From: Chloroflexota bacterium | GTDB lineage: Bacteria > Chloroflexota > UBA6077 > JACCZL01 | NCBI GenBank assembly: GCA_020850535.1 | Contig: JADZEM010000168.1 | Span: 1 to 50,920, forward strand | DNA: 50,920 nt | Reading direction: 5' to 3' | Shown: piece by piece, positions 1-50,920 of the stretch | Numbering within the stretch: position 1 is the stretch's first letter | Layout: each line of letters begins with the position of its first letter | Notes under the pieces: generated by a model | Told to the model about the DNA's origin: nothing | Databases searched by the model: none | Seen by the model: only the letters and a program-made list of their open reading frames with translations | Program-made: the position numbers and the translations under genes

Positions 1-246
1 CCCGATCTGGCCGTCGAGATTGCCGATGCCAAGCCCGTAGCCGAAGGGTGGCGCGCCCGGATCGCGTTTGAACGGAGTGAAGACCAGCCGTTCGCGTTGG
101 AGGTCGGCGCTCAGCAGGGAGCCACCGGCCAACACCTTCAACCAGGTGTGCAGATCGCCAACGGTGGAGACGACTCCGCTCGCAGGTGGGTCGTGGAGCG
201 AATGATCGGCTGGCTGTCGCTGCGCGCCCCCACCCGCTCCGTCGCA
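1..246 (-). pseudogene. Serine hydrolase (beta-lactamase/PBP family) fragment
   Basis: The reverse strand reads without interruption from a TAG at 247-249 to the window edge. It contains the block ASGVVSTVGDLHTWLK, followed by GYGLGIG. This matches the middle-to-late part of the class C beta-lactamase/D-alanyl-D-alanine carboxypeptidase family (PF00144), where a G-x-V-S-T-x-x-D-L motif lies well after the SxxK nucleophile. The roughly 200 residues that should precede it, including SxxK and YxN, are absent: upstream lies a stop and then a transposase remnant. The gene is therefore 5'-truncated here. Its 3' end lies outside the window. The first 20 or so residues of the open frame look unlike the family and may be non-native. 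Confidence 0.6.
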
Positions 247-288
247 CTATTGTCGGTCTGAGATGGTTACTGATGTGGGACGTAGAGA

Positions 289-690
289 TGGCTGATCAAG
301 TATGGCTTCCGCTTCCTCAAGCGCGACCTCGGCTGGACCACCGTCCGCCCGACCCATCCCCACGCTGCCGACCGCGGGTCCTGGCTCCTCGCTCTGGCCT
401 TCTGGGAACTCCGGCTCGCCCGGCCGCTGGTCTCAGACCAGCGGTTCCCCTGGGAACGGCCCCTGGCCCCCGACCGCCTCACCCCAACCAGAGTCCGACG
501 GGCCTACCCTGCCCTCTTCCTCCAGATGGGCACGCCGACACGCCCCGTCCGAACGCGTGGAAATGCTCCAGGACGCCGCCCGGGACAGCGTCCGCCCCCA
601 CGCCCGCGTTTCCCCACCGCGCTCAGACGCGAGAATGCGCGCCCCAATGCACGCCTCCGACGCTGGCATTGTCCAATCACCAGGTCCTGA
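289..690 (+). pseudogene. C-terminal remnant of a DDE transposase
   Basis: The frame starting at 289 reads YGFRFLKRDLGWTT, then HPHAADRGSWLLALAFWELR, FPWERPLAPDRLTPTRVRR and GNAPGRRPGQRPPPRPRFP. This is the C-terminal third of a transposase family common in Chloroflexota and Actinobacteria: the [RF]FLKxDLGW block near the last catalytic acidic residue, then the basic Arg/Pro-rich tail. The N-terminal two thirds with the first DDE aspartates are missing and there is a TAG just upstream at 283-285, so it cannot make an active enzyme. No start codon lies in this frame. The last 20 codons run into a dispersed repeat that supplies the stop. It abuts the truncated serine hydrolase, so an old insertion probably broke that gene. 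Confidence 0.72.
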
Positions 691-820
691 GCGCAGCGAA
701 GGACCTCACCCGCTGACGCGAACGATGACGGTCAGCGGGTGGGGCGCAAGATGATGCTGGGCGGGTGGCGCGGACGATGACGGTCAGCGGGTGAGATCCT
801 TCGCGGCGCTCAGGATGACA
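685..820. repeat. BIME-like inverted repeat, family A copy 1
   Basis: Two arms of about 35 nt, 685-717 and 783-820, are imperfect reverse complements. The core reads CCTGAGCGCAGCGAAGGA, then CTCACCCGCTGAC. A short internal repeat of the GACGGTCAGCGGGTG element lies at about 727-741 and 778-792. A second copy occurs at 11491-11621. The element lies after the transposase remnant and before the 3' end of the ABC exporter operon, and could fold as a hairpin. I see no gene in 691-900. Confidence 0.75.
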
Positions 821-850
821 ATTACAAGGCGCATGTTTTCACCACGAGGT

Positions 851-900
851 AATCGCCCCACGCCCCACGCCCCACGCCCCCCGCCCCACGCCCCACGCCC
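851..900. repeat. Heptamer microrepeat CCCACGC
   Basis: The heptamer CCCACGC (with CCCCCGC variants) is repeated about six times directly beyond the stop of the ABC exporter gene. Its complement resembles the GTCGTGG heptamers at 11403-11437, so this is a recurrent simple-sequence type in this genome. No coding role is supported. Confidence 0.7.
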
Positions 901-2754
901 CTACGCTTCCCGCCAGTCCCAGCCGGCCGCTTCCAGCTCGACCAGCGTTGCGAACCGGCCGCCCCGCCGAATCAGCTCCGCTGGCGGCCCCTCTTCGACG
1001 ATCCGCCCGCCCTCCAGCACGATCACCCGGTCGGCCTCGCGGGCCGTCGCGAGGCGATGGGCCACCGTGAGCAGTCCCCGCCGGTTCCCGACCACGCCCG
1101 CCCGCAACGCCGACGACAATTGCGCCTCAGTCGCGGCGTCGATGGCGGCCGTCGCCTCGTCCAGCAGGATCAGCGGCGGATCCCAGACGATCGCACGCGC
1201 CAGCGCCAGCAGCGCCGTCTGGCCGGCCGAGAGGCGCATGCCCCGCCCGCCGCCGACGCCCGCCAGCAGGGTCTGCTCGCCGTGCGGCAGGCCGGCCACG
1301 AACGCCTCGGCGCCGGCAAGCTGGATCGCCTTGCCGATCATCTCGGGCGTCACACTGGGATCGAACAGGGCGACGTTCTCGATCACGGTCCCGTTGAAGA
1401 GGAGCGCCGTCTGCGGCACGACTCCGAAGAGGCGACGCCGCTCGTTGGGGTGCAGCTCGCGCGGATTCCGCCCGAGCACCGTCACGCTGCCAGACCACGG
1501 CTCGTAGAGGCCGCCGAGCAGCGAGAGCGCGCTGGTCTTACCGGCCCCCGTCCTGCCCACCAGCGCGACATGCTCGCCGGGCTGGATCGCCATGCTCAGG
1601 CTGTGGACGATGGGCAGCCCCTCCGAGTAGCCAAAGGTGACGTGATCGAGCGCGCCGGCGGGCGTGTCCGCGGAAGGGCCCGCACGCTGGGGGAGGCCGG
1701 TGAGGGCCTCCCCAGGCTGCCCGGTGAGCGCCGCTGTGACGGCCAGGTCTTCCGGCTCCGCCAGCACCGTGAAGACTCGCTCGACGCCTGCCAGCGCCCC
1801 CTGCACCGTCTGCCACTGCTCGCCCAACGAGGCGATCGGCGCGAACGCCCGCTGGAGCAGCAGCACGAACGCCGTCAGCGTCCCGAGCGAGATGTCCCAC
1901 TCGGCAAGGCCGCCGCGCGCCCCGATCCACAGCAGACCGGCCCCGGCAATCGCTGCCAGGATCGTCACGTTCGGGGTGTAGAGCGCCGAGCAGAGCGTCG
2001 CCCGGTTGGACGCCATCAGCGTCTCTTTCAGCGTCAGCCGCAAGCGATGCACGAACACGTCCTGCCGCGCGAACGTCTGGATCGTCTCCGCGCCGACGAA
2101 CGTCTCCTGGAGCTGCGCGCCCTGCTGACCCGTCGCGGCGCGGTTCCGGCGCTCGGCCTCGCGGACCTCCCGCTGAAGCCGACGCGTCAAGAACAGGAGC
2201 GGCGGGATCGTCAGCGCGGCGATGCCGGCCAGGGGCGGACTGAGCGTCACCAGCGCAATCGAGATCGTGACCACCCGCGCGAGGTCGATCACGAGGCTCG
2301 CCACGCCCGAGGTGAAGAGCGTCTGGATCGCCTCGATGTCCGATGTGCAGTGCGCGATAGCCTCGCCGAGCGGCGTGCGGTCGAACCAGCGGATCGGCAA
2401 CGCCTGGAAGTGCGCGAAGAGGCGCACGCGCAGATCGTGGAGGGTACCCTGCGCGGCCACGCCGGTCAGGTAACCAGCATAGGCACGCGTCGCCTCGACG
2501 GCCGCCGATGCGCCCAGGAACAGCAAGGCCAGCACGATCAGGCCATCGGCCCGCCCGACCATCAGGTGATCGTCCACGATGTTCCGGAGGATCAGCGGCG
2601 GGGCCAGCTCCAGGCTGGCGCTCACAATCACCAGGATCACGATGAACGCCAGCAATGCGTGGCGCGGGGCCAGCAGTCCCGCCACCTGCCGCATCGGGCT
2701 CCGACCGCCGGCCGTGCCGGCACCGGCCCGCGGCGCGGTCGCAGCAGCGCTCAT
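901..2754 (-). CDS. ABC exporter half-transporter, canonical ATPase subunit
   Basis: A 617-residue fusion of an ABC exporter membrane domain (about residues 25-320, six hydrophobic segments) and an ATPase domain (about 370-600). Visible motifs: Walker A GRTGAGKTS near residue 397, Q-loop VVPQTALLF, signature LSAGQ near 505, Walker B LILLDEA with a canonical Glu near 528, and the H-loop VAHRLA near 562. The signature has Ala where LSGGQ has Gly. Its ATG overlaps the stop of the upstream half-transporter by 4 nt, so the two are translationally coupled and probably form a heterodimer in the cytoplasmic membrane. The partner carries the complementary degenerate residue, as in TM287/288 or BmrCD. 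Substrate is unknown: a drug, lipid or peptide are all possible. Confidence 0.9.
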   Translation of the reverse strand: MSAAATAPRAGAGTAGGRSPMRQVAGLLAPRHALLAFIVILVIVSASLELAPPLILRNIVDDHLMVGRADGLIVLALLFLGASAAVEATRAYAGYLTGVAAQGTLHDLRVRLFAHFQALPIRWFDRTPLGEAIAHCTSDIEAIQTLFTSGVASLVIDLARVVTISIALVTLSPPLAGIAALTIPPLLFLTRRLQREVREAERRNRAATGQQGAQLQETFVGAETIQTFARQDVFVHRLRLTLKETLMASNRATLCSALYTPNVTILAAIAGAGLLWIGARGGLAEWDISLGTLTAFVLLLQRAFAPIASLGEQWQTVQGALAGVERVFTVLAEPEDLAVTAALTGQPGEALTGLPQRAGPSADTPAGALDHVTFGYSEGLPIVHSLSMAIQPGEHVALVGRTGAGKTSALSLLGGLYEPWSGSVTVLGRNPRELHPNERRRLFGVVPQTALLFNGTVIENVALFDPSVTPEMIGKAIQLAGAEAFVAGLPHGEQTLLAGVGGGRGMRLSAGQTALLALARAIVWDPPLILLDEATAAIDAATEAQLSSALRAGVVGNRRGLLTVAHRLATAREADRVIVLEGGRIVEEGPPAELIRRGGRFATLVELEAAGWDWREA

Positions 2755-4685
2755 CGGGCGGCCTCGGTCGTCGCTGGCGGCAAGGCGCCGGCCTGCCCGA
2801 TCCGCTGCTGCGCCAGGTAGATGTGGGCGTACTGTCCGCCTGCCGCCAGCAGCTCGGCGTGGGTGCCCAGTTCTGCGACGCGCCCATCCTCCAGCAGGAT
2901 CACGAGATCGACGCGGGTGAAGGCCGCCAGCCGGTGCGAGCAGAGCACGACCGTAGCGCGCCGTTCGGGCGGCGCGGATGGCCCGACAGCCCCCAGCAAT
3001 CCGTCGACCAGCCTGACCTCGGTGTCCACGTCCACCGCCGAGAACGGGTCGTCCAGTACCAGCAGCCCCGGCCGGCCGGGCGCCCCCGCCAGCAACGCGC
3101 GGGCCAGCGAGATGCGTTGCCGCTGCCCACCGGAGACCCGCACGCCGCCCTCGCCGATGGGCGTGTCGAGACCGCGCGCAAAGCCGGCGATGTCCTGTTC
3201 GAGCGCCGCTACGCGAATGGCGTCGGCCAGCATCCGCTCGCCCTGGGGACCGTCGAGGCTCGGCGCACCGAAGACGATGTTCTCGCGGACGCTGCCGGAG
3301 AACAGCCAGGGATCCTGCGGCAAATAGCCGATGAGCGTGGCTCGCTGCTCGGGCGACAGACTGTCGAGCGGACGGCCGTTGACCAGAATGTGCCCATCGG
3401 CCAGCTGGTACAGCCCGACGAGGGCCTTCGCCAGCGCGCTCTTGCCAGAACCAACCGCGCCCGTCACCCCGACCAGCGCCCCGGCCGGGACCACCAGCGA
3501 GAGATCGGTCAGGGAGGGTCGCGGCGCGCCGGGATAGCTGAACGTGACCCGCTCAAGGTCGAGGCTGACCGGCCCCTGCCCGCCGGAGACCTCACCCCCC
3601 CGGCCTTCCAGGGGGACGTCACCCCCCCAACCCCGCCGCGCGGCGCGACTATCGGCTGCGCCGACATCATCTCCAGCGCGGAGAGGGGGGAGGTTCCCCT
3701 GGGGGGCCGGGGGGGTGAGGTCTGCCCGTCGTTCCAGCCCGGCTACGTAGCCCGGCGTAAACGACGCGCGCGGCGGCTCCCCTTCCACGCTCAGCGGCGT
3801 CGCCAGCAGCGGCCTGACTCGCCGATACGCCACGCCCCCAGCCTGCAACGAGTTCACGAGCTGCGGCACCCGAAAGCCGCGCTGCACAAAGCGGAGGTAC
3901 AACTCCAGAAACGCCACAAGCTGCCCGGCCGTCATCAGCCCGGCCACGACCTGCTCGCCGCCCTGCCAGAGAATCACGACGACACCGGCCACCATCATGA
4001 CGGTGTACGTCGGGGCGAGCGTCGAGCGTAGCCGTTGAGTCGCCAGCATCGTCTCGGCCTGGACCGCCGACAGCTCGGCATAGCGCCGGACCGCCGTCGC
4101 CTCGTGGCCGAAGAGGCGCAGGACGCGCACGCCGGCCAGCAGCTCCTGCAAGGCGGCGGTGGCCCGCGCCGCCGCCGCCCGCGCCGCCGAGATCCGCTCG
4201 CGGACCCAGCGGCCGGTCGCGAAGGCGACGATCATGGCGGCCGGCACCGGCAGCATCGCCAGGAGCGTCAACCGCCAGTCGAACGCCAGCATCGCGACAA
4301 TCAGCGACAGCGAGAACAGGACCGTGTCCCAGATCTCGGTGGTCGCTTCGCGGATGCCCGTGCCGAGCGTCTCCACGTCGCCGTCGATGCGGGCCATCAG
4401 GTCGCCCACGGGCGTCTGGTGAAGACGCTCGGCCGGCCAGGACAGGACACCCCGCAGGGCGTCGGCGCGGATATTGGCACGGATACGCTGATTGGCGGTG
4501 ATCAGCCACCACCGCTTGAGCACCCGCGACGCTTCGACCAGGATGGCGGCGCCCAGAATTCCCAGGGCCGCCCAGCCGGCAGTCGCCGCGTCGCCCTCGC
4601 CGCGCTCGATGGCCAGCACGGCGTCGATGGCCCGCCCAAGCATCAGCGCCGGCAACACGATGCCGGTATTCATGACGATGCCCAT
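2751..4685 (-). CDS. ABC exporter half-transporter, degenerate ATPase subunit
   Basis: Membrane domain followed by ATPase domain: Walker A GAVGSGKSA near residue 408, signature VSGGQ near 515, Walker B LLVLDDP near 538 with Asp in place of the catalytic Glu, and H-loop CSHRLA near 580. The Asp marks the degenerate partner of a heterodimeric exporter; the coupled downstream gene has the intact Glu. Residues of about 320-366, in the linker between the two domains, come from an inserted palindromic repeat and are Pro/Gly-rich. The ATG at 4685 falls in the middle of the first membrane helix. The frame continues upstream to a stop at 4791-4793 and encodes a plausible helix start (LWHLRPYLRQTAGALVLGSI). 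Only CTG codons (4773-4775, 4770-4772) follow a good AAGGAG, so the real start may be CTG near 4775. Confidence 0.88.
   Translation of the reverse strand: MGIVMNTGIVLPALMLGRAIDAVLAIERGEGDAATAGWAALGILGAAILVEASRVLKRWWLITANQRIRANIRADALRGVLSWPAERLHQTPVGDLMARIDGDVETLGTGIREATTEIWDTVLFSLSLIVAMLAFDWRLTLLAMLPVPAAMIVAFATGRWVRERISAARAAAARATAALQELLAGVRVLRLFGHEATAVRRYAELSAVQAETMLATQRLRSTLAPTYTVMMVAGVVVILWQGGEQVVAGLMTAGQLVAFLELYLRFVQRGFRVPQLVNSLQAGGVAYRRVRPLLATPLSVEGEPPRASFTPGYVAGLERRADLTPPAPQGNLPPLRAGDDVGAADSRAARRGWGGDVPLEGRGGEVSGGQGPVSLDLERVTFSYPGAPRPSLTDLSLVVPAGALVGVTGAVGSGKSALAKALVGLYQLADGHILVNGRPLDSLSPEQRATLIGYLPQDPWLFSGSVRENIVFGAPSLDGPQGERMLADAIRVAALEQDIAGFARGLDTPIGEGGVRVSGGQRQRISLARALLAGAPGRPGLLVLDDPFSAVDVDTEVRLVDGLLGAVGPSAPPERRATVVLCSHRLAAFTRVDLVILLEDGRVAELGTHAELLAAGGQYAHIYLAQQRIGQAGALPPATTEAAR
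3586..3724. repeat. Palindromic element carried in frame inside an ABC gene
   Basis: Arms at about 3586-3627 and 3683-3724 are near-perfect reverse complements built round GACCTCACCCCCCCGGCC and a block of C (or G) runs; the loop is about 55 nt. On the minus strand the whole element is open in the reading frame of the ABC transporter and encodes Pro/Gly/Arg-rich residues in the interdomain linker. A fragment with the same GGGGGGGTGAGGTCT end lies in noncoding DNA at about 17985-18000, so this is a dispersed element, not only local low complexity. Confidence 0.7.
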
Positions 4686-4919
4686 GATCGAGCCGAGTAC
4701 GAGCGCGCCAGCCGTCTGGCGGAGATATGGCCGCAGATGCCACAGGTACGGAGCGTTGACGAACAGACGCAGCAGCCCTCTCCTTGCCGCTCACTCAGCG
4801 GGGCTGGGCGCCGTCCTCTGGCTCCCACCGATGGCCCGGCCACCCCTCGGATTGTATCCCGTCAGGGGAGAGGGGACCTGTCCCATCTCCCCTCGCACGC
4901 CGTATCCTTCGGGGCAGCC

Positions 4920-6494
4920 GTGAATGCCGTCCTTGCACAAGACCGCCGTCCGTTGCCCGCCGCGCAGGCGATGCCGTCCGCCGGCCTGCTCGCCTGGGTG
5001 CGGCGTCATCCTGACCTTGTCCTGGTTCTGCTGCTGCTGATCATCGGCGGCAGCATGCGGATGGCGTTCGCATTCCGCGCGCCACCGCTGTTTGTCGGCG
5101 GGGACAGCCAGACCTACCTCGTCCCAGGCTACGAGCTGGCGCACGGCTACGGCTTCGCGCCGATCCTGAAGCGCCCGCCGCTCTACCCACTGTTCGTCGC
5201 CGTCAGCATGCTGCTGCTGGGCGAAGACCCGCACGGACTGGCCTTCTTCCAGCACCTGCTCGGGCTGGGGACCGTCGTCCTCACCTACTGGCTGGGCCGC
5301 GCAGCCTTCTCGTCGGCGGGGGCGCTGGCTGGCCGCGTCGCCGGGCTGGCGGCCGGGCTGCTCGTGGCCCTCAACGGCGCGCTCATCACCTACGAACGCT
5401 ACGTGATGGCCGAGACGCTGTTCACGCTGCTCCTGACCGCTGCCGCGCTGGCCCTGGTGCTCGGGATGCAGCGCGCATCCTGGCAGCTGTACGCCCTCAG
5501 CGGCGCGCTGTTCGCGCTGGCCAGCATGAACCGGGCGGCGGCCCAGTTGCTCCTGCCTCTCGTGCCGATGGTGGCGCTGCTCCACCATCGGCGGCTGCTG
5601 CCGGCTGTCCGGCTCTCGGCGGCGCTGGCCGCGGGGTTCCTGGCGATCTCCCTGCCGTGGATGACCGCCACCTGGGTTCAGACGGGCAGCTTCGGGGCGT
5701 CTGGCCTGGGCGAGGCGCTGTTCTGGCGCGGCAGCCGCGAGCAGCCGATGCTGATCAGCCGGGAGATCGGCCGCCCGAGCGACGTGGCCGATCCGACGCT
5801 GACCCAGGCGCGCCGGGTCGCCTACAACCGCGTCTTCGAGAACGAGCTGCCGAGCGACATCGCCGTCGTGCTGCAGCAGCGCTTCGGCTACACCGAGGCC
5901 CAGGCCGACCGAGTCCTGCGCGATGTCGCCATCGAGCTGTTCGCGCGGCAGCCCGACCGCTACGTGCAGACGTCGCTCGCTCTCTTCGGCGAGCTGCTGG
6001 TCGGGACGGAACAGTTCCTTGGCGGCCAGGGCAAGTCCGGCGGCGTCACCCGCTTTCCGAACGCCCAGGACAAGTACGACTTCTGGAACGAGCGCATCCG
6101 CCACCTCGCGCAGCCGGCCACCACGGCCCAGGCCAACGAGTTCCGCGCCGCCCAGCGAGTCGCCAACGTATTCCAACCGTTCCGCTACGCCCCGTTGCTG
6201 CTCGGCCTGCTGGCGCTCGGCCTTGTCGGGGCCACGCTGGTACGCGGCTGGCGGGTCGCCTGGGTCCCCGTGCTGCTCGGGCTGTGGCTGCTGTTGACGA
6301 CGGCGTTTCTGTCAGGGGCGTTGCCGCGCTACCGCTACCCGGCCGATCCGCTGCTGGCGGTCGGCATCGGCGGGGGCGTGGCGGTGGGCGTGGTCGGCGC
6401 GCGTCGGCTGCTCGCCAGCCGCAGCAGCCAGTCCACGAGCGCGCCAGCGCCCAGTCCGGCCAGCACCAGTGCGAACCCGGTCGTCGGCAGGTAG
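4920..6494 (+). CDS. Integral-membrane glycosyltransferase (ArnT/PMT-like)
   Basis: About 524 residues with roughly ten hydrophobic segments and the hallmark of GT-C enzymes: a first extracytoplasmic loop with an acidic motif, here VGGDSQTYL, after helix 1, then RPPLYPLF. The family uses polyprenyl-phosphate sugars to glycosylate lipids or proteins on the outer face of the membrane. The start is GTG 4920 (GGGG five bases upstream) or ATG 4971; both precede helix 1. Longer upstream open frame is antisense to the ABC gene and not considered coding. The last 50 codons overlap the 3' end of the convergent glycosyltransferase, and the tail after the last helix is low-complexity (Ser/Pro/Ala). Acceptor and donor are not identifiable from sequence. 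Confidence 0.82.
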   Translation: MNAVLAQDRRPLPAAQAMPSAGLLAWVRRHPDLVLVLLLLIIGGSMRMAFAFRAPPLFVGGDSQTYLVPGYELAHGYGFAPILKRPPLYPLFVAVSMLLLGEDPHGLAFFQHLLGLGTVVLTYWLGRAAFSSAGALAGRVAGLAAGLLVALNGALITYERYVMAETLFTLLLTAAALALVLGMQRASWQLYALSGALFALASMNRAAAQLLLPLVPMVALLHHRRLLPAVRLSAALAAGFLAISLPWMTATWVQTGSFGASGLGEALFWRGSREQPMLISREIGRPSDVADPTLTQARRVAYNRVFENELPSDIAVVLQQRFGYTEAQADRVLRDVAIELFARQPDRYVQTSLALFGELLVGTEQFLGGQGKSGGVTRFPNAQDKYDFWNERIRHLAQPATTAQANEFRAAQRVANVFQPFRYAPLLLGLLALGLVGATLVRGWRVAWVPVLLGLWLLLTTAFLSGALPRYRYPADPLLAVGIGGGVAVGVVGARRLLASRSSQSTSAPAPSPASTSANPVVGR

Positions 6495-7774
6495 TAGCGG
6501 TCCCAGTTGATCCCAAGGTTGATGCCCGTCCCGACGAGCACCGCCAGCGCCGACACGCCGAGGATGGCCTCAGCGGAGACCAGCCCCCCTGCCGCCCGAC
6601 GTTGCACGATTCGCAACACCAGGACGGCCGATCCGGCCGCCGCCAGCACCGCTTCCAGCGGGATGCCGTAGCGACGGCCAGCCCACGGCTCGTCGTAGAC
6701 GGACGAGCGGACGGTCAGCCAGAGTCGGTAGGGGATGTTCTCGGGGACCGCCAGCTCCGCGTTCAGGGTGCGCTGCCCGAACATCTCCTGCTGGCGGAAC
6801 TGGAGCATCATCCACGTCCGCTCCACGGGATTCGGCCAGAGGAACGGGTTGACGGCCAGGAAGACCGCAAGCCCGACGACCGTCCCGACGAGGCTCCAGC
6901 GCCAGGCCCGGCCGAGCACCGACGCTGGCCCGACCCACGCCCGGAACCGGCCCCGACGGGCCAGCGGCGCCAGCCCGAACGCCCCGAGGGCGAATGCCCC
7001 GCACGCCGCCAGCGCCAGCACACCGGTCAGCTTCGAGCTGGCGCTCAGCCCGAGTGAGAGGCCAGCCAGCGCCCCCAGCAGCATCGACCGGCGCGAGCCA
7101 CCGCCCGCCTCACCCTCTGATGCCGAGGCGCGCGCGGCGTGGATCGCCAGCCAGACCGCCAGAAGCAGGAAGAACAGGAACGGCGCTTCGGTGTGGGCGC
7201 GCGGGATCAGCGTCTGCACGAACGGCGACAGCGTGAACGACGTGGCCGCTACCACCCCACCGACCAGGCCGCCCCAGCCGCCAGCGAGATCGGCCACCAC
7301 CAGGAACAGCAGCATCGCCGCCCCGGCCCCGAGCACCACCATCGGGACGCGTCCGGCCCACAGCAGCTCAGGGGAAGGACGCGGCACCTGCCGACCCTCG
7401 GCCAGTCGGCGCTCGTTGCGGTACGTCGCAGGATCGAAGTACTTCGCACGGTCTGGCCCGCGCACCTCGTCGGCGCGGTGGTCAAGGTCGAGCGGCGGGC
7501 TGCTGAGGCCGTGCGCCCAGATGCTCGCCCCGATGATGTACCGATAGATGGGCGGCTGTGTCAGCGTCCAGTAGTTGGCGTCCCAGGTCGGGCTGCCGAG
7601 CTTCCCCTCGAGGAAGACGTACCGAAAGTAGACTGATGGCCAGATCGCCTGCCCCTCATCAACGTTGTAGCCAACGCGGGCGGCGCGGTCGTAGAAGACC
7701 GCGCCCGATGCGAGCAGCACCAGCGCCGCCAGCAGCCACCTCAACGCCAGGAGTCCTCGCGCCCCAATCCGCAA
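6335..7774 (-). CDS. Integral-membrane glycosyltransferase family protein
   Basis: A 479-residue multi-spanning protein. Helix 1 (about residues 10-27) is followed by GYNVDEGQAIW, an acidic first-loop motif like that of GT-C mannosyl/arabinosyl transferases, and later PRAHTEAPFLFF and a long loop with FLWPNPVERTW. It is convergent with the plus-strand glycosyltransferase, overlapping it by 160 nt, and the two may serve the same envelope glycoconjugate pathway. The last 25 residues after the terminal helix are Thr/Pro/Ser/Ala-rich and probably non-essential read-through. No ribosome site stands out. Family membership is well supported; donor and acceptor are unknown. Confidence 0.8.
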   Translation of the reverse strand: MRIGARGLLALRWLLAALVLLASGAVFYDRAARVGYNVDEGQAIWPSVYFRYVFLEGKLGSPTWDANYWTLTQPPIYRYIIGASIWAHGLSSPPLDLDHRADEVRGPDRAKYFDPATYRNERRLAEGRQVPRPSPELLWAGRVPMVVLGAGAAMLLFLVVADLAGGWGGLVGGVVAATSFTLSPFVQTLIPRAHTEAPFLFFLLLAVWLAIHAARASASEGEAGGGSRRSMLLGALAGLSLGLSASSKLTGVLALAACGAFALGAFGLAPLARRGRFRAWVGPASVLGRAWRWSLVGTVVGLAVFLAVNPFLWPNPVERTWMMLQFRQQEMFGQRTLNAELAVPENIPYRLWLTVRSSVYDEPWAGRRYGIPLEAVLAAAGSAVLVLRIVQRRAAGGLVSAEAILGVSALAVLVGTGINLGINWDRYYLPTTGFALVLAGLGAGALVDWLLRLASSRRAPTTPTATPPPMPTASSGSAG

Positions 7775-7849
7775 CCGTCATCCTGACCGCGGCGAGCAAC
7801 AAGCTGTCCCCAGCCGTCATCCCGACTGGAGCGCGCCTGTGCCCCCATC

Positions 7850-8037
7850 GTCATCCCGACCGCGGCGAGGAACGAGCGCCACAGACTCGTCATCCCGACC
7901 GCGGCGAGGAACGAGCACCACAGACTCGTCATCCCGACCGTAGCGAGGAACGAGCGAAGTGGAGGGATCTTCCCCTTCGTGGCTACGCGAGGAAGATCCC
8001 TGGACTCCGTTCGCACACTCACTCCGCTCGGGATGAC
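7850..8037. repeat. 39-bp tandem repeat plus hairpin, family B copy 1
   Basis: Units beginning GTCATCCCGACCGCGGCGAG occur at 7850-7888, 7889-7927 and from 7928 (diverging after the first 30 nt). The third unit becomes the left arm of an inverted repeat: GGAGGGATCTTCC near 7960 pairs with GGAAGATCCCTGG near 7990, and the right arm ends CCGCTCGGGATGAC at 8037. The same hairpin occurs at 24549-24653. It fills most of the gap 7775-8135 between two minus-strand genes, in which I see no coding sequence. The unit length of 39 nt keeps all frames open, which explains spurious long ORFs here. Confidence 0.8.
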
Positions 8038-8135
8038 GCGTGACGTCGTAGTCTCGGCTACAAGTCCAGAGGCCCGCACGCCGCCGAAAGGGTCATCCCT
8101 GGATCCAATCAACCCGACGTGGCGCAACGATGAGG

Positions 8136-9107
8136 TCACGCGAACGCGGTCCCCTGGTTTGGCGGGGCCAGCGTCAGCGGCCCGGTCACGCTGTTGTGCA
8201 GGACTCCCGCTTCAGGCAGGTCCGGCAGCTCCAGGTCGAGCGTGTCGCCGGGCTGCAGCCCCAGCCCGCGCTTCCAGCCGACTCCGGCCGGCGTCCCCGT
8301 CGCGATCACGTCGCCAGGGAGCAGCGTCACCGTCTGGCTGATGTGGGCGATCTGCTCGGCCAGCGTGAAGATCATCGTCGAGGTGTTGCCGTCCTGCTGG
8401 ACCGTGCCGTTGCGGGTCAGCTTCAGGCGCACGTTCTGCGGGTCCGGCACCAGTTCTCGCGGAAGCATGTACGGCCCCATCGGCGTGCCGGTGTCGAAGT
8501 TCTTGCTCTCCAGCCAGTCCGACGCGAAGTTCGGCCAGTCTGGCCGCTGGATGATGTCGCGGGCCGAGATGTCGTTGACGATGGTGTAGCCGGCAACGTA
8601 GTCGAGTGCGTCCTTCACGAAGACGTTGCGGCATGGCCGGGCGATGACCGCGCCAAGCTCGCACTCCCAGTCCACCTGCTTGCTGGTGTGCGGCAGCACG
8701 ATGGTCTCATTTGGGCCGACGACGCTGTGCGGCAGCTTGATGCAGACGTACGGGCGGGTGGCGCTCTTGTCCGGCGGCGTCACGCCGGCCTCGGCGGCGA
8801 AATCGTAGTAGTTGAAGACGGTGCAGAAGATCGCCCGTGGGAACCGCAGCGGGGCCAGCACCCGCACAGACGGGTCGGCAGGATCCAGGGCCGGGGTCCA
8901 TGGGTCAATGCCGGCAGCCAGTCCGTAGATCGCCGCTCTGAAGTTGTCCCAGTGTTGGAGCAGACCGAACAGGCCGGCGTGCAGCGCCGGACGGTCGGGC
9001 GCAAGCTGATCGAGCGGGTAGAGCCGTCCATCCAGCACCAGCGCGCCAACCTCGCGCTCGCGGTCGCCGATTCGGCGGGCAATCGTCGCCAGTGAGAACC
9101 TACGCAT
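8136..9107 (-). CDS. Fumarylacetoacetate hydrolase family protein
   Basis: 323 residues. The start at 9107 is chosen because GGAGG lies five bases upstream; the open frame extends further 5' but without family-like sequence. The FAH C-terminal fold is clear: FNYYDFAAE, then DWECELGAV with the metal-binding glutamates, GYTIVNDISARD, NFDTGTPMGP and PGDVIATGTPAGVG. Such enzymes are Mg/Mn-dependent and cleave C-C bonds or isomerise or decarboxylate 2-oxo acids in aromatic or sugar-acid catabolism. No partner enzymes of a known aromatic pathway adjoin it, so the substrate is open. It is cytoplasmic. The divergent neighbour is the PQQ-type sugar dehydrogenase. Confidence 0.88.
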   Translation of the reverse strand: MRRFSLATIARRIGDREREVGALVLDGRLYPLDQLAPDRPALHAGLFGLLQHWDNFRAAIYGLAAGIDPWTPALDPADPSVRVLAPLRFPRAIFCTVFNYYDFAAEAGVTPPDKSATRPYVCIKLPHSVVGPNETIVLPHTSKQVDWECELGAVIARPCRNVFVKDALDYVAGYTIVNDISARDIIQRPDWPNFASDWLESKNFDTGTPMGPYMLPRELVPDPQNVRLKLTRNGTVQQDGNTSTMIFTLAEQIAHISQTVTLLPGDVIATGTPAGVGWKRGLGLQPGDTLDLELPDLPEAGVLHNSVTGPLTLAPPNQGTAFA

Positions 9108-9304
9108 GGCTGCCTCCGCAGGCCAAAATGATGCCATAGGCGGGGGCTGATTCCTTCGGTGCATCGGACCCGGACAGCCCAGGCGCATGCGGCGTCATGA
9201 AAATCGTTGCGGACGCCGGCACCGGACGTGCAATCCTCCCGCACATTCGCCGGTGATGCTCTGCCGGGTCGGAGCACACGCGCGCACTCTCGGAGGACGT
9301 TCAG

Positions 9305-10594
9305 ATGGCGCCTCGCGGACGGCTGCTCCTGGCCGGCGCGCTCTCAGCCCTGCTCCTGGCGTGTCAGTCCGCCAGCGCCGCCTCGCCCAGCCAGCCGGCT
9401 CCCGCGACCGGCCCGACCGGGCAGGCCGCCGCCAGGCCGGCCGCCTCCAGCAATCCAGCGGCGGCCTCCCAGCCTGTCAGCGCCGCGAAACCGCCGGCAG
9501 TCCAGCAATCGGACGCCGCGCCGCGCATTCGCCTGGAAGCCCTCCCGTTCGGGTTTCGGCAGCCGCTCTTCCTGACTCATGCCGGCGACGGCAGGGGCAG
9601 ACAGTTCGTCGTCGAGAAGGGCGGCGCCATCCGCATCGTCAAGGGTGGCCAACTGGTCCCGACGCCGTTCCTCGACATCCAGGCCCGGGTGCGAGCCTCC
9701 GGCAGCGAGCAGGGGCTGCTCGGGCTGGCGTTCCACCCGCGCTACGCCGAGAACGGCCGCTTCTTCGTCGCCTACACCGACAGTAGCGGCCGCAACACCG
9801 TCGAGCGGTATCAGGTCTCCAGTGACCCGGATCGGGGCGATCCGTCCACCGGCGTCACGCTGCTCTCAATAGATGACCCGGCCCAGAATCACAACGGTGG
9901 CATGCTGACGTTCGGACCAGACGGCATGCTCTGGGTCGGGACCGGCGACGGCGGCGGCTCCGGCGACCGCTACGGCAACGGCCAGAACAGGCAGACTCTC
10001 CTCGGCAAGATGCTGCGGCTCGACGTGGACAGCGGTGAGCCGTATGGCATCCCCGCCGACAACCCGTTCGTCGGCCAGCCAGAGTACCGCCCGGAGATCT
10101 GGGCGATGGGGCTGCGGAACCCCTGGCGCTACACGTTCGACCGGGCCACCGGCGACCTCTGGATCGCGGACGTGGGCCAGAACGCCTATGAAGAGATCGA
10201 CCTGGTGACCGCCGGCACGGCCGGCGGCCTGAACTTCGGCTGGCCGCTCATGGAGGGGATGCACTGCTTCCCCGAGTCGGCAAGCTGCGACCAGACGCCC
10301 TATGTCCGGCCGGTTGCCGAGTATGGCCGTGGCGGCGGCTGCTCGGTCACGGGCGGCTACGTCTACCGTGGGTCCGCCTCCCCGAGTCTCCAGGGCCTCT
10401 ACTTCTTCGGGGACTTCTGCACCGGGCGCGTCTGGTCGCTGGATCGCCAGGGCGACGGATGGCGCATGACCGAGCAGTTGCAGCAGGCGATTCAGATCAG
10501 CTCGTTTGGCGAGGACGAGGCGGGCGAGGTCTACCTGACGACGTTCAGCGGCGGCGACGGCAGCCACCAGATCTACCGAATCGTCGCGCAGTAG
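9305..10594 (+). CDS. PQQ-dependent sugar dehydrogenase-like lipoprotein
   Basis: 429 residues. A lipoprotein signal (LLLAC lipobox near residue 20) is followed by an Ala/Pro/Ser-rich spacer of about 60 residues and a six-bladed propeller of the glucose/sorbosone dehydrogenase family (PF07995). Characteristic blocks: SEQGLLGLAFHP, NHNGGMLTFGPDG, VGTGDGGGSGD, GLRNPWRYTFD and ADVGQNAYEEID. The family oxidises sugars with PQQ in the cell envelope, though many members have untested substrates. GGAGG lies eight bases before the ATG. It stands alone, divergent from the FAA hydrolase gene. PQQ biosynthesis genes are not in the window, so cofactor supply cannot be judged. Confidence 0.88.
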   Translation: MAPRGRLLLAGALSALLLACQSASAASPSQPAPATGPTGQAAARPAASSNPAAASQPVSAAKPPAVQQSDAAPRIRLEALPFGFRQPLFLTHAGDGRGRQFVVEKGGAIRIVKGGQLVPTPFLDIQARVRASGSEQGLLGLAFHPRYAENGRFFVAYTDSSGRNTVERYQVSSDPDRGDPSTGVTLLSIDDPAQNHNGGMLTFGPDGMLWVGTGDGGGSGDRYGNGQNRQTLLGKMLRLDVDSGEPYGIPADNPFVGQPEYRPEIWAMGLRNPWRYTFDRATGDLWIADVGQNAYEEIDLVTAGTAGGLNFGWPLMEGMHCFPESASCDQTPYVRPVAEYGRGGGCSVTGGYVYRGSASPSLQGLYFFGDFCTGRVWSLDRQGDGWRMTEQLQQAIQISSFGEDEAGEVYLTTFSGGDGSHQIYRIVAQ

Positions 10595-10943
10595 CGTGCG
10601 CCCGGAGCAGCACCGATGCCTGGCACGAATTGTGCAGCGCTGAATCATGCCCGGGCACGCCGATACACTCGGTAGGGCCACATCACCCAGATATGAGACG
10701 CTATGGCGCATATGCGCGCAGCGTCAGCAAGCACAGCCACAGCCCGGAGAGCGCACGTGGCAGCGGTATGCCGCCAGCCGCCCGGACCGCTCCCTGTGGC
10801 GCTGTTGACGGGCGCACGTCGCTCCAGGCGCGAAGGACACCGAGTTGACCACCAGATCGCCTGCCGCGCGGCGCGGCCTTCTTAGCCGTTTCCTGCATCA
10901 TCTCCGCACCAACCTGACGCCTCTGCGCGGAAGCTGCTAGACG
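10595..10943. other. Intergenic, no gene seen; possible promoter
   Basis: No credible coding sequence. It contains TACACT at 10664-10669, a hexamer used as a -10 element by the tRNA gene in this window, but without a recognisable -35. The perfect palindrome GCGCATATGCGC lies at 10706-10717; the same 12-mer recurs upstream of a small membrane gene at 19553. Both could bear on expression of the response regulator that follows. Confidence 0.4.
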
Positions 10944-11393
10944 ATGGAGGGGAGACACCAGGGGGGTTCGGCGGTCTGTGAGAAGCAGCCGGCCTCATCA
11001 TACCCGGCGGCAACGTCGGTCTCGGAAGCACCGACGGCTACCGTCATCCTGGTCGTTGACGACGATCCGGAGATCCGCGATCTGGTCCGCTGGCTGCTCG
11101 AGGACGAGGGCTGGACGGTTCAGACGGCGGTAGACGGCCTGGACGCGTTGCGGCAGGCAACGGCGGCGCGGCCATCGCTCATCATCCTGGACATGGGCCT
11201 GCCGCTGCTCAACGGCGAAGAGGTCGCGCGGCGGCTCCACCATCATTATGTCGATCCGCCGCCGATACTGGTGGTGAGCGCCGACGCCCGCGTCGGCGAG
11301 CGGGCAGCGCGGATCGGCGCGGCATCCTACCTGCACAAGCCGTTCGACGTGGACGTGCTCGCGCGACTGGTGCGGACGACGCTGGGCCAGTGA
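10944..11393 (+). CDS. Stand-alone response regulator receiver protein
   Basis: 149 residues: about 32 poorly conserved N-terminal residues and one receiver (REC) domain. The acidic pocket D39-D40-D41, phospho-acceptor D83 (LIILDMGLP) and K132 (LHKPFD) are all present, so it should be phosphorylatable. There is no DNA-binding or enzymatic output domain, which is typical of CheY/Spo0F-like single-domain regulators. No histidine kinase is nearby, so the partner must be elsewhere. ATG 10944 is the only standard start in frame before the domain, and its ribosome site is weak (GGAAG 10 bases upstream). Confidence 0.88.
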   Translation: MEGRHQGGSAVCEKQPASSYPAATSVSEAPTATVILVVDDDPEIRDLVRWLLEDEGWTVQTAVDGLDALRQATAARPSLIILDMGLPLLNGEEVARRLHHHYVDPPPILVVSADARVGERAARIGAASYLHKPFDVDVLARLVRTTLGQ

Positions 11394-11402
11394 CCGGCCC
11401 GG

Positions 11403-11437
11403 GTCGTGGGTCGTGGGTCGTGGGTCGTGGGTCGTGG
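11403..11437. repeat. Heptamer microrepeat GTCGTGG
   Basis: Five perfect tandem copies of GTCGTGG lie directly after the response regulator stop. Similar GATCGTGGG/CCCACGATC sequences form a hairpin at 31013-31053, and the complement-like CCCACGC repeats lie at 851-900. Confidence 0.8.
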
Positions 11438-11490
11438 AAGCATGCCGGCTGATGCGGGTCGATGTGCCGTGGCAATCACGCAACTCCCCA

Positions 11491-11817
11491 TGTCATCCTG
11501 AGCGCAGCGAAGGACCTCACCCGCCGACACGAGCGTTGATGGTCAGCGGGTGACACCAGAGTTGACGGTCAGCGGGTGAGATCCTTCACGTCGCTCGCAA
11601 GCTCGCTCGTTCAGGATGACATGCGGAGGTCGTTCGCAAGCTCGCTCGTTCAGGATGACATGCGGAGGTTGCTCGCAGGCTCGCTCGTTCAGGATGACAT
11701 GTGGAGGTCGTTCGCAGGCTCGCTCGTTCAGGATGACATGCGGAGGTCGCTCGCAAGCTCGCTCGTTCAGGATGGCATGTGGAGGTCGCTCGCAAGCTCG
11801 CTCGTTCAGGATGACAG
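11491..11817. repeat. Family A hairpin plus 39-bp tandem array
   Basis: Positions 11491-11530 repeat the CATCCTGAGCGCAGCGAAGG arm seen at 685. Their inverted partner, CAGCGGGTGAGATCCTTC, follows at about 11569-11588. From 11591 the sequence becomes a tandem array of a 39-bp unit that begins TCGCTCGCAAGCTCGCTCG and ends in GATGACATGCGGAGG: copies at 11591, 11630, 11669, 11708, 11747 and a partial at 11786-11817. Units differ by one to three substitutions. The 39-nt period is a multiple of three, so long spurious ORFs cross it. The last copy supplies the stop codon of the aldolase gene on the minus strand. Confidence 0.88.
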
Positions 11818-12639
11818 GCTCGTCGCCGAGCGCCGACCGCTGGCCCTCAACGTTCGCACCAGCGGCTCCAGCAGCGCCTGCGACTGCCGACGGATCATCC
11901 CAAGCTCGCTTGAGTACGCGATCATCTGCGCCCCACGCTCGATCCACCGCTGCGCCGTCTCCGGCTCCTCGGCGTTGATCGCCACAGCAACGCCGCGCGC
12001 CCGGCAGGCCGCCAGCACGCGCTCTGCCGCCTCCAGCACAGTCGGGTGCGTCATCTGCCCCGGCACCCCGTACGACGACGACAGATCGCCTGTCCCGACG
12101 AAAACCACGTCCGGGCCGCCGTCGAGAATCGCTTCAACCGCCTCGACGCCGGCCCGCGTCTCGATCATCGCCAGCGTCAGCACGCTCGCGTTCGCTTCGG
12201 CAACGTACCGATCGCGGTCCACCAGCCGAAAGCCAGTGTTTCCCAACCCGAAGACCTGCCCACGTTCTCCAACCGGCGGGTAGCGCGACCAGCTGACCAG
12301 TTTGCGGACCTCGTCCGTCGTCTCGACGTGCGGGGCCTGGATGCCCGCGGCGCCGTAGTCGAGGTAGCGCTGTACACCTGAGCGTTCGAGGTCCGGCAGC
12401 TTGACGATGGTCGCGAGGCCGGCCTGCCGAGCGGACAGCGTGAACTGCGCGACCGACGAGGCATCCAGCGGCGCATGCTCCAGGTCGATCAGCACGAAGT
12501 CCCACCCCGCCTCTGCCAACACCACCGCAAGGCCCGGCGAGAGCAGATCGAAGATCAGCGGTCCCAGCACCACCTCGCCCGCACGCAGACGGCGCGCGAG
12601 ATCGCCGGGAACGGCCAGCGGCGCGGGCACATCAGTCAT
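11806..12639 (-). CDS. HpcH/HpaI family aldolase
   Basis: 277 residues of the class II pyruvate aldolase family (2-keto-3-deoxyglucarate or 4-hydroxy-2-oxoheptanedioate aldolases; also citrate lyase beta-like). Seen: LIDLEHAPLD with the catalytic His, QAPHVET, MIETRAGVEAV with the metal-binding Glu, and FVGTGDLSSSYG with the metal-binding Asp region. ATG 12639 is chosen because AGGAGG lies seven bases upstream; the ATG two codons earlier is only one base from it. The longer open frame upstream runs through a tandem repeat and is not coding. The stop and the last few residues come from the 39-bp array. It may cooperate with the adjacent glycosidase gene in sugar-acid breakdown (inference). Confidence 0.87.
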   Translation of the reverse strand: MTDVPAPLAVPGDLARRLRAGEVVLGPLIFDLLSPGLAVVLAEAGWDFVLIDLEHAPLDASSVAQFTLSARQAGLATIVKLPDLERSGVQRYLDYGAAGIQAPHVETTDEVRKLVSWSRYPPVGERGQVFGLGNTGFRLVDRDRYVAEANASVLTLAMIETRAGVEAVEAILDGGPDVVFVGTGDLSSSYGVPGQMTHPTVLEAAERVLAACRARGVAVAINAEEPETAQRWIERGAQMIAYSSELGMIRRQSQALLEPLVRTLRASGRRSATSLSS

Positions 12640-12677
12640 CGCCATGCCTCCTGGGCGGGCAGCATGCTGCGCCACGC

Positions 12678-12741
12678 CGTGCAGCACACCTGCCGTGCAG
12701 CACACCTGCCGTGCAGCACACCTGCCGTGCAGCACACCTGC
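12678..12741. repeat. Four 16-bp tandem repeats in a gene leader
   Basis: Four perfect tandem copies of CGTGCAGCACACCTGC at 12678, 12694, 12710 and 12726, each containing the odd palindrome GTGC-A-GCAC. A separate perfect 12-bp palindrome, GCAGCATGCTGC, lies at about 12659-12670. The array lies 39 bases upstream of the aldolase start and 40 bases beyond the stop of the glycosidase gene, where promoter or operator sites for the aldolase would be expected. Repeated protein-binding sites are one possibility; simple slippage is another. Confidence 0.8.
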
Positions 12742-12780
12742 CGCCGTCGGTGCCCGGGTGCTGGCGGCCGGCTGTCTCCC

Positions 12781-14655
12781 TCATGGCAGCGGATCGCGGA
12801 CGGGCGTCGGCGGGCGGTAGTCCAGGTCGAGCAGGCCGAACTCGCCGGACCGCGTCAGCCGCACCATCAACGACTGGTTCGGCTCGAACGTGAGGGTGAC
12901 CTGCTGGCTCACGCCGCCGTAGCTCAGCGTCACCGTCCGCTCGACGGCCGCCTCCGCGTACGACTGCCCGTAGAGCAGCGGATACCTGACCCCCTGCGCC
13001 AGCGGATGCGCGAAGAAGATCAGCAGCTCGCCGGCGCCCTGCCGCGCCCAGTAGGGCGGGAGGTCGTCGCCGGCCACCAGCGGCCGGACCGCCAGTTGCT
13101 CGGCGCTCCGGACCACGTTGGGCAGCGACGCAAGCTCCTCCAGCCACCCGGCGTACCGCGGATGTCGCCGCATGCCCGGCAGGTTCGGCGCGCGCTTGAG
13201 CACGACGGGCGCGCCGGCCCGCGCCAGCCGCACGATCTGTTCGAGGGCAGCGGCGTCCATCCACGCCACATCCACGTAGAGCGCCCCGACACCGACCCCG
13301 CCCACCCGGATTTCGCCATCGGCGTACTCGGCGTGGCGCAGGAACGGCTCGCTGATCCACAGCGGGTGGTAGCCCTCAACCTCAGGGGGCGGCGCGGCGT
13401 GGCGCAGCTCCCACGCGAACGTCTCGCCTGGCTGGCGCTGCTCCTCCGGGGCGCGATCTGCAATCAGCGCATCCTCGAACGGCAGGTACACGGCTACCTG
13501 CGCGAACGGTCGGCCACGCCGCAGCATGCCGCAGACGGTCTCCAGGTAGGCGTTGAAGTCCGCCAGCTCGGCCGCCAGCGGCACATCCGACCCCAGGTGG
13601 ACCGACGCGAAGAACTCGTTGGTCCCCATCGGGCCGTTGAACGGCAGCCCGTGCCAGACGATGCCGTTCGCGCCATTCGCCAGGGCGGCATCGGCCACCA
13701 GCTTGAGATCGGCCGCCTGCTCCTTGCGCCAGTAGCGCGCCGCCCCGACATTGCCCGGCCCGATGACGCCGTACAGCGAGCTGAACAGCTCGCAGGTCAC
13801 CAGATCCTTCCCGACCAGCGCGGCCGCCGAGGCCGGAATCCGCGAGTAGGCCGGCGGGTACAGCGGCGCCTCGGCCTCGGGCACGTCCACCGAGGCGTAG
13901 GCCACCAGCGGATCGACCGGCAGCCCGTGGCACTGCGCCCGTGAGATCGCGCCCTGCTCTCGGCAGACCTGCGCGAACGCCTCGAAGAAGCCGCTCAGCA
14001 GCGCGCTTCCGACCATGCGGCGGTACTCGTAGCGCATGTGCGGATGCGTCCGTGCCAGATCGAGACGGCCCTCCAGGCGGTAGCCGTAGCGGGCCTCGAA
14101 CTGGTCCCAGAGGTCGGCTGTCCAGAGGTCGGCGGCCTCAAGCTCCTGTGCGTCGCAGAAGAGGGCCGAAGGCTGCCCGCTCAGGGCCGGCAGGAAGAAT
14201 CCAGACAGCGGCTCGGCGTACCGTCGCAGGGCCGTTTCGGAGAGGTGATCCACGATCAGGCGCGGCCCCGCCTCCCACGAGCCGTTGAGGCGCCGCGGCG
14301 ATGGCCCGTCCAGCACTTGCTGGGCCTCGGCCAGCCCCACCTGCGAGCCGCCGAACGGCGAGCCGCTCCCGAAGGTGAAGTCACAGCCCAGCCCGATGTT
14401 CTCGGCGTACCGTTTGGCGTACCCGATCAGCCCGCCCAGCTCGTCGCCCAGCCACTCCGGGCGCGGCGCATCCGACCGCCGCGACCGCCAGGTCGGGTCG
14501 ATCCAGGCCAGCTCGACGCCGCCGAAGCCGTTCGCGTTCAACCAGTCGAGCTGCGCGGCGATGTGCGCCCGCATGAACGGGCCGTCCAGCCACCACCAAC
14601 GCACATACGGGCGCGACGACTCGTAGCCTGGGTACGCGGTCGGATCTGGGACCAT
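12781..14655 (-). CDS. Putative glycoside hydrolase (GH106-like)
   Basis: 624 residues, cytoplasmic as no signal peptide is seen. The N-terminal block PYVRWWWLDGPFMRAHI, then LNANGFGGVELAW, resembles the opening of GH106 alpha-L-rhamnosidase-type enzymes: an R-W-W-W motif, then a TIM-barrel strand with GGVE. Further barrel-like elements are CDFTFGSGSPFGG, SRAQCHGLP and CELFSSLYG. A beta-rich C-terminal part follows from about residue 530. I recognise the fold family, not a tested activity; other glycosidases with similar TIM barrels are possible. It is upstream of the aldolase in the same direction, 141 bases apart. A GATC-rich palindrome lies just upstream of the start. Confidence 0.6.
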   Translation of the reverse strand: MVPDPTAYPGYESSRPYVRWWWLDGPFMRAHIAAQLDWLNANGFGGVELAWIDPTWRSRRSDAPRPEWLGDELGGLIGYAKRYAENIGLGCDFTFGSGSPFGGSQVGLAEAQQVLDGPSPRRLNGSWEAGPRLIVDHLSETALRRYAEPLSGFFLPALSGQPSALFCDAQELEAADLWTADLWDQFEARYGYRLEGRLDLARTHPHMRYEYRRMVGSALLSGFFEAFAQVCREQGAISRAQCHGLPVDPLVAYASVDVPEAEAPLYPPAYSRIPASAAALVGKDLVTCELFSSLYGVIGPGNVGAARYWRKEQAADLKLVADAALANGANGIVWHGLPFNGPMGTNEFFASVHLGSDVPLAAELADFNAYLETVCGMLRRGRPFAQVAVYLPFEDALIADRAPEEQRQPGETFAWELRHAAPPPEVEGYHPLWISEPFLRHAEYADGEIRVGGVGVGALYVDVAWMDAAALEQIVRLARAGAPVVLKRAPNLPGMRRHPRYAGWLEELASLPNVVRSAEQLAVRPLVAGDDLPPYWARQGAGELLIFFAHPLAQGVRYPLLYGQSYAEAAVERTVTLSYGGVSQQVTLTFEPNQSLMVRLTRSGEFGLLDLDYRPPTPVRDPLP

Positions 14656-14680
14656 GCGCCTGACGCCCCCTCTGTTTCGC

Positions 14681-14710
14681 TGATCCGATCAGATCTGATC
14701 TGATCCGATC
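14681..14710. promoter_or_regulatory. Possible operator upstream of the glycosidase gene
   Basis: TGATCCGATC occurs as a direct repeat at 14681-14690 and 14701-14710. Between them lies a perfect 14-bp palindrome, GATCAGATCTGATC, at 14687-14700. The cluster begins 26 bases upstream of the glycosidase ATG, a position typical of repressor operators of sugar genes. No regulator gene is adjacent. Confidence 0.45.
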
Positions 14711-14868
14711 TCATCTCGGATGCCGTCAATGGGCAGGATGCCACACCGGCAAGCCTCGGCGTCGGGGCCGCGGCGCGCCGCCACGATTCTACCGGCCAGC
14801 ATCCGAGTGTGCGACTCGAAGCCGCGCGACGCCTTGGCAATCACATGTCGAGCGCGTCATGCAGCGTC

Positions 14869-15000
14869 GTCGGGAGTTGAAAGCCCCGCCTACACTCCTG
14901 CAGTCGCTGCGCGACGCTCCAGGTTCACCAGTCGATGGCTGTTCCTGATACCCGTCGCGCAGCGACGGCGTGACTGTAGGCGGGGACAGCAGTCCCCGAC
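14869..15000. repeat. Dispersed 132-bp palindrome, family C copy 1
   Basis: Two 48-nt arms (14869-14916 and 14953-15000) are imperfect reverse complements, sharing CCCCGCCTACA and GTCGCTGCGCGACG, with a 36-nt loop. A second copy starts at 50823 and is cut by the window end. The arms are themselves partly palindromic (CGTCGCTGCGCGACG). It lies in the 470-nt gap between the divergent glycosidase and amidase genes, in which I see no coding sequence. Confidence 0.85.
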
Positions 15001-15125
15001 CTCCCGTTTTCTGGTGTTTTGGGAACACCAACGAACATGCACCTGTCCTACGCGCGACGCCCGACCGTGCGTGGAATACTACCCGGCGACACACACGACT
15101 CTTGACCGCGCAAGGAGCACCACCG

Positions 15126-16544
15126 ATGGCGACCGGGCTGGAATGGACATCGGCAACCGAGCTGGCCCAGCTGATCCGCCGGGTCAAGCTCTCGCCCGTC
15201 GAGCTGGTCGAGCATCTGCTCGCGCGCATCGAGCAGGTCAACCCGACCATCAACGCCTACGTCACCGTGGTTGCGGAGGAGGCGCGCGCAGCGGCCAGAG
15301 CCGCCGAGGCCGCCGCCCGCTCCGGCGACGAGCTGGGCCTGCTCCACGGCGTCCCGTACTCGCTCAAAGACCTGACGCCGACGCGCGGCATCCGCACCAC
15401 GATGGGCTCGAAGATCTTCGAGCACAACGTTCCAGACGCCGATGGCCTGCTGGTCCAGCGGATGCGCATGGCGGGGGGCATCCTGCTCGGGAAGACCAAC
15501 ACGCCTGAGTTTGGCTGCAAGCCGTTCACCGACAATCGCGTCTTCGGGACGACCCACAACCCGTGGTCGCTGGCGCACTCGCCGGGCGGGTCGTCGGGCG
15601 GGGCGGCGGCGGCGGTCGCGGGCGGCCTGGGACCGCTGGCGCAGGGCAGCGACCTCGCGGCCTCGATCCGCCAGCCGGCCGCCTGGAGCGGCGTCGTCGG
15701 CTTCAAGCCCTCACAGGGGCGCGTGCCGCGTGTCCCAAGTCCGTCCGGCTGGAGCGGCCTCTCCGTCGACGGGCCGATCGCCCGCACCGTCGCGGATGCC
15801 GCCCTGATGTTCGCGGCCATCGCCGGCCCAGACCCGCGCGATCCGCTCAGCCTGCCCGAGACCGGCGAGCAGTGGGACGAGATCGCGGCTGAGGAGATCG
15901 ACTTGCGGGATCTGCGGGTCGCCTGGACGCCAGATCTCGGCGGGGCTGCGCCGGTGGATCCGACCGTCGCCGCCATCTGCGGCGCGGCGGCGCGCGCGTT
16001 CGAGGATCTCGGCTGCATCGTCGAGGAGGCCACCCCGCGGATCGGCAACATTCAGCAGGCGTTCCTGGTGCTGAACTCGGGGCTGCGCCAGGCCTCGCTC
16101 GGCCAGTACCTGGAGGCCTGGCGCGAGCAGATGGACCCAGTCCTGGTGTCGCGCCTGGAGATCGCCGCCAACACGACCGCCGTCGACGTGGCCCGCGCCG
16201 AGGTCGAGCGGACGGCGTACCACCAGCGGCTGGTTTCTTTCTTCGAGCAGTACGACGTGCTGCTGCTGCCGACCTCGGCCACGCCGCCGCTGCCGCTCGA
16301 CGTGCGCTTCCCGATCCAGGTCGGCGGGCGCAGCGTAGCCCATTCCATCGAGATGCTGCTGCCCACCTACGCCTTCAACTTCAGCAACTTCCCGGCGATC
16401 TCGGTGCCGGCCGGCTGGACCGACGACGGCTTGCCGGTCGGGCTGCAGATCGTCGGCGGCTGGCAGCAGGATGCGATGGTGCTGCGGACGGCGGCGGCGT
16501 TCGAGATAGCCCGGCCGTGGGCCGACCGGCTCCCGCCCCTTTGA
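15126..16544 (+). CDS. Amidase signature family hydrolase
   Basis: 472 residues. The Ser-cisSer-Lys triad is intact and correctly spaced: K81 (SLKDL), S156 (PGGSSGG) and S180 (AASIR). The 75 and 24 residue spacings are those of the family. The oligoglycine motif before the nucleophile reads DLAASIR instead of the usual D-x-G-G-S, which may shape the oxyanion hole. ATG 15126 has AAGGAG eight bases upstream; the open frame extends further 5' through a repeat and is not coding there. GatB and GatC are not adjacent, and the sequence lacks GatA-specific context, so it is more likely a stand-alone amidase acting on small amides than the amidotransferase subunit. Substrate is unknown. Confidence 0.88.
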   Translation: MATGLEWTSATELAQLIRRVKLSPVELVEHLLARIEQVNPTINAYVTVVAEEARAAARAAEAAARSGDELGLLHGVPYSLKDLTPTRGIRTTMGSKIFEHNVPDADGLLVQRMRMAGGILLGKTNTPEFGCKPFTDNRVFGTTHNPWSLAHSPGGSSGGAAAAVAGGLGPLAQGSDLAASIRQPAAWSGVVGFKPSQGRVPRVPSPSGWSGLSVDGPIARTVADAALMFAAIAGPDPRDPLSLPETGEQWDEIAAEEIDLRDLRVAWTPDLGGAAPVDPTVAAICGAAARAFEDLGCIVEEATPRIGNIQQAFLVLNSGLRQASLGQYLEAWREQMDPVLVSRLEIAANTTAVDVARAEVERTAYHQRLVSFFEQYDVLLLPTSATPPLPLDVRFPIQVGGRSVAHSIEMLLPTYAFNFSNFPAISVPAGWTDDGLPVGLQIVGGWQQDAMVLRTAAAFEIARPWADRLPPL

Positions 16545-16674
16545 GCGATCCGCTCACGCCCGTCGTTGCGCGAGGCGATGTCCCGCGCGACGACGGCTGC
16601 CAGCTCAAGACTGGCGCAATCGAGGCGGCGCGGAGGTCTCTTCGGGGCGGCCGTCACCTGCGACGAACGCACGA

Positions 16675-16694
16675 GAGCGGCCCGAAGGCCGCTC
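16675..16694 (-). terminator. UUCG-loop hairpin after rpsU
   Basis: GAGCGGCC-TTCG-GGCCGCTC on the minus strand: an 8-bp perfect stem with a stable UUCG tetraloop, 24 bases beyond the rpsU stop. There is no long U tract, so termination efficiency is uncertain. Confidence 0.65.
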
Positions 16695-16718
16695 CCCTGT
16701 CATGGTGCGAGTGTCGGT

Positions 16719-16913
16719 CTAGCCGCCGGACTTCGCCCGCGCGCGCCGCCGCTTTCGCTGAGCCGCGCGGATCTTGTCGCGCCGCTCTTCGTGCGCTGGC
16801 TTGAAGCGCTGCTTGCGACGGTAATCGCGGAGGATGCCGGCCGCTTCGATGCCTCGCTTGAAGCGCCGGAACAGCTCCTCGAACGTCTCACCCTCGCGGG
16901 CGACCACGTACAT
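16719..16913 (-). CDS. rpsU: Ribosomal protein bS21
   Basis: 64 residues, the normal length for bS21, a small basic protein of the 30S subunit that acts near the mRNA 3' end/anti-Shine-Dalgarno region. The family core is clear: EGETFEELFRRFKRGIEAAG, followed by an ILRDYRRK segment and a C-terminal tail rich in Arg and Lys. GGGAG lies six bases upstream of the ATG. It follows the zinc-ribbon gene in the same direction after 226 bases, and a UUCG hairpin lies just beyond it. The gene may be independently transcribed. Confidence 0.93.
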   Translation of the reverse strand: MYVVAREGETFEELFRRFKRGIEAAGILRDYRRKQRFKPAHEERRDKIRAAQRKRRRARAKSGG

Positions 16914-17139
16914 AGACTGCTCCCTGTTTCTGGTCAGCGCACGGCACGGCGTGCTGTACTCGTCACGAACCGGGCCGACTCACGCCGGCCAGCCTGCGAA
17001 CTATACCGGATCGCGCGCGCTGGTGGTTAGTTGACGCAAGATGGCGCGACGGCCACCGAGCCGAGCCGCCTCGCAAGCGAGAACGAGAACGGGCGAGCCA
17101 ACGGCCCGCCCGTCCCGAATCGCTATCGGCAGCTGGAGG

Positions 17140-17553
17140 CTAGCGATAGCCGCCCCGGCCGCCGCCGTACCCGCCGCCACCGCCGGCCGGTCGGTTCTTG
17201 GCGAAGCAATCCGAGCAGTACACCGGCTTGTCGCCGCGCGGCTGGAACGGCACCAGCGCTTCGTTGCCGCACGCCGAGCAGGTCACCGAGAACATCTCGC
17301 GATCGCGCCGGCCACCACCGTAGCCGCCGCCACCACCGCCATATCCACCGCCGCCGCTGCTGTATCCACCACCACCGCTGCTGTACCCGCCACCGCCGCC
17401 GCCAGTCGACCCGCGACGTGCCATCCGGCAGTCACGGCAGCGGCTCGGCTCGTTCGTGAATCCACGGCTGGCGAAGAACTCTTGTTCTCCGACCGTGAAG
17501 ACGAAGGACTGCCCGCAATCGCGGCAGCTCAAAACCTTGTCCGCGTAGGCCAC
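17140..17553 (-). CDS. Gly-rich double zinc-ribbon protein (CxxC-x17-CxxC)
   Basis: 137 residues. N-terminal zinc ribbon (about 8-46: CRDCGQSF ... CRDC, the trcl-type zinc-binding domain), then about 40 residues of GGGGGY/GGYSSGG repeats, then a second cysteine module CSAC-x17-CSDC (about 91-115), the domain described as CxxC-x17-CxxC, and a short GGYGGGRGGYR tail. The RGG/GY-rich linker resembles that of RNA-binding or condensate-forming proteins. The family is frequent in Chloroflexota and related bacteria, function unproven. It lies upstream of rpsU on the same strand, and a role in translation or RNA binding is a guess. A minus-strand TACACT (17672-17677) and a hairpin (17631-17648) lie in its leader. 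Confidence 0.88.
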   Translation of the reverse strand: MAYADKVLSCRDCGQSFVFTVGEQEFFASRGFTNEPSRCRDCRMARRGSTGGGGGGYSSGGGGYSSGGGGYGGGGGGYGGGRRDREMFSVTCSACGNEALVPFQPRGDKPVYCSDCFAKNRPAGGGGGYGGGRGGYR

Positions 17554-18016
17554 GCTGACACCTCAAGATAGCTTGGCGGTTTCGTCAGCGCGAGTCGGGT
17601 AGGGGACTGGGGGCGTCGGTGGATCCCCGAGGCCGCCCCTTAGCGGCCTGCGAAACGTACCAGCGAACGCCAGTGTAGTACACCCTCACACAAAATGGAA
17701 GTACCTGACGCGACCGAATTCTCTCCGAGTAGCGCCGATTTCGGGCGCTCATTCGGTCTATGAGCGCGCACACTCCGCTGACCGCCCGCATCGCCCGCGC
17801 TCTTCATCGCAGGATGTGACAGAGATGTCCTGGCAGATCGCGCATACTGTCGCTCCCGTCGTCTGGCACGCAGCGCACGGGACTGCCGCTCCTCCCCCGC
17901 TCACGCGCACCGGCCCGGTGGCCCGACTGGGTCGGGGCGCGAGGGCCTTCGCGGCGAGTCGAGGGGTGCGGGCCTGCCCGGCGTCGGGGGGGTGAGGTCT
18001 TGCCTCAGACTGAGTT
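17554..18016. other. Intergenic leader of the zinc-ribbon gene
   Basis: No gene seen. On the minus strand, TACACT at 17672-17677 could be a -10 element; it overlaps the palindrome GTGTA-G-TACAC (17673-17683), but no convincing -35 is present. The implied leader of about 115 nt contains GGCCGC-(6)-GCGGCC at 17631-17648, a possible RNA hairpin. At 17985-18000 there is a GGGGGGGTGAGGTCT fragment of the palindromic element found inside the ABC gene, next to the 3' end of guaB. Confidence 0.35.
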
Positions 18017-19459
18017 TTAGCGGTCGTCCATCGTGCGCGGCAGGCTCTCGCGCCAGCCGGCCTCGGTGATCCGCACGAAGCGCGCGTTCGCCCGCAGGTC
18101 CGCGAAGTTCCGCGCGTTCAGGTAGCTCATCCCCGAGCGCAGGCCGCCCACCAGCTGATGCACCACCTGCGCGACTGTCCCCTTGTGCGGCACCACGAAC
18201 TCGACGCCCTCCGGCACCACGCCGGCCGCCAGCTCGTCGAGATCCTCGGCCGGGCGCTCGCGCTTGAGCCGGTCGATGGCCACGGCTGCCGACGCGGACC
18301 CTCGATACACCTTGTAACGCGCGCCGCTCCGCACAACCGTCGTGCCGGGGCTCTCCTCGGTGCCGGCCAGCAGGCTGCCGATCATCAGCGAGCCGGCCCC
18401 TGCCGCAATCGCCTTGACGATGTCGCCGGCCATCCGGATGCCGCCGTCGGCGATGATCGGGACGCCGCTCTTGTCAGCCTCGGCGACGGCCTCCATAACG
18501 GCCGTCAACTGAGGCACGCCGACGCCCGCCACGACGCGCGTCGTGCAGGCCGCGCCTGGGCCAACGCCGACCTTGACGGCGTCCGCGCCAGCGTCGATCA
18601 GGTCACGCGTGCCCTCGGCGGTCGCCACGTTGCCCGAGACCAGCTCGACGTGCGGGAAGCGCTTCTTGACCTCGCTGGTCGCCTTGATGGCATGCTCGGC
18701 GTGCCCGTGCGCGATGTCCACCACCAGCACGTCGGCGCCGGCATCGACCAGCGCTTCGGCCCGCTCGATGTAGTCGCCAACAGCCCCGATGGCCGCACCG
18801 ACCAGCAGCCGTCCCTTCGAGTCGCGGGCGGCGCGCGGATGGCTGGTCTGTCGGAGCAGCTCCCGCGAGGTCACGAGGCCGCGCAGCCGGCCGTGCTCGT
18901 CCACCAGCGGCAGCTTTTCGAGCCGATGCTCGTGCAGAATGCGGCGGGCGTCGTCGAAGCTCGTGCCGACCGGCGCGGTGATGAGATGGTCGAGGCCAGT
19001 CATCACGTCGGTCACCGGCCGGTCGAGGTTCTCCTCGAACAGCAGATCGCGGGTGGTGACGATGCCAACGACGCTCCCGTCACGGTCCACGACCAGCAGG
19101 CTCGACACCTCGCTGCGCGCCATCTGCAGCGAGGCATCGCGGATGCTGCGGGTCGGGCTGGTCGTGTGAACGTCGCGGACGACGACCTCTTCGGGTCGCT
19201 TGACCCGGGCGACCTCGGCCGCCTCCTCTTCGATGGTCATGAAGCGGTGGATGATGCCGATCCCACCCTCATGAGCCAGCGCCACGGCGAGCCGAGCGTC
19301 GGTCACGGTGTCCATGTTCGCGCTGACAATCGGGACACCCAGGCTGATCTTTCGAGTCAGTCGGGACGTGGTATCGACATCCCGCCGCGAGGCAACAGAA
19401 GAACGGCGCGGGACGAGCAGGACGTCGTCGTAGGTGAGGGCCAGAGGGATCTCAATCAT
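18017..19459 (-). CDS. guaB: IMP dehydrogenase
   Basis: 480 residues. Catalyses NAD-dependent oxidation of IMP to XMP, the committed step of GMP synthesis, in the cytoplasm. Seen: [10 protein letters not shown] at the N-terminus, two CBS domains (about 90-205), VDIAHGH, the catalytic loop [11 protein letters not shown] with C305, and [13 protein letters not shown]. The catalytic loop has AA where GPGSICTTR is usual, but the Cys is retained. The start at 19459 is chosen because it opens the conserved N-terminus; the longer open frame upstream crosses a hairpin. A TATACT lies only 11 bases before the ATG with no Shine-Dalgarno, so the mRNA is probably leaderless. Confidence 0.93.
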
Positions 19460-19470
19460 TCCGAGGCGGG

Positions 19471-19476
19471 AGTATA
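19471..19476 (-). promoter_or_regulatory. -10 element of guaB, leaderless transcript
   Basis: Minus strand TGGTATACT: a near-consensus -10 (TATACT) with the extended TGn motif. Eleven bases separate it from the guaB ATG, so transcription should start within a few bases of the start codon. No -35 stands out; the 13-bp inverted repeat at 19497-19528 begins where it would lie. Confidence 0.55.
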
Positions 19477-19496
19477 CCAGCCGGCCGGATGCGTCC

Positions 19497-19528
19497 GGCG
19501 AAACGCCGGACACGACCGGCGTTTCGCC
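19497..19528. promoter_or_regulatory. Perfect 13-bp inverted repeat between divergent genes
   Basis: GGCGAAACGCCGG at 19497-19509 and CCGGCGTTTCGCC at 19516-19528, with a 6-nt spacer. It sits just upstream of the guaB -10 and 51 bases before the divergent small membrane gene. As DNA it could be an operator for either gene. As RNA it could only be formed by a transcript from further upstream. Confidence 0.5.
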
Positions 19529-19552
19529 AGCCGGCAGAAAGCACCATGTGTC

Positions 19553-19570
19553 GCGCATATGCGCTAGAAT
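19553..19570 (+). promoter_or_regulatory. Palindrome and -10 of the small membrane gene
   Basis: The perfect palindrome GCGCATATGCGC (19553-19564) abuts TAGAAT (19565-19570), a good -10 hexamer. The ATG follows eight bases later, so this transcript would also be leaderless. The palindrome covers the spacer next to the -10 and could bind a repressor. The same 12-mer occurs at 10706-10717. Confidence 0.45.
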
Positions 19571-19578
19571 AGATCAGT

Positions 19579-19791
19579 ATGTTGCGTTCATCGATGATCG
19601 GCATCCTCTTCCTGGCCCTCTTCGGCATGACCATGGGCGTCGTCGGATTCGCGCAGCCGGACCTCACCGCTCGCCACACGCTGCTCGTCGCGGCCAGCGG
19701 CACAGCCCTCGCCAGCTATGTCACCTGGGTGCTGGCGACGCGCTGGGCCACCTTCCGCGACTTCACCACTGATCCGTGGTTCTGGCAATAG
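19579..19791 (+). CDS. Small membrane protein, unknown
   Basis: 70 residues with two hydrophobic segments (about 5-25 and 33-53) joined by a short polar loop, ending in a tail rich in aromatic residues (FRDFTTDPWFWQ). I do not recognise the family. Coding is supported by the -10 element directly upstream of the ATG and by the membrane-protein composition. It is divergent from guaB. A second small ORF follows 37 bases later. No Shine-Dalgarno is present, in keeping with a leaderless message. Confidence 0.5.
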   Translation: MLRSSMIGILFLALFGMTMGVVGFAQPDLTARHTLLVAASGTALASYVTWVLATRWATFRDFTTDPWFWQ

Positions 19792-19828
19792 CATTCGAGG
19801 TGATCACGCATGGAGGCGCCTGGCTTCT

Positions 19829-20002
19829 ATGGGCTTCTACGTCAATGCATGGCTCCGTCGGGGCAGGAAGTTCGACGTGCTGGTGACGAGGTCCGATCCG
19901 GATGCCAATCCCGAGGCCCATGCTGCTGTCTACTTCGGACCACTTCGACAGCGCGTGGACTGGATTCATCAGGCCGCCCTTGCAGAGTACGCCGACGAGT
20001 GA
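19829..20002 (+). CDS. Small hypothetical protein
   Basis: 57 residues beginning MGFYVNAWLRRGRKFDVLV and containing DPDANPEAHAAVYFGP and WIHQAALAEYADE. The composition is that of a soluble, folded protein, and this frame looks better than the two alternatives over the same stretch. GGAGG lies 12 bases before the ATG, longer than ideal. I do not recognise the family. The region 20003-20119 downstream holds nothing that I can identify. Confidence 0.35.
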   Translation: MGFYVNAWLRRGRKFDVLVTRSDPDANPEAHAAVYFGPLRQRVDWIHQAALAEYADE

Positions 20003-20119
20003 GCGCCTCTTCCTGAAGTGGCCTGCACCATCTCACCGGCGCGGGCAGCACGGTCAGGCGACGGCGACAGGACTCGGCGCCGCGGTGGGGTGACCTGTCG
20101 TCACAGCCAGCAGTGCGGA

Positions 20120-20236
20120 CTACGGGCCGCCGCTCAGAGGGGTGCCCGCCGCCCGGCCGGCCACCCGCACGCCCTCGCCCGGCACGAACTCGAACAGGTC
20201 CAGCTCGACGCGATGGCCACCTGCCTGGGGTGGCAT
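20120..20236 (-). CDS. Possible 38-residue micropeptide after ABC permease
   Basis: ATG at 20234-20236 follows the permease stop after six bases and opens a 38-codon frame containing HRVELDLFEFVPGEGVRVAG. Codon third positions are almost all G or C and the residues alternate as in a beta-rich fragment, so it may be a coupled micropeptide or the remnant of a longer gene. No ribosome site is visible. This is tentative. Confidence 0.22.
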   Translation of the reverse strand: MPPQAGGHRVELDLFEFVPGEGVRVAGRAAGTPLSGGP

Positions 20237-20242
20237 GGCGGC

Positions 20243-21760
20243 CTACTGCGTCGCCATGCGGCGAGAGAGCTCGAACGACGCCACGGCGTAGCAGACGGCG
20301 CCAATCAGCCCGAGCGCTCCGAGCATCAGCGGGTCGGGCGCCGCGCCGCGCAGCATCACATCGCGCAGGTCGATGGACCCGAACGTCACAGGCAACACGT
20401 AGCTGATCGCCCGGATCGGCTCCCAGAGCGTGTCGAGCGCCAGGAAGAAGCCGCCGAAGAAGATCGAGGCGAGCAGCACGAGCATCGCCAGTTGCACGGC
20501 CTGCGTCTCGGTCTCCGCGAGGCCGGCGATGAAGAAGCCGAGCCCGAGCGATGAGAACAGGAGCAGCGCCAGCGACGCCGCCGCCCAGACGGGCTGCCCG
20601 AGCATCGGCACGCCCAGCAGCCGGTTGACCAGGAAGAAGAGGGCCACGCCCACCACGCCGAGCAACAGTCCGTAGCTGAGCGTCTTCCCGAGGATGATCT
20701 CGAACGGCGTGACCGGGGCCACCCGGTAGACCTCGGTGGCTCCGAGCAGCCGATCCCGCACCATCGACAGCGACGCGAGGCTGACGGCGATGTGTTGGAG
20801 CAGCAGCGCCACCACCGCCGGCGCGAAGAAGGCGATGGCGGTCGGCTCGGCCGGCACCGTGTTGGACGCCTGGACCGAGAACGGCGCGGCCAGCACGTCC
20901 GGCGGCACCCGCGTCGCCGCCTGGGTCTGCTGCTCCATCTCGCGCGAGGTGGTCTGGAGCCGCTGCGCCCGCACCACCTGATCGGGGGTGTTCACCTGCC
21001 CGCGCGCCAGGTCGCCCTCGATGGCGGCGAGGTCGGCCTCGGCAGGGGCCAGCGGATCGGCCTGCTTGCCGCCCATCGCCGACAGCACCGAGTAGCCGGG
21101 CGCGGTCCGAGCCGCCTGCAACGCCTGCCGCATCGCGATAACCCGGCCGGCGGCGGAGAGGCCGTCGTTGCGCTGGATGTCGGAGGCCAGCCCATCCGCC
21201 TGGGTCCGGACGGCCGTCGCGCTCTGGGCGGCGCGGTCGAGCGGCTCGCGGGTGTTGCCCAGCAGGTCCGCCAGCACCCGGCGGTTCAGCTCCTGCACGG
21301 CGACGGTGGCGAAGTAGCGCACCCAGGCCGCCTGGAGCGGATCGATCTCCCGAAACAGCACGTCGAACTGGGCGTGCGAGCCGCTGAGCACCGTCTGCTC
21401 GGCCTGATCCGGCACGATCACGACGACGTCGACCTGGCGACGGTCCAGCTCGTTTTCGGCCTGGGCGCGATCGCGGGTCACGCCCTTCAGCACGAAGACC
21501 GAACTGAACATGTCGCGATAGGCGGCCGGGTCGTCGGGCAGCCGCTGGTCCGGCGGCAGCACCAGCACCGTGTCGAGCTGCGGCGTCTGCCCCCGATAGC
21601 CGACGCCGAACGCCGCCAGGATCAGGAATGGCCCGAGCAGCACGCTGAGCACCAGCTTCGGCTGGCGAACGGCCGCCCAGATCTCTTTGAAGAAGAATGA
21701 CGATGTCCGGACGATCCCTTTCGCCACGGCGACGAACGGTTCACCGATCGCTCTGAGCAC
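20243..21760 (-). CDS. ABC-2 type transporter permease
   Basis: 505 residues. One membrane helix near the N-terminus (about 35-55), a large extracytoplasmic domain (about 60-310, partly coiled-coil-like, with many Gln/Ala/Arg), then five to six helices at the C-terminus, with VRDRLLGATEVYRVAPVTP in the first cytoplasmic loop. This is the layout of exporter permeases of the YhgE/DrrB-like ABC-2 class. It overlaps the end of the ATPase gene by 20 bases and is translated from the same message. Substrate is unknown; lipid-linked or drug-like compounds are usual. Confidence 0.87.
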   Translation of the reverse strand: MLRAIGEPFVAVAKGIVRTSSFFFKEIWAAVRQPKLVLSVLLGPFLILAAFGVGYRGQTPQLDTVLVLPPDQRLPDDPAAYRDMFSSVFVLKGVTRDRAQAENELDRRQVDVVVIVPDQAEQTVLSGSHAQFDVLFREIDPLQAAWVRYFATVAVQELNRRVLADLLGNTREPLDRAAQSATAVRTQADGLASDIQRNDGLSAAGRVIAMRQALQAARTAPGYSVLSAMGGKQADPLAPAEADLAAIEGDLARGQVNTPDQVVRAQRLQTTSREMEQQTQAATRVPPDVLAAPFSVQASNTVPAEPTAIAFFAPAVVALLLQHIAVSLASLSMVRDRLLGATEVYRVAPVTPFEIILGKTLSYGLLLGVVGVALFFLVNRLLGVPMLGQPVWAAASLALLLFSSLGLGFFIAGLAETETQAVQLAMLVLLASIFFGGFFLALDTLWEPIRAISYVLPVTFGSIDLRDVMLRGAAPDPLMLGALGLIGAVCYAVASFELSRRMATQ

Positions 21761-22823
21761 GGCTCTCCCCCGACCCCTGATCGTCGCTCATCAGCTGCAC
21801 GAACACATCGTCAAAGCTCGGGTGCTGCTCGCCGACCTCTTCGAACTCGATATTCGCGGCGCGGAGGGCGTCGATCAGCGCCGGGACGGCCGGCCCCGCC
21901 TCCTCCACGATCACATCGAGCCGCTCGCGCCCGTTCCACGAGACCTTCTTGACACCGGGCGCCTCGCGGATCGCCACGACGGCCCGGCTGTTCAGGTCCG
22001 GCCCGGCCACCGTGACCACCTCGCCGCCCATCGCCATGCGGCGCACCGCCTCGGGCGTGCCGGTGGCGATCTTCTGGCCGTCTCGCAGTACCAGGATCTC
22101 GTCGCAGTACTCGGACTCGGTGACGTACTGGGTGGTCACGATCAACGTGCGGCCCTCGTCGCGGAGGGCGCGGAAGTGGTCCCAGAACTTCGCCCGCAGG
22201 ACCGGATCGATGCCGGCCGTCGGCTCGTCCAGGAAGATGATCTCCGGGTTGTGCACCAGCGTGGCCGCAAGCTCGAGGCGGCGCTGCATGCCGCCGCTCA
22301 ACTGGCCGGCCGGGCGGTTCCGCGCATCCCACAGCTCGACCAGCTCCAGCGCCCGGCGGATGCGCTTGCCCCGCCCGAAGAAGGCCATCCCATAAATCGA
22401 GGCGGCGAACCCCAGGTTCTCTGACACCGACAGCTCGGGGAACAGCACGAACTGTTGCGGCATGTACCCCAGCCGCTCGCGTTCCCGACGGCGGAACTTG
22501 TGCGGCGCGCGGCCCAGCACCCGCAGGTCGCCGCTCGTCGGGCGCAACACGCCCAGCAACAGGCGCATCGTCGTCGTCTTGCCACAGCCACTGGGGCCGA
22601 TCACCCCGAAGATGGTCCCGCCCTTGACCTCGAACGACAGGCCCTTGACGACCTCGCGATCCCCAAATGACTTGCCGAGGTCTTCCGCGACAACTGTCCG
22701 TTCTCCCGGATCGCCATCACTGATCCGGCTCTGACGCAGCGCGTCGGCCGGCCGCTGGGCCGCATCCCTGATGGACGGTTGGACTCGGCCCGTCGCCGTT
22801 TGCTCTCGCGCCCCGATCGTCAC
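21741..22823 (-). CDS. ABC-2 transporter ATP-binding protein
   Basis: 360 residues from GTG 22823, chosen because AGGAAGGG lies six bases upstream; an ATG 66 bases earlier lacks one and encodes unlikely sequence. About 40 variable N-terminal residues precede the ATPase domain. Walker A GPSGCGKTT (about 76), Q-loop YMPQQFVLF, signature LSGGM (about 172), Walker B IIFLDEPTAG (about 193), and Gln in the H-loop position (VTTQYVTE) instead of His. A C-terminal domain of about 100 residues follows. The drug-exporter (DrrA/CcmA) subclass fits. Coupled to the permease downstream and divergent from the HutI-like gene. Confidence 0.9.
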   Translation of the reverse strand: MTIGAREQTATGRVQPSIRDAAQRPADALRQSRISDGDPGERTVVAEDLGKSFGDREVVKGLSFEVKGGTIFGVIGPSGCGKTTTMRLLLGVLRPTSGDLRVLGRAPHKFRRRERERLGYMPQQFVLFPELSVSENLGFAASIYGMAFFGRGKRIRRALELVELWDARNRPAGQLSGGMQRRLELAATLVHNPEIIFLDEPTAGIDPVLRAKFWDHFRALRDEGRTLIVTTQYVTESEYCDEILVLRDGQKIATGTPEAVRRMAMGGEVVTVAGPDLNSRAVVAIREAPGVKKVSWNGRERLDVIVEEAGPAVPALIDALRAANIEFEEVGEQHPSFDDVFVQLMSDDQGSGESRAQSDR

Positions 22824-23166
22824 TGCAATCCCTTCCTCACACCGCTGGCACACAGGTCTGCCAGTCCGGCAGTCCACCCAGCGGCCCACATCGCGTCAGA
22901 GCACGATGGGCGAAGCGCCCGGCTGAAACGCAAGCGACGTGCCACCAGGCGAACAGCTGTCAGGCAACTCGTGCAGGCCGGCGACAGCGATTCGCACGAC
23001 AGTCCAGAAGCGTCCGGTCAGAAAGGCCCGGAACGGATGGTCCGGATAGGTTCAGGAAAACCGACCCCTACCGCTTATACATCCCGTTGTCATCTGCAGG
23101 AGCCAGTGCGCTGATGATTCGCGTAGGGACTGGCCCAATCTTCCAGGACGGGTCACGAGCAGAAAC
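22824..23166. other. Divergent intergenic region, no gene seen
   Basis: Lies between the start of the ABC ATPase (minus) and the HutI-like gene (plus) and should carry promoters in both directions. AT-richer positions are found near 23078-23086 (TTATAC), but no element with correct spacing can be defended. No repeat family found elsewhere in the window is present. Confidence 0.3.
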
Positions 23167-24471
23167 ATGCTTATGGAAGTCAGTCGCGAGCGTCCGGCAG
23201 TGCTTCCTGCCGACCGCGCCACCCTGCTCATCGAGCACGCTGCCGAGCTCGTGACGCTGGGGTGGTCGTTCGGCGATGGGGCGCGGGGAGGCTTGTGGCA
23301 GGGCGACCCGGGCCTGATCCACGATGCCGCCATTGCCGTGGGCGGCGATGGCCGCATCCTTGCCGTCGGGCCATCATCGCGCGTGCGTGACGTGGTCGAT
23401 CTGGCGCCGAAGGCGCGCATCTACGACGCCACCGGCTGCGCCGTGGTGCCCGGCCTGATCGATGCCTGCGCCGAGGCGGTTGGCCCGGCCGATGCGTCGC
23501 TGCAGGCGTCTGGCGGCGGACGGCGTAAGAAGGTCCGCGCGTCGTCCGATCCGCTGACGGCTGCCCTGGCCCTGTCCGAGCGCGATCTGATCGCCGCGAT
23601 CTGGCGGCGGCTGGATGCCGAGCTGCTCGCAGGCACGACCGGCATGGTGATGACCAGCGGCTACGGCCTGGACATCGACGACGAGCTGGCCTTGCTCCGT
23701 GCCGTCCAGGGGGTTGCCGAGGTCGGGCCGCTGACGGTCATCGGCGCGCTGCGAGCCGGCACGACGATGCCGGGCGCGCGTCCGGTCCCGCCCGATCAGT
23801 ACGTCGAGATGCTGACTCAGGATCTCATCCCCGAGACCGGCGAGGACGATCTGGCGACCCTGTTCACGCTGGCCGCCGACCACTCCGTGCTGACGCTCGA
23901 GCAGAGTTGGCGAGTGCTGCGGGCGGCCCAGACCCAGGGATTGCAGCGGCGACTCGAAGTGAGCGCCACGTCCCACCCGGGCGTACTCGACTTCGCGGAC
24001 GAGATGGGCGTCGGGTCCATCGTGTTGTTGGATGCGCCGTCAGACAACGACATCGACCGCCTGTCCGATTCGGCGCTGACCGTGGTGCTGCCGATGGGCG
24101 CGGAAGGGCTGGAGAGCTGGGGCAAGCGCTGCACCCAGCGGCTCATCGCCCTGGGTGTGCCGGTGGCGCTCGGGAGCGGCTGCGGCCCGCTGGCCGCCGG
24201 CCCGACCACGATGCTGGATGCGATCCGCTTCGCGTGCGGACGGCTCGGGATGACCCCGGCCGAGGCGCTGGTCGCTTCGACCGTCAACGCGGCGTTCGCC
24301 AGCGGTCTCGGCGACGACATCGGTCCGCTGGAGCCCGGCAAGCGCGCCGACCTGCTGATCCTGAACACGGCCAGCTACTCGCGGCTGCCGTTCGAAGTGG
24401 CCGAAGACCCGATCCGGGCCGTCGTCAAGGACGGATGGATCGTGGTGGACCAGGGGACGCGCGTCGCCTGA
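23167..24471 (+). CDS. Amidohydrolase-fold protein, HutI-like, metal ligands lost
   Basis: 434 residues that follow the plan of imidazolonepropionase and related amidohydrolases: an N-terminal strand domain, VVPGLIDA, a barrel, then LGMTPAEALVASTVNAA, LEPGKRADLLIL and a C-terminal DGWIVVDQG. The metal and catalytic residues are missing. The HxH after strand 1 is D99-A-C101 (DACAEA), the HAEQ-type motif reads SATSHPG, the SADH motif has become a SIVLLDAP stretch, and the TDFNPG-type Asp is replaced in GSGCGPL. It therefore cannot be a normal zinc/iron hydrolase. It may bind a ligand or have a scaffold or regulatory role. No hut genes adjoin. ATG 23167 or 23173; ribosome site weak. Confidence 0.8.
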   Translation: MLMEVSRERPAVLPADRATLLIEHAAELVTLGWSFGDGARGGLWQGDPGLIHDAAIAVGGDGRILAVGPSSRVRDVVDLAPKARIYDATGCAVVPGLIDACAEAVGPADASLQASGGGRRKKVRASSDPLTAALALSERDLIAAIWRRLDAELLAGTTGMVMTSGYGLDIDDELALLRAVQGVAEVGPLTVIGALRAGTTMPGARPVPPDQYVEMLTQDLIPETGEDDLATLFTLAADHSVLTLEQSWRVLRAAQTQGLQRRLEVSATSHPGVLDFADEMGVGSIVLLDAPSDNDIDRLSDSALTVVLPMGAEGLESWGKRCTQRLIALGVPVALGSGCGPLAAGPTTMLDAIRFACGRLGMTPAEALVASTVNAAFASGLGDDIGPLEPGKRADLLILNTASYSRLPFEVAEDPIRAVVKDGWIVVDQGTRVA

Positions 24472-24484
24472 CGCCTGCGTCCCC

Positions 24485-24755
24485 GTCATCCCGACCCCAT
24501 TCGGCACGCTCAGGGCAAGCTCCGCGAGGCACGAGCACACCCCTCCGTCATCCCGACCGCAACGAGGAACGAGCGAAGCGGAGGGATCTTCTCCTTCTGT
24601 GGCGTGAGGAAGATCCCTCGACTGCGTTCGCACGCTCACTCCGCTCGGGATGACGGTGAAGGGAGCATGCGAACGCCGCTCGGGATCTCGGGATAACGGG
24701 AGGGTCGTCAGGCTCGCCCTGAGCCTGCCGAACGGGTCGCTTCGCTCGGGATGAC
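24485..24755. repeat. BIME-like hairpins, family B copy 2
   Basis: Several GTCATCCCGAC...GGGATGAC modules in tandem. The core at 24549-24653 repeats the hairpin at 7928-8037: GGAGGGATCTTC pairs with GAAGATCCCTCG, and the outer arms with CCGCTCGGGATGAC. Flanking modules at 24485 and 24705-24755 share GGCACGCTCAGGGCAAGC and its inverted counterpart. The cluster fills the 333-nt gap between the convergent HutI-like and TlpA-like genes, where no coding sequence is seen. Confidence 0.8.
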
Positions 24756-24804
24756 GGGGGAAGCATCGAGTGACCCGTCCCGGTCGTTCACGACTGACAG
24801 GCCA

Positions 24805-25464
24805 CTAGCCGGCCAGGATCTTCTTCAGCCGGTCGTCCAGCATCTCGTCGGTGAACGGCCCAACACGCACGTCCTGAATGATGCCCTGACGGTCGATCAG
24901 GAACGTCGTCGGCAGGCCGGTGGCGCGCCACTGACGGGTGACCTCACCGGTCCGGTCGACCAGCGACGGGAACGTCACGCCCACCTGCGTCAGAAACGCC
25001 TGGATCTCGTCGTCCCGCTCCTGCATGTCCACGCCGATGACGGCCAGCCCCTGGTCGCGGTACTTCTGCTGCGCGCGCTCCAACGCCGGCATCTCCGCCC
25101 GGCACGGCTCGCACCACGTCGCCCAGAAGTTCACCACCACCGGACGCCCCTTGAACGCCTCCAGGTTCGTCTCGCCGCCGCCGACCAGCGGCAGCTGCAA
25201 CGCCGGGGCCGGCTGCCCGATGTCGGCTGTGGTGACCGACTTCGGGGCCGGGCGCACCAGCGCCGTGATGCTCTCAAGGCCGCCGGCGTAGAACAGCCAG
25301 ACGAGGGTCATGACGGCCACGGCCGCCCAGAGCAGCGCGCGGACGGCGCGGAGGCGGCGAACCACCGGCGAGGTCGCTGGTGCACCTGGAACGGCGACGG
25401 TCGGAGTGTCAGGGGTGGAGACGGTCAGGTCAGTCGGTGGGGCGGCAGGTGGTACGGTGCTCAC
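24805..25464 (-). CDS. TlpA-like membrane-anchored thioredoxin
   Basis: 219 residues. Cytoplasmic Pro/Thr-rich N-terminus of about 40 residues, one membrane helix (about 43-62), then a thioredoxin-fold domain outside the membrane. Redox motif W-C118-E-P-C121 with FWATWCEPCRAEMP, cis-Pro in TGLPTTFLID, and the GVDMQE insertion typical of TlpA/ResA proteins. These keep extracytoplasmic thiols reduced, for example during cytochrome c maturation; no such partner is in the window. It is divergent from the CvpA-like gene, 111 bases apart. Confidence 0.9.
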   Translation of the reverse strand: MSTVPPAAPPTDLTVSTPDTPTVAVPGAPATSPVVRRLRAVRALLWAAVAVMTLVWLFYAGGLESITALVRPAPKSVTTADIGQPAPALQLPLVGGGETNLEAFKGRPVVVNFWATWCEPCRAEMPALERAQQKYRDQGLAVIGVDMQERDDEIQAFLTQVGVTFPSLVDRTGEVTRQWRATGLPTTFLIDRQGIIQDVRVGPFTDEMLDDRLKKILAG

Positions 25465-25575
25465 GTCTTATTCTACGACGCAGCGCCGCATGGGGATCGC
25501 TCAGCGCCGCCGTGCCGGCGCGGTCCGAGCGACCGGGCGGCGGCTCCTCCGTTTCGGGAAGGTGGAGCGCGCCGC

Positions 25576-26121
25576 ATGTTTGGACTCCCCACTCTCCCGC
25601 CAACCATCCCTATCGACACGGCCGGCTGGCACTGGCTGGACGTGACGCTTGGCGTCTGTCTGGCCGTCGTGGTGTTGAACGCCACGCGGCGCGGCTTCCT
25701 CCGCGAGACCGGCACCCTGCTCGGGTTGGGCGTCGGGCTGGTGCTGGCCGGTCGGCACGCACTGACGGTGTCTGACCTGATCGCCGCCGAGGTCGGCCAG
25801 TTGCCGTTGCTCGACGGCGCGGCGTGGCTCGCCATCGTGGTGTTGAGCGCCTCGGTTGGTGCGCTGCTCGCGGGATCGCTGCGCTCGGCCCTGCCGTTGC
25901 CGGGCATCGGGCTGGCAGATCGGGCGTTCGGGCTGGCGTTCGGGGTGCTGGAAGGCGCGGCAGGCCTGGGACTGGCGCTGCTGTTCGTCGGGCGGCTCGG
26001 GGCGCTCGGCCTGAGCGCCCCCGGGTTCGACGGCTCGCTGCTGGCGCCGGTCATGCTGCGCTGGTGGCTGGTGGTCGCGGCCTCGCTGCCGCCGGAGCTT
26101 GGCGTCCCCCGCGCCCTCTGA
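25576..26121 (+). CDS. CvpA-like membrane protein
   Basis: 181 residues with four hydrophobic segments. The N-terminal WLDVTLGVCLAVVVLNATRRGFLRETGTLLG pattern (helix 1, the short cytoplasmic GF segment, helix 2) is that of the colicin V production protein family, whose members span the membrane four times and affect envelope traits in several bacteria. GGTGGAG lies eight bases before ATG 25576; the long open frame upstream overlaps the opposite gene and is not coding. The family call is moderately sure, function unknown. Confidence 0.68.
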   Translation: MFGLPTLPPTIPIDTAGWHWLDVTLGVCLAVVVLNATRRGFLRETGTLLGLGVGLVLAGRHALTVSDLIAAEVGQLPLLDGAAWLAIVVLSASVGALLAGSLRSALPLPGIGLADRAFGLAFGVLEGAAGLGLALLFVGRLGALGLSAPGFDGSLLAPVMLRWWLVVAASLPPELGVPRAL

Positions 26122-26137
26122 ACCGGCCCGGCCACCC

Positions 26138-27067
26138 CTACCCGAAGTGCGGCGCGACCTCGTCGGCGAACAGCTTCAGGTCGTCGGTCTCTGGCCAGCC
26201 GGCGAACGCCGCCTGCACCAGGTCGAACCCCATCGCCTGCAACTGACCCAGGTGATCGCGCAGCTCGGCGGGATCCCCCGCGAAGGCCGGGTTCTCGCCC
26301 TCCAGTTTCGCGCCGGCCCGCGCCTTCGCCGCCGCCCGGTCACGGTCCAGGAAGATCGTCAACGGGGCCGCCTTCTTGATCTCCGAGACGTCCCGCCCGA
26401 AGCTCTTGCAGTGCTCGGCCAGCACCGCGAGCTTCCGCTCCTGGACATCCGGCCGCCGCCCGTAGGACAGCCACCAGTCGGCATGCTCGGCTACCACCCG
26501 CAGCATGTACTGCTCGCCGTCGCCGGCCAGCATCAGCGGCGGCACGGGGTCCGGACGCGGCTCGCAGTAGGCGTTCGTGACCTCGTAGTACGGTCCCTTG
26601 TAGGTGGCCGGGGCCTCGGTCCAGAGCTTCTTGATCACCCGGACGCCGTCGTCCAGTTGCTCGATGCGCCTGCGCGCGGAGGGGAAGTCGTAGCCGTAGG
26701 CGCGGTACTCCTCCTCTTGCCAGCCTGCGCCGTACCCGAAGATGAATCGACCGTTGCTGAGGTACTGGAGGCTCGCCACCATCTTCGCCAGGAACGGTGG
26801 GTGCCGGTACGAGTTCGCCATGACGCAGGTGCCGAGCATCGGGCCGGGGTAACGCGCGGCGACCCACATCAGCACACTCCAGCACTCCAGGCGGAAGCGA
26901 TCCGCGGTCATGTGGTGATCGGAGATCCAGAACGAGCTGAACGTCCTGGCGGCCACGTCGAGCACGCCCTGAAGGTCTTTCGTGTACGTGCGCGGGTTGA
27001 CAGCCTCAATCAAACGGTCGCCGGTCGGCGGGTTGTACCCGAGCATGAGTCGCGGACTGGCTGGCAT
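26138..27067 (-). CDS. LLM-class F420-type flavin oxidoreductase 1
   Basis: 309 residues of the luciferase-like monooxygenase family (TIM barrel, cytoplasmic). Seen: FWISDHHM, ARYPGPMLGT, LQYLSNGRFIFGYGAGW, FPSARRRIEQLDDGV and PPLMLAGDGE, with a C-terminal FAGDPAELRDHL. The subgroup commonly uses coenzyme F420 or FMN for hydride transfer; the substrate is unknown. GGGGAGG lies four bases before ATG 27067. It lies 19 bases after the closely related oxidoreductase 2 gene on the same strand; the two are a tandem duplication in one operon. Confidence 0.9.
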   Translation of the reverse strand: MPASPRLMLGYNPPTGDRLIEAVNPRTYTKDLQGVLDVAARTFSSFWISDHHMTADRFRLECWSVLMWVAARYPGPMLGTCVMANSYRHPPFLAKMVASLQYLSNGRFIFGYGAGWQEEEYRAYGYDFPSARRRIEQLDDGVRVIKKLWTEAPATYKGPYYEVTNAYCEPRPDPVPPLMLAGDGEQYMLRVVAEHADWWLSYGRRPDVQERKLAVLAEHCKSFGRDVSEIKKAAPLTIFLDRDRAAAKARAGAKLEGENPAFAGDPAELRDHLGQLQAMGFDLVQAAFAGWPETDDLKLFADEVAPHFG

Positions 27068-27086
27068 GTTGCCTCCCCAGGGTGAT

Positions 27087-28016
27087 CTAGCGGAAGTGCG
27101 GGATGACCTCGTCCACGAGCAGCTTCAGGTCGTCGGTCTGCGGAAAACCGGCCATCAGGAAGAGCACCTTCTCGAAGCCGAGCCCCTGCAGTTGGGTCAC
27201 GTAGTCGCGCAGCTCGGCCGGGTCACCGGCGAATGCTGGATGCTCACCCTCGAGGTGCTGGCCCGCCCGGTTGCGGGCCACCGCGCGGTCGCGGTCCAGA
27301 AAGACACGGACGGGCACGCACTTGCGGATCTCGGCCGGGTTCCGCCCGACCGCCTTGCAGTGCTCGGCCAGGACGTTCAGCTTGTGCTGGAGAATGTCCG
27401 GACGGCGGAACAGTGAGAGCCACCAGTCCGCGTGCTCGGCCACCACCCGCAGCATGAACTTCTCACCGTCGCCACCCAGCATCAGCGGCGGCACGGGATC
27501 CGGGCGCGGCTCGCAGTAGGCCTCCTGCACGCCGAAGTGGGGGCCGCTGTGGCTGGCCGGCGATTGCGTCCACAACGCCTTGATGGTGCGGATCGCGTCG
27601 TCCAACTGCTCGATGCGGACCCGGGCGGACGGGAACGGATAGCCGTAGGCCGTGTACTCAGGCTCGTCCCAGCCGGCCCCATATCCGAAGATGTAGCGCC
27701 CGCCGCTGAGGAACTGGAGGGTTGCCGCCATCTTCGCCAGCAGCGGCGGATGCCGAAACGACGCCGCCAGCACGAACGTCCCGAGCATCGGCTGCGGGTA
27801 GCGCGCGGCGATCCAGGTCAGCATCGTCCAGGCTTCGAGGCGGAAGCGGTCGCCGTTCATCAGGTGGTCGCCCAGCCAGATCGAGTCGAGCGTCGGCGCG
27901 GCGATGTCGAGCGCGTGCTGGAGATCGGCGGTGAAGGTGCGCGGGTCGAACTGCTCCAGGCCGCGCAGGGCGCAGGGCGGGTTGTAGCCGAACAACAGAC
28001 GGGGGCTTGCCGTCAT
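27087..28016 (-). CDS. LLM-class F420-type flavin oxidoreductase 2
   Basis: 309 residues, collinear with oxidoreductase 1 along its length: SIWLGDHLM, ARYPQPMLGT, LQFLSGGRYIFGYGAGW and PPLMLGGDGEKFMLR. First gene of the two-gene operon. ATG 28016 is preferred because AGGAG lies five bases upstream; a GTG two codons earlier overlaps that site. Divergence from its paralogue is spread evenly, so both copies are probably functional with distinct substrates. Up to 28302, the region upstream holds no recognisable gene. Confidence 0.9.
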   Translation of the reverse strand: MTASPRLLFGYNPPCALRGLEQFDPRTFTADLQHALDIAAPTLDSIWLGDHLMNGDRFRLEAWTMLTWIAARYPQPMLGTFVLAASFRHPPLLAKMAATLQFLSGGRYIFGYGAGWDEPEYTAYGYPFPSARVRIEQLDDAIRTIKALWTQSPASHSGPHFGVQEAYCEPRPDPVPPLMLGGDGEKFMLRVVAEHADWWLSLFRRPDILQHKLNVLAEHCKAVGRNPAEIRKCVPVRVFLDRDRAVARNRAGQHLEGEHPAFAGDPAELRDYVTQLQGLGFEKVLFLMAGFPQTDDLKLLVDEVIPHFR

Positions 28017-28302
28017 CGTCACTCCTCAGGCAGCGGGTGCCGGCATGGTGCGCGAGCGTCGCCTCGAATGCAAGCCGTGCCGGGTGTGCGCGCCAGGACG
28101 ATTGCGGGGTCGCCGGTGTTCGCACCAGGACGTGAAGCGCGGTCGGGGCTGCACGACGAGATCATCACGGCATCGGCCCGGACCTGCCCGTCAAGACTGC
28201 CCCCGGCGGGCGGGAACTTTACGCTGACATCGTGCGTCAGTGGATGCAGAGCCGACTGCTGGCCGCCCGAGCGGACCGGCCCGTCTGGGGGGAGAGTCAC
28301 CG

Positions 28303-29841
28303 ATGCGAAGCCGCCGCGTCCTCGCCACCATCCTCGCCGTGTCCGTTCTCATGCTGGGCATCGCCGCCTGTTCGAGCGCGCCATCGACCTCCGCGCCTGC
28401 GAAGCCCGCCGAGGCCGCCAAACCGGCCGCCCCTGCCGCCACATCGGCCCCGGCTGCGAAGCCAGCGGCCCAACCTGCGACGACTGGCTCAGGCGCAGCC
28501 GCCGTCCGTTCGGCCGAGGCTGCGAAGCCAGCCGAAGCTGCGAAGCCCGCCGACTCCGAGAGCCGCGGCAGCACGTCGTCCGTCGCCCAGGCGCCGGCAG
28601 CCGCGCCGAACGTCCAGCAGCCGGGCCGCCCGGTGCCGCCCGCCCCGACGGCCATCGTGCCGTCGCAGCCGACCCCGGCCGGACCAGCCAACCCGTCCGC
28701 GGTGGTCCAGCCAGCGGCCGGCCGGATGGTCATCTTCACCACCGAAGTCTCGATGCTGGTTGCCAACCCAGCCCAGCTGATCAACTCCCTGAGCGATGTG
28801 GTCAACCAGGCCGGCGGCTATGTCGCTGGCGTCGAGAATAAGGACGAGAACGGCGTTCAGGTCACCACCATTCGCCTGAAGCTCCCGCCCGGCCGCTACG
28901 ACGCCGCCATGCGCCAGATCCGCGAGCTGGCCGTCGAGGTGACCGCCGAGAAGGCAACCACCCAGGACGTGACCGAGGAGTTCAGCGACGTCCAGACGCA
29001 GCTGGCGTCGCTGGAGGCGACGTACGCCAAACTGCTCGACTTCATGAACAAGGCCCAGAACATCGAGGAAGTGCTGAAGGTTCAGAAGGAGCTGTCGCAG
29101 ACCAAGATCCAGATCGACCGACTCAAGGGCCGCGAGACGTTCCTCCAGCGCAGCGCCGAGCTGGCGACGGTCACCGTCACCGTGCGGCCGGCCGCCGACG
29201 TGCTCGCCCGGACCTACGGGGCCCTCCGCACCTCGCTGCGGCGCGCCGAGGCCCAGCACACCCAGACGACGACCGCCATCCAGAACGCCAAGACGGCGGA
29301 CGAAGAGACCCTCCTGCGCGACAAGCTGGGCGAGATCAACCTGGAGATCGAGCGGCTGAAGGCGCGCGTCGCCGACGTTGAGAACAAGGCGAAGGTGGCC
29401 AGCATCAGCCTGCCGCAGCCGGCGCAGGAGGACGCCAGCCTCGCGCCGCTGACGGAGCCGGAGCTGCTGCGCGAGTACCTGCGGCTGGCCGTCGAGCTGC
29501 GCCGCGCCGAGGCCGCTCGGGAACAGCTCCGGCGCGAAGTCACCCAGAAGCCCTCCGAGGAGCTGTACCTGCAGCTTCAAGAGGTGACCGCGAAGATTTC
29601 GACGCTGGCCACCCAGAAGAAGACCCTCGAGAATCGCGCGCAGCGGACCAACGTGGCGCTGCCGACCCTCTCGCCGGACGAGCTTGCCGCGCTGGCCGGC
29701 GTCCAGCCCGACCGGCGGGTTGAGCCCGGGCCGCTGGCCCTGGTGGTGCTCGGCGCACTGATCGCCATCGGCATCGGCGTGCTGTTCGTCAACCGGCTGC
29801 GTCGCCGCCCTCCGACAGCGCCCCGGCCCAGCGCCGCCTGA
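28303..29841 (+). CDS. DUF4349 lipoprotein
   Basis: 512 residues. Lipoprotein signal with lipobox LGIAAC near residue 23, an Ala/Pro/Lys-rich spacer to about residue 140, the DUF4349 core (TTEVSMLVANPAQLINSL ... GGYVAGVENKD ... LPPGRYDAAMRQI), long coiled coils (about 230-290 and 330-470), and a C-terminal helix (about 480-500) with a basic RLRRRP tail. It is thus anchored at both ends, by lipid and helix. GGGGGGAG lies eight bases before the ATG. The DUF4349 core family occurs in many envelope proteins, and in vitro role is not established. Confidence 0.85.
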   Translation: MRSRRVLATILAVSVLMLGIAACSSAPSTSAPAKPAEAAKPAAPAATSAPAAKPAAQPATTGSGAAAVRSAEAAKPAEAAKPADSESRGSTSSVAQAPAAAPNVQQPGRPVPPAPTAIVPSQPTPAGPANPSAVVQPAAGRMVIFTTEVSMLVANPAQLINSLSDVVNQAGGYVAGVENKDENGVQVTTIRLKLPPGRYDAAMRQIRELAVEVTAEKATTQDVTEEFSDVQTQLASLEATYAKLLDFMNKAQNIEEVLKVQKELSQTKIQIDRLKGRETFLQRSAELATVTVTVRPAADVLARTYGALRTSLRRAEAQHTQTTTAIQNAKTADEETLLRDKLGEINLEIERLKARVADVENKAKVASISLPQPAQEDASLAPLTEPELLREYLRLAVELRRAEAAREQLRREVTQKPSEELYLQLQEVTAKISTLATQKKTLENRAQRTNVALPTLSPDELAALAGVQPDRRVEPGPLALVVLGALIAIGIGVLFVNRLRRRPPTAPRPSAA

Positions 29842-29882
29842 TTCCCGGGACGCCTCAGCGCGTCGCGGAGCACCTCATCAAG

Positions 29883-29915
29883 GCCCCCTCGCCCACACTG
29901 GCTGGACGAGGGGGC
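29883..29915 (+). terminator. Hairpin after the DUF4349 gene
   Basis: GCCCCCTCG (29883-29891) and CGAGGGGGC (29907-29915) form a perfect 9-bp stem 41 bases past the stop. A weak TCTGG follows in place of a U tract. A nearby partial copy, CGAGGGGGG, lies at 29929. Confidence 0.45.
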
Positions 29916-30005
29916 TCTGGCGTCCGGACGAGGGGGGTTCTGGCGTACACGCGCGGGCGGGGCCGGGCCGGCAGCGCCCACCCGCCCGGCTGGGCGCGCC
30001 TGACC

Positions 30006-30014
30006 TGATACACT
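30006..30014 (+). promoter_or_regulatory. Extended -10 upstream of tupA-like gene
   Basis: TGATACACT: a TACACT -10 preceded by TGn, as in extended -10 promoters that need little -35. The tRNA-Arg promoter in the window uses the same TACACT. The implied leader before ATG 30141 is about 120 nt. Confidence 0.4.
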
Positions 30015-30140
30015 CCTCATGCTGAATGTCCCAACACAAGTAAGACAACTTCGTGCGCGGACGCTTCAGCACGACGCACAGGGCACGTCTGCCCTCCCCC
30101 ACACCGGGCAGCGTGCCACTTCCCACTGCGGAGCGGAACG

Positions 30141-31001
30141 ATGTCTCGCCTGTTACGTCTCGGTATCGCGGCTCTCGCGCTGGTGCTCGCCAGCGCCACC
30201 TCGCTGGGGACCGTCCTCGCGCAGCCCGGCAACCCCGAGCTGATCCTGGCGACCACCACCAGCACGCAAGACTCTGGCCTGCTGGACGTCCTGATCCCCG
30301 AGTTCCAGCGCCAGACCGGCTACAACGTCAAGACGATCTCGGTCGGCACGGGACAGGCGATGGCGCTTGGCGAGCGCGGCGAGGCCGACGTGCTGCTGGT
30401 CCACGCGCCAGACTCCGAGAAGAAGTGGATGGCTGCCGGCCACGGCATCGACCGCCGCCTGGTGATGTACAACGACTTCATCATCGTCGGCCCGCCGAGC
30501 GACCCGATCAGCCTGACCGGCGCGACGTCAGCCGTCGAGGCGATGCAGAAGATCGCGGCGAACGGCGCGGTCTTCGTCAGCCGCGGCGACAACTCCGGCA
30601 CGCATCAACTGGAGCTGAAGCTCTGGAAGGATGCCGGCTTCGACCCGAAGGGCCAGCCGTGGTACCAGGAAGCCGGTCAGGGCATGGGCGCGGTGCTGAC
30701 GATCGCCAACGAGAAAGAGGCGTACACGATCACCGACCGCGCCACCTACCTCGCGCGCAAGGCCACGCTCGACCTGACCATCGTGGCTGAGGGGTATCAG
30801 ACGTTCCTGAACGTCTACCACGTGATGGTGGTCAACCCGGAGAAGGGCGCGCACATCAACGTCGAGGGCGCGAAGTCGTTCGCGGATTTCGTCGTCGCGC
30901 CGTCCACGCAAGAGCTGATCTCGAAGTTCGGCCTGGACAAGTACGGGCAGGCCCTGTTCTTCCCGGCCGCCACGATGACGGACGAGCAGCTCGGCGTGTG
31001 A
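30141..31001 (+). CDS. tupA: Tungstate-type ABC substrate-binding protein
   Basis: 286 residues. Signal peptide of about 27 residues (hydrophobic core ALALVLASATSLG, then VLAQ). The mature part matches the TupA/WtpA-like group of periplasmic oxyanion binders: ATTTSTQDSGLLD, VGTGQAMALGERG, ADVLLVHAP, SRGDNSGTHQ and the YTITDRATYLA segment. TupA binds tungstate, with molybdate as the alternative. The permease (TupB) and ATPase (TupC) that normally follow are absent; the next gene is convergent. It must work with a transporter encoded elsewhere. The ribosome site (GGAGCGGAACG) is moderate. Confidence 0.85.
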   Translation: MSRLLRLGIAALALVLASATSLGTVLAQPGNPELILATTTSTQDSGLLDVLIPEFQRQTGYNVKTISVGTGQAMALGERGEADVLLVHAPDSEKKWMAAGHGIDRRLVMYNDFIIVGPPSDPISLTGATSAVEAMQKIAANGAVFVSRGDNSGTHQLELKLWKDAGFDPKGQPWYQEAGQGMGAVLTIANEKEAYTITDRATYLARKATLDLTIVAEGYQTFLNVYHVMVVNPEKGAHINVEGAKSFADFVVAPSTQELISKFGLDKYGQALFFPAATMTDEQLGV

Positions 31002-31012
31002 CGTTGGGTCGA

Positions 31013-31053
31013 GGATCGTGGGTCGCGGGAGAGAAGATGCTCCCCCACGATCC
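31013..31053. terminator. Hairpin between convergent genes
   Basis: GGATCGTGGG (31013-31022) pairs with CCCACGATCC (31044-31053), 11 bases past the tupA stop and 20 bases from the convergent gene's stop. It belongs to the GTCGTGG/CCCACGC simple-sequence family seen elsewhere. No U tract in either direction. Confidence 0.4.
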
Positions 31054-31072
31054 ACGCCCTTCGCCCTTCGAC

Positions 31073-31330
31073 CTACGTCTGCCTTCTGAACGTTACCAGC
31101 CCGAGGCGCAGATCCAGGTCATCCACGACCCAGCCGATGCGCTCCCAGGGCCGCGCCTCGATCACCTTACGCCAGCGGGCCTTGCCACGCCACCAGTCGT
31201 CATACTCGCGCGCGGACGGCGGCAGCGGCTCCCCGATGAGCTGCTCCACCCGCGTGAACGACAGGCTGATTCTCACCTGCGAGCGCGGCAGCCCATCCAG
31301 GTAGTCTCGTAACGGATCGTACTTCGCCAT
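31073..31330 (-). CDS. DUF7662-like small protein
   Basis: 85 residues. MAKYDPLRDYLDGL, then SLSFTRVEQLIGEPLPPSARE, DDWWRG and ERIGWVVDDLDLRLGLVTFRR. This is the pattern of a small bacterial domain (DUF7662) that is typically encoded alone; function unknown. ATG 31330 is chosen because the domain starts there; the open frame extends 48 codons upstream with unlikely sequence. No strong ribosome site. Confidence 0.65.
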   Translation of the reverse strand: MAKYDPLRDYLDGLPRSQVRISLSFTRVEQLIGEPLPPSAREYDDWWRGKARWRKVIEARPWERIGWVVDDLDLRLGLVTFRRQT

Positions 31331-31555
31331 CGTGCGGGGAATAGTAGCCGACCCGGCCGATGGGGCTGCGCCCGGAGCGTGATGCCGTCGCGAGTCCCGC
31401 CTGTGGGCAGCCTGCACAAGCGGACGCCAGCAGGCTTTAGCGAGTCTGCCCGTATCCTCCGAATCGGCCATCACCTACCATAAGCGTATCGATCCGTAGG
31501 TGTCGGACTGGCGATGCTGCCGCCCACACCGATGTGCCGAGGAAGGACTCCTGCG

Positions 31556-31831
31556 ATGGCGTCAACGACGATGCTGGCGTGCTCGACCTGTTGGAACCCG
31601 ATTGGCGCGGGCGCTCAGCCGCTCAGGCTTGGGGACCAGGCGTACCACGAGGTCTGTGCCCCCCGCTGCCGTGCCTGCAATGGCTCGCTCTCCGCGCAGG
31701 ACGAGCCGCGCTGGTCGTACGAAGGACGGGTCGTCTGGGGCGCAAGTGGCTACACCGTGCGCCCCACCGAGCACTGGTGCGACACCTGCCGCGAGCTTCA
31801 CGAGCGGGATCTGGCGTTCGCCCAGGACTAG
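31556..31831 (+). CDS. Small Cys-rich protein, possible zinc binder
   Basis: 91 residues with cysteine/histidine pairs spaced like tandem treble-clef or LIM-type modules: C-S-T-C near residue 8, YHEVC and C-R-A-C near 28-38, then HWCDTC near 80. AAGGA with correct spacing (8 bases) precedes ATG 31556. I do not recognise a named family. It could bind one or two zinc ions. The frame opens 14 codons earlier, at an ATG without a ribosome site. Confidence 0.55.
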   Translation: MASTTMLACSTCWNPIGAGAQPLRLGDQAYHEVCAPRCRACNGSLSAQDEPRWSYEGRVVWGASGYTVRPTEHWCDTCRELHERDLAFAQD

Positions 31832-31889
31832 CCGGCCAAGGCCGTCCCCAACGGAGGCTGGCGGGGAGTACTCACCCTCGCCGGCCGCC

Positions 31890-32513
31890 TCACGGGTGGA
31901 CGGGGCGAATCTCCCGTGAGAAGACCGCCGTCACCGAGCCAACGAATCGCTCGACGCTCGTCAGCAGCGGATTGAGGATCTCGCCGTGGCGCTCGCGCGT
32001 GTCCGTGCGGAACGCCTCCAGCGCCGCCAGCGACTCCCAGCCATGCACGATGACAAGCTGCCCGGCCTGCGCGCCCGCCCGGAACACGTCGTGGCTGATG
32101 AGCCCCGGCGACGATTCTACGTCTACGCGAATCGACCCGAGGATCGCAGCTTCAAGCTCATCGCCATGCTCCGGCAGCGCGATCAGGCGGATGCAGGCCA
32201 CGCAGTGCGCCTGAAACGCCATCCGCGCGAACGAACGCAGGCGATGGAGCCGCTCGATGCGCGCCGGCGGGTCGGCCTGCACCGTCATGCGCTGAAAGCG
32301 CTGCGACGCCTGGAACCGTTGGAAGTCCTCTTCGGCGTCCCACTCCGAGATGGCGATGAACGAGGTCGGCAGATCGATCTGCTGGAAGACACGGGACTGC
32401 CGTCGGCCGGGGTTCCGTCGGTAGGAGTGGGCCAGATCGTCTCGGACGCCCGCCAGCATCTCGTCCAGCAGTTCTGGACGGATATCCTGAAAGACCCCGA
32501 CAAAGAACGGCAA
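31890..32513 (-). CDS. Two-domain ABM (dimeric alpha-beta barrel) protein
   Basis: 207 residues made of two ferredoxin-like repeats. The first (about 1-95) holds FVGVFQDIRPELLDEM ... FIAISEWDAEEDFQRFQ, and the second (about 105-200) holds CIRLIALPEHGDELEAAI ... LVIVHGWESLAALEAF. Each shows the strand-helix pattern and W/H-x-x-E element of antibiotic-biosynthesis monooxygenase-like domains (PF03992). Members include cofactor-free quinol monooxygenases and haem-degrading IsdG-like proteins, but many are untested. The substrate is not inferable. It is convergent with the 31556 gene and divergent from the 32688 gene. Confidence 0.65.
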   Translation of the reverse strand: MPFFVGVFQDIRPELLDEMLAGVRDDLAHSYRRNPGRRQSRVFQQIDLPTSFIAISEWDAEEDFQRFQASQRFQRMTVQADPPARIERLHRLRSFARMAFQAHCVACIRLIALPEHGDELEAAILGSIRVDVESSPGLISHDVFRAGAQAGQLVIVHGWESLAALEAFRTDTRERHGEILNPLLTSVERFVGSVTAVFSREIRPVHP

Positions 32514-32687
32514 CCCTGGCGCCTCCAGCCTGCACCGACGTCATCAGACCGGCCGAGACGAGTGTAGCGGCCGTGGCGTGCGCAGTCCCAACACCGCTGC
32601 TCGCGTGCCCATTCCGCCCCAATTCGCGCCGAAATTCGTGGTCAAATGACCCTCTGACGGTGCATCATGTGGTGGGAGAGCCGCTAC

Positions 32688-32984
32688 ATGCCGTTGCCTG
32701 CCCAGTCGTGGACTGTGTCCTGTCGCGCGTGCAATCTTGTGATCGGTGCTATTGAGGGCGGTCGGTTCATCCACGACCCTGCCTGTCCCCATCCCCTGGC
32801 CATCGGGTCCGGGCTGCTGCGGTGCTGCCACTGCGGCGGACGGCTCTCCGGCGAGGCCCAGCCAGTGGTCGACGTTGACCTGGGCCTGTCACTGACCGAC
32901 GACGAGGCCGACGACGCGCCCCTGCCGTCCATTCTGCCGTTTGTGCCCCGACACGTCGCGGAGGAGACCCGGCAGCGCCTGTAG
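32688..32984 (+). CDS. Small CxxC protein, possible zinc ribbon
   Basis: 98 residues. SCRACNLVIG near residue 13, FIHDPACPHP, then RCCHCGG near 45: four Cys in two CxxC knuckles with His between, followed by an acidic segment (VDVDLGLSLTDDEADD). ATG 32688 has GGGAG about nine bases upstream; an ATG seven codons earlier has none. Not recognised. A strong hairpin follows its stop, which supports it being a real transcription unit. Confidence 0.5.
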   Translation: MPLPAQSWTVSCRACNLVIGAIEGGRFIHDPACPHPLAIGSGLLRCCHCGGRLSGEAQPVVDVDLGLSLTDDEADDAPLPSILPFVPRHVAEETRQRL

Positions 32985-33035
32985 CGAGCGCGGCGGCAGT
33001 CGGCCGAGAACCCATCTCCTGAGGAAAGCACGAGG

Positions 33036-33058
33036 GCCCGGCTCGATGAGCCGGGCCT
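33036..33058. terminator. Bidirectional intrinsic-type terminator hairpin
   Basis: GGCCCGGCTC-GAT-GAGCCGGGCC: a perfect 10-bp GC stem with a 3-nt loop, preceded by GAAAGCACGAG and followed by TTCTGGTGT. It lies between the stop of the 32688 gene and the convergent HemL-like gene, the classic place and shape for a terminator. Confidence 0.75.
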
Positions 33059-33139
33059 TCTGGTGTCACTTGCGGGCGCAGGAGTCCGGCGGGCGCCGGC
33101 CAGAGGGCGCCCGCCGGGCCTCGATCCTGCCTGCGGCGG

Positions 33140-34429
33140 CTAGATCGCGCCCTCCGCCTTCAGCTTGGTCAGCGCGCCGTCGTACGCCGCGACGGTGCGC
33201 TCCACGTCCTCGTCGTTGTGGACCGCCGACACGATCAGCGCCGTGCCCGACGGATCCACGCCGCCGAGCTGCATGGCCGCACGCCACTTGAGCTGCAGGT
33301 CCCAGGCGCTGACCTTCCCCTTGAGGCTGGTCGAGATGTACGACGCCCAGCCACTGACCGAGCCCTCGACGCCGTGCCGGTGGAGCGAGTCCTGGAAGCC
33401 GGCCTTGATCTTCGTCGCCGTATCCGCGGCCTTCTTCTGGATGGCCGGATCCTTGACGATGTTGAGGCAGGCCACGCCAGCCGCCGCCGAGACCGGGTTG
33501 CCGTTGTAGGTGCCGGGGTGGGCGATCCGGCCGAACCGCTGCTTCTTCGGATCATCCGAGAAGTCGAACTGGTGGATGATGTCGCCGCGTCCGCCAATCG
33601 CGCCGCCCGGGTAGCCGCCGGCCACGATCTTCGCCATCGTGGTCAGGTCCGGGGTCACGCCGAAGTACTCCTGCGCGCCGCCCGGTGCGTACCGGAAGCC
33701 CGTCACCACCTCGTCGTAGATGACCAGCGCGCCGTGCGCCTTCGCCTTCTCGCGGACCGTCTCCGCCCACGCCTTGGTCAGCGCGTTGCACCAGATGATG
33801 ACGGCGGCCACGTCGCCCTTCGCCAGCTCGGCTTCGAGGGCGTCCGCGTCCTTGTCCGGGATGCCGGTCACGGTGTCCTGCACGCCCTTCGGGATACCAC
33901 ACGAGATCGGCACATCCCAGGGCGGAGCCATCGCGACCGCCGCGTAGTCATGCCAGCCATGGAAATGGCCGTTCACCTTAATGAGGCGGTCGCGGCCCGT
34001 GAACGCCCGCGCCAGGCGGATCGCCAGCATGGTGGACTCGGTGCCGGAGGAGGTGAACTTCACGGCCTCAGCCGAGGGCACGATCTGCTGGATCAGCTTG
34101 CCCCACTCGACCTCAAGCTCGTGGCAGGCCCCGTAGTGGGTGCCCTTCTGCGCCTGCTCCACGACGGCCTGGGTGACGGCCGGGTGGCAGTGCCCGAGGA
34201 TCAGTGCGCCATGGCCGCCGTAGTAGTCGACGTACTCGTTGCCGTCAACGTCCCACTTGCGGCTGCCAGCCGCGCGGGTCACGTAGATCGGAAACGGCTT
34301 GGCAAACCGCGCGTCATGGGTGACGCCGCTCGGGAACGTCTCCTTCGCCTTCTCGTACAGCGCGGCTGAGCCAGCCATTCGCTCGTACATTTCCTGGTCG
34401 ATCGTCAACGCTCGGTTTTCGATGGCCAT
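33140..34429 (-). CDS. HemL-like class III PLP aminotransferase
   Basis: 429 residues, cytoplasmic. Seen: FPSGVTHDARF, DVDGNEYVDYYGGHGALILGH, FTSSGTESTMLAIRLAR (phosphate binding), GHFHGWHDY, VIYDEVVTGFR (pyridine-N Asp) and MAKIVAGGYPGGAIGG with the PLP lysine. This is the glutamate-1-semialdehyde 2,1-aminomutase group by motif. No other haem genes adjoin and the C-terminal half diverges from housekeeping HemL, so a related aminomutase or transaminase role (amino acid, sugar amine) is equally possible. GGAGGAG lies five bases before ATG 34429; the frame opens earlier without a ribosome site. Confidence 0.85.
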   Translation of the reverse strand: MAIENRALTIDQEMYERMAGSAALYEKAKETFPSGVTHDARFAKPFPIYVTRAAGSRKWDVDGNEYVDYYGGHGALILGHCHPAVTQAVVEQAQKGTHYGACHELEVEWGKLIQQIVPSAEAVKFTSSGTESTMLAIRLARAFTGRDRLIKVNGHFHGWHDYAAVAMAPPWDVPISCGIPKGVQDTVTGIPDKDADALEAELAKGDVAAVIIWCNALTKAWAETVREKAKAHGALVIYDEVVTGFRYAPGGAQEYFGVTPDLTTMAKIVAGGYPGGAIGGRGDIIHQFDFSDDPKKQRFGRIAHPGTYNGNPVSAAAGVACLNIVKDPAIQKKAADTATKIKAGFQDSLHRHGVEGSVSGWASYISTSLKGKVSAWDLQLKWRAAMQLGGVDPSGTALIVSAVHNDEDVERTVAAYDGALTKLKAEGAI

Positions 34430-34587
34430 GAGCACTCCTCCAGGAGGTTGGCGCAATTCTAGCCGGACGCCTGGATGATACGCAGACTGCCGGCCGTTGA
34501 CATCGTGCGACCGGCACGAAGCTCCGACCCGACGCGCGGGCACAGGCGAGCCGAATCACACTGCCAGAGACGGCAGACGGCGATGCC

Positions 34588-35226
34588 CTACCGCTCCAGC
34601 TCGCCCAGGGTCACCGCGTCCGGCAGGCTGACAGCCAGCACGGCCGGATCGTCGTGGACGCTCAACGCCCGCGCCACGATGCCGACAGGGTCGGCGTAGA
34701 CCTTCGGGAACAGCACCTCGCCCGGTCGGTTCGCGCGGTAGGCCAGCCGCTCGGCCGGCGGCGTGAACTGGGCGCTCACGCCCGGCTTGTTGCCGCGCGG
34801 ATCGCAGCGATACCAGCCGTGTCCCGGCAGATCGATAGCCACCAGCCCGTGCAGGCCGAAGGCGCGCCGCTCCTCGTCAAACGCCAGCCGCTGGTAGACA
34901 AACCCCGAGCGGATGCCGTTCGCCCGCAGCAGCGCCACCAGCAGATGGCTCTTGGCGAAGCAGAAGCCGGTCCGATGCTCCAGCACCTCGGAGGCGCGGG
35001 CCGTCACCACGTCGTCGCCATGATCCACGGTGTGCCGCACCTGATCCCGCACCCACTCGAAGCAGCGGCGGGCCACATCTGGCGTCTCAACATCGCCCTC
35101 GCCTGATCCAAGCTCGACGGCCAGCGCGACGATCCCGGGAGCGGTCCAGTCCGCCAGCTCGGTCGGTCGCAGAAACGGATCGGCGACCGGCGACGGCGCA
35201 AGGCGGCTCAGGCTGATCTCATCCAT
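34588..35226 (-). CDS. Transglutaminase-like (cysteine protease fold) protein
   Basis: 212 residues, with no signal peptide. Core of the transglutaminase-like superfamily: RTGFCFAKSHLLVALLRA with C89, FGLHGLVAIDLPGHGWYRCDPRGN with His and Asp, giving a Cys-His-Asp triad. Bacterial members are mostly peptidases or amidases. ATG 35226 is chosen at the start of conserved sequence; GGGGAGG lies 13 bases upstream, longer than ideal. It is divergent from the Gfo/Idh/MocA gene and downstream of no clear partner. Confidence 0.82.
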   Translation of the reverse strand: MDEISLSRLAPSPVADPFLRPTELADWTAPGIVALAVELGSGEGDVETPDVARRCFEWVRDQVRHTVDHGDDVVTARASEVLEHRTGFCFAKSHLLVALLRANGIRSGFVYQRLAFDEERRAFGLHGLVAIDLPGHGWYRCDPRGNKPGVSAQFTPPAERLAYRANRPGEVLFPKVYADPVGIVARALSVHDDPAVLAVSLPDAVTLGELER

Positions 35227-35438
35227 CGGTCGGTCACGGCCTCCCCGCACCTGCCGGCTCGCAGCCGCGCATCCTGACCACACGTCGCCGCCGGCACCGC
35301 GGTGCGGGTCGGCATCCCTGCATTAAGCGTAGCAGGCGCGTCGTTGTGGCGGTCACCTGCCTGTGGGTGTCTGGGGGTGTCCGATGGCCGCAGTGCAGGA
35401 TTCCACGGGGCACCCGTGTCTGGGCCGGTCACCCGCAG

Positions 35439-35470
35439 TTGACCGGCCGCGCCCAGAAGTGTTGAATACT
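35439..35470 (+). promoter_or_regulatory. Possible promoter of the Gfo/Idh/MocA gene
   Basis: TTGACC at 35439-35444, 17-nt spacer, TTGAAT at 35462-35467, with AATACT overlapping at 35465-35470. The -35 matches four of six consensus bases. A leader of about 27 nt would precede ATG 35501. Confidence 0.4.
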
Positions 35471-35500
35471 CGGTGCCAGTTCACAGATGGGAGCCCCACC

Positions 35501-36571
35501 ATGGCAGAGCAGACCTTGCGTATCGGCTTCGTCGGCGCCGGCGCTATCAACCGTACCCGCCACGTCCCCGGTCTCAAGAAGTGCCCGGGCGTCGAGTTTG
35601 AGGTCGTCGCCAACCGCAGCCAGGCGTCGTCGCAGGCCGCTGCCGACGAGTACGGCATCAAGCGCACAGCCGGCAACTGGATGGAGGTCGTCGAAGACCC
35701 GAATGTGGACATCGTCTGGATCGGCACGCACCCGTCGATGCACCGCGAGATCACGATTGCCGCGCTCGAAGCCGGCAAGCACGTCTTCACCCAGGCCCGC
35801 ATGGCGATGGACTACGCCGATGCCAAGTTGATGTGGGAGGCGGCCAAGAAGTACCCCCACCTGACCACCAACATCAGCGCGCCGCCCCACTACATGCGCG
35901 GCGACCGGGTTGTTCGGCGGATGCTCGCCGAAGGGTACGTCGGCCAGCCGGTGAACGTGGTGGTCCAATCGTTCTCGGACAGCTACGCCAACCCCACCGC
36001 CCCACGTCACTGGCGGCAGGAAGGCCCGACCTCCGGCCTGAACACGCTGGACGTCGGCATGATGATCGAGGTCATGCACCGCTGGCTGGGCTACGCGAAG
36101 CGGGTCACGGCGCTGGAGAAGACCGTCTACCCGACGCGCCCCGCGCCGGACGGCAGCGGCGCTGTGCCGGTCGAGCGTCCGGACACGCTCTCGGTGGTGG
36201 CTGAGCTGGAGAATGGTGCGCTCGCAACCATGCTCTTCAGCGGCGTCGCGCGGCACGCCAGGGAGGCGAACCGCTTCGAGATCTACGGTACGGACGGCAC
36301 GATCCGTTACCTCCAGGCCTCCGACACGATCCTGGCTGGCAAGGCGGGCGACCCCGACCTGAAACCCGTCGAAGTCTCGGCGGCTGATGCCCGCGAGTGG
36401 ACGGTCGAGGAGGACTTCATCAAGGCGGTGCGGTCGGGCCGCCGCGCGACCGAGCCTTCCTTCTGGGACGGCCTCAAATACATGGAGATGACGGAGGCCG
36501 TGTTCGGCGCGGCAAAGACGGGTCGGGCCGTCGATCTGCCGTTCGACCGGCTGGAGCGCGACGACCAGTAG
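35501..36571 (+). CDS. Gfo/Idh/MocA family oxidoreductase, EKP motif absent
   Basis: 356 residues. N-terminal Rossmann domain (GFVGAGAINRTRHVPGL, then VDIVWIGTHPSMHREI) and C-terminal alpha-beta domain (about 130-340) with LNTLDVGMMIEVMHRWLG. Such enzymes oxidise or reduce sugars, inositols or related compounds with NAD(P). The usual E-K-P motif, whose Lys takes part in catalysis, is Q98-A-R100 here (VFTQARMAMD). The enzyme may use another residue, or may not be an active dehydrogenase. GGGAG lies seven bases before ATG 35501. The gene stands alone, followed by an inverted repeat. Confidence 0.87.
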   Translation: MAEQTLRIGFVGAGAINRTRHVPGLKKCPGVEFEVVANRSQASSQAAADEYGIKRTAGNWMEVVEDPNVDIVWIGTHPSMHREITIAALEAGKHVFTQARMAMDYADAKLMWEAAKKYPHLTTNISAPPHYMRGDRVVRRMLAEGYVGQPVNVVVQSFSDSYANPTAPRHWRQEGPTSGLNTLDVGMMIEVMHRWLGYAKRVTALEKTVYPTRPAPDGSGAVPVERPDTLSVVAELENGALATMLFSGVARHAREANRFEIYGTDGTIRYLQASDTILAGKAGDPDLKPVEVSAADAREWTVEEDFIKAVRSGRRATEPSFWDGLKYMEMTEAVFGAAKTGRAVDLPFDRLERDDQ

Positions 36572-36579
36572 ATCAGCCC

Positions 36580-36629
36580 GGAGAATGGTCCCGACTGTCA
36601 CGCAACCGTCACAGTTCGGGCCATTCTCC
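36580..36629. terminator. Long inverted repeat after the oxidoreductase gene
   Basis: GGAGAATGG (36580-36588) pairs with CCATTCTCC (36621-36629); the inner CCCGA/TCGGG and CTGT/ACAG parts extend the stem with small bulges. It begins nine bases after the Gfo/Idh stop. No U tract follows (GTTAG), so terminator function is probable but not certain. 36630-36810 shows nothing else. Confidence 0.5.
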
Positions 36630-36810
36630 CGTTAGTACGGTGACCCCACACCGGCTGATCCGGCACGCTGGCTGCCACGATCTCATTGGCGATCCTGGCC
36701 AGAAAAGGCGTGCGAGCGGCGACCACGCGCGGGTAGACTCCGATTCTCGATAGGTGTGGCAGCCCCGGCCGAGCCAGGGAATTGCGATGTTTCCGGCACG
36801 GTTCCACTTC

Positions 36811-36838
36811 TTGGGGCTTCATACCCCTTGCGTATACT
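36811..36838 (+). promoter_or_regulatory. Probable topA promoter
   Basis: TTGGGG (36811-36816), 16-nt spacer, TATACT (36833-36838). The -10 is near consensus and the -35 shares TTG. A leader of about 53 nt is implied before ATG 36898. The spacer contains the partial inverted repeat GGGGCTTCATACCCC. Confidence 0.5.
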
Positions 36839-36897
36839 AGTCTGACCGTGCTCGATACCGTTCCTGGTCGGGCATCCTCGTTCAAGGCCCTTACAAC

Positions 36898-39588
36898 ATG
36901 GCAAAGCGCAACCTGGTGGTGGTCGAGTCGGCCGCCAAAGCCAAAACCATAGAGAAGTTCCTCGGCAGGGACTACGTGGTCCGTGCCTCCTATGGCCACG
37001 TCCGCGACCTGCCGGACAACGTCCTCGGAGTCGATACGGAGCACGATTTTCAGCCGACCTACGTCGTCTCACCCGAGAAGAAGGACGTCGTCAAGCGGCT
37101 GAAGGATGAGGCGAAGGGCGCTGAAGCCGTGTACCTGGCCACCGACCCTGACCGCGAGGGCGAGGCGATCGCCTGGCACCTCGTGCATGCCCTCGGGCTG
37201 AAGGGTCGCAACATCCACCGCGTCGAGTTCCACGAGATCACCAAAGACGCCATCGTGCACGCCGTTCAGCATCCACGCCAGATCGACGAGCAGCGCGTGG
37301 ATGCCCAGCAGGCGCGCCGCGTCCTCGACCGCCTCGTCGGGTTCAAGGTCAGCCAGTTGCTCTGGAAGAAGGTTCGTCGCGGCCTCTCGGCCGGGCGGGT
37401 CCAGAGCGTTGCCGTCCGCATCGTGGTCGACCGTGAGCGCGAGCGCGACGCCTTCGTGCCCGTCGAGTACTGGTCTATCGAGGCCGATCTGCGGAAGCGG
37501 ATGCCCGGCACGCCCGTCTTCCGGGCCGCCCTCACCGAGCAGGACGGCAAGAAGGTGGACCGCTTCGACCTGAAGAACGAGGAGCAGGCGCAGCGGATTG
37601 TCGGCGATCTGCATGGCGCCGGCTGGGCTGTGCGCGAGGTCAAGAAGTCCGAGCGCCAGCGCAGCCCCGCGCCGCCGTTCACGACCAGCACGCTGCAACA
37701 GGACGCCAGCCGTAAGCTCGGGTTCACCGCCCGCCAGACGATGGCCCTCGCGCAGCAGCTCTACGAAGGTATGCCTGTCGAAGGCGGTGAGAGCGTCGGT
37801 CTGATCACCTACATGCGAACCGACTCGGTCACCGTGGCCGAGACGGCCATCGCCGAGGTGCGCCAGACCATCGCCAGCCGCTACGGCAGCGAGTACGTGC
37901 CTGCCCAGCCGCGCATCCACCGCACCAGGAGCCGCATGGCCCAGGAGGCCCACGAGGCGATCCGCCCCACCTCCTCCGAGCGCGCGCCGGAGCGCGTGCA
38001 GCCATTCTTGCTCCGGGCCGGCAAGGACGAGCGGGATGGCCGCAACCTGTTCCGGCTCTACACCCTGATCTGGCAGCGGTTCGTGGCGAGTCAGATGGCC
38101 TCCGCCATCTTCGACCAGACCACCGCCGACATCGATGCTCACCGTGACGGCGGCAGCCGCTACACCTTCCGGGCGACCGGCTCGGTGCCGCGCTTCCTGG
38201 GGTTCCTCTCGGTCTACCGCGAGGGCAAGGACGACGGCGACACGGCGGACGAGGACGGCCAGCCGCGCCTGCCCGAGCTGGCGGCCGGCGAGCGGCTCGA
38301 CCTGCTCAAGCTCATGCCCGAACAGCACTTCACCCAGCCGCCGCCACGGTTCACCGAGGCGACGCTGGTCAAGGCGCTGGAGGAGCACGGCATCGGGCGG
38401 CCCTCGACCTACGCTCCGATCCTCTCCGTGATTCGGGACCGTGGCTACGTCGAGATGGAGGAGCGGCGCTTCAAGCCGACCGACCTCGGCTATCTCGTGA
38501 ACGACATGCTCGTCGGGAACTTCCGAGATATCGTGGATGTCCAGTTCACGGCCGGCATGGAGCAGAAGCTCGACGACATCGCCCAGGGCGAACGCCCCTG
38601 GGTGCCGGTCATGCGCGAGTTCTACGATCCGTTCGCGGAGACGCTCGACCGTGCCCAGCGCGAGGTCCAGCACGTCAACCAGACCGCCGAAGTCACCGAC
38701 AAGCTGTGCGACAAGTGCGGCAAGCCGATGTCCATCAAACTCGGGCGGTTCGGGCGGTTCCTCTCCTGCACCGGCTACCCGGACTGCAAGAACGCCCGCC
38801 CGTTGAACGCCGACGACTCGCCGCCAGAGGTCTCTGACGAAGTCTGCGAGAACTGTGGCAAGCCGATGCTCGTCAAGACCGGGCGCTTCGGCAAGTTCCT
38901 GTCGTGCTCGGACTACCCCGACTGCAAGACCAGCCGACCGATCCTCGTCAAGCTCGGGCTGACCTGCCCGAAGTGCAACGAGGGCGAGCTGGTCGAGAAG
39001 AAGGGGCGCACCGGCCGGCCGTTCTACGGCTGCGCCCGCTATCCGGCCTGCGACTGGGTCTGCTGGTCGCGCCCGCTGCCGGACCCGTGCGAGACCTGCG
39101 GCAAGCTGCGGATCCCGCTGGGCGCCGACAAGATCCACTGCATGGGCTGCGACGGCGACCTGCCGGTGCGACAGCGCAAGACCGACGCTGACGGCAAGCC
39201 CATCGCCGGGCGGGGCCGGACCGGCGGTCGGACGGCAGCCGCAAGCACCTCGCGGGGGCGGGCGACCGCCGCCAGCCGGGCCGCGGCCTCGGGCGAGAAG
39301 CCGGCCCCGAAGCGGGCGGCGGCGGCGACGTCCACAGCCAGGCGGACCGCGTCAGGCGCGGCTGACGGCGACGTGGATGCTGTGGCGCCAGCGACCGCCG
39401 CGAAGCCGCGAGCGTCGCGGACGGCGGCGTCCAAGACCGCCGCCGGCAAGGCCAAGACGGCGACTGCCAAGGCGTCGGCCAGCAAGTCGACCACCGCCAA
39501 GTCGACCACCAAGAGCGGCGCTGCTGCAAAATCCACCGCCCGGACTCGGGCATCCTCGACGTCCACCCGCGCCAAGCGAGCCAGCTAG
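36898..39588 (+). CDS. topA: DNA topoisomerase I
   Basis: 896 residues; relaxes negative supercoils by transient single-strand cleavage. TOPRIM domain with VVVESAAKAK and ATDPDREGEAIAWHL, active-site Y305 in LITYMRTDS, RRGLSAGRVQSVAVR, and EEHGIGRPSTYAPI. Four C-terminal cysteine modules follow (about 605-760): CDKCGKP ... CTGYPDCK, CENCGKP ... CSDYPDCK, CPKCNEG ... CARYPACDW, and CETCGKL ... CMGC. The tail from about 765 is Ala/Lys/Thr/Ser-rich, basic and disordered, like histone-type tails of other high-GC TopA proteins. The ribosome site (AAGGCCCTTACAAC) is modest. First gene of the topA-to-DUF212 block. Confidence 0.97.
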   Translation: MAKRNLVVVESAAKAKTIEKFLGRDYVVRASYGHVRDLPDNVLGVDTEHDFQPTYVVSPEKKDVVKRLKDEAKGAEAVYLATDPDREGEAIAWHLVHALGLKGRNIHRVEFHEITKDAIVHAVQHPRQIDEQRVDAQQARRVLDRLVGFKVSQLLWKKVRRGLSAGRVQSVAVRIVVDRERERDAFVPVEYWSIEADLRKRMPGTPVFRAALTEQDGKKVDRFDLKNEEQAQRIVGDLHGAGWAVREVKKSERQRSPAPPFTTSTLQQDASRKLGFTARQTMALAQQLYEGMPVEGGESVGLITYMRTDSVTVAETAIAEVRQTIASRYGSEYVPAQPRIHRTRSRMAQEAHEAIRPTSSERAPERVQPFLLRAGKDERDGRNLFRLYTLIWQRFVASQMASAIFDQTTADIDAHRDGGSRYTFRATGSVPRFLGFLSVYREGKDDGDTADEDGQPRLPELAAGERLDLLKLMPEQHFTQPPPRFTEATLVKALEEHGIGRPSTYAPILSVIRDRGYVEMEERRFKPTDLGYLVNDMLVGNFRDIVDVQFTAGMEQKLDDIAQGERPWVPVMREFYDPFAETLDRAQREVQHVNQTAEVTDKLCDKCGKPMSIKLGRFGRFLSCTGYPDCKNARPLNADDSPPEVSDEVCENCGKPMLVKTGRFGKFLSCSDYPDCKTSRPILVKLGLTCPKCNEGELVEKKGRTGRPFYGCARYPACDWVCWSRPLPDPCETCGKLRIPLGADKIHCMGCDGDLPVRQRKTDADGKPIAGRGRTGGRTAAASTSRGRATAASRAAASGEKPAPKRAAAATSTARRTASGAADGDVDAVAPATAAKPRASRTAASKTAAGKAKTATAKASASKSTTAKSTTKSGAAAKSTARTRASSTSTRAKRAS

Positions 39589-39615
39589 GCACGCCACCAG
39601 AGAGGTAGCGACCGG

Positions 39616-40776
39616 ATGAGTGCGTACGCATCGCGCATCGAGCGACTTCGTGCCCTCTTCGCAGAGGCCGAGATCGACGGCATGCTCATTTCGCAGCCAG
39701 AGTCCCGCTTCTACCTGAGCGGCTACACCGGCCACGATCTGCCGCCGCGCGACTCGGCCGGCTACCTGATGATCGGGAGGTCCGGCGCCGTCCTGCTCAC
39801 CGATCCCCGCACCGACGAGCAGGCCGCCAACGAGGCGAAGGACTACAAGGTCATCGCCTACTCGCCAAGTGCGCGGCAGGGGCAGCGGCTGATCGAGTCC
39901 GTCAAAGAACTGGGCATCACGAAGCTCGGCTTCGAGTCGATCCACCTGCCGCATGCCATCTGGCTGTCCTTCTCAGAGGCTCTGGGCGAGAAGGGCGTCG
40001 AAGGCGCGGACGGCCAGATCCCCGGCCCGGGCGTCACGATGGTCCCGAACAAGGACATCGTGGACAAGCTGCGGATCACCAAGGACGAGGCCGAGATGGC
40101 CGACCTCCAGGCCGCCGTGGACGTGCTGGACGACTGTTTCATGCACATCGCCAGGCATGAGCTGCGGGTGGGCCGCACCGAGAAGGAGATCGCGCTCGCG
40201 GTCGAGCAGTACCTCCAGGGCCGGGGCCACACCACGTCATTCCCGTCCATCGTCGCCAGCGGCCCGAACGCCTCGATGCCGCACGCCGTGCCATCGGATC
40301 GCCAGCTGCAGGAGGGCGAGCCGATCACCATCGACATCGGCGCGAACGTGAACGGCTACTGCTCGGACATGACGCGCACGGTCTGCATCGGCACGCCGAG
40401 CGAGAAGCTCCGCGAGATCCACCAGCTCGTGCTGACGGCTCAGGAGACCGCCGAGCGGGGCATCACGAACGGCATGACTGGCAAGGACGCCGACGCTCTG
40501 GCTCGCGACTACCTGGCCGAGATGGGGTACGGCGACAGGTTCACCCACGGCCTGGGGCACGGCATCGGGCTGGAAGTCCACGAGCCGCCCAGCCTGTCGG
40601 TGCGGGGCAGCGAGACGGCGCTGAAGGACGGCATGGTCTTCAGCGTCGAGCCGGGCATCTACCTGCCGGGCTGGGGCGGCGTCCGCATCGAGGATCTCGT
40701 GGTCATGGAAGGCACGGGCGTGCGCGTGCTCTGCCGCTCCCCGAAGGCCCTTGAGCTAGAGGAGGTGATTCGATGA
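39616..40776 (+). CDS. pepP: M24 family Xaa-Pro aminopeptidase
   Basis: 386 residues. An N-terminal creatinase-like domain (about 1-140: ISQPESRFYLSGYTG) and a pita-bread metallopeptidase domain. The five dinuclear-metal ligands are present: D240, D251 (ITIDIGANVNGYCSDMTRT), H315 (GLGHGIG), E345 (SVEPGIY) and E359 (RIEDLV). It removes N-terminal residues preceding proline. The stop overlaps the efp start by 4 nt. The pepP-efp pairing is conserved across bacteria and connects with Pro-rich peptide metabolism and synthesis. PepQ is the alternative name; the two are not separable by motif. Confidence 0.93.
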   Translation: MSAYASRIERLRALFAEAEIDGMLISQPESRFYLSGYTGHDLPPRDSAGYLMIGRSGAVLLTDPRTDEQAANEAKDYKVIAYSPSARQGQRLIESVKELGITKLGFESIHLPHAIWLSFSEALGEKGVEGADGQIPGPGVTMVPNKDIVDKLRITKDEAEMADLQAAVDVLDDCFMHIARHELRVGRTEKEIALAVEQYLQGRGHTTSFPSIVASGPNASMPHAVPSDRQLQEGEPITIDIGANVNGYCSDMTRTVCIGTPSEKLREIHQLVLTAQETAERGITNGMTGKDADALARDYLAEMGYGDRFTHGLGHGIGLEVHEPPSLSVRGSETALKDGMVFSVEPGIYLPGWGGVRIEDLVVMEGTGVRVLCRSPKALELEEVIR

Positions 40777-41330
40777 TTTCTACTGGCGATCTGAAGAAGG
40801 GCGTCATCATCGAGATGGACAACCAGCTCTTCTCGATCCTGGACTATCAGCACCAGAAGATCGGGCGGGGCAGCGCCCAGGTCCGAATGCGGCTGCGAAA
40901 CGTCCGCACCGGCTCCATCTCAGACACGACGGTCCAGGCCGGCACCAAGTTTCCGCGCGTGCGCCTGGAGCAGCGCCAGATGCAGTACCTGTACCAGGAA
41001 GATGCGAACTACATCTTCATGGATCAGGAGTCGTACGATCAGATCGGGCTGACGGCCGCCCAGCTTGGCGACACGGTCAGCTACCTCAAGGACAACATGA
41101 TCATCACCGTCTCGTTCTACGAGAGCGAGCCGGTCGACGTCGAGCCGCCGATCAACGTCGAGCTGGTGATCGTGGAGACGGACCCGGGCTTCCGTGGCGA
41201 CACGGCCAGCGGCGGCACCAAGCCGGCCAAGACCGAGACCGGTCTGGTAGTCCAGGTGCCGCTCTTCGTCAACCAGGGCGAGACGATCCGAGTGGACACC
41301 CGCACCGGGGCGTACCTGGAGCGGGTGTAG
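40773..41330 (+). CDS. efp: Translation elongation factor P, Arg at the tip
   Basis: 185 residues, the usual length. Relieves ribosome stalling at polyproline. Domains: KOW-like domain I (about 1-65: MISTGDLKKGVIIEMDNQ, YQHQKIGRG), OB domain II, OB domain III ending GETIRVDTRTGAYLERV, the EF-P signature. The tip residue that enters the peptidyl-transferase centre is R32 (QKIGRG), where lysine (PGKG) is common. Arg32 is the type modified by EarP in some proteobacteria, but the surrounding sequence differs. GGAGG precedes the ATG, which overlaps the pepP stop. Confidence 0.96.
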   Translation: MISTGDLKKGVIIEMDNQLFSILDYQHQKIGRGSAQVRMRLRNVRTGSISDTTVQAGTKFPRVRLEQRQMQYLYQEDANYIFMDQESYDQIGLTAAQLGDTVSYLKDNMIITVSFYESEPVDVEPPINVELVIVETDPGFRGDTASGGTKPAKTETGLVVQVPLFVNQGETIRVDTRTGAYLERV

Positions 41331-41427
41331 CCTGCAACGGGGATTGCACCCCCCGGCCCTATGGTGTCCCCCGCTGAACAGCCGATCCGTCACCGCCGCC
41401 GTACAGTAGCTCAGGAGAGGTTCGCCG

Positions 41428-41856
41428 ATGAGTGACAAACTGGCAGACCAGCTCGGCGAGCTGCTGCGGCTGGTGGACGGCTCGGATGTCGAACAGCTCG
41501 AAGTCGAGCATGACGGCGTCCGCTTCCTGGTGCGTCGTGAGCTGACCACGGAGGCCGCGCCCGTCGTCCAGCCTGCGCCCGCCCGTCCCGCGCCCGAGGC
41601 TCGCCCGCGCGCCGACTCGTTCGTCATCACCGCGCCCGTCGTCGGCGTGTTTCGACGCAGCGCCGGTGGCAAGGGCGAGGTCATCCTCGACGCCGGCGAC
41701 GCCGTGTCAGCCGGCCAGGTCGTCGGGGCCGTCGAAGCGATGGGCATGCTCAACCGCGTCCAATCCGAGCGGTCGGGCGTCGTCCAGGAGGTCATGGTTC
41801 GCGAAGGGCAGCCCGTCGAGTACGGCCAGCCCCTGCTGCTGGTGCGCCAGCCCTGA
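41428..41856 (+). CDS. AccB-like biotinyl domain protein without biotin lysine
   Basis: 142 residues, length and plan of the acetyl-CoA carboxylase carrier protein: N-terminal helix (about 1-38), Pro/Ala hinge (about 42-65), then the biotinyl fold (ITAPVVGVFRR ... VGAVEAMGMLNRVQSERSG ... GQPVEYGQPLLLVRQP). The invariant Lys of A-M-K-M is Gly106 (EAMGM), so the protein cannot be biotinylated or lipoylated there. It lies after efp where accB sits in many genomes, but accC does not follow; xseA does. Either it lost carrier function and has another role, or works as a non-catalytic carboxylase subunit. AGGAGAGG lies before the ATG. Confidence 0.85.
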   Translation: MSDKLADQLGELLRLVDGSDVEQLEVEHDGVRFLVRRELTTEAAPVVQPAPARPAPEARPRADSFVITAPVVGVFRRSAGGKGEVILDAGDAVSAGQVVGAVEAMGMLNRVQSERSGVVQEVMVREGQPVEYGQPLLLVRQP

Positions 41857-41992
41857 TCGGCCGGCAGCCCGACCTGTCCGCCCAGCACTCCGGCCTGTTC
41901 ACCCCATCCGACCGGCAGCCGCGCCAGACTGCCGCGCGTGAGCAGGCCGCCACGCCGTATCATCACCGTCCCACCCTGTGCATGGAGCGATG

Positions 41993-43291
41993 ATGCGCGT
42001 CTTCGGCGTCGGCGAGGTCGGCGGCTATCTCCAGCAGATCCTCGGCGCTGACGAGATCCTGGCGGACGTCTGGGTCACCGGGGAGATCACCAGCCTGACG
42101 CGGGCATCCTCCGGCCACCTCTACTTCACCCTGCGGGACGACGAAGGCCAGATCCGCTCGGTGATGTGGCGCAGCTACGCCGCCAGGATCGCGGCGCAGC
42201 CCCGCGCGGGCGATGCGGTGGTGGCGCATGGGCGGGTCGATTTTTACCCGCCCGGGGGCAGCCTGCAGCTGGTGGTCGATCTGCTCTACCCGGCCGGCGT
42301 CGGCGAGGCCCAGCTTCGGTTCGAGGCGCTGCGGCTCAAGCTCGAAGAGGAAGGGCTGTTCGCCGAGGAGCGCAAGCGCCCGCTGCCGCCGTTCCCGCGC
42401 CGGATCGGCTTGATTACCTCGGAGACGGGTGCCGTCTACCACGACGTGGTGACCGTCCTCAGCCGCCGCTACCCGATCGCCCAGCTCGTGTTCGCCCACA
42501 GCAGCGTCCAGGGTGACCGCGCGCCGCTGGAGGTCGTGGCGGCGCTCAAGCGGCTGGCCGCCTGGCGCGACGAGCGTGGCAACGGCGTGGACGTGGTCAT
42601 CGTGGCGCGGGGGGGCGGCGCACCCGAGGAGCTGGCCATCTTCAACGACGAGCGCATCGCGCGGGCCGTCTTCGCCGCGCCGTGGCCGGTGATCTCGGCG
42701 GTGGGCCACGAGACGGACTTCACCATCTGTGACTTCGTGGCCGATCACCGCGCCCCGACGCCGTCCGCCGCCGCCGAGATGGCTTCGCCGGACCTCGTGG
42801 CGCTGCGCCTCGACCTGGCCGAGCTGGCGCTGCGCGGGCGGGCGTGCGCCGAGCAGGCGCTGGAGACGGCCGAGGTCAACGTTCGGCGCTCGCGCGATCG
42901 CCTGCTGGCGCACTCGCCGCTGACCAGGATCGCGCGGGATCGGCAGGCGACGCTCGATCAGGCGGATCGGGCGCGCCTGCTCCTTGAGGGCCACCTGCGA
43001 ACGCTGGCCGAGCAGGTGGCCGGTCGACGCCTCCAACTGGCCGCGCTCAGCCCACGCGCCACGCTCGACCGGGGGTACAGCATCGTGACCACGGCAGACG
43101 GCTCGGTGGTCCGGACTGCCGCGGCCGTCTCCCCTGGCGACGCCCTGGCTATTCAACTCGCGGATGGCACGCTCGACGCCACGGCGAACGGGTCACGCGG
43201 CGGCCCCCCACCCCGGTCCGACGCAGCGGAACAGCATCTGCCGCCTCGACAGGCGGCGCACATCTCCGGCTCGAACAAGGCGGGATCATAG
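41993..43291 (+). CDS. xseA: Exodeoxyribonuclease VII large subunit
   Basis: 432 residues. N-terminal OB-fold (FGVGEVGGYLQQIL, VWVTGEITSLTRASSGHLYFTLRD) and the exonuclease domain (RRIGLITSETGAVYHDV, VDVVIVARGGGAPEEL, ISAVGHETDFTICDFVADHRAPTPSAAAEM), then coiled coil and the C-terminal LDRGYSIV. Degrades single-stranded DNA from both ends with XseB. ATG 41993 is chosen since GGAG lies five bases upstream; the ATG three bases earlier and a GTG at 41978 are alternatives. The C-terminal 30 residues are Pro/Gly/Arg-rich. XseB follows after five bases. Confidence 0.95.
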   Translation: MRVFGVGEVGGYLQQILGADEILADVWVTGEITSLTRASSGHLYFTLRDDEGQIRSVMWRSYAARIAAQPRAGDAVVAHGRVDFYPPGGSLQLVVDLLYPAGVGEAQLRFEALRLKLEEEGLFAEERKRPLPPFPRRIGLITSETGAVYHDVVTVLSRRYPIAQLVFAHSSVQGDRAPLEVVAALKRLAAWRDERGNGVDVVIVARGGGAPEELAIFNDERIARAVFAAPWPVISAVGHETDFTICDFVADHRAPTPSAAAEMASPDLVALRLDLAELALRGRACAEQALETAEVNVRRSRDRLLAHSPLTRIARDRQATLDQADRARLLLEGHLRTLAEQVAGRRLQLAALSPRATLDRGYSIVTTADGSVVRTAAAVSPGDALAIQLADGTLDATANGSRGGPPPRSDAAEQHLPPRQAAHISGSNKAGS

Positions 43292-43296
43292 CGACG

Positions 43297-43557
43297 ATGG
43301 CAGCAAAGAAATCGACACCGGCAGACACTCCAGTGGAATCGAACAGCGCCCTCGACTTCGAGCAGGCGTTCAGCAGCCTGCAGGAGGCCATCGGGCTGCT
43401 GGAGCGTGGCGGCCTGACGCTTGAGGCCGCCATCACCACATTCGAGAGCGGCATGTCGCTGGCGAACCGCTGCGCCGAGATCCTCGACGCTGCCGAGCTG
43501 CGTATCACTCGCGTGCTCGAATCCAGCAGCATCGAGCTTGACGAGCCGGCCTTTTAG
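43297..43557 (+). CDS. xseB: Exodeoxyribonuclease VII small subunit
   Basis: 86 residues: a disordered start, then LDFEQAFSSLQEAIGLLERG, LTLEAAITTFESG and LANRCAEILDAAELRI, the two-helix XseB pattern. It packs several copies on the coiled coil of each XseA. It starts five bases after xseA. The final residues are acidic/hydrophobic as in other members. Confidence 0.94.
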   Translation: MAAKKSTPADTPVESNSALDFEQAFSSLQEAIGLLERGGLTLEAAITTFESGMSLANRCAEILDAAELRITRVLESSSIELDEPAF

Positions 43558-43575
43558 CGCCTGAGGCGTCGCACG

Positions 43576-44007
43576 ATGTCGCAGTTGATGACCAACGATG
43601 CCCTCATCACCGCCTCGCTGGCGTGGTTCCTGGCGCAGATCTCAAAGCTGCTGATCGTGCTGCTCCGCGAGCGCACCGTTCAGCTCAGCTACCTGACGAG
43701 CGCGGGCGGCATGCCCAGCTCGCACTCGGCGGTAGTGGTGGCGCTCGCCACCCGGATCGGCATGGATCACGGCGTCGGCTCGCCCCTGTTCGCCATCGCC
43801 TTCATCTTCGCCGGCGTCGTGCTCTACGACGCGGCAGGCATCCGGCGGGCCGTCAGCGTCCAGGCGCGCATCCTGAACCGGATGCTGGAAGAGGTGCTGG
43901 AACTCAAGCGCTTCAACGAGCGACGGCTGCTGGAGCTGCTCGGGCACACCCCGTTCGAGGTGTTCATCGGGTCGCTGCTGGGGATGCTGGTCGCGCTGAC
44001 GTGGTGA
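43576..44007 (+). CDS. Divergent PAP2 family (DUF212) membrane protein
   Basis: 143 residues with three to four membrane segments. The SAGGMPSSHSAVVVALATRIG block and VLYDAAGIRRAVSVQARILN are the hallmarks of the divergent PAP2 (acid phosphatase/vanadium haloperoxidase-related, PF02681) family, which retains the SSHS motif. The substrate is probably a lipid phosphate (inference). Located 18 bases past xseB with no terminator between; the last gene of the topA block. Ribosome site weak. Confidence 0.9.
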   Translation: MSQLMTNDALITASLAWFLAQISKLLIVLLRERTVQLSYLTSAGGMPSSHSAVVVALATRIGMDHGVGSPLFAIAFIFAGVVLYDAAGIRRAVSVQARILNRMLEEVLELKRFNERRLLELLGHTPFEVFIGSLLGMLVALTW

Positions 44008-44045
44008 AACGGTAGCCCGCGCCTACCCCATGACCGCCTTACGGC

Positions 44046-44759
44046 CTACGCGCCGACCGCCTTGACGATCAGCCGGTCCAGGTACTCCCTGCGCGAGGCC
44101 ACGAACTCGCCGCCACAGGTGATCAGCGTGACCGTCGGCATCGGGGTCGGTGCGAAGATCTCCTCGACCGGCGCCCCCTCAGCCCGCACCCAGTGCGACG
44201 ACTTCACGACGTACTCGAAGCCACGTCCCTCGGCGTCGATCACCTGGACAACGTCGCCCGGCTCAAGCTGATGCAGCAACCCGAACGGGCGCAGCCGATT
44301 GTCCCAGTTGACGTGCGCGGCGAAGACCACGTTGCCTGGCACGCCCATCCCTGGACTGCCCGCGTACCAGGCGACATCGTCCGGGTCGGTAGGGGTGGCC
44401 ATCGCGCCGTCCGCTTCCTGGCCGACCGCTTCGACGACGGCCTCAACCCCGAGCGCCGGAATCGTCAGCTTGACGGGCGTCACCCCGAGCACCACCGGCG
44501 TCGGCGGCTCGGGCGCCGCCATCGTGCCGTCGTCCTCGTCCGGGTCCATCACGACCAGCTCAGACGGCTCCGTCAGCGGATCGTTCCCGGTCACCAGCGG
44601 GAGTCCGGGCACCGGGGGGTCGGGCAGCGGCGTCTCGGCGTCGGGGCCAGGGGCCTGCGCCCCGACCATTTGCGGCAACGCGGCCAGCCAGATGGCGAGA
44701 CCGCCGGCCACGACAAACCCCCGGGCGAGCGCCCGGCGGCGAGGAACGCGCGACGACAT
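44046..44759 (-). CDS. Sortase (class E/F-like)
   Basis: 237 residues. N-terminal signal anchor (about 11-34), acidic/Pro-rich spacer to about residue 85, then the sortase barrel starting LTIPALGVEAVVEAVG. The catalytic triad is present: H149 (FAAHVNW), C215 (TLITCGGEF), R223 (ASRREYLD). Sortases join surface proteins to cell-wall or pilin nucleophiles in monoderms. The class F/E type fits WYAGSPGMGVPGN. No LPxTG-type substrate or pilin is visible in the window. Its ATG overlaps the regulator's TGA (TGATG), so expression is tied to the WYL protein. Confidence 0.88.
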   Translation of the reverse strand: MSSRVPRRRALARGFVVAGGLAIWLAALPQMVGAQAPGPDAETPLPDPPVPGLPLVTGNDPLTEPSELVVMDPDEDDGTMAAPEPPTPVVLGVTPVKLTIPALGVEAVVEAVGQEADGAMATPTDPDDVAWYAGSPGMGVPGNVVFAAHVNWDNRLRPFGLLHQLEPGDVVQVIDAEGRGFEYVVKSSHWVRAEGAPVEEIFAPTPMPTVTLITCGGEFVASRREYLDRLIVKAVGA

Positions 44760-45412
44760 CAGGCGTCGGCTGCGAGCGTCACCGCGGTCACGGCGTCGAG
44801 ATTGAACATCATGGTGCGGCTGCGCTGCTTGCAGTCCCCGATCAGGTACCAGGAACTCAGATACGGGAGCAGCAGCTCAGGCCGGACCACCGGCTCGGTG
44901 ATCGGCGAGGACATGTCGCCCGGCGGGTAGTGCAGCTTGACGTAGGTGCCGCGCAACAGGCCGTCTGCCAGGGCAGCGAAGACCTGCTGCTGCTGGCCGG
45001 AGCGCGGCGCAGTGACCGCCTCCAGGGTCCGCTGCACCAGCGGCTGAAGGTGAGCCGGGAACATGGCCGGCAGTTTCCGCATCAGCGAGCCGAGCCGGTC
45101 CGAGGGGATCGAGCGGTCCTTGGTGGCCTGCCGCAGGATCATCACCAGGAGCTGCGCTTCGCGCAAGTCGAAGCAGCCCTCACCGCCGCCGCCGTTCTTG
45201 CCGCCCTCGGCCACGAACCGGTAGCCCTGCCGCCTGACGAGCGGCAGCCGCATGTCGGTGCGGATGATGTTGAGGTCTGCCTGAACCTGCCGCTCACTGA
45301 GATGGAACTTGTCCGCGAGCTCGCGGCGGCTCTTGCCAGGAGTCTCGGCGATATCCTCGACGATATGCCAGATGCGCCGAAAACGGTCCGCAACAAGCCG
45401 CTTACGTTCCAT
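44759..45412 (-). CDS. WYL-domain transcriptional regulator (YafY-like)
   Basis: 217 residues. N-terminal winged helix (about 10-65: GKSRRELADKFHLSERQVQADLNIIR), a middle linker region, and a C-terminal WYL-like domain with YVKLHYPPGD, PELLLPYLSSWYLIGDC and MFNLDAVTAV. WYL domains often sense small ligands, and many such regulators control stress or defence genes. The family usually has about 300 residues, so this is a short variant with the C-terminal extension missing. It overlaps the sortase start, is upstream of it in the operon, and probably controls it. Confidence 0.82.
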   Translation of the reverse strand: MERKRLVADRFRRIWHIVEDIAETPGKSRRELADKFHLSERQVQADLNIIRTDMRLPLVRRQGYRFVAEGGKNGGGGEGCFDLREAQLLVMILRQATKDRSIPSDRLGSLMRKLPAMFPAHLQPLVQRTLEAVTAPRSGQQQQVFAALADGLLRGTYVKLHYPPGDMSSPITEPVVRPELLLPYLSSWYLIGDCKQRSRTMMFNLDAVTAVTLAADA

Positions 45413-45533
45413 CTGGCCATCCCTACTTCAAGCCCCGCTGGGCGTGTTTTTGGGCAAAGAGAAAGACCGCCTGTAGTCCGCCCGCGAGGCGGCATTGGGA
45501 CTAACTGACGGCCTCTTCACATGTCTCCGCGGT

Positions 45534-45610
45534 TGGTACGCGAGCCGGGACTCGAACCCGGGGCCTCAGCCTCCGCAGGGCTGCGCTCTAATCCACTGAG
45601 CTACTCGCGC
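45534..45610 (-). tRNA. tRNA-Arg (anticodon GCG)
   Basis: 77 nt with a complete cloverleaf: acceptor GCGCGAG/CTCGCGT (G1-U72 wobble), D-arm GCTC...GAGC, anticodon stem CAGCC/GGCTG with loop CTGCGGA, variable loop AGGCC, T-arm CCGGG-TTCGAGT-CCCGG, discriminator A73 and encoded CCA. The loop places GCG at positions 34-36, reading CGC and CGU. In most bacteria that box is read by an ACG anticodon whose A34 is deaminated by TadA. A near-consensus promoter lies just upstream. Confidence 0.95.
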
Positions 45611-45623
45611 GAACGCAGAGCGT

Positions 45624-45652
45624 AGTGTACCATAGCCCCATACCCCTGACAA
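45624..45652 (-). promoter_or_regulatory. tRNA-Arg promoter
   Basis: On the minus strand: TTGTCA (-35), 17-nt spacer, TACACT (-10, 45624-45629), with the tRNA 5' end 13 bases downstream. This is the best-formed promoter in the window and suggests TACACT as a usable -10 hexamer in this organism. Confidence 0.75.
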
Positions 45653-45775
45653 GACGCTCTGACTGCCTGTTTTCGGCCTCTTCGTCGGCCCTCTTCCGTC
45701 GAGTCCCGCCCGATCTTGGCGGCCAGCGGTGCAGCCTGATGGCGTCGCCATTGACACTCGTCGAGGAGATTTCGG

Positions 45776-46705
45776 ATGAAGCTGAGCGTGGTCGGTGGAG
45801 CGGGCCGGGTTGGCTCAACCACCCTGTTCCAGCTCGTTCTCGAAGGCGGCTTTCAAGAACTTGCGGTGTGCGATATCGCCGGTGAGGCCGCCGCCGGCGA
45901 GGCCCTTGACCTCCGCCATGGCCTTGCCCTCTCCCACCGTTGCGACATTACGTCCGGCGGCATCGAGGCCAGCGCCGATTCAGACTTTATTGTGATTACG
46001 GCGGGCATTCCACGGCAACCGGGCGAAACCCGGCTCGACCTATTGAAAAAGAATGTCGATCTGATGAAGGGCGTGCTCGAGCAGGTCACCAGGCACAGTA
46101 AGAACCCCTACATCATTATGGTGGCCAACCCGGTCGACGTGCTGACCTATCAGGCGATCACCACCACCGGCCTGCCGGCCGGCAAGGTCATCGGCACGGG
46201 CACCCTGCTCGACACCACCCGCTTCCGCTCCCTGCTGGCCGAGCGCCTGGGCGGCGTCACGCCGGACCAGGTCTACGTCTACATGCTGGGCGAGCACGGC
46301 GACAGCCAGGCTCCGGTCACCAGCATCGGCACCGTCGCCGGTATGCCGCTGCGGCAGTACCCGGGCTTCAGCGAGCAGGCGCTGGCCGAGGTCATCGAGG
46401 GCACCCGCTTCGGCGGCGCTGAGGTCATCAAGCGGAAGCGCGGCACGTTCTACGCCGTGGCCCCGATGATCGTGCAGTTGATTCGCTCGATCCGCCTGGA
46501 CGAGAAGCGCATCCTGCCGGTCTCCGTCCGCATGGACGGCAGCTACCTCGGCATCAAGGACGTGGCGCTGTCGATCCCCTGGGTCATCGGCAAGGACGGT
46601 CCCGAGACGCCAATCCATCTTCCGCTCGACGAGAGCGAGCAGAAGGCGCTCCTCGAATCAGCCCGCATCCTGCGAGGCGCCCTGGACGAGGTCGGGCTGA
46701 AGTAG
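45776..46705 (+). CDS. mdh: Malate dehydrogenase (LDH-like type)
   Basis: 309 residues. NAD-binding GGAGRVGSTT, specificity loop AGIPRQPGETR with R80 at the substrate-selecting position (Arg in malate, Gln in lactate dehydrogenases), VANPVDV, GTLLDTTRFR and catalytic H174 in LGEHGDS. The sequence around the loop is lactate-dehydrogenase-like, as in Chloroflexus-type malate dehydrogenases. Interconverts malate and oxaloacetate in the TCA cycle. GGAG precedes the ATG. A perfect hairpin spans the stop codon, so the following gene may be separately transcribed or attenuated. Confidence 0.93.
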   Translation: MKLSVVGGAGRVGSTTLFQLVLEGGFQELAVCDIAGEAAAGEALDLRHGLALSHRCDITSGGIEASADSDFIVITAGIPRQPGETRLDLLKKNVDLMKGVLEQVTRHSKNPYIIMVANPVDVLTYQAITTTGLPAGKVIGTGTLLDTTRFRSLLAERLGGVTPDQVYVYMLGEHGDSQAPVTSIGTVAGMPLRQYPGFSEQALAEVIEGTRFGGAEVIKRKRGTFYAVAPMIVQLIRSIRLDEKRILPVSVRMDGSYLGIKDVALSIPWVIGKDGPETPIHLPLDESEQKALLESARILRGALDEVGLK

Positions 46706-46714
46706 CCCGACCTC
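46688..46714 (+). terminator. Hairpin spanning the mdh stop codon
   Basis: GAGGTCGGGCT-GAAGT-AGCCCGACCTC: a perfect 11-bp stem with a 5-nt loop; the TAG stop lies at the loop/right-arm junction. Downstream is GCACTTCATCC without a U run. Shape and position fit a terminator or a 3' stabiliser. Confidence 0.62.
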
Positions 46715-46755
46715 GCACTTCATCCACTTCACGCTCATTCCATCGGTCGTGAAAC

Positions 46756-46810
46756 GCCAGCCCTCGGCTGTCGGACGCTGGTTGCCGACAGTGGGACGCC
46801 CGGGGCTGGC
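46756..46810 (+). promoter_or_regulatory. Nested double hairpin in leader of the P-loop gene
   Basis: Outer stem GCCAGCCC/GGGCTGGC (46756-46763, 46803-46810), inner stem CTGTCGG/CCGACAG (46768-46774, 46785-46791) with a 10-nt loop. It ends 21 bases before the ATG, just before the ribosome site GGAG. Both stems are perfect. It could control translation or processing of the P-loop gene, or be a second terminator for mdh. Confidence 0.5.
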
Positions 46811-46831
46811 GAGCCAGAACGGAGTGTTTGC

Positions 46832-48514
46832 ATGGCTACGGTCGAGCAGCAGTCATTTCACTTCCCCGAGCCAACGGTCCCCGATGATGTTGAGTGGCCT
46901 GGAACGCCCATCGGCGCGGCCAACGTCCTGACCCGGACGAAGGCCCGCACCAACGTCCACGACAAGGCGATTGACGCCAAGCCCGGCCGCTACGAGGAGC
47001 TGCTGGCGTCCGTCAGGGGCTACATGGCCTCTGCCGACGGTCAGGCCGCGACCCGGATCCATGATGTCGTCGTTCACGGCATCCGCGTCCGCGCCCACAC
47101 GAACTCGCCGCACCTGATCGACTTCTGGGTGGACAACTGGTTCTCACCCGACGAGTGGAAGGCCGCCACCGGGCGGGACGCGCCGGCCGAGCCACAGGTG
47201 ATGGTGTACGCCTTTGGCGGCATCGCCGATCAGCCGGAAGCAGCCTACTACAGCCGCCGCCACAACGCGGTGATCTTCTTCAACACCTCGTATTACGGGC
47301 AGTTGAAGAGCTGGGTGCTCGGCTCAGTGGGCCGGGTGCTGGCCGACGAGTACGGCATTCACTCCTTGCATGGCGCGGCCGTCGAGCTGTCCGGCAAGAA
47401 GGGCGTCCTCTATATCGCCGCCACCGGCACCGGCAAGTCGACCAGCTCGTACGGGCTGATGAAGTTCGCGAACACTCGCTTCCACTCGGATGACTGGGTC
47501 TACGTCCGGTACGTGTTCCAGACGAAGGACGGAAAGCGCGTCGGCCCGCGCCGCATCGACGCGCCCGAGGGTCCGGTCCTGGGCTATCGCTGCTTCCGCT
47601 GGCTGGAAGAGCACCCGACCGCCGATGTGCCGATGGTGGCGCTCACCACCGACAACGAGGAGCTTCAGCTTCGGACGACGGATCTCGCGCTTGACAAGGG
47701 GATTGAGGCGTACACCTACATCTCTGAGAAGGTGTTCTACCTCCGCACCAACCTGGTCGAGAACTTCCCCGAGTCCGCGCTGAGCATCCTCGAATCGAAG
47801 AAGGAGAACGTCCCGGATATCTCGCCAGCCTTCCTGGCGGAGCACCAGAAGCTGCTCGACAACGTCACGCAACTGGTGATGAACGCCGATCACGAGCCGA
47901 CGCGCCGGCACTTCCAGTCACTCGGCCCCGAGCGGACGCGCACCATCATGGGTCGGCTGTTCGCCTTCGACAACGCCCGCGCCATGCTGGACGTGACCCC
48001 GGTCTTCGGCAAGGAGCGCGTCTTCACGAATCCACTGGAGCCACTCTTCGTGACCAGCGTCTTCCTGCTGAAGCGTGACTTCAGCGAGGATGTGGTGCTG
48101 GAACGGCTGCCGCTGGCAACCTTCATGGAGCGGCTGCTGATCGGGCTGACGCCGGCCGGCACCCGGGAGATCGCCTACAACAACTACCGGGCCACCGACG
48201 ACACGTCGGAGCGGGCGTTCATCGCGCAGGTCGAGGGGGAGACGAAGGCGGCCGGCCAGCCGCTCTACCCGACCCTGATCGAGCGGCCCGAAGTCCCGCC
48301 GACCCTCCTCGAAGAGTTCGAGCTGTTCCGCGCCATGTACCAGGCCGCTGCCTGCTACTCGCTGAACACGATTCTCCAGAAGGATCCGGCCATCGACGAC
48401 AAGATGACGGCGGTCCGTCTGACGATGGACCTGATCGCCACGGCTGTCGAGGAGCGGCCCGAGGAGCTGAACCTCAGCATCTCGGATTACCGGTCGTTCA
48501 TCCCGTCCGCCTGA
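46832..48514 (+). CDS. P-loop protein of HPr kinase/PEPCK-like fold, unnamed
   Basis: 560 residues. In the centre: IHSLHGAAVELSGKKGVLYI, then Walker A A197-T-G-T-G-K202-S203-T204, then FHSDDWVYV with H218, D220 and D221. The order strand, Walker A, paired acidic residues about 20 later is that of HPr kinase/phosphorylase and PEP carboxykinase P-loops (GTGKST; ADD). The N- and C-terminal thirds (about 1-150, 300-560) match nothing that I recognise; the whole is longer than HPr kinase (about 310) and close to ATP-type PEPCK (about 530) in length. It lies between mdh and isocitrate dehydrogenase, so a role with oxaloacetate or in sensing carbon flux is plausible (inference). GGAG lies seven bases before the ATG. 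Confidence 0.75.
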   Translation: MATVEQQSFHFPEPTVPDDVEWPGTPIGAANVLTRTKARTNVHDKAIDAKPGRYEELLASVRGYMASADGQAATRIHDVVVHGIRVRAHTNSPHLIDFWVDNWFSPDEWKAATGRDAPAEPQVMVYAFGGIADQPEAAYYSRRHNAVIFFNTSYYGQLKSWVLGSVGRVLADEYGIHSLHGAAVELSGKKGVLYIAATGTGKSTSSYGLMKFANTRFHSDDWVYVRYVFQTKDGKRVGPRRIDAPEGPVLGYRCFRWLEEHPTADVPMVALTTDNEELQLRTTDLALDKGIEAYTYISEKVFYLRTNLVENFPESALSILESKKENVPDISPAFLAEHQKLLDNVTQLVMNADHEPTRRHFQSLGPERTRTIMGRLFAFDNARAMLDVTPVFGKERVFTNPLEPLFVTSVFLLKRDFSEDVVLERLPLATFMERLLIGLTPAGTREIAYNNYRATDDTSERAFIAQVEGETKAAGQPLYPTLIERPEVPPTLLEEFELFRAMYQAAACYSLNTILQKDPAIDDKMTAVRLTMDLIATAVEERPEELNLSISDYRSFIPSA

Positions 48515-48518
48515 CCAC

Positions 48519-49625
48519 ATGGGTACGTCGTCGCCGGGAGCGAAGGTGAGCCATCGCGTCACCCTGATCCCCGGCGACGGCACCGGCCCCGAGATCATGG
48601 CCGCCGCCCGGCGCGCCATCGACGCCACCGGCGTCAGCATCGACTGGGAGGTGCAGACGGCCGGCGCCTGCGTCCTCGCCAACGAGGGCACCTCGCTGCC
48701 GAATCGGGTGCTGGACTCGATCAAGCGGAATCACGTCGCGCTCAAAGGACCGATCACCACCCCGATTGGCAAGGGGTTTCCCAGCGTCAACGTGGCGCTC
48801 CGCAAGGCGCTCGACCTCTACGCCAATCTGCGGCCCTGCAAGACCTACCGAGGCGTTCGCACCCGTCACGACAGCGTTGACCTCGTGGTGATCCGCGAGA
48901 ACACCGAGGATGTCTACGTCGGCGCGGAGCTCGGGTATGACGACCCGCGCATGCCACGCCTGCTGGACGCCCTGCTGGAGGCCGGCGCGCCGCCGCTGGC
49001 GCCGCAATCCAGCGTCTGCCTCAAGGCGATCTCAGTGGAGGGCAGCCGCCGCATCATCCAGTTTGCGCTGGAGTACGCCCGCGCCAACCGCCGCCGCCGC
49101 GTGACGCTCGTCCACAAGGCGAACATCATGAAGGTGACCGACGGCCTGTTCCTGCGAATCGGCCAGGAGCTTGCGCGGTCCTACCCTGACCTCGACGTGA
49201 ACGACATCATCGTTGACAACATGTGCATGCAGCTGGTCCAGAAGCCCGACCAGTACGACGTCCTGGTGATGCCGAACCTCTACGGCGACATCCTCTCGGA
49301 CCTGTGCGCGGGACTGGTCGGCGGGCTGGGCGTCGTGCCTGGGGCCAACATCGGCAAGCTCGGGGCCGTCTTCGAACCGATCCACGGCAGCTCCCCGAAG
49401 TACGCCGGCCAGAACAAGGTCAACCCCAGCGCCGCCATGTTGTCCGGGGTGATGATGCTGCGCTATCTGCGCGAGTTCGAGGCCGCCGCCCGCCTCGAAC
49501 GGGCCATCGCGCGGGTCATCGCCGACGGCAAACGGGTCACCTACGACCTCAAGCCGCGCCCCAACGATCCGTCGGCGGTGGGCACGTCGCAGTTCGCTGA
49601 CGCCGTCATCGACGCCATGACGTGA
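48519..49625 (+). CDS. Isocitrate/isopropylmalate-type dehydrogenase
   Basis: 368 residues of the beta-decarboxylating dehydrogenase family. LIPGDGTGPEI, the substrate site SVNVALRKALDLYANLRP, VIRENTEDVYVG, VHKANIMK, MPNLYGDILSDLCAGLVGG and EPIHGSSPKYAGQNKVNP. The NVALRKALDLYANLRP segment and ENTEDVYVG point to NAD-dependent isocitrate dehydrogenase rather than isopropylmalate dehydrogenase. Converts isocitrate to 2-oxoglutarate. ATG 48519 begins four bases after the P-loop gene stop; GTG 48546 has a better ribosome site (GGGAG, five bases) and is a real alternative. Third gene of the mdh cluster. Confidence 0.9.
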   Translation: MGTSSPGAKVSHRVTLIPGDGTGPEIMAAARRAIDATGVSIDWEVQTAGACVLANEGTSLPNRVLDSIKRNHVALKGPITTPIGKGFPSVNVALRKALDLYANLRPCKTYRGVRTRHDSVDLVVIRENTEDVYVGAELGYDDPRMPRLLDALLEAGAPPLAPQSSVCLKAISVEGSRRIIQFALEYARANRRRRVTLVHKANIMKVTDGLFLRIGQELARSYPDLDVNDIIVDNMCMQLVQKPDQYDVLVMPNLYGDILSDLCAGLVGGLGVVPGANIGKLGAVFEPIHGSSPKYAGQNKVNPSAAMLSGVMMLRYLREFEAAARLERAIARVIADGKRVTYDLKPRPNDPSAVGTSQFADAVIDAMT

Positions 49626-49681
49626 CGTGACACAGGGCGCCGCATGGTGGTCGGTGTTCCTGTATCCCCGCGAAACGAGCG

Positions 49682-49703
49682 GTCGGGGGTTGAAACCCCC
49701 GAC
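49682..49703. terminator. Bidirectional hairpin between convergent genes
   Basis: GTCGGGGGTT-GA-AACCCCCGAC: a perfect 10-bp stem (2-nt loop on paper, so the inner pairs must open) between the stops of the isocitrate dehydrogenase and ketopantoate reductase genes. Its sequence resembles the outer tip of the family C palindrome, so it may be a relic of that element used as terminator. Confidence 0.65.
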
Positions 49704-49715
49704 GAGCCTGTCTCC

Positions 49716-50654
49716 CTACTTGACGATGCCCATGCTCTCGGCCTTCGCGCGCAGGATCGCGTAGAGCGCGCTGAACAGCGGCGTCGAGACGCCCACCGCC
49801 CGACCCCGCCGCACGACGGTCCCCGTCAGCGTCTCCAGCTCGACGCGGCGGCCAGCTTCGAAGTCCCGCTGCATCGAGACGGTGTGCGCGTCGGTCAGCC
49901 GCCCGTGTATGCCGGCCACCCGCTCGACGGCCTCGTCGGGCAGGTTGACGCCCGTCGCCAGCCCGACCGCCCGGATCTCGTCGCGCAGGGCGGCCAGCAG
50001 CTCGATGCCGCCTTCAGCCGCCTTGATCCGCCCGGTCGGCAGGCCCGTGCAGCTGTTCACGCTGGCCACGGGGGCCAGGAACATGAACTTCTCCCAGAGC
50101 GCCCGTTGCGAGTCGTCGGTGATGACCGCGTCCGGGATGCCGGCCTCGTGGAAGGCCGCCACGATCCGCTCGACACGCGGCGTGCGCGGGGCCGCCGCCT
50201 CGCCGACGGTGATCCGCGACCCCTGGCTGAGCCGCTGGATGATACCCGGCTCCAGGATCTTCGCGCTCATGTCCGTCGAGCCAGCCAGGATCGCCTCGCG
50301 CGGCACGTGACGGCCGACCATCTCGACCGAGTCGATGCCGTTCTGGACCGGCAGAACGCTGGTCTCCGTCCCCACCACCGGCGCGACAGCCGCCGCCGCC
50401 TCGTCGTTGTCGTAGGTCTTGACGGCGAACAGGATGAAGTCAAACGTCCCACCGGCGTCGGCCGGATAGCGGACCGCCTGGACCGGCTGCACCATCACGT
50501 CGCCGCCGCCGACCTCACGGGTCTCCAGGCCGCGCGCCTGCATCGCCTCCAGGTGTGCGCCGCGCGCCACGAAGACGACCTCATTGCCGGCCTTCAGGAG
50601 CCGCGCGCCGTAATAGCCGCCGATCCCACCAGACCCCATGATCAGGATTCGCAT
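49716..50654 (-). CDS. Ketopantoate reductase family protein
   Basis: 312 residues. N-terminal NADP-binding ILIMGSGGIGGYYGARL, FAVKTYD, PVQNGID; C-terminal helical domain with the catalytic Lys in LWEKFMFLAPVASVNS and the AHTVSMQRDFEAGRRVELETLTG block. PanE reduces 2-dehydropantoate to pantoate for coenzyme A synthesis, but many paralogues act on other 2-oxo acids. ATG 50654 is chosen because GAGG lies five bases upstream and the Rossmann motif starts there; the open frame extends 44 codons further. No other pantothenate gene is nearby. Confidence 0.85.
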   Translation of the reverse strand: MRILIMGSGGIGGYYGARLLKAGNEVVFVARGAHLEAMQARGLETREVGGGDVMVQPVQAVRYPADAGGTFDFILFAVKTYDNDEAAAAVAPVVGTETSVLPVQNGIDSVEMVGRHVPREAILAGSTDMSAKILEPGIIQRLSQGSRITVGEAAAPRTPRVERIVAAFHEAGIPDAVITDDSQRALWEKFMFLAPVASVNSCTGLPTGRIKAAEGGIELLAALRDEIRAVGLATGVNLPDEAVERVAGIHGRLTDAHTVSMQRDFEAGRRVELETLTGTVVRRGRAVGVSTPLFSALYAILRAKAESMGIVK

Positions 50655-50822
50655 CGATACCTCGTCGGTCGCGCCGCTGCCGAGCTGGCCGCCAGGACCA
50701 GAGCCGGGGCCACCTACCTCATGTGTTTCAAGCATCAGAGGATAGGACGCCGGGCCGGACCGGTCAAACGACGCCCGTGTGTGCACCAGGGCGATTGCAT
50801 GACGAGCACGTCCTGCGACCTC

Positions 50823-50920
50823 GTCGGGGCTTGAAAGCCCCGCCTACCATCCTGCAGTCGCTGCGCGACGCGCCAGTCGCACCAGTGCCTGCCGTTCCCG
50901 ACGGCCGTCGCGCAGCGACG
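50823..50920. repeat. Dispersed palindrome, family C copy 2 (cut by edge)
   Basis: The 48-nt left arm (50823-50870) is close to 14869-14916, with the same CCCCGCCTACC and GTCGCTGCGCGACG parts. A loop of 35 nt follows and the first 15 bases of the right arm (CGTCGCGCAGCGACG) reach the window end. It lies upstream of the ketopantoate reductase gene. Confidence 0.82.

Follow-up and report, generated by a model that had tools for sequence, protein, structure and literature searches.

A divergent PEPCK-superfamily protein beside TCA-cycle genes as a probable replacement for canonical PEP carboxykinase in several bacterial phyla

The window, i.e. the whole stretch of 50,920 nt of a Chloroflexota genome that was analysed, contains an open reading frame for a protein of 560 residues, denoted PK below, that lies between two genes of the TCA cycle. 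This arrangement raises the question of which step of central carbon metabolism, if any, the protein performs. The three genes are the following:

45776..46705, + strand: mdh, lactate/malate dehydrogenase family (Pfam Ldh_1_N/C), upstream of PK
46832..48514, + strand: PK, divergent PEPCK-superfamily protein of 560 aa, ORF with ATG start
48519..49625, + strand: icd, NAD/NADP isocitrate dehydrogenase family (Pfam Iso_dh, E 4e-100)

The initial annotation had placed a 560-residue protein with a Walker A motif (ATGTGKST, residues 197-204) and the motif FHSDDW (residues 217-222, with the DD pair at 220-221) between mdh and icd, and the ORF as well as the Pfam matches of both neighbours agree with this description. 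The mdh-like gene ends 126 nt upstream of PK, and icd, for which the top NCBIfam models are isocitrate dehydrogenases, starts 4 nt past the PK stop codon. The upstream gene scores near both the L-lactate dehydrogenase and the malate dehydrogenase models of NCBIfam, slightly higher for the former, and its motif AGIPRQPGETR has an Arg at the MDH-specific position, as in malate dehydrogenases. It is likely to encode a malate dehydrogenase and to be misnamed by automatic annotation. Upstream of mdh, a WYL-domain regulator with an HTH adjoins a sortase-domain protein (44759-45412 and 44046-44759, both on the - strand), and the same pair is found upstream of mdh in the nearest relative of this locus (L001).

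In searches with the single protein, no Pfam or NCBIfam model was above threshold, and the plasmid search gave no match. The scores for Pfam PEPCK_ATP (PF01293; 10.7 bits, E 0.21) and Hpr_kinase_C (12.3 bits, E 0.12) are below the curated cut-offs of 26.5 and 33.3 bits, respectively. The NCBIfam matches, to a PEPCK subfamily model and to HprK-related kinase A, were also sub-threshold, and a single-sequence search of the PDB yielded one weak, sub-threshold PEPCK match around the P-loop.

Relatives of PK were present at 52 loci in genome contigs, 49 of which encode a long form and three a short form of 357-409 aa without long inserts (L050, L051, L052). Most long forms show 49-74% identity across the full length, and about 60 columns are invariant when 43 sequences are aligned; together with the number of loci, this argues that the ORF is not a chance occurrence. 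The long form is found in Chloroflexota, Acidobacteriota, Armatimonadota, Sysuimicrobiota/ANGP1, and a few others, the short form in Dehalococcoidia, Omnitrophota, and Myxococcota. In the protein tree, Acidobacteriota and Armatimonadota form one group each, and Chloroflexota are split over several. The carriers comprise 46 genome entries. Six of these were duplicates, as judged by contigs with identical positions or sizes, which leaves about 40 distinct genomes; about 37 have the long form.

The initial annotation had read the two motifs as the layout of either HPr kinase or PEPCK and had left the other two thirds of the protein unplaced. The AlphaFold model of PK is confident (pLDDT 94.5, pTM 0.92), and its best 50 matches in the PDB are all PEPCKs, with E-values down to 1.6e-14, TM values of about 0.49-0.58, and alignments of 529-684 columns. 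ATP-PEPCKs (PF01293, EC 4.1.1.49; PDB 1xkv, 1ayl) come first, followed, from rank 36 of these 50, mainly by the GTP type. Only PEPCKs of giant viruses were matched in a viral fold library. The short-form model (pLDDT 83) has TM values of 0.64-0.70 to E. coli PEPCK when normalised by its own length. PK thus shows the fold of the ATP/GTP-type PEPCK superfamily across its N- and C-terminal domains, and the formerly unplaced regions are PEPCK-like as well, because the model matches PEPCK along its whole length. HPr kinase was absent among the best 50 matches of the long-form and the short-form models alike. The PEPCK part of the earlier reading was therefore upheld; the assignment of PK as an HPr kinase was rejected on the basis of the Pfam score, the fold ranking, and the domain layout. 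PK shares with HPr kinase/phosphorylase (PF07475) and HprK-related kinase A (TIGR04352) a stretch of about 50 residues, in which a His-Gly is followed by the P-loop and DD, but the rest of PK is PEPCK-like. Two more Hpr_kinase_C-like proteins are encoded in the window genome (L054:1237-2214, +, 326 aa; L055:916-2100, +, about 395 aa); they resemble stand-alone HprK-related kinases and are unrelated to the mdh-icd locus.

A PEPCK fold could also be that of a PEPCK-derived protein kinase/phosphorylase that acts like HPr kinase and switches carbon flux by phosphorylating a neighbour such as isocitrate dehydrogenase (cf. AceK). After PEPCK, the strongest single-domain signals indeed come from Hpr_kinase_C and from HPr kinase chains around the P-loop, and icd is the adjacent downstream gene in the window. 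Nevertheless, we regard this alternative as unlikely, given the fold ranking and the retention of the PEPCK N-terminal region and of the YxGxxK and NxR motifs in PK.

Sequence profiles also link the family to ATP-PEPCK. With the long-form profile, the P-loop half alone aligned to the ATP-PEPCK profile (residues 43-206, E 2e-9), while the alignment of the short-form profile spanned 313 columns and reached the C-terminal NTG motif (E 3e-12). A combined ATP and GTP PEPCK profile (A4) retrieved two short forms at E-values of 8e-6 and 3e-5, with the database size set to 5000. No similarity was detectable between the PK profile and that of GTP-PEPCK (PF00821, EC 4.1.1.32), which has the superfamily fold in common with PK but differs in its P-loop (FPSACGKT versus TGTGKST). 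Beyond the P-loop and DD, the motifs Y154-x-G-Q-x-K159, H180, E299-x-x-F-Y-L-R305 (ExxCYAK-like), E325-N-V, N381-x-R383, and N512-T513 (the NTG motif of ATP-PEPCK) occur in PK in the same order as in ATP-PEPCK, as seen with simple regular expressions, which miss some true sites. PK and ATP-PEPCK share only about 12-14% identity in the structural alignment, and the long form has an extra segment of about 60 residues that follows the DD motif.

A residue map in E. coli PEPCK numbering was built from the sequence profiles and the motif order; functional roles are given as for the E. coli residues. The following positions correspond:

Retained (E. coli PEPCK = PK): Y207=Y154, K212=K159, H232=H180, K254=K202, D268/D269=D220/D221, R333=R383
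Substituted (E. coli PEPCK = PK): K213=S160, S250=T198, T255=S203, K288=R305

All mapped PK columns, S160 and N512-T513 included, are invariant in 43 of 43 sequences, as are TGTGKST and SDDW, which conform to the ATP-PEPCK P-loop GxxGxGK[ST] with DD. The substrate residues Tyr207 and Arg333 align by profile with Y154 and R383, and E. coli R65 tentatively corresponds to R39, likewise invariant, on the basis of motif spacing and a weak match of an N-terminal-only profile to ATP-PEPCK (prob 14). The Mn-ligands of ATP-PEPCK are Lys213, His232, and Asp269; PK has kept the latter two as H180 and D221, but has Ser160 instead of the Lys, which is invariant in 13 aligned ATP-type PEPCK sequences. Together with the score below the Pfam cut-off, this residue test implies that PK does not belong among the ordinary ATP-PEPCKs. 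The structure of an E. coli PEPCK K213S mutant (PDB 2py7) is among the listed fold matches of PK.

The loss of K213 bears on three other readings. It fits a kinase, as HPr kinase is likewise without this Lys. It is also the sole point in favour of a catalytically dead PEPCK paralogue with a structural or regulatory role in partnership with TCA enzymes. We consider this highly improbable, since nearly all other catalytic residues are invariant in 43 of 43 sequences from several phyla, as is typical of an active enzyme. Lastly, the altered metal ligand and the long-form insert might indicate a carboxykinase-like enzyme for another substrate at the same node, e.g. another 2-oxo or hydroxy dicarboxylic acid. 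This is improbable as well, in that the residues with which PEPCK holds oxaloacetate/PEP, namely R333, Y207, and probably R65, have invariant counterparts in PK.

Two further groups of divergent sequences were observed in Chloroflexota. One is a subgroup of ATP-PEPCK (L087, L088, L089; about 240-250 bits), the N-terminal motif of which, NVQTRVVSRS, has a spacing like NVLTRTKART of the PK family; it is a possible intermediate. The other is a PEPCK-like protein (about 596 aa) that two genomes encode (L091:200-1987, -, and L092:611-2392, +; G030 and G042), with the motifs YQGECKK, GLTGSGKST, and NDD and just 40-44 bits to PEPCK profiles. It represents a separate divergent group that has kept the Lys pair, and its comparison with the PK profile gave nothing useful.

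The gene neighbourhood was compared across the family, and the mdh/icd context turned out to be conserved in a part of it, as the initial annotation had proposed to check. MDH and/or ICD homologues are encoded at no fewer than 14 of the 49 long-form loci; the true number may be higher, because many contigs end close to PK. The arrangements are:

mdh-PK-icd: L001, L038
PK-icd-mdh: L004, L007, L009, L013, L027, L028, L045
PK-icd: L015
mdh upstream of PK: L002, L003, L030
PK-gltA-mdh: L016

At three loci (L004, L009, L045), the order by Pfam names is gap-pgk-tpiA-PK-icd-mdh-sdhC-sdhD-sdhA, with PK 18-33 nt past tpiA, and a short contig (L007) has the same order from pgk to mdh. This order, PK-gltA-mdh, and mdh-PK-icd are on separate branches of the protein tree. 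The mdh genes near PK are either 62-77% or about 35% identical to that of the window, and the presence of different kinds of mdh argues that the neighbourhood was assembled more than once. In Armatimonadota/ANGP1, the genes downstream of PK are often those for a threonine dehydrogenase-like zinc dehydrogenase and for a protein resembling 2-amino-3-ketobutyrate CoA ligase. The neighbours of the short forms are unrelated, i.e. gyrA, ndk and yicC, and an S49 peptidase.

The neighbours of PK either produce or consume oxaloacetate or belong to the triose-phosphate enzymes, a central-carbon context that is shared with ATP-PEPCK. Oxaloacetate is the metabolite that the neighbours have in common, which speaks against another substrate, although the short forms with their unrelated neighbours suggest functional drift. 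For the kinase alternative, it is unfavourable that icd is not nearby at many loci, where gltA, mdh, or tpiA is found instead.

The initial annotation had also suggested looking for PEPCK elsewhere in the genome. In the window genome (7.65 Mb, 96% complete), neither ATP-PEPCK nor GTP-PEPCK, together termed canonical PEPCK here, was found. Canonical PEPCK is absent from 36 of the about 37 long-form genomes, the exception (G076) having ATP-PEPCK in addition to PK. The only GTP-PEPCK among the carriers is in a short-form genome (G098). As the L051 genome has a GTP-PEPCK in addition to the short form, the function of L051 may differ. Full-length PK is encoded in 7 of 61 Chloroflexota genomes, and, with genomes counted as independent and shared ancestry ignored, PEPCK was found in 0 of 7 carriers versus 37 of 54 others (Fisher p 8e-4), and in 0 of 7 versus 15 of 22 within the class (p 0.002). 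In the window's own family, PK occurs in the absence of any PEPCK in one relative (G001), whereas a second one (G002) carries ATP-PEPCK but lacks PK. On the same counting, a second, independent set (81 genomes centred on an Acidobacteria carrier) had PEPCK in 0 of 10 carriers, two of them represented by contig-edge fragments of PK, versus 45 of 71 others (p 1e-4); the contrast was weaker among the nearest relatives, i.e. the first-listed 24 genomes of this set (0 of 10 versus 5 of 14, p 0.047).

The absence of the normal enzyme from almost all carriers of several phyla suggests that PK is probably an overlooked replacement for PEPCK. A regulatory kinase would leave this absence unexplained, and the mutual exclusion also argues against an enzyme with another substrate. 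Nearly all carriers have PPDK/PEP-synthase-type genes, so that PEPCK is not strictly needed in them, and the notion of PK as the sole route to PEP was rejected. In the window genome (G000), seven PPDK_N matches in several long ORFs suggest more than one PPDK/PEP-synthase-like protein.

Taken together, the computed homology, fold, residue conservation, neighbourhood, and mutual exclusion make it probable that PK is a divergent, unannotated branch of the PEPCK superfamily that works as a PEPCK and replaces the canonical ATP- or GTP-dependent enzyme. The initial annotation had offered two examples for its function. A PEPCK-like phosphotransferase is well supported by the full-length fold, the retention of almost all substrate and nucleotide residues, the neighbours, and the absence of canonical PEPCK; the carbon-flux-sensing kinase gained no specific support.

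PEP carboxykinase connects the citric-acid cycle with the synthesis of sugars and sets the PEP-oxaloacetate node. By homology, PK likely converts oxaloacetate to PEP, and the reaction, its donor and direction, and catalysis with Ser are what we infer. Arginines of the R39/R383 type, together with a metal on H180 and D221, would bind oxaloacetate, which would be decarboxylated to the enolate. Phosphorylation of the enolate would then yield PEP, with ATP or a different donor, bound by the P-loop, K202, and R305, as the source of the phosphoryl group. The altered metal site, with Ser at the position of K213, would still support catalysis. Alternatively, PK might catalyse the reverse reaction; in either direction, it would act where the TCA cycle meets the triose-phosphate pathway. 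As nearly all carriers have PPDK/PEP-synthase-type genes, PK would either support growth on TCA intermediates, the role described for PEPCK in prokaryotes that possess PPDK or PPS (PMC8100219), or operate in the carboxylating direction.

The proposed reaction class and the non-canonical nature are shared with PPi-PEPCK (EC 4.1.1.38), a protein about twice as long. That enzyme is described as unrelated to ATP- and GTP-PEPCK (PMC8100219), in contrast to PK, which is homologous to ATP-PEPCK. A recent review lists only the ATP, GTP, and PPi types, and PPi-PEPCK illustrates that there are PEPCKs of non-canonical type that family databases miss (PMC8100219). The PK family is unannotated, and no published description of it was found among open-licence papers. 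No characterised member was found either, including one with an unrelated function, which the initial annotation had named as speaking against its reading.

The balance of the evidence slightly favours the view that PK represents a further PEPCK class, a homologue of ATP-PEPCK in which the metal site has been rebuilt (Ser for the Mn-binding Lys) and perhaps another phosphoryl donor is used, and that canonical PEPCK has given way to this class in lineages of Chloroflexota, Acidobacteriota, Armatimonadota/Sysuimicrobiota, and others. Such a class would be a natural case in which to ask whether catalysis requires the PEPCK metal ligand K213. A further class in place of the canonical enzyme would make a central-carbon step seem absent in annotated genomes. 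If the proposal is true, this apparent gap in central metabolism would be filled for many uncultivated soil and subsurface bacteria, and the genome-based metabolic models of PK carriers would change.
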